Shown here in pieces: positions 1-64,000 of a stretch of DNA of 64,000 bases. Positions within the stretch are counted from its first letter, which is position 1, and every line of letters begins with the position of its first letter. The notes below the pieces were generated by a model, which ran no database searches, was not told the origin of the DNA, and saw only the letters and a list, made by a program, of their open reading frames with translations. Both the position numbers and the translations under genes were made by a program. The stretch is from an uncultured Gammaproteobacteria bacterium (lineage in GTDB: Bacteria; Pseudomonadota; Gammaproteobacteria; DRLM01), in the NCBI GenBank assembly GCA_947259075.1, contig CAMYKQ010000055.1, forward strand, positions 23,396 to 87,395, read 5' to 3'.

Positions 1-36
1 ATATCCCCAGCGATGTGACGCGCGTCCAGCAGGCGG

Positions 37-2376
37 CTACCGGGTCAAGCCCATGAACAAGGCGGGCAGGCGTTCCGGCAGACGATCGACGTGATCCACC
101 ACGGTGTAGTGGTTGGCGCCGAAGACGCGGCCCACGTAATCGTCGGCATTGGGATCCAGCGTCAAACAATAGGTGGTGACGCCGCGCGTGTTCAATTCCT
201 CCACCGCCTTTTTGGTGTCGTGACGCAGATACTGCGGATCGCGCACGTCGATGTCGGCCGGCTCGCCGTCACTCACCAGCAGGATGAGTTTGCGCCGCTG
301 CGGCTGCTGCAACAGGTAATGCCCGGCGTGACGCAGCGCGCCGCCCATGCGCGTCGACAGGCCGCCCTTCATGCCGGCGAGGCGCGCCTTGGCGTCGTCG
401 TCGTAGGGTTGCGCGAAATCCTTGAAGCGGTAGTACTGCACGTCATGGCGGCCGTCGGAGGCGAAGCCGTGGATGGCGAAGGGGTCGCCGATGCCGTCTA
501 TCGCCCACGACAACAGCGCCGTGGCCTCGCGCGCTAGTTGCAGCACCGGCTTGTCGCTGCCGCCCAGGGTTTCGTTGGTGGACTCGGACAGGTCGAGCAG
601 CACCAGCACGGCGAGGTCGCGCGTCTTGCGGATGTAGCGGATATTGATGCGCGGATCGGGGGTCTCGCCCAGGCGCAAATCCACCATGGCGCGAATCGCG
701 GCGTTGATATCGATGTCGTCACCGTCCTCTTGGCGGCGCTGACGCACCACGCCGCGCGGTTGCATGGCGTCGATGAGGTGTTTCAAGCGGCTGGCGATGG
801 GGTGGTGCTCGGTCAGGGTCTGGTCGATGAGCGCGTGATCGCCCTTGCTGGCGCGTTTTTCCAGCACCGTGACCCAGTCGGGGCGATGCAGTTGCACTTG
901 GTAATCCCATTCCTGATAGTGGTAGGGTTCGCTGGCCGGTTCCTTGCCCCACATCGCGTTATAACTGACGCCTTCATCTTCGTAGGGGTAGAGCTCGGTA
1001 TCGCAGATCCAGATTTCCTGCGCGTCGTCGCCGGCCAGTTCGCAATCCACTTCGTTGGCCATTTCGATGGCGCTGACGTATTTGCGCACCTGGCGCTGGC
1101 TGGCGGGGATGTATTCGGCCTCGTGCCATTCGGCTTCATCGAAGGCCCAAATGTAGCGGTTATCGTCGTGATAGGGGATGGCCGCCGATTCGAGCACGCG
1201 CAAACTTGGAATGCTGTGGCGGCTGCTCAGTTTATTGTAGAAGGTGATGCCTAAATCCCAGCTGAGCTGGTTGTCGTCAGGGCGCGCGGCGAACTCCTCG
1301 CGGAAGACCGCGGCGACCTCACGCACCCAGGGATCGACGTCCACATAGGAATCATCGAGCATGGCGAAGGCGGCGCGTTCCAGTAATTTCACTACCGGGT
1401 CCACCGGGCAGCTGACCTCGAGCAAGGTTTCGTGGAATTGGCGCCACAGCTGTTTGAGGCCGGGGAATTCGCGGATGGCCAAGTGCTCGACGCGCGCGTC
1501 TTCGAAGAGGGCGATGAATACCATCTTCGCCGGCGTCAGCGCCTCGGCGGAGAGCGGTTTGCGGGCATACACCAAGTGCGCGGCGGCGTGGGCGGCGCTG
1601 GCGCGGTACAACTCCTTGCCGGGGATGCCGACGTAGTCGTCGAAGGCGTCGGGTAAATGGATGACGCGGTTCTCGATGAAGGGTTTGTAGCCTTCACGGC
1701 TTTCATAGTCGCCGGACGTGGGGCGCATGAAAAAGTCCCGCGCCCACAAGGCGCGCAGATAAAAATTCAATTTGCGCTGGTTGTCGACGAATAAGGTGCC
1801 GCGCCGTTCTTTTTGCAGCACGGCCTGGCTATCGCCGCTTTCCAAGTTGAAGAATTTAATTTGCGCGTCAAAGTCGCGGGCGTGGGCCTGCGCGCCCCAC
1901 AAGGCCCAGCGGCGCAGACCGCCGAGGGTGAGTTTGGAGAAGAGTTCGTCGAGATGCGCGAGCATGGGCCGCAAGCCGCGCGGCGCCTTGGCGGAGAGCT
2001 GATGGATCAGCCCGAGATAGCCGCGCAATAATTCGGCATCACCCAAACGCCGCGCGGCGGTGGGCAGGGTGGCGAAGAGCAGGCTGATGACTTCGCCGCT
2101 GACCATGGAGACCAGTTTCAGCGCGGCGTTCACCATGTCGCTGATAATTTCTTCGCCGCATTCCTTGACCACGGCGGGCATGTTGGCGAGATAGGATTCG
2201 ATGAGGTCGGTGCCGCGGCCGAGCTGTGACAGGCCGCGCGCGCCTTCGAGATAATGGTGCAGGCCTTGCGGCGACATCACCCGCGCGGCCTCGGTGAAGT
2301 TCGCCTCCAGCGTATCGCGCAGCGCCGGGTTGATCCCTTCCAGCAATTCGCGGTAATCGTCGAGTTTTACGCTCAT
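37..2376 (-). CDS. cbbO: CbbO, RuBisCO activase adaptor with von Willebrand A domain
   Basis: About 779 residues. The C-terminal third carries a von Willebrand factor A domain with the metal-site motif LLDLSEST (DxSxS) followed by a Rossmann-like segment containing VSDGEPAD. CbbO binds RuBisCO and works with the CbbQ AAA+ ring to remove inhibitory sugar phosphates from the active site. The gene is last in a cbbL-cbbS-cbbQ-cbbO series, which is the main reason to call it CbbO rather than the related NorD. The ORF track begins 15 codons earlier, inside a repeat element; the start used here (MSVKLDDY) has a GAAAG ribosome site directly upstream. Family and position are clear; the exact start is likely but not certain. 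Confidence 0.93.
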   Translation of the reverse strand: MSVKLDDYRELLEGINPALRDTLEANFTEAARVMSPQGLHHYLEGARGLSQLGRGTDLIESYLANMPAVVKECGEEIISDMVNAALKLVSMVSGEVISLLFATLPTAARRLGDAELLRGYLGLIHQLSAKAPRGLRPMLAHLDELFSKLTLGGLRRWALWGAQAHARDFDAQIKFFNLESGDSQAVLQKERRGTLFVDNQRKLNFYLRALWARDFFMRPTSGDYESREGYKPFIENRVIHLPDAFDDYVGIPGKELYRASAAHAAAHLVYARKPLSAEALTPAKMVFIALFEDARVEHLAIREFPGLKQLWRQFHETLLEVSCPVDPVVKLLERAAFAMLDDSYVDVDPWVREVAAVFREEFAARPDDNQLSWDLGITFYNKLSSRHSIPSLRVLESAAIPYHDDNRYIWAFDEAEWHEAEYIPASQRQVRKYVSAIEMANEVDCELAGDDAQEIWICDTELYPYEDEGVSYNAMWGKEPASEPYHYQEWDYQVQLHRPDWVTVLEKRASKGDHALIDQTLTEHHPIASRLKHLIDAMQPRGVVRQRRQEDGDDIDINAAIRAMVDLRLGETPDPRINIRYIRKTRDLAVLVLLDLSESTNETLGGSDKPVLQLAREATALLSWAIDGIGDPFAIHGFASDGRHDVQYYRFKDFAQPYDDDAKARLAGMKGGLSTRMGGALRHAGHYLLQQPQRRKLILLVSDGEPADIDVRDPQYLRHDTKKAVEELNTRGVTTYCLTLDPNADDYVGRVFGANHYTVVDHVDRLPERLPALFMGLTR

Positions 2377-2391
2377 GGTTTCTTTCTTCAA

Positions 2392-2517
2392 TGTAGGGTG
2401 GGTTAGCGTAGCGTAACCCACCGATTCGCGCCGTTAGGCGCGCCTTGTAAGGCACACAAGGAGTCGCTGTGCGACGATTTGGTGGGTTACGGCGCCTAGC
2501 GCCTAACCCACCCTACA
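2392..2517. repeat. Paired REP-like palindromic element (BIME/MITE-like)
   Basis: A 126-bp element whose ends are inverted copies of TGTAGGGTGGGTTA. Each end also folds alone: the left end as GGTGGGTTA...TAACCCACC, the right end as GGTGGGTTA, GGCGC, a short loop, then GCGCC and TAACCCACC. Two inverted REP-type hairpins around a short core is the layout of a bacterial interspersed mosaic element moved by a RAYT transposase. No such transposase lies in the window. It fills most of the cbbQ-cbbO gap and may alter cbbO expression. The repeat structure is seen directly; the RAYT link is inference. Confidence 0.75.
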
Positions 2518-2522
2518 TTTAT

Positions 2523-3329
2523 TTAAAAATACGTCGCTATCGCCGCGTCCAAGGTGTCGCGCATATCCGGGTCGTCGGTGAGCGGACGCACCAGGGTCAT
2601 GCGGCAGGCGGCCTTGGGCTCGATGCCCTTGGCGATCAAGTTGCCGGCGTACACCAGCAGGCGCGTGGAGATGCCTTCGTCCAAGCCGTGGCCCTTGAGG
2701 TTGCGGGCGCGGTGGGCAATCTGCACCAGCTTAGCCGCGGTGTCGGCGTCGGCGCCGGTTTCGTGGGCGACGATGTCCGTTTCAATTTCACTTTCGGGAT
2801 AATCAAAGTCCAGCGCGGCGAAGCGTTGCTTGGTGGATTGCTTCAGGTCCTTCATCAAGTTCTGATAGCCGGGGTTGTAAGAGATCACCAATTGAAAATC
2901 GGGGTGCGCGTTGACCAGTTCGCCCTTCTTTTCCAGCGGCAATTGGCGGCGGTGATCGGTGAGCGGATGGATGACCACCGTGGTGTCCTGGCGCGCCTCT
3001 ACGACTTCATCAAGGTAACAAATGGCGCCGATGCGCGCGGCGGTGGTGAGCGGACCGTCCTGCCAGCGCGTGCCGTTGGCGTCGAGCAGGAAGCGGCCGA
3101 CCAGATCGGAGGCGGTCATGTCTTCGTTGCAGGCGACGGTGATGAGCGGTTTGCCGAGTTTCCAGGCGATGTATTCCACGAAGCGCGATTTGCCGCAGCC
3201 GGTGGGGCCTTTGAGCATCATCGGCAGGCGCGCGGCGTAGGCCGCTTCATACAATTCCACCTCGTCGGCGACGGGGCGGTAATAGGGTTCTTCCTTGATG
3301 CGGTATTGGTCGGCGTTGCTGTCACTCAT
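2523..3329 (-). CDS. cbbQ: CbbQ, AAA+ RuBisCO activase motor
   Basis: 268 residues, the usual length for CbbQ/NorQ MoxR-type AAA+ proteins. The Walker A motif GPTGCGKS is near residue 41 and Walker B appears as CYLDEV. CbbQ hexamers hydrolyse ATP and, with CbbO, reactivate RuBisCO blocked by sugar phosphates. The gene is downstream of cbbLS and upstream of cbbO on the same strand, which separates it from the nitric-oxide-reductase paralogue NorQ. A hairpin terminator lies between it and cbbS, so its transcription is probably lower than that of cbbLS. Confidence 0.95.
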
Positions 3330-3436
3330 GTGCTTTCCCTCGTTGCGCGTTGCGGTTTACGAATGATAGGCCGGCCGGGTGAATAAGGGTCCGGTAGCGC
3401 GATCATTCGTAAGCCGCCATTCATTGTGGCGGACAT

Positions 3437-3474
3437 AAAAAAAGCCCCCGACCAGCATGGCCGGCCAGGGGCTT
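3437..3474 (-). terminator. Rho-independent terminator downstream of cbbS
   Basis: On the minus strand AAGCCCC is followed by a GGCC-rich stretch, then GGGGGCTT and a run of T (AAGCCCC / GGGGCTT stem). It sits about 30 bp after the cbbS stop and about 110 bp before cbbQ, so it can end most cbbLS transcripts while leaving some read-through to cbbQO. Confidence 0.8.
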
Positions 3475-3502
3475 CGTTTCCAAGCTCAGCCTGGTCCAGC
3501 GC

Positions 3503-3859
3503 TTAAACGGATTTGCCGCGGAACACGACCATCTCCGCACCCTTGGACTGGGCGTAGTTGTCGTAACCGATCAGACGCACGTGGTTGTTGGGGTGCGCCT
3601 TGTGGCAAGCCTCGGCTTCGGCCAGAATTTTGTCGACGTTGGTTTCACCGAACAGGGGCAGTTTCCACATATACCAGTAATGGTCGAAGGCGTTTTCCGG
3701 TTCGACGTGTTCGACGGCCGGGTTCCAGCCCTTGCTGACGATGTATTCGACCTGCTTGCGGATCTGCTCTTTGCTCATCTCGGGCAAGTAGGAGAAGGTC
3801 TCGAACTTGCGGCTGCTGGGATCTTCCAGCGAGGATTTGTAATCTTGCATTTCGCTCAT
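3503..3859 (-). CDS. cbbS: RuBisCO small subunit (Form I)
   Basis: 118 residues, typical of proteobacterial Form IA small subunits. The conserved start of the fold ([14 protein letters not shown]), the central WNPAVEH and the WYMWKLPLF strand are visible. It forms the L8S8 holoenzyme with CbbL, encoded immediately upstream on the same strand. The start ATG is preceded by GGAGTTTGAACA, a good ribosome site; an internal ATG three codons later is less likely. No carboxysome shell genes follow, consistent with a cytosolic enzyme of the LSQO type. Confidence 0.97.
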
Positions 3860-3929
3860 TGTTCAAACTCCAATTGGTTAAAGTCCGGTTCGATTCAGAT
3901 TGCTGTGCTGGCTGGTGCCCTCTCCCCAT

Positions 3930-3953
3930 CCCTCTCCCGCATGCGGGAGAGGG
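3930..3953. repeat. Perfect 24-bp palindrome between cbbL and cbbS
   Basis: CCCTCTCCCGCA followed by its exact reverse complement, in the 114-bp cbbL-cbbS gap. This GGGAGAGGG type of palindrome resembles dispersed intergenic repeats of many bacteria. As RNA it could form a stabilising hairpin that sets the large-to-small-subunit transcript ratio; that role is inference. Confidence 0.7.
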
Positions 3954-3973
3954 GGGGTCGGTCTAAGGCGCCT

Positions 3974-5395
3974 TTATTTATGGGCCACGTCCAGCTTGTC
4001 CACGGTGTCGAATTCGAACTTGATCTCTTTCCAGGTCTCCATGGCGATCTTCAGCTCGGGGCTGCTCTTGGCCGCATTGGTGAGGATCTCTTTGCCTTCC
4101 TTCTCCAAGGCGCGGCCTTGATTGCGGGCCTCGACGCAGGCTTCCAGCGCGACGCGGTTGGCCGCGGCGCCGGCCGCGTTGCCCCAGGGGTGGCCCAGGG
4201 TGCCGCCGCCGAATTGCAGCACGGAGTCGTCACCGAAGATGTTGGTCAGCGCGGGCATGTGCCACACGTGGATACCGCCGGAGGCGACGGGCAGCACGCC
4301 GGGCATGGAGCCCCAGTCTTGATCGAAGAAGATGCCGCGTGAACGGTCTTCCTTGATGAAGCTGTCGCGCATGATGTCGATCCAGCCCAAGGTTGCTTCG
4401 CGGTCGCCTTCGAGCTTGCCGACCACGGTGCCGGAGTGCAGGTGGTCACCGCCGGACAGGCGCAAGATTTTGGCGAGTACGCGGAAGTGGATGCCGTGGT
4501 GGGGGTTGCGGTCGAGCACGGCGTGCATGGCGCGATGGATGTGCAGCAGCATGCCGTTGTCACGGCACCAGTTGGCCAGACCCGTGTTGGCGGTGAAGCC
4601 GCCGGTGATGTAATCGTGCATGATGATGGGGGCGCCGATTTCCTTGGCGTATTCGGCGCGCTTGTACATCTCTTCGGGGGTGGGCGCGGTGACGTTCAGG
4701 TAGTGACCCTTGCGTTCGCCGGTCTCACGCTCGGACTTGTCGATGGCGTCCATGACGAAGTCGAAGCGCTGGCGCCAGCGCATGAAGGGCTGGCTGTTGA
4801 TGTTCTCGTCGTCCTTGGTGAAGTCCAAACCGCCACGCAGACATTCGTACACGGCGCGGCCGTAGTTCTTGGCGGACAGGCCGAGCTTGGGCTTGATGGT
4901 GCAACCCAGCAGCGGACGGCCGTACTTGTTCATGATGTCCCGCTCGACCTGGATGCCGTTGGGCGGGCCGCCGCAGGTCTTGACGTAGGCGATGGGGAAG
5001 CGCACGTCTTCGAGACGCAGGGCGCGGATGGCCTTGAAGCCGAACACGTTACCGACCAAGGAGGTGAAGACGTTGACCACGGAGCCTTCTTCGAAGAGGT
5101 CGATGGGGTAGGCCACGAAGGCGTAGTAGCAGGTGTCATCGCCCGGCACGTCTTCGATGCGATAGGCGCGGCCTTTGTAATAGTCCATGTCGGTCAGCAG
5201 GTCGGTCCACACCGTGGTCCAAGTGCCGGTGGAGGATTCAGCGGCCACGGCGGCGGCGGCTTCTTCACGGGGCACGCCCGGCTGCGGGGTGATCTTGAAG
5301 CAGGCGAGGATATCGGTATCCAGCGGGGTGTAATTGGGCATCCAATATGTTTCGCGGTACTCTTTGACGCCCGCTTTGTAAGTCTTCACTGCCAT
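3974..5395 (-). CDS. cbbL: RuBisCO large subunit (Form I)
   Basis: 473 residues, full length for Form I. The active-site segment GLDFTKDDE carries the carbamylated lysine and its neighbouring Mg ligands; KPKLGLS, the HIHRAMH loop and the [10 protein letters not shown] region are also intact. The enzyme carboxylates ribulose-1,5-bisphosphate in the Calvin cycle. The start is preceded by AAGGAGACCGACCTC. It is first in cbbLSQO and divergent from cbbR. The LSQO order without csoS2 or shell genes fits the non-carboxysomal Form IAq type; that sub-typing rests on context, not on a tree. Confidence 0.98.
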
Positions 5396-5509
5396 GAGGT
5401 CGGTCTCCTTAGATTAAAGGTGTGGTGGACTCGTGTGTTCCCGGCCGCCATTCGAAACCTTGGGGCCGGTTGTAATTTGAAGCGCCCACTGTGCTGCGCT
5501 ATGAGCAAA

Positions 5510-5576
5510 ATTATAGCGGCTGTTTGCATAATGTATATTCAGCAATTATGATAGATTGCATAAGTTATAGCTTATG
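5510..5576. promoter_or_regulatory. cbbL/cbbR divergent control region with LysR-type palindrome
   Basis: The AT-rich centre of the 218-bp gap holds CATAAG-TTATAG-CTTATG (5559-5576), a dyad with perfect 6-bp arms as expected for a CbbR recognition site. On the minus strand a perfect TATAAT (5510-5515) lies about 44 bp on the cbbL side, without a convincing -35 box, which suits an activator-dependent promoter. The sequence elements are seen; binding by CbbR is inferred from the divergent arrangement. Confidence 0.65.
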
Positions 5577-5613
5577 TAATTTATGGGGCCCGGGTGGAGC
5601 ATGAGAGTGGTTT

Positions 5614-6531
5614 ATGAATGTAACCTTTAGACAATTAAAGGTTTTTGAGGCGGTGGCCCGTCTCACCAGTTATACCCGCGCTGCGGAGGAGCTGCATCTT
5701 ACCCAGCCGGCGGTGTCGATGCAGGTCAAATTACTGGAAGAGCAAGTGGGTTTGCCGCTGTTTGAACAGATCGGAAAAAAGATCTATCTCACGGACGCGG
5801 GGCGGGAGATGCACTATTACAGCCGTGCCATCGCGCAGCAATTGGACGAGGCCGAGCGCGTGGTGGAGGAACTCAAGGGAGTGCGGCGCGGCCGCTTGGC
5901 GATTGCGGTGGCAAGTACCGCCAATTATTTCGCCACGCGCTTGTTAGCCACCTTCAGTCAGCGTTACGAAAATATCACCATCAGTTTGGACGTAACCAAT
6001 CGCGAAGGTTTGCTGCGCCACTTGGAGTCGAATGATACCGACCTGGTCATCATGGGGCGGCCGCCAGAGATGGGTCTGAACTTAGCCTTCGACTCCTTTA
6101 TGGATAATCCCTTGGTCATCATCGCGCCGCCTCAGCATCCCTTGATGGGAGAGAAAAAGATATCGCTGACACGCTTGCAACAGGAAACCTTCGTGGTGCG
6201 TGAGCGCGGTTCGGGTACGCGCAACGCCATGGAGCGTTTTTTCGCCGACAAGGGCGTGGAGTTATCCACCGGCATGGAGATGAGCAGTAATGAGGCGATC
6301 AAACAGGCGGTGGAGGCGGGTTTGGGTCTGGGTATCGTGTCGATTCACACCCTGGCCTTGGAGCTGGAATTGAAACGGCTGGTGGTGTTGGATGTGGAGG
6401 ATTTCCCCATCGTGCGCCACTGGTATGTGGTGCACTTGCAGGGTAAACGGTTGTCTCCCGTGGCGCAGGTGTTTAAGGATTTCGTGCTCACCGAAGGCGC
6501 GAGCACCGTGCGCATGCCGGGATTAGCTTAG
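5614..6531 (+). CDS. cbbR: CbbR, LysR-type regulator of the RuBisCO operon
   Basis: 305 residues. The N-terminal winged helix-turn-helix reads FRQLKVFEAVARLTSYTRAA with QPAVSMQVK in the recognition helix, followed by a periplasmic-binding-protein-like effector domain with RERGSGTRN and EAIKQAVEAGLGLGIVS. CbbR proteins activate cbb promoters in response to Calvin-cycle or redox metabolites. The gene is transcribed divergently from cbbL across an AT-rich region with a suitable dyad, which supports the specific name within a very large family. Confidence 0.93.
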   Translation: MNVTFRQLKVFEAVARLTSYTRAAEELHLTQPAVSMQVKLLEEQVGLPLFEQIGKKIYLTDAGREMHYYSRAIAQQLDEAERVVEELKGVRRGRLAIAVASTANYFATRLLATFSQRYENITISLDVTNREGLLRHLESNDTDLVIMGRPPEMGLNLAFDSFMDNPLVIIAPPQHPLMGEKKISLTRLQQETFVVRERGSGTRNAMERFFADKGVELSTGMEMSSNEAIKQAVEAGLGLGIVSIHTLALELELKRLVVLDVEDFPIVRHWYVVHLQGKRLSPVAQVFKDFVLTEGASTVRMPGLA

Positions 6532-6751
6532 TCGCGGCCGTTTTTTGGGAAAATCCGCTGAGGGCGACTCGCAAAGATTTTTCCATGCAATGTGGTCATG
6601 GATGAAATGGCGGCTATGCTTAGTGGTAATAGAAAAAGTTTACACAGACTTCGCTCGCGAGGCGTGACGGCGCGAACATCAATGTATTTCTCGGTGGCGT
6701 TCTTGGTTCCGCGCTTCTCTCCGCGTGCCTTATTCAGTCGAGGAGTTCCCC

Positions 6752-7423
6752 ATGATTGAAATTATTCCCAACTGGCATCCCATCTTCGTCCACTTCACGG
6801 TGGCCTTACTCAGTAGTTCGGTATTGTTTTTTCTCCTCAGCCGTGTTGATCCCGCCGCGGCGCGGCGTGAGCGCTGGCTGACGCTGGGGCAATGGAATCT
6901 ATGGCTGGGCGTGGCGATTTCCTTGTTGACGGTGGGCGCGGGAATCTATGCGTTCAACACCGTGGACCACGATACGCCTTCTCACGAGGCCATGATCGAA
7001 CACCGTAATTGGGCGCTGCCCACCTTCGTGTATTTTTTGGCTATGGCGGTTTGGGCTTGGCGCGACGCGCGGCGGACGCTGGGCGTGTCCACGGTATTTG
7101 TCGCGGCGATGGTGTTAGGCGCGGGTTTGTTGATGTCCACGGCCTGGCATGGCGCGGAGCTGGTGTATCGCCATGGTTTGGGCGTGATGTCGTTACCGAA
7201 AGTGGAAGGTGAAGGGCATGCGCATGAACACGCTGGTGGAGGTGAACACGCGCATGCCGCGCCGTCCGGCGCAGCGCCCGCGACTATGACGCTGGACGCG
7301 GGCGCGCCGCATCCTCATGATGAGGACGGCCACGGGCATGATGCAGCGGAATCCGCGCCGATGCAGGATACGCCAGTCGAGATCCTGGACGAACATGATG
7401 ATGGCCACGATCATAGCCATTGA
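6752..7423 (+). CDS. DUF2231 membrane protein with His-rich tail (copy 1)
   Basis: 223 residues from MIEIIPNW, which has GAGGAG eight bases upstream; the ORF track start is nine codons earlier. Four hydrophobic segments make up the first two thirds. Histidines in NWHPIFVHF, EHRNWAL and STAWHG are shared with the second copy at 20647. The last 70 residues are soluble and full of His and Asp (GEHAHAAP, DEHDDGHDHSH), a probable metal-binding tail. The biochemical role of DUF2231 proteins is unknown; the membrane histidines could bind haem or metal. Position at the head of the copper island suggests a copper-related or redox role. Confidence 0.85.
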   Translation: MIEIIPNWHPIFVHFTVALLSSSVLFFLLSRVDPAAARRERWLTLGQWNLWLGVAISLLTVGAGIYAFNTVDHDTPSHEAMIEHRNWALPTFVYFLAMAVWAWRDARRTLGVSTVFVAAMVLGAGLLMSTAWHGAELVYRHGLGVMSLPKVEGEGHAHEHAGGGEHAHAAPSGAAPATMTLDAGAPHPHDEDGHGHDAAESAPMQDTPVEILDEHDDGHDHSH

Positions 7424-7442
7424 TGAAATGCGTGATAGAGGA

Positions 7443-7934
7443 ATGAGTAATAAATTTATGGGTGAATTCCGCAGCGCGGGCCTTGTTGCCATCATGGCCG
7501 CGCTGGTCGTTAATCTGGCGGGTTGCGATGCCGGCCGTGCCCCGGCGGAGGTGGGGACCCTCTCGGGCAGTAAGCTCGTACGGCATCATGATGCGCGGCA
7601 AGTGGCTTTGGGAGAGCAAGTATTCAAGCAATATTGCACGGCCTGTCACGGTGAAAATGCTCAGGGCGCGTTTAATTGGCGGCAGCGCGACGCCGAGGGT
7701 TTGTTTCCGCCGCCGCCGCTGAATGGCAGCGGCCATGCCTGGCATCATCCCACGGCGATGTTGCGCGACATGATCCGCAACGGCAGTCCGCCGGGCAAAG
7801 GCAGGATGCCGGCCTGGGGCGATAGACTCACGGAGGATGAGATCGCCGCGGTAGTCGAGTGGTTTCAATCGCGCTGGCCCGATCAGGTGTATGCCGCTTG
7901 GTATGATATGCAGCAGCGCGCCCAGGACAAGTAA
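7443..7934 (+). CDS. Class I cytochrome c, probable lipoprotein
   Basis: About 163 residues from MSNKFMGEF; a second in-frame ATG five codons on may be used instead because the GAGGA site abuts the first ATG. A hydrophobic stretch ends in the lipobox LAGC, predicting an outer- or inner-membrane-anchored periplasmic protein. One haem site, CTACH, follows, and GRMPAWG supplies the likely axial methionine. The ORF continues 42 codons upstream, overlapping the DUF2231 gene, but that part is not credible coding sequence. It is only 19 bp behind DUF2231, suggesting joint expression. Its electron partner is not evident. Confidence 0.88.
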   Translation: MSNKFMGEFRSAGLVAIMAALVVNLAGCDAGRAPAEVGTLSGSKLVRHHDARQVALGEQVFKQYCTACHGENAQGAFNWRQRDAEGLFPPPPLNGSGHAWHHPTAMLRDMIRNGSPPGKGRMPAWGDRLTEDEIAAVVEWFQSRWPDQVYAAWYDMQQRAQDK

Positions 7935-8064
7935 ATCGAATTGATGCCCGTGTGTCTTGAGTCAAGCGGCACGATGTAAATCGCCGATAGGCGCGCAGGG
8001 CGCGGCGTTCATCGCGTTGCGTTTGATGCCCGTCTTGCCCCAAGTTGAAACAAGGAGAGGTGTA

Positions 8065-8457
8065 ATGAGCGTATACGGATTTCATACCCAATTATCTGGT
8101 TCCTTTGATGCCGCGGTGAGCCGGGTCGGCGAGGCCTTGGCGCGCGAGGGTTTTGGTGTGCTCAGCGACATCGACGTGCAGGCCACGCTCAAGAAAAAGC
8201 TGAACATCGACGGCCGCCCTTATCGCATCCTCGGCGCCTGCAATCCACCGCTGGCGCATCGCGCCTTGCAAGCCGATCCCGACATCGGTTTATTGTTGCC
8301 CTGTAATGTCGTGGTGCGTGAAGAAGAGGGCGGCGCTATTACCGTCGCTTTTATGGACCCGGCGGTGGTGCTGGGTCTGGTGAATAAGGCGGAATTGGGC
8401 GCGCTCGGCATGGAGGTGCGCGATAAACTTTTGCGGGTGTGTGAGTCCTTGCGCTGA
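8065..8457 (+). CDS. DUF302 domain protein
   Basis: 130 residues from MSVYGFHT, preceded by AAGGAGAGG. The DUF302 fold covers most of the chain ([26 protein letters not shown], then [15 protein letters not shown] and LLPCNVVV). The NPPLA and LLPC motifs are the family signatures. DUF302 proteins have no proven reaction; the conserved cysteine and their frequent placement beside redox and metal genes suggest a role there. No signal peptide, so probably cytosolic. The ORF track start 36 codons upstream is not supported by a ribosome site. Confidence 0.85.
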
Positions 8458-8531
8458 GCAGCGGGACGGCTTGCCTGTGACGCTCAACTTGGCATAGAGT
8501 AGTAACACCCCGCCAAATCCGAGAACAGACT

Positions 8532-8873
8532 GTGCGTGTATTGGTCCACATCATTATGATCGCCGCGCTATTGGCGGGTCAGTCCAGCCTGTCACTGGGT
8601 GGCGGCCCCCAATGCGGTGGGGAGGGGATGGCCATGTCTAGCGGTGACGATGATATGGCGATGAACGGATCTTACGAACCAGCCCCCGCTGGCGATCACC
8701 CCGCGCATTGTAATCTCGCCGATGGCTGTTCGACACCGGGGCACTGTGTCCCCGTATTAATAAGCCATATTCCCTCGTTTAAATTCCAAGCGCCCGTGGT
8801 GCTTGCATCGTGGGCTTCCCCGGCTTGGATTCAGCCCGACCTTCCCTCCGAAATCGAACCTCCCCGCGCCTGA
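8532..8873 (+). CDS. Small secreted Cys/His/Met protein preceding the RND pump
   Basis: 113 residues from a GTG start. A short signal peptide (MRVLVHIIMIAALLAG) is followed by a Met/Asp stretch and a cluster of His and Cys (DHPAHCNLADGCSTPGHC). Such ligands suit periplasmic Cu or Ag binding. Short proteins of this style are common just upstream of heavy-metal RND operons and are usually left unnamed. Codon usage and position support it as real; the start is uncertain because no strong ribosome site is seen. I do not recognise a named family. Confidence 0.65.
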   Translation: MRVLVHIIMIAALLAGQSSLSLGGGPQCGGEGMAMSSGDDDMAMNGSYEPAPAGDHPAHCNLADGCSTPGHCVPVLISHIPSFKFQAPVVLASWASPAWIQPDLPSEIEPPRA

Positions 8874-8894
8874 TTCTTATTACCGAGGCGATGA

Positions 8895-8919
8895 GACGCT
8901 GCGCGTAGCGCGCAGCGTC
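8895..8919. promoter_or_regulatory. Perfect 11-bp stem hairpin before cusC
   Basis: GACGCTGCGCG, loop TAG, then CGCGCAGCGTC, located 22 bp after the small secreted protein and 77 bp before cusC. There is no T-run, so it is not a plain terminator. It could stop exonucleases or pause transcription between the two genes. Structure seen; function unknown. Confidence 0.6.
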
Positions 8920-8995
8920 CGTCATCCATTCTCATGTGTGACTCCCGCGTACGGCTGCGTTTGACGCAAAGCTGGTACGTGGCGTGGAGACTTTA

Positions 8996-10237
8996 ATGAA
9001 CCTTCTATATCACGCGGGCAGGCGCTATGCCGCGGCTTGTTTTGTTTTGTATCTATTCGCCGCGCCGGCGTCCGCCAATGATGCGCTCAGCGTGGAGGCG
9101 GCGGTGGCGCAGGCCTTGGCCGTTTATCCAGGTTTGCAGCAACGGCGTGAACTGGCAAACGCGAGCGCCGCGATGCCCGCGCAGTTAGGCAGCCTGCCCG
9201 ATCCGTGGTTGAGCGTAGAGCCGGGCCGGGCGGATATGAGCCAATTAAAAATCGGCATCAGTCAGGCATTGCCCTATCCGGGCAAACTCGCCTTGACCGG
9301 CGAGGTTGCGCGGCATGAGGCCGAAGCCTTGCGGTTTACGGTAGGCGAGGCGGAATTGGATATCGCTGCTCAAGTAAAGCGGGCGTGGTGGCAGGTATTT
9401 TTTCTTGATCACGCACTGGAGACGCTCCAGCGTAATCAGGCGGTCTTACGTCAACTCATCCAAGTCGCTGCAGTGCGTTATCGCGTGGGCGAGGGTTTGC
9501 AGCAAGATGTGCTTCAGGCCCAGCTCGAGCTTTCTAAATCACTGGAGGAAGAGCTCAGGCTCGATGGCGAACGTCATGCCGCCGCCGCGAAGATCAACGC
9601 GCTGCTCTACAGGCAGGCCTCGACACCGGTAGTGCTGGCCACGTATGAGCTTGAAATATTGCCCGACGTGGCCGAGGAACAGCAACTCATCGAACAGGCC
9701 CTGGCCGCGCGGCCCTTGCTGCTTGCACGCAAGCAACGTATGCAAGCCGCTCAAGCGCAGGTGGACCTCGCTCATAAGGACTATCGCCCCGATTTTATGG
9801 TGGGTGCGAATTACGAGTGGCGTGAAACGGAGACGGATATGAAAAGCATTATGTTCGCCATGAGTCTGCCCTTGCGTAGCGGCAGCCGCCAAGATAAAGC
9901 ACTTGATCAGCGTAATGCCGAGCGGCTGGCGCAAGGCTATGCCTTGCAAGAAGAAGAGGCGCAGTTGAAAGCGGAGATCGCCGCGTTGCGGGCGCATTAT
10001 GCGCATATGCGCCAACGGGTCGTGCTGCTGAAAACCAGCCTATTGCCGCAGGCGCAACAAACCGTGTCGGCCATGCTGGCGGGGTATCAAACCGGCAAAG
10101 TGGATTACTTGAGTTTATCTCAAGCGCAAATCACCTTGTACGATTCTGAAACGCGTTATTGGCAGGCCTTGAGCGACGCGCAAATCCTGCTTGCCCGCTT
10201 AATGGCGACAGTGGGGAAGGAGGCGGCGCATGAATAA
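8996..10237 (+). CDS. cusC: Outer-membrane efflux protein, TolC/CusC family
   Basis: About 413 residues from MNLLYHAGRR, which has GGAG seven bases upstream; an upstream GTG in the track is less likely. A signal peptide ends near AAPASA. The chain is largely alpha-helical with two repeated TolC-type halves (SVEAAVAQALAVYPGLQQRRE, and later QAQITLYDSETRYWQALSDAQ). It forms the outer-membrane channel for the CusBA pump encoded next, with which it overlaps by 8 bp. No CusC lipobox cysteine is apparent after the signal peptide, so it may be non-lipidated. Confidence 0.88.
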   Translation: MNLLYHAGRRYAAACFVLYLFAAPASANDALSVEAAVAQALAVYPGLQQRRELANASAAMPAQLGSLPDPWLSVEPGRADMSQLKIGISQALPYPGKLALTGEVARHEAEALRFTVGEAELDIAAQVKRAWWQVFFLDHALETLQRNQAVLRQLIQVAAVRYRVGEGLQQDVLQAQLELSKSLEEELRLDGERHAAAAKINALLYRQASTPVVLATYELEILPDVAEEQQLIEQALAARPLLLARKQRMQAAQAQVDLAHKDYRPDFMVGANYEWRETETDMKSIMFAMSLPLRSGSRQDKALDQRNAERLAQGYALQEEEAQLKAEIAALRAHYAHMRQRVVLLKTSLLPQAQQTVSAMLAGYQTGKVDYLSLSQAQITLYDSETRYWQALSDAQILLARLMATVGKEAAHE

Positions 10238-11657
10238 GCAAGCATTAATGATCGCATTGGTGATGCTGACCCTCGGCGCGGGCGGCGGCTATTGGTATGC
10301 GCGCACTGTGTCGTCATCGGCGGTGTCCACGCCGGCAGCGCAACTTGCGGCGGAGCGCCAACCTTTGTTTTATAGACACCCCATGACACCCGGGATCACC
10401 TCGCCAGTGCCGGCGAAGGATGCCATGAACATGGATTACATTCCCGTTTACGCCGAGGATGATTCTGGTCCGGCCGGGACGGTGAAGATTGATCCGGTTA
10501 CGGTGCAGAACATCGGCGTGCGCAGTGCCCGCGCCGAGCGGCGCGTCATCGGCCATACGCTGCGTGCCGTTGGCCGGGTGGATTACAACGAGGAGCGCTT
10601 GACGCGGCTCAATCCCAAGACTGAGGGCTGGGTGGAAAAACTCATGGTCTCTAACACGGGTCAACAGGTGAAGCGCGGCGATGCCTTGTTGAGTTTGTAC
10701 TCACCGCAATTGGTGACGGCGCAGCAGGAGTATCTGCTTGCGCTGCAAAACCGCGCGGTGCTTGAGGCGAGTCCCTATGCCGAACTGCGCGGCAATGCCG
10801 CGCAGTTGGCCGAGGCGTCGCGGGGGCGTTTGGCCTTGCTGGATATGCCCATTGAGCAGATCCATGATTTGGAGCGCGGCGGTAAAGTAATGAAGGCGGT
10901 GCAGATCCGTTCGCCCTTCGACGGCGTGGTCGTGAGTGTCGGCGCGCGTCCTGGCGAGTACGTCATGCCCGCAAGCGAGCTGTATCAAATCGCTGATCTC
11001 AGCAGGCTGTGGGTCTATGTGGATGTGTATGAAAATGAACTGCCCTGGGTGGCCGTGGGTGATGCCGCGCAAATGCGTATCAAGGCCGCGCCGGGTCGGG
11101 TGTTTGCGGGCAAGGTCACCTATCTCTATCCCAGCGTCGATCCCCAGACCCGCACCGCGCGCCTACGCTTGGAGTTCGCCAACGCGGATGGCGTGCTCAA
11201 GCCCGAGATGTTCGCCGAAGTGACTCTGCGCGGCGGCAAGCGCATAGAAACCGTGGCGGTGCCCAGTGAAGCCATTGTGCGTTCGGGTACGCGCGAGCGG
11301 GTATTCGTGGTGCGCGCGCCGGGTAAGTTCGAGCCGCGTGAGGTGAGCTTGGGCGTGAGCGCCGACGGATGGACCGAGATCAAAAAGGGTCTTAGCGCTG
11401 GCGAAGACGTGGTGACCTCGGCGCAGTTCCTCATCGATGCGGAATCCACCTTGCGTGAGGCGGGAGGCAAGATGCGCGAGCAAACGAATAACGCGCCGGA
11501 GGCGGGGTTGGATATGTCGGACCTGGAGATGACGTCAGCGGAAATAACGGACATGGATATGTCTGACATGGATATGTCTGACATGGATATGTCGGATATG
11601 GGTATGAAAATACATGGGCCGCATCCCGCCGCACCCGGAGCGCAGCAGCATGATTAG
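10230..11657 (+). CDS. cusB: CusB-type periplasmic adaptor of heavy-metal RND efflux
   Basis: 475 residues. An N-terminal signal anchor is followed by a heavy-metal-binding domain (YRHPMTPGITSP...DAMNMDYIPVY), then the membrane-fusion-protein barrel-sandwich and hairpin domains (GWVEKLMVSNTGQQVKRGDALL; IRSPFDGVVVSVGARPGEYV). The C-terminus ends in a Met/Asp tail with three exact DMDMS units and a final HGPHP, consistent with soft-metal capture in the periplasm. It links CusA to CusC. The gene overlaps both neighbours by 8 bp, so the three are one operon. Confidence 0.93.
   Translation: MNKQALMIALVMLTLGAGGGYWYARTVSSSAVSTPAAQLAAERQPLFYRHPMTPGITSPVPAKDAMNMDYIPVYAEDDSGPAGTVKIDPVTVQNIGVRSARAERRVIGHTLRAVGRVDYNEERLTRLNPKTEGWVEKLMVSNTGQQVKRGDALLSLYSPQLVTAQQEYLLALQNRAVLEASPYAELRGNAAQLAEASRGRLALLDMPIEQIHDLERGGKVMKAVQIRSPFDGVVVSVGARPGEYVMPASELYQIADLSRLWVYVDVYENELPWVAVGDAAQMRIKAAPGRVFAGKVTYLYPSVDPQTRTARLRLEFANADGVLKPEMFAEVTLRGGKRIETVAVPSEAIVRSGTRERVFVVRAPGKFEPREVSLGVSADGWTEIKKGLSAGEDVVTSAQFLIDAESTLREAGGKMREQTNNAPEAGLDMSDLEMTSAEITDMDMSDMDMSDMDMSDMGMKIHGPHPAAPGAQQHD
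11550..11594 (+). repeat. Three tandem 15-bp repeats in the cusB 3' end
   Basis: GACATGGATATGTCT occurs three times in a row (the third ends in G), each encoding DMDMS. The number of copies could vary by slippage and change the number of Met metal ligands in the CusB tail. Confidence 0.9.
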
Positions 11658-14600
11658 AGCCATCATCGACGCGACTCTGCGCAATAAATTTCAGGTATGG
11701 CTGGCTACGTTATTACTGATCGCGGCCGGCGTTTGGGCGTTGCGTACCACGTCTTTGGACGCGATTCCCGATCTATCCGATGTGCAAGTGATCGTGTTCA
11801 CCGACTACAGTGGCCAGGCGCCGCAAGTGGTGGAAGATCAAGTCACCTATCCGCTCACCACGGCGCTGCTCGCCGTGCCGCATGCCAAGGTCGTGCGCGG
11901 CTATTCGTTGTTCGGCATGTCCTTCGTGTACATCATCTTTGATGAAGGCACGGATTTGTACTGGGCGCGCACGCGCGTGCTGGAGTATTTGAATTATGTG
12001 AGTGAGCGCTTGCCCGCCAGCGTCAATCCCACGCTGGGGCCGGATGCCACGGGTGTGGGTTGGGTGTACGAATATGCCTTGGTGGATAAGACTGGTCAGC
12101 ACGATTTGGCGCAGCTGCGTTCCTTGCAAGATTGGTTTTTACGTTATCAATTACAGGCCGTGGCGGGTGTCGCCGAGGTCGCGTCTATCGGCGGTTTCGT
12201 CAAACAATACCAAGTAGACATCGATCCGCGTTTGCTGGCGTCCTACAATATTTCCTTGATGCAAGTGCGCGAGGCCATTGCGCGTTCCAATAACGATGTG
12301 GGCGGGAGTGTGCTCGAATTGGCCGAGACCGAGTACATGGTGCGTGGACGGGGTTATCTCCGCGGCATCGCCGATATCGAAGGCATTCCGCTGGCGGTAA
12401 ACCAGGGTGGCGTGCCTGTCCGCGTCAAAGACATTGCCCACGTTCACCTTGGGCCCGAGTTGCGGCGCGGTCTCGCGGAGCTCAACGGCGAAGGTGAAGT
12501 CGCGGGCGGCGTGGTGGTGATGCGCTACGGCGAGAATGCCATGGCGGTGATCGAGAAGGTGCGCGCCAAATTGGACGAACTCAAACCCAGTTTGCCGCCT
12601 GGCGTGGAGATCGTGCCGGTGTACGATCGCGGCGCCTTGATCGAGCGCGCGGTGGGCACGCTGACGCGGGTGCTCATTGAAGAGTCGATCGTAGTCTCGC
12701 TGGTGTGTTTAATATTTTTATTGCACGCGCGTTCGGCCCTGGTCGCGATCATTACCCTGCCGCTGGGTATCCTCGCCGCGCTGCTCATCATGCGCTGGCA
12801 GGGCATCAATGCCAATATCATGTCGCTGGGTGGCATCGCCATCGCCATCGGCGCGATGGTGGATGGCGCCATCGTTATGATCGAGAATGCCCACAAACAT
12901 CTCGAACGTGCCGTGCGGGTAAAAGGTGGCGCATTGAGCGGCGCTGAACGCTGGCAAGCCTGCGGTGATGCGGCCAAGGAAGTGGGGCCGGCCCTGTTCT
13001 TTTCCTTGCTCATCATTACGGTTTCATTCCTGCCGGTGTTTACCCTGCAAGCGCAGGAAGGGCGTTTGTTCGCGCCGCTGGCCTACACCAAGTCTTACGC
13101 CATGGCGGCGGCGGCGGTGCTGGCCATTACCTTGGTGCCGGTGTTGATGGGGTATTTCATCCGCGGCAAAATCCCGGCTGAAAGCCGCAATCCTTTAAAC
13201 CGCGCGCTGCATGCCGTGCACACGCCAGCGTTGCGGCTGGCCATGCGCTGGCGTTGGGTCACGCTGTTTTTGGCGGCGGGGCTGCTGGCGGTGACGGTGT
13301 ATCCGGCCGCGAAGTTAGGGACGGAATTCATGCCACCCTTGGACGAGGGTGACTTGCTGTACATGCCGACGACCTACCCGGGTATTTCCATCACCAAGGC
13401 GCGCGAGCTGACGCAGCAGACGGACAAGATCCTCAAAACCTTTCCCGAGGTGGAAGCGGTATTCGGCAAGGTGGGGCGCGCGGAAACCGCCACCGATATG
13501 GCGCCCTTGTCGATGCTTGAGACTACGGTGAAATTAAAGCCGCGCGCGGCGTGGCCTAATCCACTCAAGCGCACGCGGGACTTGGTGCAGGAAATGGATG
13601 CGGCGATTAATTTCCCCGGCGTCGCCAATGTCTGGACCTTGCCGATCAAGAACCGTATCGACATGCTCTCTACCGGTATTAAAACTCCGGTCGGCTTGAA
13701 GGTGAGCGGACCCGATCTCAACGTATTGCAGGAGCTAGTCACCCAGCTGGAGCGGATATTGAAGCAGGTGCCTGGGACACGTTCCGCCTTGGGTGATCGC
13801 GCCGTGGGCGGCTATTACTTGGATTTCGCTATCCAGCGCGACGCGGCCGCGCGTTATGGTCTGACCGTGGGGGATGTGCAGGATGTGATTCAAACGGCCA
13901 TTGGTGGCATGAACGTTACCCAGACAGTTGAAGGGCTCGAACGCTACAGCGTCAATCTGCGTTACCCGCGCGAGTTGCGCGATAATCTCGAGGATTTGCG
14001 CCGGGTCTTGGTGCCTACGTCCACGGGGGCGCAGATACCGTTGTCATTGCTTGCGGATCTAGAATTGCGCCGCGGTCCGCCGGACATCAAGAGCGAGAAT
14101 GCGCGTCCCAATGCCTGGATCTACGTCGATATCGACACCAGCGATTTGGGCGGCTATGTCGCACGGGCAAAAGACGTTGTTACGCGCGAGCTCGTCCTCC
14201 CGGCCGGTTACACCTTGGCGTGGTCGGGGCAGTACGAATACCTGGAACGCGTGGCCGCGCGCATGAAAATCGTCGTGCCCGCTACCTTGCTCATCATCTT
14301 CGTGCTGCTGTATTGGAATTTTCGCAACGTGGTGGCGCCATTGGTGGTGATGTTGTCGATTCCTTTCGGTTTGATCGGTGGCGTGTGGCTGGTGTATCTG
14401 CTGGGCTATAACGTCTCCGTCGCCGTGGCCGTGGGGTTTATCGCCCTGGCGGGCGTCGCGGCGGAGATCGGTGTGCTCGTACTCACCTTCATCGATCAGG
14501 AGATCGCGCGCCGCCGCGCGGCGGGTGAGGTGATGGATGCCGCGGCCTTGGTTGCCGCCGCTCAAACCGGCACGGCCGAACGTGTACGTCCCATCGCCAT

Positions 14601-14811
14601 GACCGCGACCGCCATCATCGCCGGTTTGCTGCCCATCTTGTGGGGTACGGGCACGGGTTCGGAGGTGATGAGCCGCATCGCCGCGCCCATGGTGGGCGGC
14701 ATGCTTACCGTGACGCTGTTGAGCTTGCTGGTGTTGCCGGTGATTTATGCTTGGGTGTTACAAATTCGCGAGCGTTCGGCGGAGCCCGCTGTTATTTCAA
14801 AAGAGATTTAA
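11650..14811 (+). CDS. cusA: CusA-type RND pump for Cu(I)/Ag(I)
   Basis: 1053 residues from MIRAIIDATL, overlapping cusB by 8 bp. This is a full RND transporter with twelve expected membrane helices in two halves. The TM4 segment SLGGIAIAIGAMVDGAIVMI is of the HME4 (Cu/Ag) class, unlike the CzcA class for Zn/Co/Cd. The periplasmic region includes EFMPPLDEGDLLYMPTTYPG and Met-containing segments (DMAPLSMLETT). It uses proton motive force to expel monovalent copper or silver through CusC. The ORF track start twelve codons earlier falls inside cusB and is not preferred. Confidence 0.95.
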   Translation: MIRAIIDATLRNKFQVWLATLLLIAAGVWALRTTSLDAIPDLSDVQVIVFTDYSGQAPQVVEDQVTYPLTTALLAVPHAKVVRGYSLFGMSFVYIIFDEGTDLYWARTRVLEYLNYVSERLPASVNPTLGPDATGVGWVYEYALVDKTGQHDLAQLRSLQDWFLRYQLQAVAGVAEVASIGGFVKQYQVDIDPRLLASYNISLMQVREAIARSNNDVGGSVLELAETEYMVRGRGYLRGIADIEGIPLAVNQGGVPVRVKDIAHVHLGPELRRGLAELNGEGEVAGGVVVMRYGENAMAVIEKVRAKLDELKPSLPPGVEIVPVYDRGALIERAVGTLTRVLIEESIVVSLVCLIFLLHARSALVAIITLPLGILAALLIMRWQGINANIMSLGGIAIAIGAMVDGAIVMIENAHKHLERAVRVKGGALSGAERWQACGDAAKEVGPALFFSLLIITVSFLPVFTLQAQEGRLFAPLAYTKSYAMAAAAVLAITLVPVLMGYFIRGKIPAESRNPLNRALHAVHTPALRLAMRWRWVTLFLAAGLLAVTVYPAAKLGTEFMPPLDEGDLLYMPTTYPGISITKARELTQQTDKILKTFPEVEAVFGKVGRAETATDMAPLSMLETTVKLKPRAAWPNPLKRTRDLVQEMDAAINFPGVANVWTLPIKNRIDMLSTGIKTPVGLKVSGPDLNVLQELVTQLERILKQVPGTRSALGDRAVGGYYLDFAIQRDAAARYGLTVGDVQDVIQTAIGGMNVTQTVEGLERYSVNLRYPRELRDNLEDLRRVLVPTSTGAQIPLSLLADLELRRGPPDIKSENARPNAWIYVDIDTSDLGGYVARAKDVVTRELVLPAGYTLAWSGQYEYLERVAARMKIVVPATLLIIFVLLYWNFRNVVAPLVVMLSIPFGLIGGVWLVYLLGYNVSVAVAVGFIALAGVAAEIGVLVLTFIDQEIARRRAAGEVMDAAALVAAAQTGTAERVRPIAMTATAIIAGLLPILWGTGTGSEVMSRIAAPMVGGMLTVTLLSLLVLPVIYAWVLQIRERSAEPAVISKEI

Positions 14812-14854
14812 CCGTTTTTTTTGTACGCCACATGGCATCTATGAGGAGAATGAT

Positions 14855-15253
14855 ATGAGTACATTACGCAATTTTGCCGCTGCCGCGGCCCTGGCCACGG
14901 TCTTGTCATCCTCCGCCTTAAGTGCGGCCGATGGCATGTTGGAAGAGCGGCAAGACATCGACGGCTACAGCGTCACCTTTCACGTCATGCCAGCACAACC
15001 CGGCAAGGAAATGGGCGGCAGTCATGATTTTATGCTCAAGGTAGAGAAGGATGGTAAGGCGCTGCGCGACGTAGTGGCCAACTCCAAGGTCATCCATCCC
15101 AATCAGCAGGAAGAAAGCAAGATGATGATGAAGATGGGCGATTGGTTGATGGCGGGTTACGACCTTGGTCATGACGGCAAGCATCAGCTGATGGTGCTCT
15201 TTAAAACGGCGGATGGCGCCAAACACAAGGGCGGCGTATTTTACGGTGACTGA
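14855..15253 (+). CDS. Periplasmic Met/His-rich protein following cusA
   Basis: 132 residues from MSTLRNFAAA, preceded by GAGGAGAATGAT. A clear signal peptide ends near LSAADG. The mature part has scattered Met and His (HVMPAQPGKEMGGSHDFML, SKMMMKMGDWLMAGYDLGHDGKH), plausible soft-metal ligands, and looks like a small beta-sandwich. It is 43 bp behind cusA and probably in the same operon. It occupies the place of CusF but lacks the CusF sequence pattern. I do not recognise a characterised family. Confidence 0.8.
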   Translation: MSTLRNFAAAAALATVLSSSALSAADGMLEERQDIDGYSVTFHVMPAQPGKEMGGSHDFMLKVEKDGKALRDVVANSKVIHPNQQEESKMMMKMGDWLMAGYDLGHDGKHQLMVLFKTADGAKHKGGVFYGD

Positions 15254-15332
15254 GCGAGAATTGAGCGTTCGTTTTGGGTCTTGGGTATGGTTGATTTAAT
15301 TCGCTTACCCGGTCCGCATGAAAGGAGCGGCC

Positions 15333-15464
15333 ATGCCTGTCATCGTCACGCCGCCGCAATATCGTTTTCCCTGGTATGCGCGCCTGTTTTTCTGGGACCA
15401 GCGACGCCGTTACGGCGCGGTTGCGGGGGCTCACATAGCCAAACCGCCGGCGTCACGTCGCTGA
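15333..15464 (+). pseudogene. Truncated 43-codon ORF resembling the N-terminus of a carboxymuconolactone-decarboxylase-like protein
   Basis: Not in the ORF track. AAAGGAGCGGCC precedes ATG, and the reading frame gives MPVIVTPPQYRFPWYARLFF then WDQRRRYGAV before a TGA. TPPQYRFPWY...FFWDQRRRYG strongly recalls the N-terminus of peroxidase-related CMD-family proteins, which are usually near 200 residues. The frame ends 11 bp inside the 3' end of cusS on the other strand, so the rest of the gene appears lost. It could also be a genuine short peptide. Family recognition is from memory and not tested. Confidence 0.45.
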
Positions 15465-16838
15465 TTGCGCCCGTACCGGTAGCGTGATGCGGAATTGGAC
15501 GTGATCCGCGCGGGTGTTTGCCACGACGGTACCGCCGTGCGCCGCGACGATGGATTTGACGATGGCCAAACCTAAGCCCGCGCCCTCGCCGCCGCGCTGC
15601 CGCGAAGCATCGACGCGATAAAAACGGTCGAAGAGTTTCGCTAGATGCCCGGCGGGGATGGTGCCGGGGTTCTCGACCAAAATAGAGATCTTGTCTTTTG
15701 CACCGGTGTCGATGTGTACCCGTACCGCTGCACCGGCCGGGGTGTGGCGGATGGCGTTGGATAGCAGGTTGCCCAGCGCGCGGCGCAGCATCAGTCTATC
15801 GCCGGGTATGCACGCCGCGCCCTCCAAGCTCAGAGTGACGCCGCGCTCTTCCGCCCAGGCTTCGTAGTAGTCGAACAGTGCGCGTACTTCATTGCCGAGG
15901 TCCACTTCGGTGGCATCGGGGATGGTCAGGCCATGGTCCGCCTGCGCCAGAAACAGCATATCGCCGATCATCCGCGCCATGCGTTCGTATTCCTCGATAT
16001 TGGAATAGAGGATTTCGCGGTACGCGTCCGGGGTGCGCGCTTGCGACAGGGCGACTTGAGTTTGGGTCAGCAAGCTGGTGACCGGCGTGCGCAGCTCGTG
16101 GGCGATGTCGGCGGAGAAATTCGACAGCCGCTGGAAGGATTCCTCAATCCGCGCGAACATATCATTAAACGACGCCGCAAGGTCCGCCAGTTCCGCCGGC
16201 ACCTTGTTAGGATCAAGGCGGGTATCGAGTTGCTGCGCGCTGAGGTGGCGGATGGTGGTGACGATTTCATGCAGCGGCGCATGTCCGCGCCGCACCGCGA
16301 TCCAGCCCATCAACCCCATCAGACTAATGCTGCCCGCGATCATCAGCCATAGTGTCTGACGAAAGTCTTCGAGGAAACGTAGATGATGGTCGATGGCCAC
16401 CGCCACGGCGAGGATGTGATCTTGTTGCCCAATGCGCCGCAACAATATGCGGTAGGTGTGCGCCGCATCGCCCCATATGTGCACGCTCTCGTCATCGCCG
16501 CCTGGCATTGCTATTTGAATAAATGTGGCAAGGTCGGGGCCTGTGCTGGCGAAGAGCGGCCGCTTATCTTGATCGAATAGATAGAGGGAGGCGCCGTGGT
16601 GGCCCACTATCAAATCGTCGAAGCGCGTTTCGAGCGCGCTGTAGCCCTGATCCTTGGGTAACGCGGCCAAGGCGCGCTCCGCGGCCAGCGCGGTGACGCT
16701 GAGTTCTTTGACGTCTTCGATTTCGAAATGATGTTCGATGGAGCGGATGACGATCCAGCCGAAAGTGGAAAAAACCACGGCTGAGGCGATGCCGAACAGT
16801 AAGGTTAAACGTAACGCGAGTGACAGAGGGCGGCGCAT
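15453..16838 (-). CDS. cusS: CusS-type heavy-metal sensor histidine kinase
   Basis: 461 residues. Two membrane segments (near residues 8-30 and 165-185) enclose a periplasmic sensor region, followed by a HAMP domain, the phospho-acceptor helix NFSADIAHELRTPV, and an ATPase domain with NLLSNAIRHTP and GAGLGLAIVKSIVAAHGG. This is the layout of the copper/silver sensor kinases CusS, CopS and PcoS. It overlaps cusR by one base and faces the pump operon tail to tail. Periplasmic Cu(I)/Ag(I) is the likely signal. Confidence 0.93.
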   Translation of the reverse strand: MRRPLSLALRLTLLFGIASAVVFSTFGWIVIRSIEHHFEIEDVKELSVTALAAERALAALPKDQGYSALETRFDDLIVGHHGASLYLFDQDKRPLFASTGPDLATFIQIAMPGGDDESVHIWGDAAHTYRILLRRIGQQDHILAVAVAIDHHLRFLEDFRQTLWLMIAGSISLMGLMGWIAVRRGHAPLHEIVTTIRHLSAQQLDTRLDPNKVPAELADLAASFNDMFARIEESFQRLSNFSADIAHELRTPVTSLLTQTQVALSQARTPDAYREILYSNIEEYERMARMIGDMLFLAQADHGLTIPDATEVDLGNEVRALFDYYEAWAEERGVTLSLEGAACIPGDRLMLRRALGNLLSNAIRHTPAGAAVRVHIDTGAKDKISILVENPGTIPAGHLAKLFDRFYRVDASRQRGGEGAGLGLAIVKSIVAAHGGTVVANTRADHVQFRITLPVRAQSAT

Positions 16839-17527
16839 CAGGTGACGGCGTCGCCCGGGGCGTCGAGCATATAGCCCATGCCGCGTACGGTGTGTATGAG
16901 TTTGACCGCGAAATCGTCGTCGACCTTGGCGCGCAGACGGCGGATGGCGACATCGATGACATTGGTGTTGCCGTCGAAGTTCATGTCCCAGATTTGCGAG
17001 GCGATCAGCGAACGCGGCAGCACTTCACCGCGGCGGCGCACGAGCAGCTCCATCAATGCGAATTCCTTGGCGGTGAGGGTGATGCGCCGTCCCGCGCGGG
17101 TAATGCGGCGGCGCGCCACGTCGAGTTCGAGATCGGCGATTATAAATAGGGTCTCGCTGACCGGTGCGACGCCGCGGCGCAACAAGCTACGTACCCGCGC
17201 CAGCAGCTCGGCGAAGGCGAAGGGTTTGACGAGATAATCATCCGCGCCCAGTTCCAGCCCCTTGACGCGGTCATCGACGCTGTCGCGGGCGGTGAGAAAC
17301 AGCACCGGGGTGGAATGGCCGGACTCGCGCAGGGTTTGCAATAGCCGCCAGCCGTCGACATCCGGCAGCATGATGTCGAGGATGAGCAGGTCATAGTGTC
17401 CTGTCATGGCGAGGTGCTGGCCGTCCAAGCCGTTGCGCGCCACATCGACCACGAAGCCGGCTTCGCTCAGACCGAGGCGGAGATAGTCGCCGATCTTGCT
17501 TTCGTCTTCGACGATCAGAATTTTCAT
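16838..17527 (-). CDS. cusR: CusR-type response regulator
   Basis: 229 residues, OmpR family. The receiver domain has the acidic pocket (VEDE), the phospho-acceptor in [13 protein letters not shown], and the KPF lysine; the C-terminal winged helix contains [13 protein letters not shown] and [16 protein letters not shown]. It is co-transcribed with cusS and divergent from the multicopper oxidase gene. The palindrome CATTACAA-AA-TTGTAATG in the shared promoter region is its probable binding site, so it likely controls itself and the cop genes. Confidence 0.94.
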
Positions 17528-17644
17528 GGGGATGTGGCGTCACCTAAGTAATGGCATTCGCGCCGGTTTCATAAGGTCTAGCAGGCGGCGTCAAAGCGAG
17601 GGTGCAAGCTTACCGCCACGAGTCCGCCCGCGCCATGACGGCCA

Positions 17645-17662
17645 CATTACAAAATTGTAATG
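17645..17662. promoter_or_regulatory. CusR/CopR-type copper box
   Basis: CATTACAA-AA-TTGTAATG, an 18-bp dyad with perfect 8-bp arms, lies between cusR and the multicopper oxidase gene. It matches the known CATNACA...TGTNATG pattern of Cus/Pco/Cop boxes. A possible -10 (TATGCT) for the rightward genes is at 17695-17700. I saw no equally good copy before the cusC operon. Confidence 0.85.
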
Positions 17663-17768
17663 ATCGCGTCATCCCCAAGTCAGGGACGCTTGGCTATGCT
17701 TAAGTCACTTGATCCGCTTCCGTGCGCCTGCGGGCCGGCACCCTGATTTTTTTGGAGGATACCTTGAG

Positions 17769-19532
17769 ATGAAGCGTCCGTCCCACCCCGCTCTCGTGCT
17801 GCCGAACTTGCCGCGGCGGCGTTTTCTGCAAGGCTTGGCCGCCGGCGGCGTGCTCGCGGGCTTGGCGCCGCTGCTCAAACCGGCGCGGGCGCAAGCGGCG
17901 GCCGCCGCGGCGAGCGGTTACGCCCCCGAGCTGAGGGGTACGGAATTCGATTTGACCATTGCCGAGAGCCGGGTCAACTTCACCGGCGCGCCGTGCATCG
18001 CGACGACCGTGAACGGCTCCTTGCCCGCACCGACCCTGCGCTGGCGCGAAGGCGACACCGTCACCATCCGCGTGACCAATCGCTTGCGTGAAGACACCTC
18101 CATTCATTGGCACGGCATGATCCTGCCTTCTCAAATGGACGGGGTGCCGGGCATCAGCTTCAAGGGCATCGCGCCGGGCGAAACCTTTACCTATCGCTTC
18201 AAGGTCGCGCAAAGCGGCACCTATTGGTATCACTCGCACTCCGGCATGCAAGAGCAGACCGGACTGTTCGGCGCCATCATCATCGATCCCGCCGCCGGCG
18301 CCGCGCGGCGCGCCGAGCGTGATTATGTGGTGCAATTATCCGACTGGACCGATGAAGACCCGATGCGGATCTTCGCCAAGCTCAAAGCCCAGAGCGATTA
18401 CTACAATTTCAATCAGCCCACGGCGGGGAATTTTTTCCGCGATGTCAGCCAGGACGGTCTGACGGCGGCGATGGCCAAGCGCCGCATGTGGAATCAGATG
18501 CGCATGAATCCGACGGATCTCGCCGACATCTCCGCTTACACCTACACCTATCTCACCAACGGCACCACCCCGGCGGGGAATTGGACGGGTCTGTTCAAGC
18601 CCGGCGAGCGCGTGCGTCTGCGTTTCATCAATGGTTCCGCGATGACGTTTTTCGACGTGCGTATTCCTGGGCTCAAGATGACCGTGGTGCAGAACGACGG
18701 CGTCGATGTCGAACCGGTCACGGTCGATGAGATGCGCATCGGCGTCGCCGAAACTTATGACGTCATCGTCGAACCCCAGGACGAGGTCTACACCATCTTC
18801 GCCCAGTCTATGGACCGCAGTGGCTATGCGCGCGGCACCTTGGCCGTGCGTGAAGGCATGACGGCCGGCGTGCCCGCCTTGGATGCGCCCGAGCCGCTGA
18901 GCATGGGCGATATGATGGGCGCGATGGGCGGTGGCATGGCCGCGATGCCGCACGGCGGCGATGGCGCCATGGCCATGGATCACGGTGCTCATGCCATGGG
19001 CGCGACTACGGTGCGCGTGCGTCACGCCACCACGGAATACGGTCCCAGCGTCGATATGCGCGTCGATACGCCGCGCGCCAATCTCGACGATCCGGGCGTG
19101 GGTCTGCGCAACAACGGCCGCCGCGTGCTCACCTATGCCGATCTGCGCACCGTCGGCGGCGCGCTGGACCCGCGCCCCGCGGAGCGCGAAATCGAATTGC
19201 ATCTCACCGGCAATATGGAACGCTACACCTGGTCTCTCGACGGGCTGGAATTCGGCAAGTCCACGCCCGTGCATTTCCGTCACGGCGAACGTCTGCGGGT
19301 GATATTGCACAACGACACCATGATGACCCATCCCATGCATTTGCACGGCATGTGGAGCGAGCTGGAAAACGCCAAGGGCGAATTTCAAGCGCGCAAACAC
19401 ACCATCAGCGTGCAACCGGCGCAGCGCATCAGTTTTCTCGTCACCGCGGACGCGCCCGGCCGCTGGGCCTGGCACTGCCATCTGCTCTATCACATGGATG
19501 CGGGCATGTTCCGCCAGGTGGTGGTGGCATGA
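17769..19532 (+). CDS. pcoA: Multicopper oxidase of copper resistance (PcoA/CopA)
   Basis: 587 residues from MKRPSHPALV, with GGAGG ten bases upstream; the track start is a TTG twenty codons earlier. A twin-arginine signal (RRRFLQG) predicts folded export to the periplasm. All copper sites are intact: SIHWHGMIL, YWYHSHSGMQEQTG, THPMHLHGMW and WHCHLLYHMDAGMF. A Met-rich loop (MGDMMGAMGGGMAAM, then AMAMDHGAHAM) is typical of PcoA and binds excess copper. It oxidises Cu(I) to the less toxic Cu(II). It overlaps copB by four bases. Confidence 0.96.
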   Translation: MKRPSHPALVLPNLPRRRFLQGLAAGGVLAGLAPLLKPARAQAAAAAASGYAPELRGTEFDLTIAESRVNFTGAPCIATTVNGSLPAPTLRWREGDTVTIRVTNRLREDTSIHWHGMILPSQMDGVPGISFKGIAPGETFTYRFKVAQSGTYWYHSHSGMQEQTGLFGAIIIDPAAGAARRAERDYVVQLSDWTDEDPMRIFAKLKAQSDYYNFNQPTAGNFFRDVSQDGLTAAMAKRRMWNQMRMNPTDLADISAYTYTYLTNGTTPAGNWTGLFKPGERVRLRFINGSAMTFFDVRIPGLKMTVVQNDGVDVEPVTVDEMRIGVAETYDVIVEPQDEVYTIFAQSMDRSGYARGTLAVREGMTAGVPALDAPEPLSMGDMMGAMGGGMAAMPHGGDGAMAMDHGAHAMGATTVRVRHATTEYGPSVDMRVDTPRANLDDPGVGLRNNGRRVLTYADLRTVGGALDPRPAEREIELHLTGNMERYTWSLDGLEFGKSTPVHFRHGERLRVILHNDTMMTHPMHLHGMWSELENAKGEFQARKHTISVQPAQRISFLVTADAPGRWAWHCHLLYHMDAGMFRQVVVA

Positions 19533-20581
19533 AGCTGCGCGCCTTCACACCCAAAATAACGGATAAGCCGTCTCATCTGCCGGCCCTCGGCGCCGCCGTG
19601 CTCTTGAGTCTGTCCGTGGCGCCGTCGTGGGCGCAAGACGCGGAGGCCGAGGCGCACGCCGGTCATGGTGCGAGTGCCAAGACTATGGAAGAGATGAATC
19701 ACGGCGCCGTGTCTCATGATGCGATGTCCATGGAGATGGACATGAATATGGATGATATGTCCACTATGGATAGGAACGGCGAGATGGCGCCCGGCATGAC
19801 GCATGAAGGCGCGGCGCTGGAGAAGAAGGATGACATGACGGACAGGGGCGCCATGTCCATGCAAGGGGGCGCGGCGCCACTTGATGCGCGTGACCCGCAT
19901 GCATATTCCGGCGGCCATGACTTCGGGCCTTTCCCGTTGCGGCTCGCTGATAGACACAATTTCGGCGCGCTCTTGGTCGATCGCTTAGAGGCGGTGCGCG
20001 CGGATGACGATGACTTCGTCGCTTACGATCTGCAAGCGCGTTACGGCCGTGACTATGACCGGCTGGTATTGAAGGCCGAGGGCGATGTCAGTGACGGCGC
20101 ATTAGAGGAAGGCAGTACGCAATTGCTGTGGGGCCATGCCGTGGCGCCATTCTGGGATACGCAGCTGGGTCTGCGTTACGACACGGGTGAGGCGCCGGAT
20201 CAAGGCTGGCTGGCATTCGGTATTCAAGGGCTGGCGCCCTATTGGTTCGAAGTGGATGCCGCGGCCTATGTGGGTGCGGCGGGCCGCGGCGCCGTGAGCG
20301 TAGAGGCGGAATACGAACTGCTATTGACGCAAAATTTGATCTTGCAGCCGCACGTCGAGATGACGGCCTACGCCAAGGACGATGGTGAACGCGGGCTGGG
20401 TTCGGGCCTGTCCGATGTGGTGCTGGGCTTGCGGCTGCGTTATGAGATTCGCCGTGAATTCGCGCCTTACATCGGCATGGAATGGGTCGGCACCTACGGC
20501 GGCAGCGCGGATTATGCCCGCGCCGCGGGCAAGAATACGGATGAGATGCGGGTCGTGGCGGGGCTGCGTTTTTGGTTTTGA
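19529..20581 (+). CDS. pcoB: CopB/PcoB outer-membrane copper-resistance protein
   Basis: 350 residues from MKLRAFTPKI, overlapping the oxidase stop as ATGA. A signal peptide ends near APSWAQ. The N-terminal third is Met/His/Asp-rich (HDAMSMEMDMNMDDMSTMD), followed by a beta-barrel region with HDFGPFPLRLADRHNFGALL, VDRLEA and a terminal aromatic residue (LRFWF) suited to outer-membrane assembly. PcoB/CopB works with PcoA in periplasmic copper handling. The 59-codon extension in the ORF track lies inside the oxidase gene and is a shadow. Confidence 0.94.
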   Translation: MKLRAFTPKITDKPSHLPALGAAVLLSLSVAPSWAQDAEAEAHAGHGASAKTMEEMNHGAVSHDAMSMEMDMNMDDMSTMDRNGEMAPGMTHEGAALEKKDDMTDRGAMSMQGGAAPLDARDPHAYSGGHDFGPFPLRLADRHNFGALLVDRLEAVRADDDDFVAYDLQARYGRDYDRLVLKAEGDVSDGALEEGSTQLLWGHAVAPFWDTQLGLRYDTGEAPDQGWLAFGIQGLAPYWFEVDAAAYVGAAGRGAVSVEAEYELLLTQNLILQPHVEMTAYAKDDGERGLGSGLSDVVLGLRLRYEIRREFAPYIGMEWVGTYGGSADYARAAGKNTDEMRVVAGLRFWF

Positions 20582-20646
20582 GCGGGGCCGTCTTAATTAT
20601 TTTTCAACACACCCTATTATTTGTGTAACCGCCGTGGAGCAGCGCC

Positions 20647-21351
20647 ATGCCTGAAATTATTCCCAATTGGCACCCCATCTTCGTTCACTTCACCGTGGCC
20701 TTATTCTCGCTGGCGGCAGGGCTGTTCGTCATCACGCCTTTCATTAAGCCACCCTTGCAAGATCAATGGCGCATCGTGGCGCGCTGGGCCTTGTGGTTTG
20801 GCGCGGGCATTACCGTCATCACCGGTTTGAGCGGATGGTACGCCTACAGCACCGTGGCGCATGACGCGCCCTCGCACGCGGCGATGACCGAGCATCGCAA
20901 CTGGGCCCTCGCCGCCATCATTCTGTTTCTGTCCCTGGCCGTGTGGTCCGCGCTGCGTGCGCGGCGTAATCAAATAATGGGCGCGAGCTTCGTAGGCCTG
21001 ATGGCGGTCGCCGCCGGCTTGTTGGGATCGACCGCCTGGCACGGCGGCGAGCTGGTCTATCGCTATGGCTTGGGCGTGATGTCGCTGCCCAAGACGGATA
21101 CGCATCAGCATGGCGCGGCGGCGCACGGCGCGGAGGGTCACGCGCATGCAGCGGGTGCGTCCGGCATCGGCATGGAAGGCATGCCGGGCATGGATATGGA
21201 AAAGGCGCCTAGTATGAGTTCATCCGCTCAGGGTCATGATGACGGGCATGCGCATGCACACGATGAAGACATGAATCTGGACGGGGAAACTGGTGTGATG
21301 AACGAGGCCGTGCATGAGGCCGGCGGTCACGATGACGGGCACGCGCATTGA
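20647..21351 (+). CDS. DUF2231 membrane protein with His/Met-rich tail (copy 2)
   Basis: 234 residues, preceded by GGAGCAGCGCC. The membrane part parallels the copy at 6752: EIIPNWHPIFVHFTVAL, DAPSHAAMTEHRNWALA and STAWHGGELVYRYGLGVMSLPK. The tail differs, mixing Met (GMEGMPGMDMEKA) with repeated HDDGHAHAH motifs. Shared histidines in or beside the membrane segments are candidate haem or metal ligands. The setting between copB and the ATPase operon ties this copy closely to copper. Function unknown. Confidence 0.85.
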   Translation: MPEIIPNWHPIFVHFTVALFSLAAGLFVITPFIKPPLQDQWRIVARWALWFGAGITVITGLSGWYAYSTVAHDAPSHAAMTEHRNWALAAIILFLSLAVWSALRARRNQIMGASFVGLMAVAAGLLGSTAWHGGELVYRYGLGVMSLPKTDTHQHGAAAHGAEGHAHAAGASGIGMEGMPGMDMEKAPSMSSSAQGHDDGHAHAHDEDMNLDGETGVMNEAVHEAGGHDDGHAH

Positions 21352-21385
21352 TGCAAGGCTGGCCCGCGGTGATGGAGGTGGCGAA

Positions 21386-21823
21386 ATGAAGTGCGGTGTC
21401 TGGCTAGTGATGCTGGCGCTGGCGGTAACGATAACGCCGGCTTATGCGGCGGGAAAGCATGTGCGTGAGCTGCCCCAGCATACCATCATGGGGCAGGGGG
21501 GCGATGAAGGGGCGCATCTGCCGGCGGTGGATGAGGTCCGTGGCGATATCGCCGCATTAGGTTCATTGACGCAGCGGCTGCGGGCGACGCAAGACCAGGC
21601 CGAGCGCCGTGATTTGGTACAGCAATATCAGCTTGCAATGAGCCAGGCCATGACCCGCTTGCGCGGGCAGCATGGCGCGCTTGCGCGGGGTGCGGCCGGG
21701 CCTGTCACGGCGCCCGCGACGGCCCTGATGGAGCTGCGGCATCGCATGGCGGATCAAATCGATCCGCTACAGCAAATGCTGGAGGAGATGATGGCGTTGC
21801 AGTTCGCGCTGCTGGGGCTTTGA
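21386..21823 (+). CDS. Uncharacterised periplasmic helical protein
   Basis: 145 residues from MKCGVWLVML, with GGAGG seven to eight bases upstream. A signal peptide ends at AYAAG. The mature part is mainly helical with heptad-like spacing (GSLTQRLRATQDQAERRDLV, and RHRMADQIDPLQQMLEEMM). It lies 34 bp after the DUF2231 gene. No named family recognised; a periplasmic coiled-coil metal sponge or pump accessory is possible but unproven. Confidence 0.7.
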   Translation: MKCGVWLVMLALAVTITPAYAAGKHVRELPQHTIMGQGGDEGAHLPAVDEVRGDIAALGSLTQRLRATQDQAERRDLVQQYQLAMSQAMTRLRGQHGALARGAAGPVTAPATALMELRHRMADQIDPLQQMLEEMMALQFALLGL

Positions 21824-21862
21824 CGCGACGCAAGCGGCGTTAACCCCAAAGGGGGGATGACG

Positions 21863-21988
21863 ATGATGCACGAGATGAACGATTGGCATTGGGGTTTTGG
21901 TTTTGGCCACTGGGCGCTAGGTATTCTATTTTGGCTGGTGATTATCCTGGCGATCGCCGCGCTGATCAAATACGTGGTTCGTAAGTGA
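21863..21988 (+). CDS. 41-residue single-pass membrane peptide
   Basis: Too short for the ORF track. Six G residues and a second ATG lie just upstream. The peptide starts MMHEMNDWHWGFGFGHW, then has one hydrophobic helix (ALGILFWLVIILAIAALI) and a basic end KYVVRK. Met/His/Trp-rich N-termini followed by one membrane helix recur in copper clusters as tiny unnamed proteins. The position between two plausible genes with short gaps on each side supports translation. Confidence 0.65.
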   Translation: MMHEMNDWHWGFGFGHWALGILFWLVIILAIAALIKYVVRK

Positions 21989-22022
21989 GGCGCGCTATAT
22001 ATCAAGCTAAAGGAATTACGCC

Positions 22023-23090
22023 ATGATGAAATTCATGAGTTCCATGCTCGCGGTGATGTTGTTGGCTTCCTATGGCGCCACGGCCGCGCCATTACTGTAC
22101 GTGCCCACTGGCGAGGCCAATGATCTGGTGATCATTGATGTGCGAAGCGATAGCATCGTTGGCCGCATTGATGAATTGGAAAACGCGCACGGTCTCGCCG
22201 CCAGTGCCAAGAGTGACTATCTCGTGGCCGGCAGCATGCAGCAGATAGACGCCAGCGGGTCACGAGCCGCGGGCAGACCCGCCGCCGTGAGTGAGGCCGA
22301 GCATGCGGCGCATCATGCCGCCGGTACCGAGAGCGCGGCCCCGGCCCCGGCCAGTCCCAGTTATCTGGCCATCATCCATCCCAAACACGGCCACGTCATG
22401 CGCCGCGTCGAGGTGCGCGCTTTGACGCACCACACCGCGGTGGCGCCCGATGGCAAAACCGCCATCGCCGTGCATTCCGGCGCGGGCGGCATCTCGGTCG
22501 TTGATCTGGACACGATGGCGGTGGTGAAAACCGTGCAGACCGGTGAGTGGCCCAATTATGCCGTGTTCAGCGGCGACGGCCGGCGTTTGTATGTCTCCAA
22601 TGCGCGCAGCGGCACGGTCAGTGAGCTCGATACTCGCGATTGGAGCGTGCTGCGTGATGTCGCCGCGGGCAAGGAACCTGAACATTTGGCGCTGGCGCCC
22701 AAGGATGACAGCAGACTTTACGTCGTCGATGTTGCCGCTGGCGCGGTGGCGGCGGTGGATCTGCGCAAAGCCGAGGTGGTCAAACGCTATCAGATCGGCG
22801 CGGAGACGCACGGTGCCGCTCTCTCCGCGGATGGGCGCTGGCTGTTCGCCTCAAGCAAGGGCGAGGGGAGGCTGGTGCGCATCGACCTCAGTAACGATGA
22901 GCAACTTGCCATTGATTTGCGGCCCGCGCCCTATCACGTGGAATACGCCGCCGCCGTCAACAAGCTCTATGTGTCCAGCCGTAAGAATCCGCTGATTTGG
23001 GTGATCGATCCCGCGAGTTTGCGGATATTGAAGGAAATTGATATTGGCGCGGGTGTCGCGCATCAGATGGTGATACTCGATAGGGAATGA
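22023..23090 (+). CDS. Secreted YncE/YVTN-type beta-propeller protein
   Basis: 355 residues, preceded by AAGGAATTACGCC. A signal peptide ends near ATAAP. Repeating blades are visible ([80 protein letters not shown]), giving a seven-bladed propeller of the YncE type. An insertion after the first blades is His/Ala/Pro-rich ([12 protein letters not shown]). Related propellers sit in copper and nitrous-oxide gene clusters; a periplasmic metal or cofactor scaffold is possible. Function not known. Confidence 0.82.
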
Positions 23091-23115
23091 GCGATCGCAT
23101 CTTAAGGAGGCTGAT

Positions 23116-25611
23116 ATGGCGCCGCTAAAAGATCCCGTTTGCGGTATGGATGTCACTACGGCTTCAGCGCATCACGCCGAACATGCGGGGCGGCGCTATT
23201 ATTTTTGCAGCGCTAACTGCCTGCAAAAATTTAAGCGGGCGCCGCGGTCATATAGCCAAGGCGCGGCGGGGCGGGATCATGTCCAGCACCATGCCGCCGA
23301 GGATGACGTCGTAGACAAGGCGCCCGTGATGCGGCCGCACGCGATGCTGGACTCATCCACTAAAAACCAACGGCGGGATGCCCCCACCCTCTACACCTGT
23401 CCCATGCATCCCGAAGTTCAGCAAGCTGGCCCAGGCGCTTGCCCGAAATGCGGTATGGCGCTGGAACCGCTGGCGCCGTCCGCGCCCGCGGCGCAGACCG
23501 AATACACCTGCCCCATGCACCCGGAGGTGGTACAGGATCATCCCGGGAATTGCCCTAAGTGCGGCATGACGCTGGAGCCGCGCACGGTGGCGGCGGGAGA
23601 GGAAGACAACGCCGAGCTGCGTGATATGACCCGCCGTTTTTGGATCAGCGCGGTGCTTGCCATCCCCGTGTTCTTCAGCGCCATGGGCGCGGAGTTTTGG
23701 CCGGAGTCCTTCGCGGAGATCGTGCAGCCGCGCACGCGGCAGTGGCTGGAGCTGCTGCTGGCGACGCCGGTGGTGCTGTGGGGCGGCTGGCCCTTCTTCG
23801 TGCGCGGCTGGCGCTCGCTGCTCACGCGCAATCTCAATATGTTCACCCTCATCGGCTTAGGGATCGCCGTGGCCTGGGGCTATAGCGTGGTGGCGGTTCT
23901 CGTCCCCGGTATCTTCCCGCGCGCCGTATTTAACGAGCGGGGCGTGGTGCCGGTGTACTTCGAGGCCGCCGCCGTGATTACCGCGCTGGTGCTGCTGGGA
24001 CAGGTGCTGGAGCTGCGCGCCCGCAGCCAGACCAATGCCGCCATCAAGCTGTTGCTGGGGCTGGCGCCGAAAACGGCGCGCATCGTCCGCGTCGACGGCA
24101 GCGAAGAAGACATCCCGCTGGAACGGGTGCAACCCGGCGACCGTCTGCGCGTCCGTCCCGGCGAAAAGGTGCCGGTGGACGGCACGGTGGCCGAAGGGCA
24201 GAGTAACGTCGATGAATCCATGGTCACCGGCGAACCGGTCCCGGTGGAAAAACGTGCCGGCGCCAAGCTCATCGGCGCCACGGTGAACGGCACCGGCGGT
24301 CTGCTGATGACGGCGGAGAAGGTCGGCAGCGAAACCCTGCTGGCGCAGATCGTCCGCATGGTGGCGGAGGCGCAGCGTTCCCGCGCGCCGATCCAGAAGT
24401 TGGCGGATGTGGTATCCGGGTATTTCGTCCCGGCGGTGGTGCTCATCGCCGTCATCACGCTCATCGTTTGGGGGATGTTCGGGCCGGAACCGCGTCTGGC
24501 CCATGCCGTGATCAACGCCGTGGCCGTGCTCATCATCGCCTGTCCCTGCGCCCTGGGGTTGGCGACGCCGGTGTCGATCATGGTGGGCACCGGGCGCGGC
24601 GCGATGATGGGGGTGTTGTTCAAGAACGCCGAGGCGCTGGAGGTCATGCGCAAGGTCGACACCCTGGTGGTGGACAAGACCGGTACTCTTACCGAAGGCC
24701 GCCCCGAGCTGGTGAGCGTGACCCCGGCCACGGACTTCGATGAACAAGAGATCGTGCGCCTGGCCGCCAGCGTCGAACGCGCCAGCGAGCATCCGCTGGC
24801 CGCCGCCATAGTCCGCGGCGCGGAGCAGCGTGGCGCGCCGCTGGTAACGGCGGAAGATTTTCAATCCGTTACCGGCAAGGGCGTCACTGGAGTGGTGGAC
24901 GGCCGCAAGCTGGCCCTGGGCAATCTCAAATTATTACAGGGGCTCGGTATCGATGCGGGCGATCTGCCGGCTAAGGCCGATGCCCTGCGCGGCGAGGGCC
25001 AGACGGTGATGTTTCTCGGCATCGATGGCCGCGCCGCCGGACTCATAGGCGTGGCCGATCCGATCAAGGCCACTACGGCTGAGGCGATCAAATTGCTGCA
25101 CGGTGAAGGAATCCGCATTGTCATGCTCACCGGCGACAGCCGCAAGACCGCCGAGGCGGTGGCCGCCAAGCTCAACATCGATGAGATCCATGCCGAGGTG
25201 TTGCCGGATCAAAAGGCCGGCGTGGTCAAGCAGCTGCAGGCCGAAGGCCGCATCGTCGCCATGGCCGGTGATGGTATCAATGACGCGCCGGCCCTGGCCC
25301 AGGCCCAAGTGGGCATCGCCATGGGCACCGGCACCGATGTCGCCATGGAGAGCGCGGGGGTGACGCTGGTCAAGGGGGATTTACGCGGCATCGTCCGCGC
25401 CCGGCGGCTGTCGCGCGCCACCATGCGCAATATCCGTCAGAACCTGTTCTTCGCCTTCATCTACAACGCGCTGGGTGTGCCCGTGGCGGCCGGCGTGCTC
25501 TATCCCGTCTTCGGTCTGCTGCTCTCGCCGATGATCGCCGCGGCGGCCATGAGCTTCAGCTCGGTGTCGGTGATCGCTAATGCGCTACGGTTGAAGCGTG
25601 TCAGTCTGTAA
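23116..25611 (+). CDS. copA: P1B-type copper ATPase with YHS and two HMBD modules
   Basis: 831 residues. Instead of an HMA domain the N-terminus has a YHS/TRASH-type module (DPVCGMDV...[11 protein letters not shown], residues 6-39) and two heavy-metal-binding domains (YTCPMHPEV...CPKCGM, near 93-118 and 130-155). The core has the TGE loop ([11 protein letters not shown]), the transport motif [10 protein letters not shown], the phosphorylation site [17 protein letters not shown] and [10 protein letters not shown]. It exports Cu(I) or Ag(I) from the cytosol using ATP. RBS AAGGAGG. It follows the propeller gene by 25 bp. Distinct from the HMA-type ATPase at 37501. Confidence 0.95.
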
Positions 25612-25642
25612 GTGGCAGGTGAATAAAGGAGGTGGTGGATAG

Positions 25643-25855
25643 ATGAAGAGGAATGTCGAGCATGGCGAGGCGCGGTGGCGTTCGCGTTCCGGTCTGGTAC
25701 TGATCGGCTTCGCGGCGGTCGCCGGGTTTTTTTTGCTCAGCGAACACCGCGCCCACGCGCTGGGGTGGCTGCCCTGGCTGATCTTGCTCGCCTGTCCGCT
25801 GTTGCATGTCTTCATGCACGGCGGCCATGGCAAAGAAGAGCACCGTCATGACTGA
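25643..25855 (+). CDS. DUF2933 small membrane protein
   Basis: 70 residues, RBS AAAGGAGG. Two hydrophobic segments (SGLVLIGFAAVAGFFLLSE and LPWLILLACPLLHVFMH) precede a short His-rich tail (GGHGKEEHRHD). This matches the DUF2933 pattern seen beside copper ATPases and methyltransferase-like genes. It overlaps the next gene by 8 bp. The reaction or partner is unknown. Confidence 0.85.
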   Translation: MKRNVEHGEARWRSRSGLVLIGFAAVAGFFLLSEHRAHALGWLPWLILLACPLLHVFMHGGHGKEEHRHD

Positions 25856-26492
25856 ATCGTCAGGCTATGGCCTCTGGTCGCTGGTGATCATCAACTCGCT
25901 GGTGTTCATCTTCTTCGCCTTCAGTTTCTTCAACCCGCAGACGAAACGCGACTGGCGCTCCTTCGGCGCCTTCTCGGCGTTTCTAGTGGCGCTGTTCACC
26001 GAGATGTACGGTTTTCCCCTGACGATTTATTTTCTTTCGGGTTGGTTGCAGAGCCACTATCCGCAGGTGGATTGGTTGTCCCATGATGCGGGACATCTAA
26101 TGGAGATGTTGTTCGGTTGGCGCGCTAACCCCCATTGGGGGCCGTTTCATATTCTGAGCATGATCTTCATCGGTGGCGGGTTCTGGTTGCTGGCCTCCGC
26201 CTGGCAAGTGCTGTACCCGGCGCGGAGTGCCCGCAATTTAGCCACTACCGGACCCTATGCCCGGATCCGCCATCCGCAATATGTGGCATTCATCCTTATC
26301 ATGTTCGGCTTCCTGCTGCAGTGGCCGACGCTACTCACGCTGCTGATGTTCCCCGTGCTGGTCTCCATGTGTGTCAGGCTGGCGCGTTATGAAGAGAACC
26401 TGGCGCGGGCGGAGTTCGCTGATAGGTACGCGCGTTACGCCGCGCATACGCCCGGATTTTTTCCGTCCTTCGGGCAAGTGCCGAGACCTTAG
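25848..26492 (+). CDS. Isoprenylcysteine carboxyl methyltransferase-like membrane protein
   Basis: 214 residues from MTESSGYG, overlapping the DUF2933 stop. Several membrane segments are followed by the ICMT/PEMT-type signature GPYARIRHPQYVAFIL and a terminal RYEE...FADRYARY region. Family members use S-adenosylmethionine to methylate lipids or small substrates at the membrane; the substrate in copper clusters is unknown. The stable pairing with DUF2933 and a copper ATPase is a recurring arrangement. The ORF track start lies inside the upstream gene. Confidence 0.83.
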   Translation: MTESSGYGLWSLVIINSLVFIFFAFSFFNPQTKRDWRSFGAFSAFLVALFTEMYGFPLTIYFLSGWLQSHYPQVDWLSHDAGHLMEMLFGWRANPHWGPFHILSMIFIGGGFWLLASAWQVLYPARSARNLATTGPYARIRHPQYVAFILIMFGFLLQWPTLLTLLMFPVLVSMCVRLARYEENLARAEFADRYARYAAHTPGFFPSFGQVPRP

Positions 26493-26605
26493 GCGTAGTG
26501 GTGATGTTGTAAGTGACGAAGATTTTCTTGTGCTTGTAGTGACGCGCCGCAAGACCCGGGGCACGTAAAAGATTTTGTGGTCGCCTTGCTTCGAAGGAGG
26601 AAGCT

Positions 26606-27256
26606 ATGCCATTCCCGCCACATGCCGTCGTGGATATCTATCGTCGACGCGCGCGGCATTACGATGTCAGCGCCAATCTTTATTACCTTCTTGGCTTTCG
26701 CGAATACGCCTATCGCCGCAAGGCGGTGGCGGCGCTTAAGCTCCGGCCTGGCGATACCGTCGTCGAGATAGGCTGCGGCACGGGCCTGAATTTTTCACTG
26801 CTGCAAGCGGCGATCGGCCCTGCGGGCCGGTTGATCGGCGTGGATTTGACGGACGCGATGCTGGAACAGGCGCGGCGGCGGGTGCGGGCGCAAGCTTGGT
26901 CCAATGTGGAGTTGGTTCACGGCGACGCGGCGAAGTATGAATTTCCACACGATGTCGCGGGCGTTCTATCCACCTTCGCCATTAGTCTGAGCGCTGATTA
27001 TGATCGCATCATTCAGCGCGCCGCCGCCGCGCTGGCCGTGGGGCGGCGCTGCGCCATTCTCGATCTCAAACAACCCGAGCACGCCCCGCCGTGGCTGGTG
27101 AAGCTGGGCGTGTGGCTGACACGGCCGTTCGCCGTCAGCTTGGATATTACCGGGCGGCATGCCTGGGAGTCAGTCGAGAGGTATTTGGTCAATACCTCGT
27201 ACCAGGAATATTATTTCGGCTTTGCCTATTTGGCCGTAGGCGAGGCGCCAACGTGA
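26606..27256 (+). CDS. Class I SAM-dependent methyltransferase
   Basis: 216 residues, RBS GAAGGAGGAAGCT. The SAM site is clear: VVEIGCGTGLNFSLL, then GVDLTDAMLEQARRR and LVHGDAAKYEF. The pattern resembles UbiE/phospholipid N-methyltransferase-type enzymes. A C-terminal segment (WLVKLGVWLTRPFAVSLDIT) could contact the membrane. It closes the copper island, 113 bp behind the ICMT-like gene, and faces the lycopene-cyclase-like gene. Substrate unknown. Confidence 0.85.
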   Translation: MPFPPHAVVDIYRRRARHYDVSANLYYLLGFREYAYRRKAVAALKLRPGDTVVEIGCGTGLNFSLLQAAIGPAGRLIGVDLTDAMLEQARRRVRAQAWSNVELVHGDAAKYEFPHDVAGVLSTFAISLSADYDRIIQRAAAALAVGRRCAILDLKQPEHAPPWLVKLGVWLTRPFAVSLDITGRHAWESVERYLVNTSYQEYYFGFAYLAVGEAPT

Positions 27257-27327
27257 CGTAAGGCGAAGGTGGCAAGGCCAAGCTTGCTCCGCGGAGCCTA
27301 TGGGATAGAGGGCGCCATTTATCGGCA

Positions 27328-28050
27328 TCAGCCTGCGTGGTGATGCGCGGTTTGCGCCGGACGGAGTTGCGACCAGCTGATGTGTTCATAGACGCTGGAC
27401 CAATACATGCCAAAGCTGAAAGCGAACAGCAGCTCTTCGATCGGCATGTTGAAGAGCGCTATGCCCGAGAGCGCGTCCAGATTCCAGACGCGATCAATGT
27501 AGCCTGGGGCGGTCCATTCCAATCCCATCAGGAAAATTATGTAGTAGATGAGAAAGAGCAGGCCGCCGCGCCATGTTTTCGTAGTTAAATCCGGCCGGCA
27601 GATCATGGTGGCCAGCGCCCCCGCCGCCATGGCGGCGATGCCTGGGTAGATGGGGTTCCAAGGCAGGAAGTAGAGTAAGAGGAATACGATGAAGGGTGTG
27701 GCGAGGGCGTAGCGATGATAACGGTGACGCGGAGAATGGTGATCCGCGCCGCGCATGCTGGCGAACCGTTTGCGGTTGATGACGTTGTATAGCGTTACGC
27801 CTACGCCGCCGATGGCGAAACAGAATATTAAGCTTTCGATGTCGAAGCCGGTGCGCTGTGCTAGATCGAATAAGCTGGGCGGATTCCAGTATTCGGGTAC
27901 GAATAAAGGCTCCGTGAGGCCAAAGGGCGCGGTGAGTAAGCTAGCCCGCCACATCACGCGCCGCTGACTGGGAAATAGCCAGTAGATGAGGGTCCAAGGA
28001 AGGAGAAACGCGGTGGACCATAGCAGCCAAACGTGTTGCTCGTGAATCAT
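27328..28050 (-). CDS. Lycopene-cyclase-domain integral membrane protein
   Basis: 240 residues from MIHEQHVWLLWS; the track start 59 codons earlier has no support. Six to seven hydrophobic helices and the signature NMPIEELLFAF match the CrtYc/CrtYd-type lycopene cyclase domain family. Two halves of such a domain are usual, here in one chain. No crtB, crtI or crtE lies in the window, so a carotenoid role is not shown by context. There is no purine-rich site before the ATG, but CATAAT lies 10 bp upstream, which would fit a leaderless message. Divergent from the phosphoketolase gene. Confidence 0.78.
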   Translation of the reverse strand: MIHEQHVWLLWSTAFLLPWTLIYWLFPSQRRVMWRASLLTAPFGLTEPLFVPEYWNPPSLFDLAQRTGFDIESLIFCFAIGGVGVTLYNVINRKRFASMRGADHHSPRHRYHRYALATPFIVFLLLYFLPWNPIYPGIAAMAAGALATMICRPDLTTKTWRGGLLFLIYYIIFLMGLEWTAPGYIDRVWNLDALSGIALFNMPIEELLFAFSFGMYWSSVYEHISWSQLRPAQTAHHHAG

Positions 28051-28165
28051 GGGAGAATTATGCACTATTGGAACGATGCGGGTATATTGAGAGACGAATG
28101 ATAATGACGCGCCGCCACGGGTGTTTCGGGGTGCGGCAGCGCGTCCAGCCACGGAGGGAACAGCA

Positions 28166-30550
28166 ATGAGCGATGCAAGCGTGACCCATGACAAGCCTCT
28201 TTCCGCGGCTGAGCTCGACACGATCAACGCCTACTGGCGCGCGGCGAATTACCTCTCGGTGGGGCAGATCTATCTGCTCGATAATCCGCTGCTCAAGGAG
28301 CCGCTCAGCCTGGCGCACGTCAAGCCGCGTCTGCTCGGCCATTGGGGGACGACGCCGGGCTTGAATTTTATCTACGTGCATCTGAACCGCCTCATCAAGG
28401 CGCGTGATCTCAGTATGATCTACGTCTGCGGTCCCGGCCACGGCGGCCCCGCGCTGGTGGCCAATACCTATCTCGAAGGCACGTACAGCGAGTTCTATCC
28501 CAACATCAGCCAGGACGGCATGGGCATGAGGCGGCTGTTCAAGCAGTTCTCTTTTCCCGGCGGCATTCCCAGTCACGTGGCGCCCGAGACACCAGGCTCG
28601 ATACACGAAGGCGGCGAGTTGGGTTACGCGCTGTCGCATGCCTATGGCGCGGCCTTTGATAACCCGGACTTGGTCGTCGCGTGCGTGGTGGGCGACGGTG
28701 AGGCGGAGACCGGGCCGATGGCCACGGCCTGGCATTCCAATAAATTTCTCAATCCGGCGCGCGACGGCGCGGTGCTGCCCATTCTGCATTTAAACGGTTA
28801 CAAGATCGCCAACCCCACCGTGCTGGCGCGCATGCCGCGCGCGGAGTTGACGAGCCTCTTCACCGGCTATGGTTACCGGCCTTATTTCGTCGAAGGCCAC
28901 GATCCCGCGGTAGTGCATCAGCAGATGGCCGCGACCTTGGATGCGGTCATGGATGAGATACACGATATCCAACGCGCGGCGCGCGCCAACGGCGTGGTGA
29001 GCCGGCCCACCTGGCCCATGATTATTATGCGCACCCCCAAGGGCTGGACCGGGCCGAAAGAAGTGGACGGTAAAAAGACCGAGGATTACTGGCGTTCGCA
29101 TCAAGTGCCCTTTGGAGAATTGGCGAGCAAGCCGGGGCATTTGGCGTTGCTCGAACAGTGGCTGAAGACGTATCGCGCTGAAGAGTTGTTTGACGACAAC
29201 GGGACGCTGATCCCCGAGCTGCAAGCGCTGGCGCCCAGCGGCGAGCGGCGCATGGGCGCCAATCCGCATGCCAACGGCGGCGTGTTACTGAAGAATTTGA
29301 AAATGCCCGATTACCGCGACTACGCGGTGGCCGTGCCGCAGCCGGGACGCGCGGAAGCCGAGGCGACGCGGGTGATGGGGCAGTTGTTGCGCGATGTGAT
29401 GCAGCTCAATGCCAAGCAGCGCAATTTCCGCGTCTTCGGCCCCGACGAGACCGCGTCTAATCGTCTCGGTGCCTTGTTTGAGGTGACCGATCGCACCTGG
29501 CTGGCGGAAACCATTCCCGAAGACGATCATCTCGCCCCCGACGGGCGGGTGATGGAAATCCTTTCGGAGCATACCTGTCAGGGCTGGCTGGAAGGTTATC
29601 TGCTCACCGGCCGCCATGGTCTGTTTTCCTGCTACGAGGCCTTCATCCACATCATCGACTCGATGTTCAATCAGCACGCCAAATGGCTCAAGGTGACCAG
29701 TAAGGAGATCCCGTGGCGCCGCCCCATTGCCTCGCTAAATTATTTACTCACCTCGCATGTGTGGCGCCAGGATCACAATGGCTTTTCGCATCAAGATCCC
29801 GGCTTCATCGACCATGTGGTGAACAAGAAGGCCGACATCATCCGCGTCTATCTGCCGCCCGATGCCAACACCTTGCTGTACGTCACCGACCGTTGTCTGC
29901 GCTCGCGCGATTTCGTCAATGTCATCGTCGCCGGCAAGCAGCCGCAGTTGCAATGGCTGGACATGGACGCGGCGGAGAAGCATTGCTCGGCGGGCATCGG
30001 CATCTGGAAATGGGCCAGCAACGACGACGGCGCCGAGCCCGATGTGGTGCTGGCCTGCGCCGGCGACGTGCCCACGCTGGAGGCCTTGGCGGCGGTGGAT
30101 CTGCTGCGCCAGCATGTGCCCGAACTCAAGGTGCGCTTGGTGAACATCGTGGATTTGATGACGTTGCAACAAAAGGAAGAGCATCCGCATGGCTTGTCCG
30201 ATAAGGACTTCGATACCTTGTTCACCACCGACAAGCCGGTCATCTTCGCCTATCACGGTTATCCCTGGCTGATCCACCGTCTCACCTACCGGCGCAGCAA
30301 TCACCGTAATCTGCACGTGCGCGGCTATAAAGAGGAGGGCACGACCTCCACGCCCTTCGACATGGTGGTGCGCAATGACCTGGACCGTTTTCATCTGGTC
30401 GCCGACGTCATCGACCGCGTGCCCAAGCTGGGTTACAAGGCGGCGTATTTGAAACAGACGATGCGTGACAAACTCATCGAGCACAAACACTACATCACGA
30501 AACACGGCCAGGATCTGCCCGAGGTGCGTGAATGGCGCTGGCAATATTGA
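28166..30550 (+). CDS. xfp: Phosphoketolase (xylulose-5-P/fructose-6-P)
   Basis: 794 residues from [26 protein letters not shown]. Family motifs are present: [39 protein letters not shown], and the thiamine diphosphate site GDGEAETGP. The enzyme splits xylulose-5-phosphate or fructose-6-phosphate with phosphate to give acetyl phosphate plus glyceraldehyde-3-phosphate or erythrose-4-phosphate. In an autotroph it draws directly on Calvin-cycle intermediates. No acetate kinase or phosphotransacetylase is adjacent. The gene is followed by patatin and glucan phosphorylase genes on the same strand. Confidence 0.96.
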
Positions 30551-30602
30551 GGCCGACTGGTTCATATCGCAAACATAAATGCATGTGCGCGGGAGGTTGT
30601 GA

Positions 30603-31496
30603 TTGTTGATGAATGATGGGCCGCGTATCGGCGTGGTGCTGAGTTCCGGTGGCGGCCGCGGCGTCTATGCCCACACCGGTTTTTTGCTGGCCTTGGAGAA
30701 ATTGGGTGTTACCGTGAGCGCCGTCGCCGGCTCCAGCGCCGGCGCGCTGGTGGGTGGCATCGCCGCGAGCGGCACGCCCTTGCCGCGGTGGGCGGAGGCG
30801 TTGCGCGCGGTGGAGACCAAAGACTATTGGGCGCCCGATGGCTGGTTGCGCATGGCGTGGCGGCTCGCGGTGCACAAGGGGCGCGGTTACACCGGGCTGT
30901 CGGATACGGCGGCGGCGCTCGCATTTTTACGCCGCAATCTTGCCGTGCGTGACTTCGAGCAGTGTGCCATTCCTTTTTACGCCCTAGCGATGAATCTGGG
31001 CACGGGCGCTAAAAGTTTTTTTTCCAGCGGCGAACTGGCGCCGCGCATCATGGCCAGCGCCGCGATGCCGGTGTTATACCGTCCCGTAGCGATTGATGAT
31101 GATTTGTACGTTGATGGCGCCACCATCGACCTGGCGCCCAGTGAGGCCATTTGTTGTAAGCATGGGCTCGATGCGCTGATCTTGCATCACGTCTCGGTCA
31201 AGCGCGAAGGCCGCGAAGGTCTGCAACGGGTGATGAGTCATCCTTGGTCCATGGTGGAAATTTTGTATCTCCTGCTGTACCGCCGCAAGCCTTGGTATTT
31301 GGGCGGCGTGCCGCTCTCGTTGCAGCGCTGTCCGGGGGGTTGCGGCGCGCCGTTGATCATCTTGGAACCGGCCTTGCCGGAATTGCATTGGCCTTTGAGT
31401 GAAGGCGGCGCCGAAGTGCAAGCCGCGGCCATGATGCAAACGGAGCAGGTGTTAGGGTCTAAATTGGCGTCATTGTTACAAGGCCGTGAAACGTAA
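30603..31496 (+). CDS. Patatin-like phospholipase/acyl hydrolase
   Basis: 297 residues with a TTG start six bases after GGAGG; an ATG two codons later is the alternative. The patatin elements are all visible: oxyanion loop SSGGGRGVYAHTG, nucleophile GSSAGALVGG, and the catalytic DGATID. RssA/YchK-like length. Such proteins cleave acyl esters of lipids. A Cys/Pro-rich stretch (QRCPGGCGAP) is unusual. It sits between phosphoketolase and glucan phosphorylase, both carbon enzymes, so the connection may be storage or lipid turnover; this is only inferred. Confidence 0.88.
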   Translation: MLMNDGPRIGVVLSSGGGRGVYAHTGFLLALEKLGVTVSAVAGSSAGALVGGIAASGTPLPRWAEALRAVETKDYWAPDGWLRMAWRLAVHKGRGYTGLSDTAAALAFLRRNLAVRDFEQCAIPFYALAMNLGTGAKSFFSSGELAPRIMASAAMPVLYRPVAIDDDLYVDGATIDLAPSEAICCKHGLDALILHHVSVKREGREGLQRVMSHPWSMVEILYLLLYRRKPWYLGGVPLSLQRCPGGCGAPLIILEPALPELHWPLSEGGAEVQAAAMMQTEQVLGSKLASLLQGRET

Positions 31497-31584
31497 ACCC
31501 CGCGGCTGAATATTGGTGGCGCGTACTCGCGTGCCCAAGCACGGGGTGGCGCGGGAAATTGAATTAGGCACGGAGGACATGACA

Positions 31585-33285
31585 ATGTTGAATCGTTACA
31601 CCTACGGACCCCGCGTCGCTTATTTCTCCATGGAGATCGCCTTGCGATCCGATATCCCCACTTATGCGGGCGGTCTCGGGGTGCTGGCGGGCGACACCCT
31701 GCGTTCCGCCGCCGATTTAGAAATCCCCATGGTGGCGGTGACCCTGGTCAGCACCGCCGGTTATTTCCGCCAAGAGCTGGATGAACAAGGCCGGCAACGC
31801 GAACTGCCCGCGGTGTGGGATCCCGCCAGCGCGGCCACGCCGCTGAATGCCAAAGTGGTGGTGCTCATCGAAGGACGCCGGGTATGGGTCGGTGCCTGGC
31901 TGTATTCGGTGAACGGCTTGGCGGATAACAGCCATCAGCCGGTGATTCTGCTCGATACCAATCAAGAGGAAAACAGCGAAGCAGACCGGCGCATTACCGA
32001 TCACCTCTACGGCGGTGATGAGGTGTACCGCTTAAAACAAGAAGCGGTGCTGGGCATAGGCGGGCTGCGGATGTTGCAGGCATTGGGTTTTACCATCAGC
32101 CAATATCATATGAACGAAGGCCACTCGGCCTTGCTGGCGGCGGAATTATTGAATCGCTACGCCTTCCCCAAAGAAGAATTGCGTCCGGGAGAATCCGCCT
32201 ACGATGTGCCGCGGGTGCGGGAGCTGTGCAACTTCACCACGCATACACCGGTGGAGGCGGGGCATGATCGCTTCAGTTACGAGGTGGTGCGGCGGGTATT
32301 GGGCGAAGACTTTATGGATCTGGCGACCTTGAAGCGGCTGGCCGGTGACGATGCCTTGAATATGACGCGGCTCGCGCTCAATTTGAGTGATTACGTCAAT
32401 GGCGTGGCCAAGACTCACGCCGAGGTGTCGCGGCGCATGTTCCCCGGTTACCGGGTGCGGGCGGTGACGAATGGCGTGCATCCCATTACCTGGACCAGTC
32501 CCAGCTTCAGCAAACTGTACGATCAGCACCTGCCCGGCTGGAGTCATGAGCCTGAATTATTGATCCGCGCCGATTGCTGTATTCCCGACGCGGTGATCTG
32601 GGAGGCGCATCGCGCGGCCAAGGCCGCGCTCATCGACAAGGTGAAGGCGTTGACTGGCGCGGTGCTCAGTCCTAAAGAGCCCATCATCGGCTTCGCCCGG
32701 CGCATGACCGCGTATAAACGCCCCGATTTATTGTTCTCGGATCTGGCGCGTTTGAAAAATATCGCCCAGCAATGGCCATTCCAATTAGTGCTGGCGGGCA
32801 AGGCCCATCCGCATGATGAAGGCGGCAAGCGGCTCATCGAACAAATTCACTATTACCTGCGCGAGTTGCAAGCGGATGTGCGCGGCGTGTATCTGCCCGG
32901 TTACGATATGGCCTTGGCCTTGGAAATGGTGGCGGGGGTGGATGTTTGGCTCAACACGCCCTTGCGGCCTTATGAGGCCAGCGGCACCAGCGGCATGAAG
33001 GCGGCCTTCAACGGCGTGCCGCAATTCAGCGTGCTCGACGGCTGGTGGGCGGAGGCCTGCATCGAAGGCGTCACCGGCTGGGCGATTGGCGACAGCAGCG
33101 AATCGGTCAATGGCAATGACGCCAATGCCTTTTATGACAAGCTGGAGAATGTCGTGCTGCCGCTCTACTACACCAATCAGCCGGGCTGGGTCGCGGTGAT
33201 GAAGGGCGCCATCTGTAAGAACGCCTCGTTCTTTAATTCACACCGCATGATGCGCCGCTATGCCAGCGAGGCCTATTTGCGCTGA
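31585..33285 (+). CDS. glgP: Alpha-glucan (glycogen/maltodextrin) phosphorylase
   Basis: 566 residues from MLNRYTYG, eight bases after GGAGG. This is the shorter alpha-glucan phosphorylase subfamily, not the 800-residue GlgP of enterics. YHMNEGHSA, TNGVHPITW, the phosphate/PLP region AYKRPDLLFSDL and EASGTSGMKAAFNG with the PLP lysine are visible. It releases glucose-1-phosphate from storage glucans. The 3' end overlaps the convergent mscS-like gene by 13 bp. The ORF track adds 24 upstream codons not preferred here. Confidence 0.93.
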   Translation: MLNRYTYGPRVAYFSMEIALRSDIPTYAGGLGVLAGDTLRSAADLEIPMVAVTLVSTAGYFRQELDEQGRQRELPAVWDPASAATPLNAKVVVLIEGRRVWVGAWLYSVNGLADNSHQPVILLDTNQEENSEADRRITDHLYGGDEVYRLKQEAVLGIGGLRMLQALGFTISQYHMNEGHSALLAAELLNRYAFPKEELRPGESAYDVPRVRELCNFTTHTPVEAGHDRFSYEVVRRVLGEDFMDLATLKRLAGDDALNMTRLALNLSDYVNGVAKTHAEVSRRMFPGYRVRAVTNGVHPITWTSPSFSKLYDQHLPGWSHEPELLIRADCCIPDAVIWEAHRAAKAALIDKVKALTGAVLSPKEPIIGFARRMTAYKRPDLLFSDLARLKNIAQQWPFQLVLAGKAHPHDEGGKRLIEQIHYYLRELQADVRGVYLPGYDMALALEMVAGVDVWLNTPLRPYEASGTSGMKAAFNGVPQFSVLDGWWAEACIEGVTGWAIGDSSESVNGNDANAFYDKLENVVLPLYYTNQPGWVAVMKGAICKNASFFNSHRMMRRYASEAYLR

Positions 33286-34085
33286 GAGTTGGCTTCGATA
33301 GGAGTGATGCCGTGTTGTTGCAGCGCGCTTTTAACCCGCTCGATGATGTCGCTGGCCATGGCGCGTTCGTAACGCACGTCCACTACATAGGCCTTGATGG
33401 TGACCTTGGTGATGTAGTGATAATCCACCTCGTCCTCCAGGACGATGACGACAGGCTTTTTTAGATAGCTATAGGGGCAGCAGAACGCGGCCTCGTGGGC
33501 CAGGGTCTTGAGTGTGGCGATATCGCTGGCGGCCGGCACGTGGAAAGGAACGGCGATCATTTCGGTGAGTTCACCAGCATTGGAGTTGACCACCGCTTGC
33601 TTCATGACCTCGGCATTGGGGATGGTGACGATGTCATCGGTGAAGGTGTGCAGGCGGGTCAAGTTGAGATCGATGCTTTTGACCTCGCCGTAATGTTCGC
33701 CGATGCGCACCATATCGCCGACGCGGTAAGGGCGGTCGAAGAGCATGATGACACCGGCAATCAGATTGCGCAGCATGTCTTGCGCCGCCAGGCCAAGCGC
33801 CACGCCCACCGTGGCGGCCACCGCGAGCAAGGCGCCTTGCGGCAAGTGGAGGATGACGAACACCGTCATCAGCAGCGCGAAAGTCCAGATGATTAAGCGC
33901 AGCAGCGGAAACAAGCGGGAGATTTGCAGCCGGTAACGGTTGAAACGCCGCGCCAGTTTATCCAGCGCCCAGCGCAGCAGCGCGACGAGACCGCCCGCCA
34001 AGCCCAGCCACAAGGCCGCCGCCAGCAGGGTGCCCAGTGAGAGTTGTTCGGCGATGGCTTTGAGGTTATCCACGGCGAGCCTCAA
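33273..34085 (-). CDS. MscS-family mechanosensitive channel
   Basis: 270 residues from a TTG start that overlaps the stop of the upstream ATPase gene (TTGA). Three membrane helices occupy roughly residues 15-115; the pore helix AVAATVGVALGLAAQDMLRNLIAG and FDRPYRVGDMVRI are standard MscS motifs, followed by the beta domain (TIPNAEVMKQAVVNSN). MscS channels release solutes on osmotic downshift. A GTG four codons later could also start it. Overlap with the AAA+ gene implies coupled translation and a possible functional partnership. Confidence 0.9.
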   Translation of the reverse strand: MRLAVDNLKAIAEQLSLGTLLAAALWLGLAGGLVALLRWALDKLARRFNRYRLQISRLFPLLRLIIWTFALLMTVFVILHLPQGALLAVAATVGVALGLAAQDMLRNLIAGVIMLFDRPYRVGDMVRIGEHYGEVKSIDLNLTRLHTFTDDIVTIPNAEVMKQAVVNSNAGELTEMIAVPFHVPAASDIATLKTLAHEAAFCCPYSYLKKPVVIVLEDEVDYHYITKVTIKAYVVDVRYERAMASDIIERVKSALQQHGITPIEANSQRK

Positions 34086-35368
34086 TACAACACATGCGCG
34101 GTAATCAGCGCATTGGCGATCGGCGTATACAACGCCGGATCGACGTAGTAGATGTTTTCCCCGTCGGCTTCCCGTCGTTCAACCACGCGGTGGGCGTGGA
34201 GGTGGTAGAGAATGATACGGCTTTCGGTTTCGCTCAGGCGAAACAGCGTTTGATGTTCAGCTAGAGTCAGTCCGCCGTGGGTCAGCATTTCCGCGAGGGT
34301 GAAATGATGCGGCGCGGCAAAGGATTTGATTGCGCCGAAGTCCACGCCCTCCAGCGCGTCAGCCTGAATGGTTTGCGCGCCGGCGTCGATATGGGTGGCG
34401 CAGTGCCAATGCAATAATGCCGCGGGCAGATTGCCGCCGCTGAGTTCGTAGAGTTTGTCGAGATAGGCCGTGACCGCGGCGTCCATTTCAGCCGCGTCAG
34501 GCGCTGTGTCTGGCGCCGCGCCGGTTACACCGCCATCATCTGGCGCCGCTGCGTTAAACCGCAAGGTCAAACCGGTATGTGTGATGCGCGAGCGCAACAC
34601 GGCATGAAATTCTTCCTGGGTGAAATAGTCCAGCGTGATCAGCGAGGAGAAATAACGCCCTACCTGATAAGTATGGTCGGCGCGGCGCCAAGCTTGCGCG
34701 CCGAAGCTGACTACCCACAGGGTGCGGGACTGGCTGGCGAGCATGGTGGCGAGGAGGGTTTTGAACGCGCGGTAGGCACCGGGTGTGCGCAGCAGCAAGG
34801 CATCGATATTGTCCAGCAGGATGATTTGATCGCGCGGCCGCGTGAGCTGGGCTTGGACTTCCGGCCAGGATGCATCGGCGTCGAGTTCGTAGAGCGGCGC
34901 GAACAATTTCGCCAGCACGGTTTCATCACGGATGCCGCTGCTCAAGTTCAAGCGATGCACCGGCGTGGCCTCGGGCAGCCGTGCCTCCAGCGCATTCAGA
35001 AACGAGGTGCGGCCGCAGCCGTCCGGGCCGACCACCGCCAGCAAGGTTGGCAGTTGACGTTGCCAGCGTGCGAGCGCGGCGTGGAATTGCTGGAGTTTTT
35101 GTTCGCGCGGAATGGCCCAAGGGGTATCGGCGGCCACGGGCGCCAAATTAAAGGCGGCGCGATAACGCGCCGGCAAGAGGCGCTGGCGCGCGCTGATTTG
35201 CTGCCAGCGCGGCATATCCAAGAGCGGGCATCCCGCGCGTTGCGTGAGTGTTTCGGAACTGCCTCGCGTGTCTTCACGGCCCAGCAGCACCGGAGGCAGT
35301 TTGCGCGCCCGCTGCGCGAGGCGGTCATATAGCTCGTGCCATTTTTGCCGCAGGGATTCCAATATCAT
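34082..35368 (-). CDS. AAA+/P-loop ATPase coupled to an MscS channel
   Basis: 428 residues. Walker A GPDGCGRTS is near residues 114-122 and Walker B IILLDNID near 182-189, giving an ORC/AAA_16-like module. The C-terminal part (LAEMLTHGGLTLAEHQTLF, ...RIILYHLHAHRVVERRE) resembles a winged helix. About 90 basic N-terminal residues and an acidic Ala/Asp-rich linker near residue 290 have no obvious relatives. No membrane segment. The stop overlaps the start of the MscS gene, so the two are expressed together. I do not recognise a characterised protein. Confidence 0.8.
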   Translation of the reverse strand: MILESLRQKWHELYDRLAQRARKLPPVLLGREDTRGSSETLTQRAGCPLLDMPRWQQISARQRLLPARYRAAFNLAPVAADTPWAIPREQKLQQFHAALARWQRQLPTLLAVVGPDGCGRTSFLNALEARLPEATPVHRLNLSSGIRDETVLAKLFAPLYELDADASWPEVQAQLTRPRDQIILLDNIDALLLRTPGAYRAFKTLLATMLASQSRTLWVVSFGAQAWRRADHTYQVGRYFSSLITLDYFTQEEFHAVLRSRITHTGLTLRFNAAAPDDGGVTGAAPDTAPDAAEMDAAVTAYLDKLYELSGGNLPAALLHWHCATHIDAGAQTIQADALEGVDFGAIKSFAAPHHFTLAEMLTHGGLTLAEHQTLFRLSETESRIILYHLHAHRVVERREADGENIYYVDPALYTPIANALITAHVLY

Positions 35369-35454
35369 CTCCCGTGTAATGAGCTTGAGTGCGCACGCCG
35401 GCGCTAAGGAAATCGTATGGTAGCATAGTGCCGTGATGTCTTAGCGGAGGGGAG

Positions 35455-36306
35455 ATGGAGCGGCGAATCTTATTGTGCAGCGATCTTGATCGCACCCTGC
35501 TGCCCAATGGCGCGCAAGCGGAGTCGCCGCGCGCACGGCCGTTGTTGCGCGCCTTCGCCGCGCGGCCGGACGTGAGCTTGGCCTATGTCAGCGGCCGCCA
35601 TCTCGCCTTGGTGCAGGCGGCGATCGCCGAATATGCTATTCCACAACCTGATTTCGCCATTGGTGACGTGGGCACGACGATTTATGAAGTGGGCGCCGCG
35701 GGCTGGCGGCTGTGGGATGCCTGGGCGGACGAGATCGCGCCCGATTGGCGCGGCCGCCGTCATGATGAACTGGCGCGCTTGCTGGATGACATCGGCGAGC
35801 TGGTGTTGCAGGAAAGCGAAAAGCAGAATGCCTTCAAGCTGAGTTATTACCTCGATCCCGCCGTGGCCCGTGGCGCCTTGTTGGACGAGGTGCGCGCCCG
35901 CCTCGCCGCCGAAAAATTGCGGGCCAATTTAATCTGGAGCATAGACGAGACCCGTCATCAGGGTCTGCTCGACGTCTTGCCCGCGTCCGCGAATAAACTG
36001 CACGCCATCCGCTTTTTAATGGCGCGGCGCGGTTACAGCGCGCGCGAAACCGTGTTCGCCGGTGACAGCGGCAATGACGTGCAGGTGTTGAGCGGCGGAC
36101 TGCAAGCGATTTTGGTGCGCAATGCTACCGCCGAGGTGCGCGCGGAGGCGGAGGCGCAACTGGCGGCGGCCGGTCATCACGGCACGCTCTATACGGCGCG
36201 GGGTGATTGGGCGGGTATGAACGGGAATTACAGCGCCGGGGTGCTGGAGGGCGTGGCCCATTATTTCCCCGGAATGAAGGATTGGCTGGAGACGCGGGCC
36301 GGGTAA
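35455..36306 (+). CDS. HAD hydrolase, sucrose-phosphate-phosphatase-like
   Basis: 283 residues, RBS GGAGGGGAG. HAD motif I is CSDLDRTLLPN, motif II SGRH, and the distal acidic motif GDSGNDVQ with lysine NKLHAIRFL; the cap region fits the S6PP family (sucrose-6F-phosphate phosphatase and relatives such as glucosylglycerol- or mannosylglycerate-phosphate phosphatases). It would remove phosphate from a sugar phosphate, perhaps for a compatible solute. No sucrose-phosphate synthase lies nearby. Divergent from the ATPase-MscS pair, which would fit an osmotic theme. Confidence 0.85.
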   Translation: MERRILLCSDLDRTLLPNGAQAESPRARPLLRAFAARPDVSLAYVSGRHLALVQAAIAEYAIPQPDFAIGDVGTTIYEVGAAGWRLWDAWADEIAPDWRGRRHDELARLLDDIGELVLQESEKQNAFKLSYYLDPAVARGALLDEVRARLAAEKLRANLIWSIDETRHQGLLDVLPASANKLHAIRFLMARRGYSARETVFAGDSGNDVQVLSGGLQAILVRNATAEVRAEAEAQLAAAGHHGTLYTARGDWAGMNGNYSAGVLEGVAHYFPGMKDWLETRAG

Positions 36307-36337
36307 ATTTTATCCGTTATCTTTGGCGGGGCGCGCG

Positions 36338-37213
36338 TCAGTGAATATTGGCGACGACGTTTGTTGGTTCGCCGCGTATCATTTCCATGGTGTCAGCGAA
36401 CTGGGTTTCCACCTCGTCCATCACCGCGACGACGATGTCGTCATTGAGTTCGGCGTAGCGCCAGGCGTTTTCATCCATCGGCGGCACGCGCGGGTCGCCG
36501 GAATTGCCGTGTTGCATGGCCTCGGCTATGACGTCGGCGATATGCACGAGGGCGGTGTCACGGGGAAAGTGCATGGCGTTGCTGGGATTATGGTGAAACT
36601 CCACCGCTTCCTGCAATTGCTCCGGCAGTTTCCATTTGCGCAGGATTTCACCGCCCACCGCGGCGTGATCGAAACCCATGATGTCTTGTTCGGCGCGGTA
36701 TAGCGGCACGTCATTGTGGCGGCAGCGCAGCAGGGCTTCACGTGCGAGTTCGGGTATTTTGCGGTAGATGAGCAGGCTGCCGATGTCGTGGAGCAGGCCG
36801 GCGATGAAGAAACGCTCGACCATGCGTTCGCCGCGCTTGGCGGCGAGGGCGCGGGCGGCCAGGCCGGTGCACACGCTGTGGCGCCAGAAGTCGTCCATGG
36901 TCACCAGATCGTTGGGCAGTCCTTTGAAGACGCGGACTACCGAGGTGGCCAGGATGAGATCGCGCAGTTCGCGGGTGCCGACGATGGTGATGGCGCGCGA
37001 GACGCTGTCGATCTGCGAGGGGAAGCTGTAAAAGGCGCTGTTGACGATTTTGAGCAGGCGGGCGGTGAGGCCCGGGTCGCGGCTGATGACGTGGCCGATG
37101 TCGGCCGCGGAATATCGCGGACTGTCTATCATTTCATTGACCCGCAGAAACACCTCGGGCAGGGAGGCGATTTCGATGGCGCCGGCGACCATCTCTTTTG
37201 GGCTCAAGCTCAT
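36338..37213 (-). CDS. HDOD-domain signalling protein
   Basis: 291 residues. The HDOD domain spans most of the chain: VISRDPGLTARLLKIVNSAF, then AITIVGTRELRDLIL, and FFIAGLLHDIGSLL. HDOD proteins are non-catalytic relatives of HD phosphohydrolases that act as scaffolds in signalling. An acidic tail follows. It is alone on its strand, with AAGGA before the ATG. No partner domain such as GGDEF or EAL is fused, so the pathway is unknown. Confidence 0.9.
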   Translation of the reverse strand: MSLSPKEMVAGAIEIASLPEVFLRVNEMIDSPRYSAADIGHVISRDPGLTARLLKIVNSAFYSFPSQIDSVSRAITIVGTRELRDLILATSVVRVFKGLPNDLVTMDDFWRHSVCTGLAARALAAKRGERMVERFFIAGLLHDIGSLLIYRKIPELAREALLRCRHNDVPLYRAEQDIMGFDHAAVGGEILRKWKLPEQLQEAVEFHHNPSNAMHFPRDTALVHIADVIAEAMQHGNSGDPRVPPMDENAWRYAELNDDIVVAVMDEVETQFADTMEMIRGEPTNVVANIH

Positions 37214-37424
37214 TTCATCCAGTCCTTCTATTTATCCTGTGGGTGTTACTGGCGTAATAATGGCCGCGTTCCCACACCGCGCATCACACCGGCCATCGCG
37301 CAGCGAGTTCTGAGCGGGCGGGTGGTGTGAGCGGGCCGCTTTCCTTGGCTGCCGCGAGAGGCGTATTCTCCCCGTTCGCCATGGCCCTGCCCCCGTTGAA
37401 TCTACGGTGTTTCGCCGAAATAAA

Positions 37425-37461
37425 TCAAGTAATTTGTTCGGCTTGGGGATGAGTTACTTGA
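37425..37461. promoter_or_regulatory. Inverted repeat upstream of the second copper ATPase
   Basis: TCAAGTAA (37425-37432) and its exact complement TTACTTGA (37454-37461) are separated by 21 bp, centred about 58 bp before the GTG start. TTGAAT with a candidate -10 (AATAAA) 17 bp on lies at its left edge. This could be an operator or an RNA hairpin. It does not match the copper box at 17645. Confidence 0.5.
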
Positions 37462-37500
37462 ATTCTCCGGCAAATTAATCACAAGTGAGGGTAAGCTAGT

Positions 37501-39768
37501 GTGTCTATGAGTGCGACTCACCATCATTCCGCGCAGGATTCCTCACACATCCGTCTCTCCATCGGCGGCATGAGCTGCGCGGGCTGCGTCTCCTCGGTGG
37601 AGACGGCCTTGCGCGGCGTGCCCGGCGTGACCGCGGCCACGGTGAATCTGGGCGAGCGTACCGCCGAGGTGAGCGGCACGGCGGCGCCCGAGGCGCTGAT
37701 CGCGGCGGTGAAGGCCGCCAGCTATGACGCGGCGGAGCTGCGCGGCGTGGAGGACGATGAGGCGAAGCAAGCGGCGGAGCAGGCCCATTACCGGCGTCTA
37801 TTGCGCAAGACGGCGGTGGCGGCGGCCATCGGCGTGCCGTTGTTCCTCGGCGAAATGCTGGGCTGGCTGCCGCCCTTGAGCACGGCGGGCGGCCAGATTT
37901 TCTGGCTGGCGGTGGGCGCGATGTCGCTGGCGGCGATGGTGTATTCCGCGGGGCATTTATTTGCGGGGGCGTGGAAGGCCTTCAAGGTCCACAACGCTAA
38001 TATGGACACCCTCATCGCCCTGGGCACCGGCGCGGCCTGGGTGTATTCGATGATCGTCGCGGTCTTTCCCGCGGCCGTGCCCAGCTTGGCGCAGCATGCC
38101 TATTTCGAGGCGGCGGTCATCATCATCGCCTTGGTCAATTTCGGCGCGGCGCTGGAGATGCGCGCGCGCGGCCGCACCTCGGAGGCCATACGCCGCCTCA
38201 TTGGTTTGCAGGCCAAGACCGCGCGCGTGCTGCGCGAGGGCGAGGAGCGCGACATCCCGTTTGCGAAACTGGGGCTGGACGACACGGTGCGGGTGCGGCC
38301 CGGCGAACGCGTGCCGGTGGATGGGGTTGTGATCGACGGCCAGTCGACGATCGACGAATCCATGCTCAGTGGCGAGCCCATGCCGGTGACGAAAAAACCC
38401 GGCGACGAGGTCGTGGGCGGCACCATCAATCTCAGCGGCAGCTTTTTGTTTCAGGCCAAACGCATCGGCCGCGACACGGTGCTGGCGCGCATCATCGAGA
38501 TGGTGCGCCGCGCTCAGGCCACAAAACCCGCCATCGGCCGCTTGGCCGACAAGGTCTCGGCGGTGTTCGTGCCCAGCATCATGCTCATCGCCGTCGTCAC
38601 CTTTTTGCTGTGGTACAACTTCGGACCCGAGCCGCGCTTGAGTTTCGCGGTGGTGACGGCGATGACCGTGCTCATCATCGCCTGCCCCTGCGCCCTGGGT
38701 TTGGCCACGCCCATTTCGATCATGGTCGGTGTGGGCAAGGCGGCGGAATTCGGCATCTTGATCCGCAACGGCGAGGCGCTGCAGCAGGCGGCGCGGCTGA
38801 CCACGGTGGTGCTGGATAAAACCGGCACGGTCACCGAAGGCCGGCCGGCGGTGACGCGGATTTTGCCGCTGGCGGGCTGGGACGAGAACGCATTGTTGCA
38901 ATTGGCCGCTAGCGTGGAGGCGGGTTCGGAACACCCGCTGGCCGCGGCGGTGACGGCGGCGGCCAAGACGCGTGCGTTGTCAGCGTCCGCCGTCGAACAG
39001 TTCGAGGCGCTCAGCGGCCGCGGCGTGTGCGCGCGCGTTGGCGGCAAAACGGTTTTATTCGGCAATCGCAAGCTGATGGACGAGCGCGGCGTGGCGGCGG
39101 CCGTGGTCGAGCAGCAAATAGACGCGCTGGCGCAGGAGGCGGCCACGCCCATGTATCTGGCGGTGGACGGCGTGCTCGCTGGGCTGATTGCCGTGGCCGA
39201 TCCAATTAAAGAAGATTCAGAGGCCGCCATCGCGCGCATGCACAAGCTGGGTTTGAAGGTGGTGATGATTACCGGCGACCATCGGTTGACCGCGGCGGCG
39301 GTAGCGCGGCGCGTGGGCATCGATGAAGTGATCGCCGAGGTGCTGCCGCAGGACAAGGCGGCGTGCGTTACTGACTTGCAGGCCAGTGGCGCGGTGGTGG
39401 CGATGGTGGGCGACGGGGTGAATGACGCGCCGGCCTTGGCGCAGGCCGATGTGGGTTACGCCATCGGCACCGGCACCGATGTCGCCATCGAGAGCGCCGA
39501 CGTGGCGCTGATGGGCGGCTCGCTGCACGGCGTGGTCGACGCCATCGCCGTGTCGCAGGCGACGCTGCGCAACATTAAACAAAATTTGTTCGGCGCGTTT
39601 ATTTATAACGGCGTGGGCATCCCCGTGGCGGCGGGGCTGTTGTATCCGCTGGCCGGGGTTTTGCTCAACCCCATGATCGCCGGCGCGGCCATGGCTTTAT
39701 CGTCGGTGACGGTGGTGAGCAACGCCAATCGCCTGCGTTGGTTTAAACTGCGCGAGGCCGCGGCATGA
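37501..39768 (+). CDS. copA: P1B-type copper ATPase with HMA domain
   Basis: 755 residues from GTG nine bases after GAGGG (an ATG two codons later is possible). One HMA domain carries GMSCAGCV near residues 23-30. The core has [39 protein letters not shown] and [10 protein letters not shown]. It exports Cu(I) from the cytosol; compared with the YHS/HMBD ATPase at 23116 it has the classic housekeeping CopA layout. The final ATGA overlaps a cupredoxin-like gene, so the two probably act together, either in detoxification or in copper supply to a cuproenzyme. Confidence 0.95.
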
Positions 39769-40121
39769 GCGCGCTGATAAATTTGCTGGGCGTGGCGCTG
39801 GCCGGTTTTATCGTGTGGTGGTTTTGGCTGTCGCGGCCGCGGGCGCACGCGGCGGGTGCCGCGCCCGTCACCGTGGTGGTGGCGGACGGGGTGTACACCC
39901 CCGCGCGTATCGAGGCCCGCGCGGGCGAGCCGCTGGTGCTGCGGTTCCTGCGTAAGGACGCCAGCCACTGCGCGGAGAAAGTGATCTTCGATGATTTACA
40001 ATTGAGCGCCGAACTGCCTATTGGTAAGCCGTACGATGTGCGCTTGACGCCGCCGGCGCCGGGGGAATACGTCTTCACCTGCGAGATGCGCATGTATCGC
40101 GGCAGCGTGGTGGCAAAATAG
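39765..40121 (+). CDS. Membrane-anchored cupredoxin-like protein
   Basis: 118 residues. One N-terminal hydrophobic helix ([19 protein letters not shown]) anchors a domain of the EfeO-type cupredoxin family: [20 protein letters not shown], a His/Cys pair in [11 protein letters not shown], and [13 protein letters not shown] near the end. His, Cys and Met in these places are candidate copper ligands. It starts within the stop codon of copA, so it probably receives copper from that ATPase on the periplasmic side. Confidence 0.86.
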
Positions 40122-40239
40122 TGCATGTCTCTGCCGTGTTGCGTGAGGGAAGAGACGGGTTGATTAAAATTCAAATCAGGAGCACCCAAGTCTAGCGCGA
40201 GCCGCTGCTTGGGGTGTACTCATACAAGAGGAGAGAAAC

Positions 40240-41052
40240 GTGAGCTGGTGGGGCAAGGCGCTGGGCGGCGCCATGGGGTTTCTGATCGGCGGTCCTTTGG
40301 GCGGCTTGATCGGCGCGGCGCTGGGTCATGGCTTGGATCGCAAGACCGAGGAATACAGTCTGCATTTGGTGGACGGTGTCGAGCCTGGCGATCAGCAGCG
40401 GGTGCAGACCGCGTTTTTCACCGCGCTGTTTTCGGTGATGGGGCATGTGGCCAAGGCCGACGGCCGGGTGTGTGAAAACGAGATCGAAATCGCGCGCAGG
40501 GTGATGTCGCGGCTTGGTTTGAACAGCACCCTGCAACAGGCGGCGATGCGCCTGTTCAATGAAGGCAAGCGTGATGATTTTCCCTTGGACGCCGTGCTGG
40601 CGCAGTTCAAGCGCGAGTGTCTGCGGCGGCGCAATTTACTGCGTATCTTTCTCGAGCTGCTGCTTCAAGCCGCCTATGCCGACGGTCTGATGCATCCTTC
40701 CGAGAGAAATTTGCTGTTACGGGTGAGCGCCGAGCTGGGTTTTTCCGCGAAGGAATTCGAGCAACTGGAGGCGATGATCCGCGCCACTCACGAGTTTGGC
40801 GCTGGCGCGGGCGGACGGCGTTCCGCGGCGCAGGAAAAGAGTAGTCTGGAGGACGCGTACGCGGTATTGAGCGTCAATCCCGAGGCCAGTGACGATGAAG
40901 TGAAGAAGGCCTACCGGCGCCTGCTCAGTCAGCATCATCCCGATAAATTGGTGGCCAAGGGCTTGCCGGAGGAGATGATGAAGATGGCCGCCGAGCGCAC
41001 GCACCAAATCCGGTCGGCCTACGAACGCATCCGTGAGGCGCGGGGTTTTTAA
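40240..41052 (+). CDS. djlA: DjlA, membrane-anchored J-domain co-chaperone
   Basis: 270 residues from [20 protein letters not shown]. The N-terminus is a glycine-rich membrane segment (GGAMGFLIGGPLGGLIGAAL), followed by a TerB-like helical domain (AFFTALFSVMGHVAKADGRV) and a C-terminal J domain with the HPD motif in SQHHPDKL. It stimulates DnaK at the inner membrane. The order of domains and the length match DjlA. The 118-bp gap before it holds no recognisable gene. Confidence 0.93.
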   Translation: MSWWGKALGGAMGFLIGGPLGGLIGAALGHGLDRKTEEYSLHLVDGVEPGDQQRVQTAFFTALFSVMGHVAKADGRVCENEIEIARRVMSRLGLNSTLQQAAMRLFNEGKRDDFPLDAVLAQFKRECLRRRNLLRIFLELLLQAAYADGLMHPSERNLLLRVSAELGFSAKEFEQLEAMIRATHEFGAGAGGRRSAAQEKSSLEDAYAVLSVNPEASDDEVKKAYRRLLSQHHPDKLVAKGLPEEMMKMAAERTHQIRSAYERIREARGF

Positions 41053-41102
41053 GGGCGCCGTACCGGATTGATGCGTATCCCCACGTCCAGGGTGCTATAC
41101 GG

Positions 41103-41108
41103 TATAAT
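41103..41108 (+). promoter_or_regulatory. -10 element of a likely sspA promoter
   Basis: A perfect TATAAT lies 120 bp before sspA in the djlA-sspA gap. The -35 region is not convincing. A long leader would result. Confidence 0.5.
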
Positions 41109-41185
41109 CAGCGCGGTTCTTCCCCGCGATGGGTTAGGTGTAAGGCTGTTTTTGCGCGTGTTGGCTGAAACCCGCGCAAGTCCAT

Positions 41186-41203
41186 GGGCCGTGATAACGG
41201 CCC
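41186..41203 (+). promoter_or_regulatory. Leader hairpin upstream of sspA
   Basis: GGGCCGT-GATA-ACGGCCC, a perfect 7-bp stem with a GATA loop, ends 25 bp before the sspA start, just upstream of the GAGAGAGG site. It could shape translation of sspA. Structure seen; role inferred. Confidence 0.5.
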
Positions 41204-41228
41204 GAGATGTGAAATGAGAGAGGTACCC

Positions 41229-41858
41229 ATGGCGATATCGGCCAGTAGAAGACCCGTTATGACGCTGTACTCCCGGTCCAATTGCCCCCATAGCCACCGC
41301 GTGCGCCTGGTGTTGGCGGAAAAAGGCATCACCGTAGATATCGTCGACGCGAACGGTGATGTCCTGCCGGAGGATTTGAGCGAGTTGAGTCCTTATGGCG
41401 CGGTGCCCACCTTGGTTGATCGCGACTTGGTGCTCTACAACACGCAAATCATCATGGAATACTTGGACGAACGTTATCCGCATCCCCCGCTGTTACCGGT
41501 GGACCCGGTGTCGCGGGCGCGCATCAAGCTCTATGTGCATCGCATGGAAAAAGACTGGTACGGCCTGCTGCCCGATCTGGAGGGTGATGACGCCAAGGCC
41601 GCGGCCGCTGCCCGCAAAATCATCCGCGAGGGGTTGACGGTCATCGCGCCGGTCTTTGAGCAAAAACCCTTTTTCATGAGTGATGAACTCAGCTTGGCCG
41701 ATTGCACCTTGCTGCCTTTGTTGTGGCGTTTGCCCAGCTTCGATATTGAATTGCCGCCCCAGGCCAAGGCCCTGCAAAAGTACGCGGAGCGTTTTTTCAA
41801 CCGCGCCGGGTTCAGGCAAAGTCTTAGTGCCGCGGAGAAAGAAATGCGTCCTGTATAA
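41229..41858 (+). CDS. sspA: Stringent starvation protein A
   Basis: 209 residues from MAISASRRPV, RBS GAGAGAGG. A glutathione-S-transferase fold with the N-terminal thioredoxin-like part (MTLYSRSNCPHSHRVRLVLAEKGI) and the PHPPLLPVDP region typical of SspA. SspA binds RNA polymerase and supports starvation and acid responses. The ORF track start is 15 codons earlier. A strong terminator follows, and sspB is separated from it by a hydrolase gene, unlike the usual sspAB pair. Confidence 0.95.
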   Translation: MAISASRRPVMTLYSRSNCPHSHRVRLVLAEKGITVDIVDANGDVLPEDLSELSPYGAVPTLVDRDLVLYNTQIIMEYLDERYPHPPLLPVDPVSRARIKLYVHRMEKDWYGLLPDLEGDDAKAAAAARKIIREGLTVIAPVFEQKPFFMSDELSLADCTLLPLLWRLPSFDIELPPQAKALQKYAERFFNRAGFRQSLSAAEKEMRPV

Positions 41859-41890
41859 CAGGCGGGTGTAAGACTTAAGGTCCAATCCGG

Positions 41891-41924
41891 CCGCCGCGAG
41901 CAGTTTGTCCGCGGCGGTTTTTTA
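41891..41924 (+). terminator. Rho-independent terminator after sspA
   Basis: CCGCCGCG, an 11-base loop, CGCGGCGG, then a run of T. The 8-bp stem is perfect. It ends the sspA message and separates it from the hydrolase-sspB genes. Confidence 0.93.
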
Positions 41925-42023
41925 TTGCCGGCCCGCTAGACCCGTTAGGCGGGGTGGGTATACTACCGGATGAAGCGATGAGCAAAGGCCGTTGAAGCGG
42001 CGAATTTGCAGGGAGGGCAGCAC

Positions 42024-43010
42024 ATGTTATTCATCACTAATCGCGCGATCAAGCAGGGTCTGAAACTCAAGGTGGGCCGCGCTATTGATTTCGATTTCAA
42101 GAACAATATGTCCAGCCAATCGGTATATTTCTGCCGGCGCGAGTCTAAAAGTGAATACGCCGAAGTCGGTGGCTTTAATTTCATGGCGGACCTCAAGGCA
42201 TCCGCCGCTGAGCAAATCTTGATATACCTGCATGGTTTCTCAAACCTGCCGGAAGAGGATATCTTTCCCCGCAGCGAAGCGCTGCAAGCCCTGTTCGATA
42301 AAAAACAAAAAAATCTCGTCCATGTCGTGCCCTTGATTTGGCCCTGCGACGATGACCCCGGGGTGATCAAAGATTATTGGGACGATCAGAAATCCGCCGA
42401 CGCCAGCGCCTTCGCCTACTCGCGTTTGCTGGAGATGTTCATGGAGTGGCGCGGCCAGCCGCAAAACGAGGAGGCGCCTTGCCTCAAACGCATCAATCTG
42501 CTCGCCCACTCCATGGGTAATCGCGTGTTGCGCCAGACCTTGGCGGCGTGGGCCAAGTACGATCGCGGCGGCGAAGTGCCGTTGCTGTTCCGGAATACAT
42601 TTCTGGTGGCGGCGGATATCGTCAACGAAAGCCTGGAGCCGGGCCATGAGGGGGAGTTGATCTCGCATAGCTCACGTAACGTGGTGGTGTATTTCGCCTC
42701 CGATGATTTGGCGTTGCGTGCGAGCAAGGTGGCCAATCTAAAAAACAAAGTGGCCTCGCGGCGTTTGGGGCATACCGGCCCGGAGCGGATGGACCGGGTG
42801 CACCGCAACGTGTTCGCCGTCGATTGCGATGACGTTAACACCAGTTACGACCCCATCAAGGGCCATTCGTATTTCCTGCACGACCAAAGCGGGCGCAAAC
42901 CCGGCGTGGTGTTCGAACACCTTTACGATGCGGTGCAAAGCGGGCGCGTGCACGTCGATGACGCGGAGCGGCGCATGCATGTTCTCAAGTTCCCGCGCGG
43001 CGGACGTTGA
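42024..43010 (+). CDS. DUF900-type alpha/beta hydrolase
   Basis: 328 residues from MLFITNRAI, RBS GGGAGGGCAGCAC. An alpha/beta hydrolase core is seen: LIYLHGFSN holds the oxyanion region and NLLAHSMGNRVLR the nucleophile serine (GxSxG-like HSMGN). A C-terminal HSYFLHDQ could supply the catalytic histidine. It has no signal peptide. It lies between sspA and sspB, where no gene is expected; the terminator before it means it has its own promoter. Natural substrate unknown. Confidence 0.8.
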   Translation: MLFITNRAIKQGLKLKVGRAIDFDFKNNMSSQSVYFCRRESKSEYAEVGGFNFMADLKASAAEQILIYLHGFSNLPEEDIFPRSEALQALFDKKQKNLVHVVPLIWPCDDDPGVIKDYWDDQKSADASAFAYSRLLEMFMEWRGQPQNEEAPCLKRINLLAHSMGNRVLRQTLAAWAKYDRGGEVPLLFRNTFLVAADIVNESLEPGHEGELISHSSRNVVVYFASDDLALRASKVANLKNKVASRRLGHTGPERMDRVHRNVFAVDCDDVNTSYDPIKGHSYFLHDQSGRKPGVVFEHLYDAVQSGRVHVDDAERRMHVLKFPRGGR

Positions 43011-43067
43011 GCGTGAAACAAGCGGCGTGGCGGCTTGAGTAGTACAGGAGTGAGTTCTTTGCACAAA

Positions 43068-43454
43068 ATGACTTCGAGCCGGCCTTACCTGATCCGCGCC
43101 TTGTACGAGTGGATCGTCGAGAACGATATGACGCCGTATATCGTGGTGGACGCGCTGGTTGAGGGTATCGTGGTGCCCACTCAGCATGTGCGTGAGGGGC
43201 AGATCGTGCTCAATATCAGTCCGCGCGCCATCAATCATCTGCGCCTCAGCAATGATGAGGTGGCGTTCAGCGCGCGCTTCGGCGGCGCGGAGATGCAGGT
43301 CTCGCTGCCGCCGCGGGCGGTGGTGGCCATTTACGCGCGCGAGAACGGCGAGGGCATGATGTTCCGCGAAGAGGGGGGTGGCGACGCGCCGCCGGATGGA
43401 CCGCATACTCCAGGTGACACGCCGGTCAAGCCGAAATTGAAAGTGGTGAAATAA
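43068..43454 (+). CDS. sspB: SspB, ClpXP specificity-enhancing factor
   Basis: 128 residues from ATG; a TTG three codons earlier is better spaced from GGAG and may be the true start. RPYLIRALYEWIVENDMTPY, GQIVLNISPRAINHL, ARFGGAEMQVSLP and AIYARENGEGMMF match the SspB substrate-binding domain. The tail ends with the ClpX-docking motif KPKLKVVK after a flexible Pro/Gly linker. SspB delivers ssrA-tagged proteins to ClpXP. It meets the convergent glcD gene with only 13 bp between. Confidence 0.95.
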   Translation: MTSSRPYLIRALYEWIVENDMTPYIVVDALVEGIVVPTQHVREGQIVLNISPRAINHLRLSNDEVAFSARFGGAEMQVSLPPRAVVAIYARENGEGMMFREEGGGDAPPDGPHTPGDTPVKPKLKVVK

Positions 43455-43467
43455 GCCCGCGCCCGCG

Positions 43468-44853
43468 CTACTTTTCCGCGGGCAGCATTTTTTCGGGGTT
43501 GAGTATGCCCTTGGGATCGAACACCCGTTTGATCTCGTGCATCACTTGCAGCGTTGCCGGTTCGATCTCGCGGTCGACGAAGCCGCGTTTTTCCATGCCC
43601 ACGCCGTGTTCGCCCGACAGCGTGCCCTTGAGTTCGAGCACTAAATCGAAGACCCGGTCGAGGCAGTGTTCGGCCCGCGTCATTTCCGCCGGGTCATCGG
43701 GATTGACCAAGAGATTGACGTGAATATTGCCATTGCCCGCGTGGCCGAAGTTGACGATGGTGATGGCGAATTCGCGCGCAAGATTTTCCAGTCCGCCGAT
43801 CAAGTCCGCCATGCGCGACACCGGCACCACCACGTCTTCGTTGATCTTCTTCGGCGCGATGGTGCGCAGCGCGGGCGAGAGCGCCTTGCGCGTCGCCCAC
43901 AGCGCCGCGGTTTCCTCCGGCGTGCGCGCGGCGCTGATGTCGAGCAGGCCGTCGACTCGCGCGGCGCGCAGCACGCAGTCGGCCGCCGCGTCGATGGCGG
44001 CGAGCTGGCCGTCCACTTCTATCATCAGCATGGCGCCCGCCCCGCGCGGCAAGGGAATTTGCGCATAATCGCGGATCATGTCGATGGCGCGGCCGTCGAT
44101 GAATTCCAAGGCGCAGGGCGTCACCGCTTGCGCCATGATGCGCGACACCGCGCGCGCCGCGCTGTGCATATCAGCGTACACCGCTTGCAGGGTGCGGCGG
44201 GTTTCGGGTAAGGGCGTGAGCTTGAGCGTCGCTTCGGTGATGATGGCCAGCGTGCCTTCGGAACCGATCAGTAAACGCGTGATGTCATAACCCACCACGC
44301 CCTTGGTGGTGTAGACGCCGCTGCGGATTTCCGCGCCGGTGCCGGTGATCGCGCGCAGACCTAAAGTGTTCTCGCGCGGCGTGCCGTATTTCACCGCGCG
44401 CGGGCCAGCGGAGTTATAAGCGAGATTGCCGCCGACGCTGCAAAAGGCGGCGCTGGTGGGATCGGGCGGCCAGAAAAAGCCGTGCTGCGCCGCGGCGTCC
44501 TGCACCGCTTGATTGGTCACGCCGGGCTGCACCACCATCACCCGGTTGTCGGGGTCGATGGCGAGGATGCGGTCCATGCGTTCCAGCGCCAGCACCACGC
44601 CGCCGCGCAGCGGCACGGTGGCGCCGGTGGTGCCGGTGCCGCGCCCGCGCGCGACTAAGCTCACGTCATGCGCGTGACATAAACGCACGATGTCGCGCAC
44701 CTGTTCGTGTGCGGTGGCGAACACCACGGCCTCGGGCAGGGCGTGGCGGCGGCTGTTGTCGTAGCCGTAGGGCCAGCAGTCGGCGGCCTCGGTGAGCACG
44801 CCGGCCGCGCCCGCCGCGTTGCGCAGTCCGTCAATAAAGGCCGGATTCAACAT
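43468..44853 (-). CDS. glcD: FAD-linked oxidase, glycolate/D-lactate dehydrogenase GlcD-like
   Basis: 461 residues. The FAD-binding PCMH domain shows GRGTGTTGATVPLRGGVVLAL, DPTSAAFCSVGGNLAYNSAG and IGSEGTLAIITEA; the C-terminal domain has NFGHAGNGNIHVN and SGEHGVGMEKRGF. It oxidises a D-2-hydroxyacid such as glycolate or D-lactate at the membrane. In a RuBisCO organism glycolate from photorespiration is an attractive substrate. GlcE and GlcF are absent here, so a single-subunit enzyme or distant partners are both possible. It trails dolP by 16 bp. Confidence 0.9.
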   Translation of the reverse strand: MLNPAFIDGLRNAAGAAGVLTEAADCWPYGYDNSRRHALPEAVVFATAHEQVRDIVRLCHAHDVSLVARGRGTGTTGATVPLRGGVVLALERMDRILAIDPDNRVMVVQPGVTNQAVQDAAAQHGFFWPPDPTSAAFCSVGGNLAYNSAGPRAVKYGTPRENTLGLRAITGTGAEIRSGVYTTKGVVGYDITRLLIGSEGTLAIITEATLKLTPLPETRRTLQAVYADMHSAARAVSRIMAQAVTPCALEFIDGRAIDMIRDYAQIPLPRGAGAMLMIEVDGQLAAIDAAADCVLRAARVDGLLDISAARTPEETAALWATRKALSPALRTIAPKKINEDVVVPVSRMADLIGGLENLAREFAITIVNFGHAGNGNIHVNLLVNPDDPAEMTRAEHCLDRVFDLVLELKGTLSGEHGVGMEKRGFVDREIEPATLQVMHEIKRVFDPKGILNPEKMLPAEK

Positions 44854-44869
44854 GCGGGCGGGCGCGGGT

Positions 44870-45457
44870 TTAGTCTTGGTATTCGAACACGGTGACCACG
44901 CGGCTCACGCCTTCGACGTGGCGCGCGACCTCGGCCGCGGTCTCCGCCTCGGCGCGAGTGACCAGTCCCATTAAATACACCGAGCCGTTTTCGGTCACCA
45001 CCTTCACGTTACTGGAGCTCACCTCTTTGTTGCCGAGTAATTTGGTCTTTATCTTGGCGGTGATCCAGGTGTCTTGGCTGCGGGATTTCATCGTCGTCGG
45101 TTGAGCTATCGCGATTTCGTCGTGTACGCGCCGCACCTTTTCTACATTGCGGGTAATGCCGATGACGCGGTCATGCAGCGCGGCAGTGGGTGCTTCGCCG
45201 GTGAGTAAGATGACGCCGTTGATGCTGGTGACATTGATGTGGGTTTTTTTATTCAACTCGTCATCGCTGAAAAGGGCGTTGTTCACTTTCAGTTCGATGG
45301 CTTCGTCATCGACCATGGTGCCGGCGCTGCGGCGGTCGGTCGCTACCGCGGCACCAGCCCCGCCCGCGGCGACGACCGCGCAGCCTTGCAAGCCGGCCGT
45401 GGCGGTAAGGATTGCGATGAGCGCGACGCTGGGGGTGATGAATTTACACGTTTTCAA
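44870..45457 (-). CDS. dolP: DolP, dual BON-domain lipoprotein
   Basis: About 195 residues from a TTG start (LKTCKFITPS) six to seven bases after GAAGGAG; the ORF track start is 17 codons earlier. A lipobox LQGC predicts an outer-membrane lipoprotein. Two BON domains follow (VNNALFSDDELNKKTHINVT...GVILLTGEAP and ITAKIKTKLLGNKEVSSSNV...GSVYLMGLVT). DolP supports outer-membrane integrity and BAM function. Position downstream of yraN and lpoA fits the conserved locus, but diaA, normally between yraN and dolP, is missing. Confidence 0.9.
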   Translation of the reverse strand: MKTCKFITPSVALIAILTATAGLQGCAVVAAGGAGAAVATDRRSAGTMVDDEAIELKVNNALFSDDELNKKTHINVTSINGVILLTGEAPTAALHDRVIGITRNVEKVRRVHDEIAIAQPTTMKSRSQDTWITAKIKTKLLGNKEVSSSNVKVVTENGSVYLMGLVTRAEAETAAEVARHVEGVSRVVTVFEYQD

Positions 45458-45477
45458 GACGGGACTCCTTCGTATGA

Positions 45478-45852
45478 TTATTCCGCGTAGAACGCGTTTT
45501 TGATCCATTCGATGCGGCGAAGTTCGGTGCCGGGGGCGATGGCGATCACGTCGAAACGCGCCGGGCGTTGTGCCGCGTTGCGGTGCGCTTGCAGGTAATG
45601 CAGCGCCGTGGCCGTGAGTTTGGCTTGCTTGCGGCGGTCGACGCTCTCGGCGGCGCCGGTGTAACGGGCGTTGCCGCGGTAACGCACCTCGACGAATACC
45701 AGGGTCTCGCCCTCGTCCATGATGAGATCGATCTCGCCGTGGCGGCAGCGGTAGTTGCGTTCGCGCAGGGCGAGACCTTGTTTTTGCAAATAGAGGCAGG
45801 CCCGTGCTTCTTCTTCGTGGCCTTTTTTGCCCGGCGGCGGGCGGGTGCTCAT
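45478..45852 (-). CDS. yraN: YraN (UPF0102) endonuclease-like protein
   Basis: 124 residues from MSTRPPPGKKG, overlapping the lpoA stop. The restriction-endonuclease-like core is visible: GLALRERNYRCRHGEIDLI, then ETLVFVEVRYR with acidic residues of a PD-(D/E)xK site. UPF0102 proteins are widely conserved and probably nucleic-acid processing, but the reaction is not established. Third gene in the order rsmI, lpoA, yraN. The track start 25 codons earlier lies inside lpoA. Confidence 0.92.
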   Translation of the reverse strand: MSTRPPPGKKGHEEEARACLYLQKQGLALRERNYRCRHGEIDLIMDEGETLVFVEVRYRGNARYTGAAESVDRRKQAKLTATALHYLQAHRNAAQRPARFDVIAIAPGTELRRIEWIKNAFYAE

Positions 45853-47747
45853 TGCGGTGCCGGTGCCGGTGCGGGTGATGTGGTTAGGGCCAGACGCTTG
45901 GGCTCGCCTTTGCTGAAGCGCGCCCACAGCGGCGTGCGGCGGACGCGGTTGTCATTGCCGACGGTGAGGCGGCCGCTGGCGCCGGAGAATTCTTCGTGGG
46001 ATGAACCGCGCAGCAGATCCAAATAAGGGATGAGCTGATAGGCGTCAGCGCCCAGCGCCTGCAGCCGCCGCAAGCTACCCGCGTTGGGCCAGGCGGCTTC
46101 CACCGCCTGGCGCAGCGGTGATGTGTCGTCGTCGAGCAGCCAGGGGATGTCGGTGAAACTCACGCCGTCGAGGTCACGGTCTTTAACCAGATCGGGGCGG
46201 CCTTGGTAGATGTGCGAGGTGGCGTAGATGGGCAGGTCGCCGGCGTAAAAGAATTTGAGTTGCGAGGGGATCTGCCGCGCTTGACGCGGGAAGGCGGCCA
46301 TGAAGATGAAGTCCACGTCTTGGCGCCGCCGCGGTTCGAATTTGAGATCGGTTTGCAGGGCGGCGCGCAGCGCGCGCGCGCGGTTTTCGCTTTCGTCGAT
46401 ATTGAGCAGGCGGCGCAGCGGCACGGAGAAGTCGTTTTCATTGGCTTCGTAGGTTTGTGTCTCGACTACGCTGCTCCCCAATTGCCGCCACTGCGTTTCG
46501 AAGGCGTGCAGCACCCGCGCGCCCCAGTCGCCGGCGGGGACGATGGCCACTGCATGCGAGTGCCCCTCCAGCCAGGCGCGCTCGGCGACTTGGCGGGCCT
46601 CGTCTTCGGGGGCGAGGCCGAATTGGAAGAAGTGCGCGGGCGCGGACTGGGCGTCGTCGCTGTAGTTGAGGGCCAGCACCGGCACCGTCAGGTTTGGACT
46701 CTGACTTAGCGCGGTGACCGCTTCCTTCGACAGCGGGCCGACGACGAATTCGGCGCCGGCGGCTACGGCGCGGGCGTAGACTTGCGCGATCTCGGCCGGA
46801 TTCTCGCCGCTATCATAAATCTGGATCACCGGCTGGTAGTCGCTTTGCGCGCGTTGATAATAGGCGGCGAGAAAGCCGTCACGCACCGCCTCCGCCGCCT
46901 TGGCGAAGCCGCCGCTGAGCGGCAGCAGCAGGGCGAGGTGGCCGGGTTGTTGTTGCAGGCGTTCGGGCTGGCGCGCGAGTAAGGAGGCGATCAGCGCTTC
47001 GGAGGCGGGGTGTTGCGGGTAGTTGCGCCGCCACTCGACGAGGCGTTGATCGGCATTCAGGGTTTGGCTGAGGGGCAGTTTGGCGATGCGCGCCAAGGCC
47101 AGCCAGCCGCCGAAGGTGTCGGGCGGCGGCGCGGGATGCACTGCGTCCAGCGTTGCGGGCGGCAGGCTGAGCAGGGATTGCCACAGCAATTGGTCGTTGC
47201 GGCGCGCGGCTTCCGGGTCGTTGAGCAGCGGCGCCAAGGCGATACGCTCGCGCGCCGCGTCCAGCACATTGCCGGCTTGGGCGTGGGCCATGGCGCGCAG
47301 TTGATGGATCTCCGCGCGCAGGGCCGCGGGCGTGTCGGGCCGTTCGGCGTTTTTTAGCGCCTCTAGCGCGGCGCGCGGATCACGCTCGGTCACGGCGATG
47401 GCGGCGGTCAGGGTCTGGCGCCGGGTCAGTTGCTGCGGGCTGAGGGCCTCGGCGGGCAGCGAGGTCAGCGTGCTTTTCGCCTGTACCAGAAAATTACCGC
47501 GATAAAACGCCTCCGCCGCATTCAATAGTTGCTCGTATTGATGGCGTTCGTCACCGAGGGCGGCCAGGCCTAAATATTCCCGCGCCGCCACCGCGTAGCT
47601 GCCGCTGTCCTCGGCGTCGCGCGCCTTTTCCAGCAAGGCGGCCAGCGGGCTGCCTTCTTCGGGCGCGGGCAAGGTGGCGCAGGCGCTCAGTGTGAGCAGG
47701 ACGGCGGCGGAGCAAAACAGGCGGCGGATTGTGGATGCTTGTTTCAT
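45849..47747 (-). CDS. lpoA: LpoA/LppC, outer-membrane activator of penicillin-binding protein 1A
   Basis: 632 residues, full length. A lipoprotein signal ends in LSAC. The N-terminal half is TPR-like helical; the C-terminal half is a periplasmic-binding-protein-like fold (HLALLLPLSGGFAKAAEAVR; EFVVGPLSKEAVTAL). LpoA spans the periplasm to stimulate PBP1a. It is divergent from rsmI across 76 bp, the usual arrangement. No strong ribosome site is seen before the ATG. Confidence 0.94.
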   Translation of the reverse strand: MKQASTIRRLFCSAAVLLTLSACATLPAPEEGSPLAALLEKARDAEDSGSYAVAAREYLGLAALGDERHQYEQLLNAAEAFYRGNFLVQAKSTLTSLPAEALSPQQLTRRQTLTAAIAVTERDPRAALEALKNAERPDTPAALRAEIHQLRAMAHAQAGNVLDAARERIALAPLLNDPEAARRNDQLLWQSLLSLPPATLDAVHPAPPPDTFGGWLALARIAKLPLSQTLNADQRLVEWRRNYPQHPASEALIASLLARQPERLQQQPGHLALLLPLSGGFAKAAEAVRDGFLAAYYQRAQSDYQPVIQIYDSGENPAEIAQVYARAVAAGAEFVVGPLSKEAVTALSQSPNLTVPVLALNYSDDAQSAPAHFFQFGLAPEDEARQVAERAWLEGHSHAVAIVPAGDWGARVLHAFETQWRQLGSSVVETQTYEANENDFSVPLRRLLNIDESENRARALRAALQTDLKFEPRRRQDVDFIFMAAFPRQARQIPSQLKFFYAGDLPIYATSHIYQGRPDLVKDRDLDGVSFTDIPWLLDDDTSPLRQAVEAAWPNAGSLRRLQALGADAYQLIPYLDLLRGSSHEEFSGASGRLTVGNDNRVRRTPLWARFSKGEPKRLALTTSPAPAPAPQ

Positions 47748-47823
47748 GGTGTAGTTTGGCTGGCCTTGACCGCCTCACACGGCGGTAGCGCAAGGTGTTT
47801 TAACGTACGGGGGCACAGTATCG

Positions 47824-48699
47824 GTGGGGGATGCACAGCTGTCAATTGTGGCGGGCGCCTTATATGTAGTGGCGACGCCCATCGGTAATTTGGGTGATAT
47901 GCCGCCGCGGGCGGTGGCGGTGTTGCGCGGCGTGGCGCTGATCGCCGCGGAGGATACCCGTCACAGCGCGCCGCTGTTGCGCCATTTCGCTATCGCGACA
48001 CCGCTGTCCGCGCTGCACGAACACAATGAGCGGCAGCAGACGGAGAAGCTGGTCGCGCGGCTGCGCGCGGGCGAGGCGATCGCGCTCATCAGTGATGCGG
48101 GCACGCCGCTGTTGAGTGATCCCGGTTATCACTTGGTGCGCGCCGCGCATCAGGCGGGACTGCGGGTGATTCCGCTGCCGGGGGCTTGCGCCGCGATTGC
48201 CGCGCTCTCAGCCTCGGGTCTGCCCACCGACCGTTTCAGCTTCGAGGGTTTTTTGTCGGCTAAAGCCGCCGCCCGCCGCGCCCGGCTCAGCGAATTGCAG
48301 GCCGATACTCGCACCTTGATTTTTTACGAGGCGCCGCATCGTATCAGCGCCGCCTTGGATGATATGGCGGAGATCTTCGGCGCCGGGCGCGAGGCGGTGC
48401 TGGCGCGTGAGTTGACTAAGTTATACGAGACCGTGCGCGCCGCGCCGCTGGCGGAATTGGCCGAGTGGGTGCGTGGCGACGCCCATCAGCAAAAAGGCGA
48501 GATCGTGGTGCTGGTGCGCGGCGCGGCGGCGCGGCCGCCGGAGGCCTTGGGTGAAGAGGCACAGCGGGTGCTGCGGCTGTTGCTGGCGGCGCTGCCGCTG
48601 AAGCAGGCGGTGGCCTTGGCGGCGGAGATCACCGGGGAGAAACGCAACCGGCTTTATGAGCGTGCGGTCGAGATGAAGGCGGCGGGCGGGGACGAGTAA
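47824..48699 (+). CDS. rsmI: RsmI, 16S rRNA C1402 2'-O-methyltransferase
   Basis: 291 residues from GTG, with only a weak ribosome site. The tetrapyrrole-methylase fold signature is clear: YVVATPIGNLGDMPPRAV, AEDTRHSAPLLRHF, LISDAGTPLLSDPGY and PGACAAIAALSASGLPTDRF. It methylates the ribose of C1402 in 16S rRNA. Divergent from lpoA, as in many gammaproteobacteria, and followed by the RNase P RNA gene. Confidence 0.96.
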   Translation: MGDAQLSIVAGALYVVATPIGNLGDMPPRAVAVLRGVALIAAEDTRHSAPLLRHFAIATPLSALHEHNERQQTEKLVARLRAGEAIALISDAGTPLLSDPGYHLVRAAHQAGLRVIPLPGACAAIAALSASGLPTDRFSFEGFLSAKAAARRARLSELQADTRTLIFYEAPHRISAALDDMAEIFGAGREAVLARELTKLYETVRAAPLAELAEWVRGDAHQQKGEIVVLVRGAAARPPEALGEEAQRVLRLLLAALPLKQAVALAAEITGEKRNRLYERAVEMKAAGGDE

Positions 48700-48748
48700 G
48701 TGCAATAGATAAAAACACCAACCCCCCTGGAGGCTTATTTTTCTCCGC

Positions 48749-48777
48749 TTGCTACTCGCCCAGGCTGCTTGTACCTT
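48749..48777 (+). promoter_or_regulatory. rnpB promoter
   Basis: TTGCTA (48749-48754) and TACCTT (48772-48777) with an exact 17-bp spacer, ending 7 bp before the first base of the RNase P RNA. Sigma-70 type. Confidence 0.75.
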
Positions 48778-48784
48778 ATGCCCC

Positions 48785-49130
48785 GGAGTCGGCCAGACAG
48801 TCGCTGTGTCCCTCGGGGCATGGAGGAAAGTCCGGGCTCCATAGGGCAGGGTGCCAGGTAACGCCTGGGGGGCGCGAGCCCACGGAAAGTGCCACAGAAA
48901 TGATACCGCCGATGTCCCGCGAGGGGCAGGTAAGGGTGAAATGGTGCGGTAAGAGCGCACCGCGCGGGTGGTAACACGCCGCGGCACGGTAAACCCCACC
49001 CGGAGCAAGACCAAATAGGGGGACGTTGCGCGGCCCGCGTTGTCCCCGGGTAGGTCGCTAGAGGTGCGCGGTGACGCGTATCGCAGACGAATGACTGTCC
49101 ACGACAGAACCCGGCTTACCGGCTGACTCC
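48785..49130 (+). ncRNA. rnpB: RNase P RNA, bacterial class A
   Basis: The catalytic RNA of RNase P, which matures tRNA 5' ends. Invariant blocks are present in order: GGCCAGACAG, GAGGAAAGTCCGGGCTCCAT, GGTGCCAGGTAACGCCTGG, AGGGTGAAATGGTGCGGTAA, GTAAACCCCACCCGGAGCAA and CAAATAGGGG, and near the end GAATGACTGTCCACGACAGA. The first bases (GGAGTCGGCC) pair with the last (GGCTGACTCC) to form P1, which sets the boundaries at about 346 nt. A run of seven T follows directly. Confidence 0.97.
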
Positions 49131-49286
49131 ATTTTTTTCCACTTTTTGCCACCCATGGGCGCCGAATGCGGCGTTTGCTCTTAAGTTGTTACCAAAACTA
49201 CCCCTTTCAACCCCCTGATTTTCGCGCGTTCTTTCTCGTGAGATTTTGCTTTTCCGGCCTTGCGGAAATCGTTCTAAGTGACTGTC

Positions 49287-49315
49287 GCGACAGCAGGAAT
49301 CCCGAAAAATATAAT
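49287..49315 (+). promoter_or_regulatory. Distal candidate promoter of the dcw cluster
   Basis: GCGACA, 17 bp, TATAAT. The -35 lies inside a perfect 12-bp palindrome, CTGTCGCGACAG (49282-49293), that might be an operator. It is upstream of a stronger second promoter. Confidence 0.5.
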
Positions 49316-49326
49316 CCTGAATTCCC

Positions 49327-49356
49327 TTGACACTCAGTGGTTCGGCTACCTATAGT
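49327..49356 (+). promoter_or_regulatory. Proximal promoter of the dcw cluster (Pmra)
   Basis: A perfect TTGACA (49327-49332) and TATAGT (49351-49356) with an 18-bp spacer, 57 bp before mraZ. The MraZ boxes begin 9 bp downstream of the -10, so bound MraZ would block the start site. Confidence 0.85.
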
Positions 49357-49364
49357 GTGTCGAG

Positions 49365-49390
49365 GTGGGGCAAAGTGGGTCATAGTGGTG
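49365..49390 (+). promoter_or_regulatory. MraZ operator: three GTGG repeats
   Basis: GTGGGG, GTGGGT and GTGGTG begin at 49365, 49375 and 49385, an exact 10-bp period. MraZ is known to bind direct repeats of TGGGN spaced by five bases at its own promoter. The placement between -10 and mraZ start fits autorepression. Confidence 0.85.
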
Positions 49391-49412
49391 ATCCGCTCAC
49401 GGGAGGCGCAGG

Positions 49413-49865
49413 GTGTTTCGCGGGGTCAACGCACTCAATCTGGATACCAAAGGCCGCATGGCGATGCCGGCCAAGTACCGCGATCGTCTCCAGGATATGT
49501 GTCATGGCCAACTGGTGATTACCGTGGATCGCGACCACTGTCTGCTGGTGTATCCCTTGCCGGAATGGGAAGTAATCGAGCGCAAACTGGTCAAGCTGCC
49601 GAGCTTCAACCCTCAAGCCCGGCGTTTGCAGCGTTTATTGATAGGTCATGCGACCGAGGTGGACCTCGATGGCGCGGGCCGGATTCTTTTGCCGCCGCCT
49701 TTGCGTGATTTCGCGGAGATCGACAAGCAGGTGGTGTTGATCGGGCAGGGTAATAAATTTGAGTTGTGGAATGAGGCGAGTTGGACCGCGCGGCGAGAGG
49801 AGTGGTTGGCGGAAGATGACGGTGAGCAGCCTTTGCCGGCCGAGTTGGAATCGCTTTCGCTCTGA
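49413..49865 (+). CDS. mraZ: MraZ, transcriptional regulator of the dcw cluster
   Basis: 150 residues from GTG, with GGGAGGCGCAGG upstream. Two AbrB-like SpoVT domains are seen ([20 protein letters not shown] and [20 protein letters not shown]), each with the DxxGR signature. MraZ represses its own operon by binding the GTGG repeats found just upstream. First gene of the division and cell-wall cluster. Confidence 0.96.
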
Positions 49866-49870
49866 TATGT

Positions 49871-50803
49871 ATGAATGACGCGCTGATCCATCACCCGGTC
49901 ATGTTGCAAGAGGTGGTGGAGGCCCTGCGGATCCGCCCCTCGGGTGTGTACCTGGACGCCACTTTTGGCCGCGGCGGACATGCCCTGGCGATTTTAGAAC
50001 GTCTCGATGAGCATGGACGGCTCATCGCTATCGACAGGGATCCTCAGGCGGTGCAAACGGCCAAGGCGCACCTGGGGGCGGATCGCCGTTTCACTATTCA
50101 ACAAGGTAGTTTCGCCATGTTGGAATTTATCGCGGAGGCCGCGGGCGTGGCCGGCAAAGTGGACGGGGTCTTGTTCGACCTCGGTGTTTCCTCGCCGCAA
50201 TTGGATGACCCGGCGCGCGGCTTTAGTTTCTTACGCGACGGTCCTCTGGATATGCGCATGGATCCGGCCCGCGGTGAAAGCGTCGCGGCGTGGCTGGCGC
50301 AGGCCAAGGAGGCCGACATCGCGCAGGTGTTGAAGACCTACGGCGAAGAACGTTACGCCAAACGCATTGCCCGCGCCATCGTGCAAGCGCGCGCGGAAAC
50401 ACCCATCACCACCACGGCGCGGTTGGCGGCCATCGTCACCGCGGCCAATCCCGCCTGGGAGCGGGACAAGCACCCCGCCACCCGCGCCTTCCAGGCCTTG
50501 AGGATTTTCATCAATGCCGAGCTGGACGAATTGGACGCGGCCTTGCCGCAGGCGGTGCGGGTGCTGGCGCCCGGCGGACGGCTGGCGGTGATCAGCTTTC
50601 ATTCCTTGGAAGATCGTATCGTTAAACGTTTTATGCGCCGCGAGGCGCGCGGTGAAATCACGCCGCGGCATATGCCCTTGCGGCCGGACGCCGTGCAACC
50701 CGCGTTGCGTTTGGCCGGCAAGGCGCGGTTTCCATCCGGCGCGGAACTGACGCGCAACCCCCGCGCGCGCAGCGCGGTGTTGCGCGTGGCGGAGCGGCTG
50801 TGA
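49871..50803 (+). CDS. rsmH: RsmH, 16S rRNA C1402 N4-methyltransferase
   Basis: 310 residues. The SAM-binding start is [11 protein letters not shown], with [13 protein letters not shown] before it and [19 protein letters not shown] and [16 protein letters not shown] further on. It methylates N4 of C1402, the same nucleotide modified by RsmI encoded at 47824. It sits 5 bp behind mraZ and overlaps ftsL. Confidence 0.97.
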
Positions 50804-51111
50804 GCGCGCCGGTGGCGGACAATCCGAAAACCGCGGCGCCCGCGCCGCGGCGTTCACGCGTGTTGCTGTGTTTGCTCGCGCTGGTGGTGTTCTCGGCGCT
50901 GGGCGTGGTGTACGCCAAGCATCAGAGCCGCAAGTTATTCGTTGAATGGCAAGACTTGCAGGCCGCGCGGGATGATTTGGATATCGAGTGGGGGCAGTTG
51001 CAGTTGGAACAGAGTACCTGGGCGACGCACGGCCGGGTGGAGAGTATCGCCGGCGCCAAGCTGGGCATGGTGATTCCCGAGCCCAATCAAGTAGTGGTGT
51101 TGAAACCGTGA
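50800..51111 (+). CDS. ftsL: FtsL, cell-division membrane protein
   Basis: 103 residues from GTG, overlapping rsmH by four bases. A basic N-terminus, one membrane helix ([19 protein letters not shown]) and a short periplasmic coiled coil ([20 protein letters not shown]) are the FtsL layout. It joins FtsB and FtsQ in the divisome. The sequence is weakly conserved, so position adds much to the call. Confidence 0.93.
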
Positions 51112-52820
51112 CGAGTAATAAAGGGGCGGCCAAGTACCGCGGACGACGTATCACGCTGCTCGGCATCATGATCGTGGTGGCGGGCGGTCTGGTTTGGCGC
51201 GCCGTGGATTTGCAAATCCTTCACAAAGAATTTTTGCAGGGCCAGGGTGACGCGCGCCATTTGCGCGTGGTGAGCATCCCCGCGCACCGCGGCATGATTA
51301 CCGACCGTCACGGTGAGCCCTTGGCCATCAGCACGCCGGTGGATTCCATTTGGGCCAATCCCCAAGACTTGCTCGCGGCGCGCGGCGAATGGAAGCAATT
51401 GGCCAAGGCCTTGGGCGTGGACCGGGCCTGGTTGAAGGAGCGGCTGGAGCGCAACGCCGCGCGGGAATTCGTCTATCTCAAACGCCACGTGCAACCGGAG
51501 CTGGCTGAACAAGTGATGGCGCTGGGCATCCCCGGCGTGTCCACCCAGCGGGAATACCGCCGTTACTATCCCGCCGGGGAAGTGGCGGGTCATCTGCTGG
51601 GCTTCACCAACGTCGACGACGCGGGTCAGGAAGGTCTGGAGTTGAGTTTCGAGCAGTTGCTGCACGGCACGCCGGGCAGTATGCGCGTAGTTAAAGACCG
51701 TCTTGGCCGCATCGTCGAAACCGTGGAGCGCATCAACGAGCCGGTGCCGGGCCGCGATCTCGCCCTTAGCATCGACCGCCGCATCCAATATATCGCCTAC
51801 CGTGAATTGAAGGCGGCGGTGCAGGCCAACCGCGCCAAGTCGGGTTCGGCGGTGGTGCTGGACGTGAACACCGGCGAAGTGCTGGCCATGGTGAATCAGC
51901 CCGCCTTCAATCCCAATAATCGCGAGAGCCTGCGCGGCGACCACTACCGCAATCGCGCGGTGACCGACCTCTTCGAGCCGGGTTCCACGGTGAAACCCTT
52001 CACCGTCGCCACGGCCTTGGAGTCGGGTCAATATCAGCCTGGCACCCTCATCGACACCACCCCCGGCACCTTGCGCGTCGGCCCCAACACCATCCGCGAC
52101 GTGCATAACTACGGCCTCATCGACGTCACGACCTTGATCGCCAAATCCAGTAATGTCGGCTCCGGCAAGCTGGCCCTCGCGTTGCCGCCGGAGCAACTGT
52201 GGCGCAAATTCGCGGCCGTGGGTCTGGGTGCGCCCAGCGGCGGTAACGTGCCCGGCGAGGCCCTAGGTTCGCTGCCGGATTATCACCGCTGGTATCCCAT
52301 CGATCGCGTCACCTTCTCTTTCGGCTACGGCCTGTCCGCGTCCACCTTGCAGCTGGCACGCGCTTACGCGGCGCTGGCTAACGGCGGCGTGCTCAAACCG
52401 GTTTCCTTGGTGCCGCTGACGCAGGCGCCCGCCGGTGAGCGGGTCATGGGCGGGCAAGTTGCGCGGCAGGTGGTGGCGATGCTGGAAGCCGCCACCGGTG
52501 ATAAAGGCACCGGCGGCGCGGCGCGCGTGCCTGGTTATCGCGTCGCGGGCAAAACCGGCACGGTGCGTAAATCGGCGCAGGGCGGTTACGCCGAAGACAG
52601 TTATCTTTCCTTGTTCGCCGGTCTCGTGCCCGCCAGCGATCCGCGCTTGGCGATGGTGGTGATGATTAATGACCCGCGCGGCGATCAGTTTTACGGCGGC
52701 GCGGTGGCGGCGCCGGTATTCAGCCGGGTGATGAGCGGCGCGTTGCGGCTGCTCGACGTCGCCCCCGACGACCTGCCAGCCTTCAAAGCGCAAACCGTGG
52801 CCCAGGCGGGGGCTTTATGA
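51108..52820 (+). CDS. ftsI: FtsI, septal peptidoglycan transpeptidase (PBP3)
   Basis: 570 residues from GTG at the ftsL stop; the track start 40 codons earlier is inside ftsL. One N-terminal membrane helix, a dimerisation domain, then the penicillin-binding domain with the catalytic SxxK in EPGSTVKPF, SSN and KTGTVRK. It cross-links septal peptidoglycan and pairs with FtsW. It overlaps murE by four bases. Confidence 0.97.
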   Translation: MTSNKGAAKYRGRRITLLGIMIVVAGGLVWRAVDLQILHKEFLQGQGDARHLRVVSIPAHRGMITDRHGEPLAISTPVDSIWANPQDLLAARGEWKQLAKALGVDRAWLKERLERNAAREFVYLKRHVQPELAEQVMALGIPGVSTQREYRRYYPAGEVAGHLLGFTNVDDAGQEGLELSFEQLLHGTPGSMRVVKDRLGRIVETVERINEPVPGRDLALSIDRRIQYIAYRELKAAVQANRAKSGSAVVLDVNTGEVLAMVNQPAFNPNNRESLRGDHYRNRAVTDLFEPGSTVKPFTVATALESGQYQPGTLIDTTPGTLRVGPNTIRDVHNYGLIDVTTLIAKSSNVGSGKLALALPPEQLWRKFAAVGLGAPSGGNVPGEALGSLPDYHRWYPIDRVTFSFGYGLSASTLQLARAYAALANGGVLKPVSLVPLTQAPAGERVMGGQVARQVVAMLEAATGDKGTGGAARVPGYRVAGKTGTVRKSAQGGYAEDSYLSLFAGLVPASDPRLAMVVMINDPRGDQFYGGAVAAPVFSRVMSGALRLLDVAPDDLPAFKAQTVAQAGAL

Positions 52821-54343
52821 TGACGGAGCGACGTGCCCCGATGGAGTCAGCGCCGGTTTTAAGCGCGCTGTTGCACGATCTCGCGCCATTACCGGCGCAG
52901 GCGGAGCGCGCGGTGAACGGCGTGACGCTCGACAGCCGCCAAGTCCGGCCGGGCTATTTGTTTATCGCTTGCCGCGGCTTGCGCAGCCGCGGTCATGATT
53001 TCATCGCCGACGCGGTGGCCAAGGGCGCGGTGGCGGTGGTGTACGAGATCGCCGCGGGTGAGCCACCCAGCCTGCCGCTGTTTCTTGGCGGCGTGCCGCA
53101 GATTCCGGTGGTGGACCTCGCTCAGCGCGCGGGCTTGATCGCCGAACGCTTTTTCGGCGAACCCTCGCGCGACTTGTTCATGGTGGGCATCACCGGCACC
53201 AACGGCAAAACCTCGTGCAGCCACTATCTCGCGCAGTGCTTGCACAGTGAGGCGAGTCCTTGCGGTGTGATCGGCACGGTAGGCAACGGCTTGGTGGGTA
53301 TGCTGCGCAGTGGCACGCACACCACGCCTGACGCGGTGAGCCTGCATGCCGAGCTGGCGCAGCTGCGTGAGTCCGGCGCGCGCAGCGTGGTGATGGAGGC
53401 GTCCTCGCATGCGCTGGATCAGGGCCGGGTCAATGCCGTGGCCTTCGATGTGGCTCTGTTCACCAATCTCACGCGCGATCATTTGGATTATCACGCCGAT
53501 ATGGCCGCCTACGGCGCCGCCAAGCAGCGCTTGTTTCACCGGCCCGGCCTGCGTTACGCGGTGGTCAACGGCGATGACGCCTTCGGCCGCGAGATATTGG
53601 CCACTCTGCGTCCCGAGGTGATGGGTGTCAGTTACGGTTTAGAGGGCGCGGTGGCGGCGGCCATTCCTCACGTGCAAGCGCGCGTGCTGCGGCTCGACGC
53701 TGAAGGTATGCAGTTGAGCGTGCGCAGCCCCTGGGGTGAGGGTGAGGTGCGGGTGCCGCTGCTGGGCCGTTTCAATGCCAGCAATGTGCTGGCGGTGCTC
53801 GCCACGCTGTTAATCATGGACACCGGTTTCGCTGAGGCCTTGCGCCGGCTGGCGCGGCTGCAGGCGGTGGCCGGGCGCATGCAGTGTTTCGGCGGCGGCA
53901 GCGCGCCACGCGTGGTGATCGATTACGCCCACACCCCTGATGCCTTGGAGCAGGCGCTCACGGCCTTGCGCGCTCATTGCCGCGGCCGCCTGTGGTGCGT
54001 GTTCGGTTGCGGCGGTGATCGCGATCGCGGCAAGCGGCCGTTGATGGGCGCGGTGGCCTCGCGTCTCGCGGACCGGCTCGTGATCACCGACGACAACCCG
54101 CGCGGCGAAGAACCGCAAGCCATCACCGCCGATATCATGGCCGGCGTGGACGCGGCGGCCGAGGTGCAGCTGATACACGAACGCGCCGCCGCCATCGCCT
54201 ACGCGGTGACGCAGGCCGGTGAGGGTGATGTGGTGCTGGTGGCGGGCAAGGGTCACGAAACCTATCAGCAGATCGGCGCGCAATATCTGCCCTATTCCGA
54301 TCAGGCGGTGGCGTTGCGATTATTGAGCGGAGGCCGTCCATGA
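52817..54343 (+). CDS. murE: MurE, UDP-MurNAc-tripeptide synthetase (meso-DAP adding)
   Basis: 508 residues. The ATP site is GITGTNGKTSCSHYL, with the EASSHALDQGR region and GCGGDRDRGKRPLM. The DNPR motif in ITDDNPRGEEP indicates meso-diaminopimelate as the added amino acid. Cytosolic. Overlaps both neighbours. Confidence 0.97.
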   Translation: MMTERRAPMESAPVLSALLHDLAPLPAQAERAVNGVTLDSRQVRPGYLFIACRGLRSRGHDFIADAVAKGAVAVVYEIAAGEPPSLPLFLGGVPQIPVVDLAQRAGLIAERFFGEPSRDLFMVGITGTNGKTSCSHYLAQCLHSEASPCGVIGTVGNGLVGMLRSGTHTTPDAVSLHAELAQLRESGARSVVMEASSHALDQGRVNAVAFDVALFTNLTRDHLDYHADMAAYGAAKQRLFHRPGLRYAVVNGDDAFGREILATLRPEVMGVSYGLEGAVAAAIPHVQARVLRLDAEGMQLSVRSPWGEGEVRVPLLGRFNASNVLAVLATLLIMDTGFAEALRRLARLQAVAGRMQCFGGGSAPRVVIDYAHTPDALEQALTALRAHCRGRLWCVFGCGGDRDRGKRPLMGAVASRLADRLVITDDNPRGEEPQAITADIMAGVDAAAEVQLIHERAAAIAYAVTQAGEGDVVLVAGKGHETYQQIGAQYLPYSDQAVALRLLSGGRP

Positions 54344-55740
54344 ACGGCATGCTGCTGAGCGTGGCGGCGCGCATCGCGGGCGGTGTGGTGTATGGCGCGG
54401 ATACGGCGTTCGACGCCGTGAGTATTGATACGCGCACGCTGAATGCGGGCGCGTTGTACGTTGCGATCAACGGTGAGCGTTACGATGGCCACGTCTTCGC
54501 CGCCGAGGCGGTGGCGCGCGGCGCGCAGGCGCTGCTGGTGAGCGCGCGGCAAGACGTGGCCGTGCCGCAGATCGTGGTGAAGGACACGCGTTTGGCCTTG
54601 GGCAAGATCGCCGCCGCCTGGCGCGCGATGTTTACCTTGCCGGTCATCGGCGTCACCGGCAGTAACGGCAAGACCACGGTCAAGGAAATGATCGCCGCGA
54701 TCCTGCGTCAGCGCGGCGAGGTGCTGGTGACGCAGGGCAACCTCAATAACGACCTCGGCGTGCCACTGACCTTGTTTGGTTTGCGCGCGCATCATCAGTA
54801 CGCCGTGATCGAAATGGGCGCCAATCACCTCGGTGAAATCGCCTATGTCGCCGGTTTGGCCAAGCCCACGGTGGCCTTGATTACCAACGCCGGCGCGGCG
54901 CATTTGGAAGGTTTCGGCAGTCTCGAAGGCGTGGCGCGCGGCAAGGGCGAGATTTACGAGGCGCTGGCGGCGGACGGGGTGGCGGTGCTCAATGCCAATG
55001 ATGCCTTCGCCGCGTACTGGCGGCGCTTGATCGGCGCGCGGCGGATGATCAGCTTCGGTCTCGCCGGGGCCGAGGTCAGTTTGGTGGAAGGTTCGGAGCG
55101 TCTGGAGCAAGGCGTGGAATTGACGACGGCCTTCAGCTTGCGCACCCCGCAAGGTGAGACGCCCGTGCAATTGCATCTGCTCGGCCGGCACAACCAGATC
55201 AATGCCTGCGCCGCCGCGGCCGCGGCCCTGGCGGTGGGCGCGACGCTGGAGCATATCCGCTGCGGTCTCGCCGCTATGCGAGCGGTGAAAGGACGTTTGC
55301 AGCTCAAGCGCGCCGGCGCGCGGGCGAACGTCATCGATGACAGCTACAACGCCAATCCCGATTCCGCGCGCGCCGCTTTGCAAGTGTTGGTGGATCTGCC
55401 CGGGCGCTCCGTGTTCGTGATGGGTGATATGGGCGAACTTGGCGCGGACGCCGAGGATTTGCACGCGGCCTTGGGCGCCGAGGCGCGCATGATGGGCGTG
55501 AGCGAGCTATATACCACCGGCGCGTTGTGCGCCGCCGCCGCGTCGGCCTTCGGCCCGGGCGCGCGCCACTTTTCCACGCAGGCGGATTTGATCAGCGCCT
55601 TGCGCCGGCGCGTGCGCCAAAGCGAGGAGACGCTGATGCTGCTGGTCAAGGGTTCGCGCCGCGCGCGCATGGAAAATGTAGTGGAGGCGCTAGTGAGCGC
55701 TGAAGATCAGTTTGATTCCCGGCAAACGGGAGAGGGTTGA
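54340..55740 (+). CDS. murF: MurF, UDP-MurNAc-pentapeptide synthetase
   Basis: 466 residues, starting within the murE stop (ATGA). [19 protein letters not shown] is the ATP loop and [14 protein letters not shown] the substrate motif; [15 protein letters not shown] is the C-terminal domain signature. It adds D-Ala-D-Ala, the product of Ddl encoded at 62939, to the precursor. Confidence 0.97.
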
Positions 55741-55745
55741 CGTCC

Positions 55746-56828
55746 GTGTTGCTTTATCTCACACAATGGCTGGCGCAAAGCTACAGTGGCTTCAACGTGT
55801 TTCAGTACATCACGCTGCGCGCGATTCTGGGCGTGCTCACCGCGCTGGTGTTTTTGTTCATCTTCGGCCCGGCGATGATACGCTGGCTCAGCCAGTATCA
55901 AATTGGCCAGCAAATACGCGAGCTGGGGCCGCAGAGCCATCAGAAAAAGGCCGGCACGCCGACCATGGGCGGCGCGCTGATTCTAGCGGCGGTGACGGTG
56001 AGCACCCTGTTATGGGCGGATTTGAGTAATCGTTACATCTGGGTGGTGCTGATCGTCACGCTGGCGTTCGGCGCCATCGGCTGGTGGGATGACTACAAAA
56101 AGCTGGTGCTGAAAAATTCCAAGGGCATGTCGGCGCGCGCGAAATATTCTTGGCAATCGCTGGCGGGTTTGGGCGCCGCGCTGTTTTTGTATTACACCGC
56201 GCAGACGCCGGCGGAGACCCAACTCATCGTTCCCTTCTTGAAGGAAACTTATATTCCGCTGGGCCTGGGATTTATCGTGCTCGCTTATTTGGTGATCGTC
56301 GGCAGCAGTAACGCGGTGAATCTCACCGACGGTCTCGACGGCTTGGCGATTATGCCCACGGTGCTGGTCGCGGGTGCGCTGGGCATCTTCGCCTACGTCA
56401 CCGGTCACGTGAAATTCGCCGATTATCTCAGCATTCCCTACGTGGCGGGCGTGGGTGAGCTGGTGGTGATCTGCGGCGCGCTGGTGGGCGCGGGTCTGGG
56501 TTTTTTATGGTTCAACGCCTATCCCGCGCAGGTGTTCATGGGCGACATCGGCGCGCTGGCGCTGGGCGCGGCGCTGGGGGTGATCGCGGTGATCGTCCAT
56601 CAGGAGATCGTGCTGTTCATCATGGGCGGGGTGTTCGTGATGGAGACGCTTTCAGTGGTATTGCAAGTGGCCTCGTTCAAGCTCACGGGCAAACGCATCT
56701 TCCGCATGGCGCCGCTGCATCATCATTTTGAATTGAAGGGCTGGCCGGAGCCGCGGGTCATCGTGCGCTTCTGGATCATCACGGTGTTGCTGGTGCTCGT
56801 CGGTCTGGCGAGTTTGAAGATACGGTAA
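55746..56828 (+). CDS. mraY: MraY, lipid I synthase
   Basis: About 360 residues from GTG ([10 protein letters not shown]), nine bases after GGAGAGGG; the TTG three codons earlier used in the track touches the ribosome site. Ten membrane helices are expected. [38 protein letters not shown] and [15 protein letters not shown] are the catalytic signatures. It transfers phospho-MurNAc-pentapeptide to undecaprenyl phosphate in the inner membrane. Confidence 0.97.
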
Positions 56829-58309
56829 TGGGATTGACGGTGAACGCGTTAAAGACAGGCAATCACTCGACGATGATTAAACGCGATCTGCCCAACCTCA
56901 TCGTGGGTCTGGGCAAGACGGGTTTGTCCTGCGCGCGCTTTCTCGCCAAGCGCGGCGAACACTTCGCCGTCATCGACAGCCGCGCTAATCCGCCCGAGCT
57001 CGCGGCATTGCGCCGTGAATTTCCCGAGGCGGAGGCGCACCTCGGCGGCTTCGATCCCATGGTGATTTTCAGCGCCGAGCGTTTGATCGTCAGCCCCGGC
57101 GTCGCGCTATCGGAGGCGCCCATCACCGCCGCCGTCAATCGCGGCGCCGAGGCGCTGGGTGATATCGAACTTTTCGCACGCGCCGTACAGGGAAGTACAA
57201 GTGCCGCGGGAGGCGGGATGCCGGGAGCGGCCGCCGTACAGGGAAGTACAAGTGCCGCGGGAGGCAGGATGCCGGGAGCGGCCGCGGCACACGCGCCGGT
57301 GATCGCCATCACCGGCTCCAACGGCAAGAGCACGGTGACCACGCTGGTGGGCGAGATGCTCGCCGAGGCCGGTAAGCGCGTGCGGGTCGGCGGTAATCTC
57401 GGCACCCCGGCGCTGGATTTGCTCGAGGACGAGGCGCCCGATTGCTATGTGCTGGAACTGTCGAGCTTTCAATTGGAGAGCACCTCGAGTTTGAACGCCG
57501 CCGCGGCCGCGGTGCTGAACCTGAGCTCGGATCACATGGACCGCTATCGCGACATGACGGAGTATGCCGCCGCCAAGGCGCGCATCTATCGCGGCGACGG
57601 CGTGATGGTGGTGAATCAAGACGATCCCGTGGTGATGGCCATGGCCGAGCGCGGACGGCGCCTGGTGCGTTTCGGTTTGGGTGCGCCCGCCGCCGGGGAT
57701 TTCGGCGTGGTCGAGCGCGCGGGTCTGCCGTGGCTGGCCAAGGGCGAACATGTGCTGATGAGCGCGGCCGAGTTGCGCATCAAAGGGCAGCACAATATCG
57801 CCAACGCCCTCGCCGCGCTGGCCTTGGGCGAGGCCGTGGGCGCGCCCATGGATGGCATGCTTGCCACGCTGCGGCGTTTCGCCGGTTTGCCGCACCGCAC
57901 GCAATGGGTGGCGACCAGCGGCGGCGTGACTTGGTACAACGATTCCAAGGGCACCAACGTCGGCGCGACGCTGGCCGCGCTGCAAGGCATGCCCGGCAAG
58001 GTAGTCTTGATCGCCGGCGGTCAAGGCAAGGGCCAGGATTTTACCCCGCTCAAAGACGCGGCGGCGGCCAAGGCGCGCGCGGTGATTTTGCTGGGCCGCG
58101 ACGCGGCGCTGATCGAGCGCGCCTTGGCCGGCGTGGTGCCGGTGGTGCTGGTGGCGGAGATGGACGAAGCGGTAGTGCGCGCGCGTGAATTGGCGCAAGC
58201 GGGCGATACCGTTTTGCTTTCGCCCGCCTGCGCCAGCCTCGATATGTTCAAAGGTTATGACCATCGCGGTGATGTCTTTACCGCGGCGGTGCGGAGCGTG
58301 TTGTCATGA
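56828..58309 (+). CDS. murD: MurD, UDP-MurNAc-Ala D-glutamate ligase, with repeat insertion
   Basis: 493 residues, about 50 longer than typical. The start overlaps the mraY stop (TAATG); an ATG 15 codons later is possible. GLGKTGLSCARFL, the ATP loop ITGSNGKSTVTTL, LELSSFQLEST, DHMDRY and NDSKGTNVGATLAAL are intact. Between the N-terminal domain and the ATP loop lie two in-frame 17-residue repeats (starting VQGSTSAAGG), residues 120-153, where the E. coli protein has only a short link. The insertion lies in a linker, so activity is probably kept. Confidence 0.95.
   Translation: MGLTVNALKTGNHSTMIKRDLPNLIVGLGKTGLSCARFLAKRGEHFAVIDSRANPPELAALRREFPEAEAHLGGFDPMVIFSAERLIVSPGVALSEAPITAAVNRGAEALGDIELFARAVQGSTSAAGGGMPGAAAVQGSTSAAGGRMPGAAAAHAPVIAITGSNGKSTVTTLVGEMLAEAGKRVRVGGNLGTPALDLLEDEAPDCYVLELSSFQLESTSSLNAAAAAVLNLSSDHMDRYRDMTEYAAAKARIYRGDGVMVVNQDDPVVMAMAERGRRLVRFGLGAPAAGDFGVVERAGLPWLAKGEHVLMSAAELRIKGQHNIANALAALALGEAVGAPMDGMLATLRRFAGLPHRTQWVATSGGVTWYNDSKGTNVGATLAALQGMPGKVVLIAGGQGKGQDFTPLKDAAAAKARAVILLGRDAALIERALAGVVPVVLVAEMDEAVVRARELAQAGDTVLLSPACASLDMFKGYDHRGDVFTAAVRSVLS
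57185..57286 (+). repeat. Tandem 51-bp repeat inside murD
   Basis: Two copies of a 51-bp unit beginning GTACAGGGAAGTACAAGTGC and differing at two positions. 51 is a multiple of three, so the frame is kept. The unit has short internal palindromes (GTAC...GTAC) and looks like a dispersed intergenic-type repeat captured in a gene. Confidence 0.9.
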
Positions 58310-59478
58310 TGGGCGCCGTTGCGAATGCGGGTGAACGCCGCCAAGCGGTGGGCGGTGCCAATCCCTGGTTTGATCCGCTGCTCCTCGGCGTGGCGGTGAC
58401 GCTGCTGGCCTTGGGCTTGGTGATGGTGGTCTCGGCCTCGATCAGTCTGTCCGACCGTCAATTCGGCCAGCCTTTTTATTACGCCATGCGCCAAGCCTTG
58501 TTCGTCGCGATGGGCTTGCTGGCGGCGTGGGCGGTGACGCGCACCCGCCTGGTGTATTGGGAAAAGGGCGGCGTGGTGTTGTTGTTCGCGGGCCTCGCCT
58601 TGCTGGTGGCGGTGCTGATTCCCGGTTTGGGGCGCGAGGTCAACGGCAGCAGCCGCTGGCTGCCTTTCGGTTTGTTTAATCTGCAGGCCTCCGAGCCGGT
58701 GAAGCTGTTCGTCATCATCTATCTCGCCGGTTATCTGGTGCGCCACGGCGAAGAATTGCGCAACTCTTTTTTGGGTTTTCTCAAGCCGCTGGTGTTGTTG
58801 TCCTTCATCGCGCTGTTGTTGTTGCTGGAGCCGGATTTCGGCGCGACGGCCGTCATCTTCGCCACCGCCTTGGGCATGATCTTCCTCGGCGGCGTGCGTC
58901 TGTGGCAATTCGCTTTGGTGCTGGGCGCGGTGGGCGCGGCCGCCGCCGCCTTGGCGCTGACCTCGCCCTACCGCATGCAGCGTTTGACCACCTTCCTCGA
59001 TCCCTGGGCCGATCCCTTCGACAGCGGCTTTCAGCTCACCCAAGCCTTGATCGCCGTCGGTCGCGGCGAGTGGTTTGGCGTGGGTCTCGGCGGCTCGATA
59101 CAAAAATTATTTTATTTGCCCGAGGCGCACACCGACTTTTTGTTCGCCGTGCTCGCCGAAGAATTGGGCCTGCTGGGTGTGATCGGGGTCTTGTGTCTGT
59201 TCGCGCTGCTGCTGTGGCGCGCCTTCGTCATCGGCTATCGCGCCGAGTTGAGCGGCAACCGCTTTGGCGCGTACCTGTCGTATGGCATCGGCCTGTGGCT
59301 GGGGCTGCAGGCCTTCATCAATATCGGCGTGAACATGGGCGCGCTGCCCACCAAGGGTTTGACTCTGCCGCTGATGAGTTACGGCGGCTCCAGCATCATC
59401 ATCATGTGCATGGCGGTGGCGCTGTTGCTGCGCGTGGATTTCGAGACACGCTTTCCGCGCGGGAGGAAAACCTCATGA
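58306..59478 (+). CDS. ftsW: FtsW, septal peptidoglycan glycosyltransferase (SEDS)
   Basis: 390 residues, about ten membrane helices. SEDS motifs include GREVNGSSRWLPFG, FNLQASEPVKL, LEPDFGATAV and the C-terminal NMGALPTKGLTLPLMSYGGS. It polymerises lipid II at the septum together with FtsI. Overlaps murD and murG by four bases each. Confidence 0.97.
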   Translation: MMGAVANAGERRQAVGGANPWFDPLLLGVAVTLLALGLVMVVSASISLSDRQFGQPFYYAMRQALFVAMGLLAAWAVTRTRLVYWEKGGVVLLFAGLALLVAVLIPGLGREVNGSSRWLPFGLFNLQASEPVKLFVIIYLAGYLVRHGEELRNSFLGFLKPLVLLSFIALLLLLEPDFGATAVIFATALGMIFLGGVRLWQFALVLGAVGAAAAALALTSPYRMQRLTTFLDPWADPFDSGFQLTQALIAVGRGEWFGVGLGGSIQKLFYLPEAHTDFLFAVLAEELGLLGVIGVLCLFALLLWRAFVIGYRAELSGNRFGAYLSYGIGLWLGLQAFINIGVNMGALPTKGLTLPLMSYGGSSIIIMCMAVALLLRVDFETRFPRGRKTS

Positions 59479-60554
59479 CGCGGGTGATGATCATGGCGGG
59501 CGGCACCGGCGGCCACGTCTTTCCCGCGCTGGCGGTGGCGGCGGAATTACGCGCCCGCGGCGCCGAGGTGTTCTGGCTGGGCACGCGCCGCGGCCTGGAA
59601 GCCAAGCTGGTGCCGGCGGCCGGCATCGCGGTGGAATGGATCAGCGTCGCCGGTCTGCGCGGCAAGGGCGGCTTGGCCTTATTGCTGGCGCCGTTTCAAT
59701 TATTGCGCGCGGCGTTGCAAGTCACGGCCGTCATCTTCCGCCAGCGGCCGACGGTGGTGCTGGGCATGGGTGGTTTCGTCACCGGGCCGGGCGGGCTGAT
59801 GACCTGGCTGTTGCGCAAGCCGCTGGTGATCCACGAGCAGAACGCCGTCGCGGGGCTGACCAACTGGTTGCTGGCGCCGCTGGCGCAGCGGGTGTGCGCG
59901 GCCTTCCCCAATACCTTTCGCCGCGCGGACGTGTTACACACCGGCAATCCGGTAAGGCATGAGATCGCCGCGCTGCCCGCGCCCGAGCAGCGTTTCGCCG
60001 GCCGCGGCGGCCCGCTCAAATTATTGGTGCTGGGCGGCAGCCTCGGCGCGCGCGCGCTCAACGACACCGTGCCCGCGGCGGTGGCGCTGATGAAAACGCG
60101 GCCGGAAATCCGGCATCAAGCGGGCGGTAACAATCTCGACGCGGCGCGCGCCGCGTATCAAGCCGCGGGTGTTGATGCCCGCATCGAGGCCTTCATCGAT
60201 GACATGGCCGGCGCCTATGCCTGGGCGGACTTGGTGCTGTGCCGCGCCGGCGCGCTCACCATCGCCGAACTCGCGGCCGCCGGTGTCGGCGCGGTGCTGG
60301 TGCCGTATCCGCACGCGGTGGACGATCATCAAAGCCGCAATGCGGATTATTTAGTGCGGGCGCAGGCAGCGTTAGTCGTGCAGCAAAACGCGCTTTCGCC
60401 CGCGCGCTTGGCTGAGTTGCTGGCGCCGTTTTGTGAGCCCGGCGCTGAAGCGCGCACGCGTTTGTTAAAGATGGCGCGGGCGGCACGGCAGTTAGCCCTC
60501 ACCGGCGCGGCGGCCGTGGTGGCGCAACAATGCATGGAGGCGGCCAATGACTGA
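59475..60554 (+). CDS. murG: MurG, lipid II-forming GlcNAc transferase
   Basis: 359 residues from [10 protein letters not shown] at the ftsW stop; the ORF track starts far upstream in a shadow frame. [12 protein letters not shown] is the N-terminal G-loop, [10 protein letters not shown] and HEQNAVAG follow, and [14 protein letters not shown] and [15 protein letters not shown] belong to the UDP-GlcNAc-binding half. It converts lipid I to lipid II at the inner face of the membrane. Confidence 0.97.
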
Positions 60555-61992
60555 GCGGCTGGCGAAAGACGGCAAGGCGCTGACGCGCGAGCGCATGCGG
60601 CGCATCTCGCGCATCCACTTCGTCGGCATCGGCGGCGTGGGCATGGGCGGCATCGCCGAGGTCTTGTGCAATCTCGGTTATCAGGTCTCCGGTTCGGACA
60701 TAAAAGAAAACGCGCTCACTGCCCGCCTCGCCGGGCTGGGCGTGCAGGTGCACATCGGCCACCGCGCCGAGTGGGTGGCGGGCTGCGACGTGGTGGTGGT
60801 CTCCACCGCGGTGGATCCGGCTAATCCCGAAGTGGTGGCGGCGCACGAGCAGCGCATCCCGGTGGTGCGGCGCGCCGAGATGCTCGCCGAGTTGATGCGT
60901 TTCCGCTACGGCATCGCGGTCGCTGGCACCCACGGTAAGACTACTACTACCAGTTTGGTCGCAAGCGTGCTGGCCGAAGGCGGCTTGGACCCGACCTTCG
61001 TCATCGGCGGCCGTCTCAACAGCGCGGGGACCAACGCGCGTCTGGGCGCCGGTGATTATCTGGTGGCGGAGGCGGACGAGAGCGACGCCTCCTTCTTGCA
61101 TTTGTTGCCGATGATCTCCGTGGTCACCAATATCGACGCCGATCACATGAGTACCTACGGCGGCGACTTCGCGCGCCTGCGCCAGACCTTCATCGAGTTT
61201 CTGCATCAACTGCCTTTTTACGGGCTGGCGGTGTTGTGTCTCGACGATCCCGAGATCGCCGAGTTGCTGTCCAAGGTGCCGCGCCCCTCACTGACCTACG
61301 GCATAGACAGCGAGGCGGATGTGCGCGCCCACGAGATCGAGCAGCACGAAAACATCACGCGCTTCACGGTGACGCGCCCCGGCCGCGAAGGGCGCTTGGC
61401 GGTCACGCTGAATATGGGCGGGCGTCACAATGTGCTCAACGCCCTGGCCGCCATCGCCGTGGCGCACGAACTGGGCGTCGACGACGCCGCGATCCAGCGC
61501 GCCCTGGCCGGTTTCCAGGGTATAGGCCGGCGCTTTCAGATGTACGGCGAACTCGACAGCGCCGCGGGCAAAATTCTGATGATCGACGACTACGGCCACC
61601 ATCCGCGCGAGGTCGCCGCCACGGTGCAGGCCATCCGCGCCGGTTGGCCGCAGCGGCGTTTGGTGGTGGCGTTTCAGCCGCACCGTTACAGCCGCACCCG
61701 TGATCTCTTCGAGGACTTCGCCATCGTGCTCTCCGAGATCGATGTGCTGGTCTTGCTCGAGGTTTACCCGGCGGGTGAGGCGCCCATCGCCGGCGCCGAC
61801 GGCCGCGCCTTGAGCCGCGCCATCCGCGCCCGCGGCTTCGTCGATCCGGTGTTCGTGGAAGAGGTGGCGGACCTGCCCGCTGCCTTGAGCGGCGTGTTGC
61901 AAGACGGTGATGTGCTGCTCACGCTCGGCGCGGGCGACATCGGCGCGGCGGCGGCCAAGCTGCCGCAACAATTAGCGGAGGGCGGCGCGTGA
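60547..61992 (+). CDS. murC: MurC, UDP-MurNAc L-alanine ligase
   Basis: 481 residues. [17 protein letters not shown] is the Rossmann start, [17 protein letters not shown] the ATP loop, [10 protein letters not shown] and [18 protein letters not shown] the catalytic and C-terminal motifs. It adds the first amino acid to UDP-MurNAc. Overlaps murG by 8 bp and murB by four. Confidence 0.97.
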
Positions 61993-62942
61993 TGACCGAA
62001 CTCGACCCTCCCGTCACGCATTCCGCCAGCACCGCGCTGCGCGGCGTGCTGCGTCGCGACGAGCCGCTGGCGCGCCACAACACCTGGCGCGTGGGCGGCG
62101 CGGCGCGGCGTTATTACGAGCCGGCGGATATCAGTGACCTCGCGGCGTTTTTGCGCACGTTGCCACAAGGCGAGCTCGTGCTGTGGCTGGGGCTGGGCAG
62201 CAATCTGCTGGTGCGCGACGGCGGCGTGCCCGGCACGGTGATCGCCACCGCCGGGGCCTTGGATGAGTTAAAGCAAATAGACGCCACGACGGTGCGCGCC
62301 GGGGCGGGCGTGGCCTGTAATAAAGTCGCGCGTTTTTGCGCGCGGCTGAATCTAGTGGGCGCGGAATTTCTCGCCGGCATCCCCGGCACGATGGGCGGCG
62401 CGCTGGCGATGAATGCCGGCGCCTTCGGCGGCGAGACCTGGCCCTTGGTGAAAACGGTGGAGACGCTGGATCGCCGCGGGGTGTTGCGCCGCCGCACGCC
62501 GCAGGATTTCGAAATAGCCTACCGCTCGGTGCGCGGACCGGCGGACGAGTGGTTCGTGGCCGTGGAGCTGCGTGTGCAGCGCGGCGACGGCGAAGCCAGT
62601 CTGGCGCGCGTGAAGGAATTGTTGGAACGGCGCAACACCACCCAGCCCATCGGTCTGCCCAGTTGCGGCTCGGTGTTCCGCAACCCGCCCGGCGATTTCG
62701 CCGCGCGTTTGATCGAGGCGGCGGGCTTGAAGGGTGCGTGCATCGGCGGGGCTTGCGTGTCGACCAAGCACGCCAACTTCATCATCAACACCGGCGAGGC
62801 GACGGCGGCGGACATCGAGGCCTTGATCGCCCGCGTGGCGCGGACGGTGGAAGAGTTGCACGGCGTGAGGCTGTCGCCGGAAGTGCGCATCGTTGGCGTG
62901 GCGGCAACGGATGATGGTGCAGTAAAAGAGGAGCGCGCGTGA
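61989..62942 (+). CDS. murB: MurB, UDP-MurNAc dehydrogenase
   Basis: 317 residues from GTG (the next codon is ATG and may be used). The FAD site [33 protein letters not shown] and [19 protein letters not shown] match type II MurB enzymes, which lack the extra C-terminal fold of the E. coli type. It reduces enolpyruvyl-UDP-GlcNAc with NADPH. Confidence 0.96.
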
Positions 62943-63886
62943 ACGCGGCGGTGAAAATTACGGATGCGCGGGATTTCGGCCGGGTGGCGGTGCTGATGGG
63001 CGGGCGCTCGGCCGAGCGCGAGGTGTCGCTCAAAAGCGGCGCGGCGGTGCGGGCGGCCTTGCTGCGGCGCGGCGTGGATGCCCATGGCGTCGATGCGGGC
63101 GCGGATGTGCTGCGGCAATTGGCGGATGGCGGTTTCGACCGGGCGTTCATCGCCCTGCATGGCCGCGGCGGCGAAGACGGGGTGATCCAAGGTGTGCTGG
63201 AGACGCTGGGTCTGCCCTACACCGGCAGCGGCGTGCTCGGTTCGGCGCTGGGTATGGATAAAGTGCGCAGCAAATGGCTGTGGCGCAGCCTGGGCTTGGC
63301 GGTGCCGGATTTCGAGGTCATCACTAATGAGGGCGGCGCGCTCGATGTGAACGCCTTGGCCGCCAAGCTTGGCCTGCCGTTGATGATTAAGCCCGCGCAC
63401 GAGGGTTCGAGCCTGGGCGTGAGCAAGGTGACCGCGAAGGAACAATTGGCCGCGGCCATCGCCGCGGCGCGGGAGTTGGACGCCGTCGTGTTAGCCGAGC
63501 GCTTCATCCGCGGCGGCGAATACACCTGTTCCATCCTCGGGCGCGAGACCTTGCCCGCCATTCGCATCGAAACGCCGCGTGAGTTTTATGACTACGAGGC
63601 GAAGTATTTTGCCGCTGATACTTCCTATCTTTGTCCCTGCGGTCTGCCCGCCGCGCAGGAGCAGGCCATGCAGCGGCTGGCCTTGCAGGCCTTCGAAGTC
63701 TTGGGTTGCCGCGGCTGGGGCCGGGTGGATTTCATGCTGGACGGCGCGGGCCAGCCGTGGTTGATCGAAGTGAATACCGTGCCGGGGATGACGGATCACA
63801 GCCTGGTGCCGATGGCGGCGCGCGAGGCGGGGATCAGTTTCGATGACTTGGTCTGGCGCATTTTAGAGACGAGTTACGCACGATGA
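62939..63886 (+). CDS. ddl: D-alanine-D-alanine ligase
   Basis: 315 residues from GTG overlapping murB. ATP-grasp family: [53 protein letters not shown] and [10 protein letters not shown]...[17 protein letters not shown]. It makes the D-Ala-D-Ala dipeptide used by MurF. The ddlB position in the cluster is standard. Confidence 0.97.
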
Positions 63887-64000
63887 ATGTGGCGGTCCGG
63901 CAATTTGGTTTTGGTTTTTTGCCGTGGCGGCGCGGTGCCAAGCGCGCGGTGCCGCTGGCGCGCGCCAGCGCGCGGCACAAGCCGGCGGCCCCGGTCACGC
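63883..64000 (+). CDS. ftsQ: 5' end of ftsQ (partial, runs off the window)
   Basis: ATGA overlaps the ddl stop. The first 39 codons give [20 protein letters not shown] and a further basic, Pro/Ala-rich stretch, consistent with the cytosolic tail of FtsQ before its membrane helix. The name rests on cluster order (ddl is followed by ftsQ); the diagnostic POTRA domain is beyond the window. Confidence 0.65.

Follow-up and report, generated by a model that had tools for sequence, protein, structure and literature searches.

Results

The AAA+-derived gene and its MscS neighbour

The window, the whole stretch of 64,000 nucleotides analysed here, encodes two adjacent genes on its reverse strand, and the 428-residue ORF that the original prediction had placed ahead of an MscS-type gene is indeed present (ORFs at 34082-35368 and 33273-34085). 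The upstream gene (34082-35368) encodes an AAA+-derived protein of 428 aa, here called the partner, whose match to AAA_22 lies at the cut-off and whose domain borders are approximate. The downstream gene encodes an MscS channel of 266 aa if read from a GTG codon (33273-34073; 33273-34085 with a TTG start), which matches PF00924 and belongs to the clade of partnered MscS described below. The pair lies between a divergent gene for a HAD-type phosphatase (35455-36306) and a convergent gene for a glucan phosphorylase. Six MscS domains are encoded in the whole 3.1-Mb source genome, and only the one in the window is partnered.

We compared the junction of the two genes (TTGAGGCTCGCCGTG, 34071-34085, reverse strand) with 29 other junctions. 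The partner had been described as ending inside the MscS start codon; a TTG (34085-34083) does overlap the partner stop codon TGA (34084-34082), but the channel most likely starts at the GTG at 34073-34071, 8 nt past the stop. We preferred this codon because it lies 6 nt past a Shine-Dalgarno-like GAGG (34083-34080) that overlaps the partner stop codon, because an 86%-identical relative in genome G003 has an ATG at its position (gap of +8 nt), and because an N terminus of the form M-D-x-L begins there in both. Across 30 pairs the gaps, which rest on start codons of our own choice, range from -8 nt (the ATGGATAA and ATGGATAG overlaps) to about +40 nt and lie between -8 and +21 nt in 28; tight adjacency of partner and channel is conserved. 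The 8-nt gap, a Shine-Dalgarno sequence that spans part of the stop codon and the short gaps elsewhere make translational coupling of the two genes plausible.

The partner has an AAA fold with degenerate catalytic motifs

Homology at the profile level places the window partner in the AAA+ fold superfamily. It scored 27.0 bits against AAA_22, exactly at the cut-off of 27, and 23.4 bits against the Pfam AAA model (cut-off 21.2), with no NCBIfam or PADLOC assignment. For the partner family, the curated models reached at cut-off were only the generic AAA_22, AAA_16 and AAA, and nSTAND-like Pfam matches stayed below threshold; no annotation giving the protein an unrelated role was found. A family profile of 16 sequences matched the AAA structures of ClpE (3e-12) and Orc1/Cdc6 (5e-7), and its positions 313-388 matched MarR-type winged-helix chains (YusO, 1s3j, 6.5e-5), which supports the C-terminal winged helix that had been thought probable; the partner of G131 gave a sub-threshold MarR_2 match. 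In the window protein the AAA core would cover residues 85-330 and the winged helix residues 345-410, all borders being approximate. The conserved C-terminal tail ends in ANALITAHVLY, and hydropathy gave no transmembrane segment. An AlphaFold model based on an alignment of the window and G003 proteins only reached a pLDDT of 44 and was not used for a fold search.

The description of the protein as a P-loop ATPase with Walker A and B motifs did not hold for the catalytic residues. In the degenerate Walker A GPDGCGRTS (residues 114-122; 35003-35029, reverse strand) Arg replaces the Lys of the active signature GxxxxGK[ST], as it also does in G003, and in the degenerate Walker B IILLDNID (residues 182-189; 34802-34825, reverse strand) Asn replaces the catalytic Glu of hhhhDE; both motifs were read from the family motif table, with coordinates derived from residue numbers. 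As these two residues are missing, no ATP hydrolysis is expected of the window protein, which should not be taken for an active ATPase; weak nucleotide binding is possible. Between window and G003 the partner gene has a dN/dS of about 0.20 and the channel gene one of about 0.12, which points to purifying selection and shows that the partner gene is not decaying.

The channel belongs to a distinct MscS subfamily

The MscS identity of the window channel is secure by its match to PF00924, the MscS beta domain (5e-21; 74.9 bits, cut-off 20.2), and the profile of its subfamily matched solved MscS structures with values up to 1.6e-25 (3t9n, 3udc). Its sequence comprises three N-terminal TM helices, the beta domain and the alpha/beta domain, and the glycine/alanine-rich pore helix VAATVGVALGLAAQDMLRNLIAG aligns to the pore region of the solved structures. 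The C-terminal beta-barrel strand (FPxPQxDV type), which is common in MscS and not required for family membership, is absent from all 30 partnered MscS, that of the window included, and was found in 5 of the 7 unpartnered MscS sequences scored. Residues that are invariant or nearly invariant in partnered MscS and rare elsewhere include R48, Y128, E130, D146, N165, G167, Y229, D232 and R246 (window numbering from the GTG). In the MscS tree the 30 partnered channels and one partner-less channel (G242) form one clade with 98/99 support, and 13 unpartnered MscS fall outside it. The channel represents a new MscS subfamily. One locus (L109 9175-12981, in G437 of family f8) carries three MscS genes within 4 kb on both strands, the partnered one and two others.

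Conservation of the pairing across at least 17 families

The pair is not specific to this strain: in a sample of about 770 genomes we found it at 30 loci in 17 gammaproteobacterial families. All 22 strong full-length homologues of the ATPase, and all eight homologues without a P-loop, are immediately followed by an MscS gene in the same orientation. The partner in G003 (74% relative of the window protein) lies in an identical gene order, and MscS adjoins all the more distant relatives of the window partner, which share 17-30% identity with it. A search of 399 genomes of the phylum with the partner profile yielded 15 further strong homologues, each followed by MscS. The reverse search of 369 genomes of the class with the MscS profile yielded 15 loci better than 1e-42, all with an upstream partner; eight of these partners form a divergent clade without a P-loop, which profile comparison showed to be homologous to the ATPase family over the AAA and winged-helix regions (E 6.5e-22, 306 columns). 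A profile of this clade again matched only MscS-linked loci. Such pairing in 30 of 30 relatives, set against six MscS domains in the 3.1-Mb source genome, is far beyond chance.

Five weak matches of the partner profile were rejected as partners, as their wider flanks hold no MscS and their similarity is confined to the surroundings of the P-loop. No MscS was present in the DNA seen around P-loop-only matches of other families, and some of the weak matches of this kind were in proteins with two P-loop stretches.

The pair is patchy, occurring in about 4% of the class genomes sampled. It is absent from both sampled congeners, G001 and G002 (75% complete), and from G004 and G005, which marks it as an accessory unit. 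A mobile-element origin was considered and rejected, since the window protein has no plasmid or phage relatives. Among 21 pair neighbourhoods no third gene recurs across lineages. The divergent window gene encodes a HAD protein resembling sucrose-phosphate phosphatases (S6PP 1.3e-49), and an osmotic theme had been suggested on its account. This suggestion does not extend beyond family f1: the HAD gene adjoins the pair only there (window and G003), and G004 keeps it (60% identity) without the pair. By this distribution the divergent phosphatase is outside the two-gene unit.

Partner and channel share their history while the motifs decay

The partner tree contains the same three clades as the channel tree, namely the soluble window type (clade I), a membrane-anchored type (clade II) and the P-loop-less type (clade III). 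Pairwise distances of partners and channels were correlated (r = 0.94 for 18 representatives, with 0 of 5000 permutations as high), the species tree not being subtracted. Within a single genus, G105 has a clade I pair and G320 a clade II pair, so that channel and partner move as one unit. The earlier claim that the two genes are functionally coupled is strongly supported by the conserved adjacency, the tight junction and the agreement of the trees.

Partners of clades I and III lack TM segments, although two clade III proteins each show one weak hydrophobic stretch. By hydropathy, clade II partners have a putative periplasmic region, in several cases after a signal-peptide-like start, and then several TM-like segments (about 3-7) ahead of the AAA domain, some clade II ORFs being cut at the edge of the locus. 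The clade II membrane regions are related among themselves; the notion that these partners are split MscK proteins was dropped, because the extra membrane domain shows no detectable homology to that of MscK (hhalign probability 0.2-0.4%). A clade I partner in G105 (L029 4445-6841) carries about 350 additional N-terminal residues, which belong to no known family and include no TM segment.

The Walker A Lys is kept in G105, G320, G132, G546, G437, G586 and G719, which belong to five families (f101, f128, f192, f8 and f139). Family f1 (window and G003) has Arg instead, f153, f132 and f194 have Leu, Ile or Val, and f184 and f190 have Thr, Ala or Ser, and the whole P-loop motif is absent from the six clade III families. 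Thus the Lys is missing in 12 of the 17 families, which have retained the pairing with MscS nonetheless. A partner tree built without the motif columns shows three or more changes in the state of the Lys. Only G132 and G546 keep the Walker B Glu, and both also keep the Lys.

A partner-less MscS of the partnered clade was seen (L120 around 8156, in G242, and L091 1100-1500), with a long inverted repeat (AAGGATACCCT...) in the upstream region. G242 appears to have lost its partner and would be a natural case of loss; as its channel is kept alone, the partner is not strictly indispensable. Some clade III partner genes contain stop codons or a frameshift (L102 and L105 in G367; L103 and L104 in G339); those of G367 sit in a single-contig genome. 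They are possibly decaying partners, or else sequencing errors.

Discussion

We put at about even odds that the pair forms a dedicated channel complex, in which an MscS of a distinct subfamily is joined by a mostly non-catalytic AAA+/winged-helix auxiliary subunit. The partner would be made by coupled translation just ahead of the channel and would most likely bind the channel's cytoplasmic cage, which lacks the C-terminal barrel motif of ordinary MscS; its putative docking site is the bottom of the cage or the alpha/beta domain. Once bound, it would set the threshold at which the channel opens, or its inactivation. The ancestral partner probably bound nucleotide, and catalysis would have been lost in the source genome and in most lineages, leaving not a motor but a scaffold, or at most a sensor of nucleotide (energy state). 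Partners of a further branch would bring periplasmic and transmembrane domains of their own.

How far this reading can be preferred depends on several others. The original prediction favoured ATP-dependent gating, in which the partner, as an active ATPase, would drive or energise the channel. The AAA fold and the two relatives that keep both the Walker A Lys and the Walker B Glu (G132 and G546) speak for it, and ATP-dependent gating may occur in a few relatives. As an account of the family it is improbable, and a motor role in the source genome is unlikely, since in the window Arg stands for the Lys and Asn for the Glu, and since pairing outlasted the loss of the Lys in 12 of 17 families and of the P-loop in one clade. 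The same loss bears on the idea that the partner is an assembly or insertion factor, which would fold or assemble the heptamer and take no part in the working channel. AAA proteins often act in assembly, and the partner is always upstream and translated first; an assembly factor, or a shared regulon, would likewise lead to adjacency and agreement of the trees. Assembly AAA proteins usually need ATP turnover, however, which the window protein is predicted to have lost, and the co-evolution and the membrane-anchored partners suggest a lasting contact, so that we consider this role unlikely.

Since the C-terminal region matches MarR-type winged helices, and STAND and AAA-wHTH regulators exist, the partner might instead bind DNA and control the channel gene; membrane-bound partners would then resemble one-component membrane regulators. 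However, one short common operon would allow autoregulation only, no target gene recurs nearby, and Orc/Cdc6-type proteins hold winged helices too, without control of transcription being implied; we regard a gene regulator as a rather unlikely answer. The patchy presence and the sub-threshold nSTAND-like matches would fit a stress or phage-defence module, in which an insult sensed by the partner would lead to opening of the channel, so that the cell is halted or killed. The only match to a known defence family in PADLOC was to mad8 (E 0.012, in the P-loop region of the window protein) and is not convincing, and the lack of plasmid or phage relatives, the absence of any recurring neighbours and the loss of catalysis make such a module very improbable. 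Least credible is mere operon convenience, with unrelated genes together by chance or for shared expression: already unlikely, it would have to account for 30 of 30 loci in 17 families, in varied neighbourhoods and always with one specific MscS clade.

MscS is a model for the sensing of membrane tension and is usually viewed as a self-sufficient valve. If the conserved, co-evolving partner is what the dedicated-complex reading takes it to be, regulated complexes exist among MscS channels. The loci form a natural series (motifs intact, Lys lost, P-loop gone, membrane-anchored, partner lost) that offers material for testing the roles of partner and nucleotide, and the pair gives a context to proteins that now match only generic AAA models or nothing. 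We found no published description of an MscS-partner pair in the open-access literature, and a description elsewhere is possible; the two-component arrangement appears undescribed. That this is the first dedicated auxiliary-subunit system of MscS, for which an AAA+ protein was recruited and kept in partnership while several lineages lost its ATPase motifs, so that a former enzyme became a structural regulator of gating, is a tentative claim to which we give somewhat less than an even chance.

Comparison with known systems

With the small-conductance mechanosensitive channels of the MscS family (E. coli MscS; PF00924) the window channel shares the TM helices and the pore helix as well as the beta and alpha/beta domains. 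In contrast to ordinary MscS, partnered channels form a separate clade with invariant residues of their own, lack the barrel motif and have a dedicated partner gene. MscK and MscM are large members of the MscS family that carry additional periplasmic and TM domains, and clade II pairs likewise join an MscS core to a periplasmic and membrane domain, but there the extra domains are on the partner and not on the channel, with no detectable homology (hhalign <1%). The bCNG proteins, MscS channels fused to cyclic-nucleotide-binding domains, also place an MscS core under a regulatory module, whereas the module in the window is a separate AAA+/wHTH protein in which no cyclic-nucleotide domain was found. 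With the AAA_22, Orc/Cdc6 and STAND ATPases the partner shares an AAA core followed by a winged helix; it differs from them in that its catalytic residues are degenerate and that it always lies beside an MscS.
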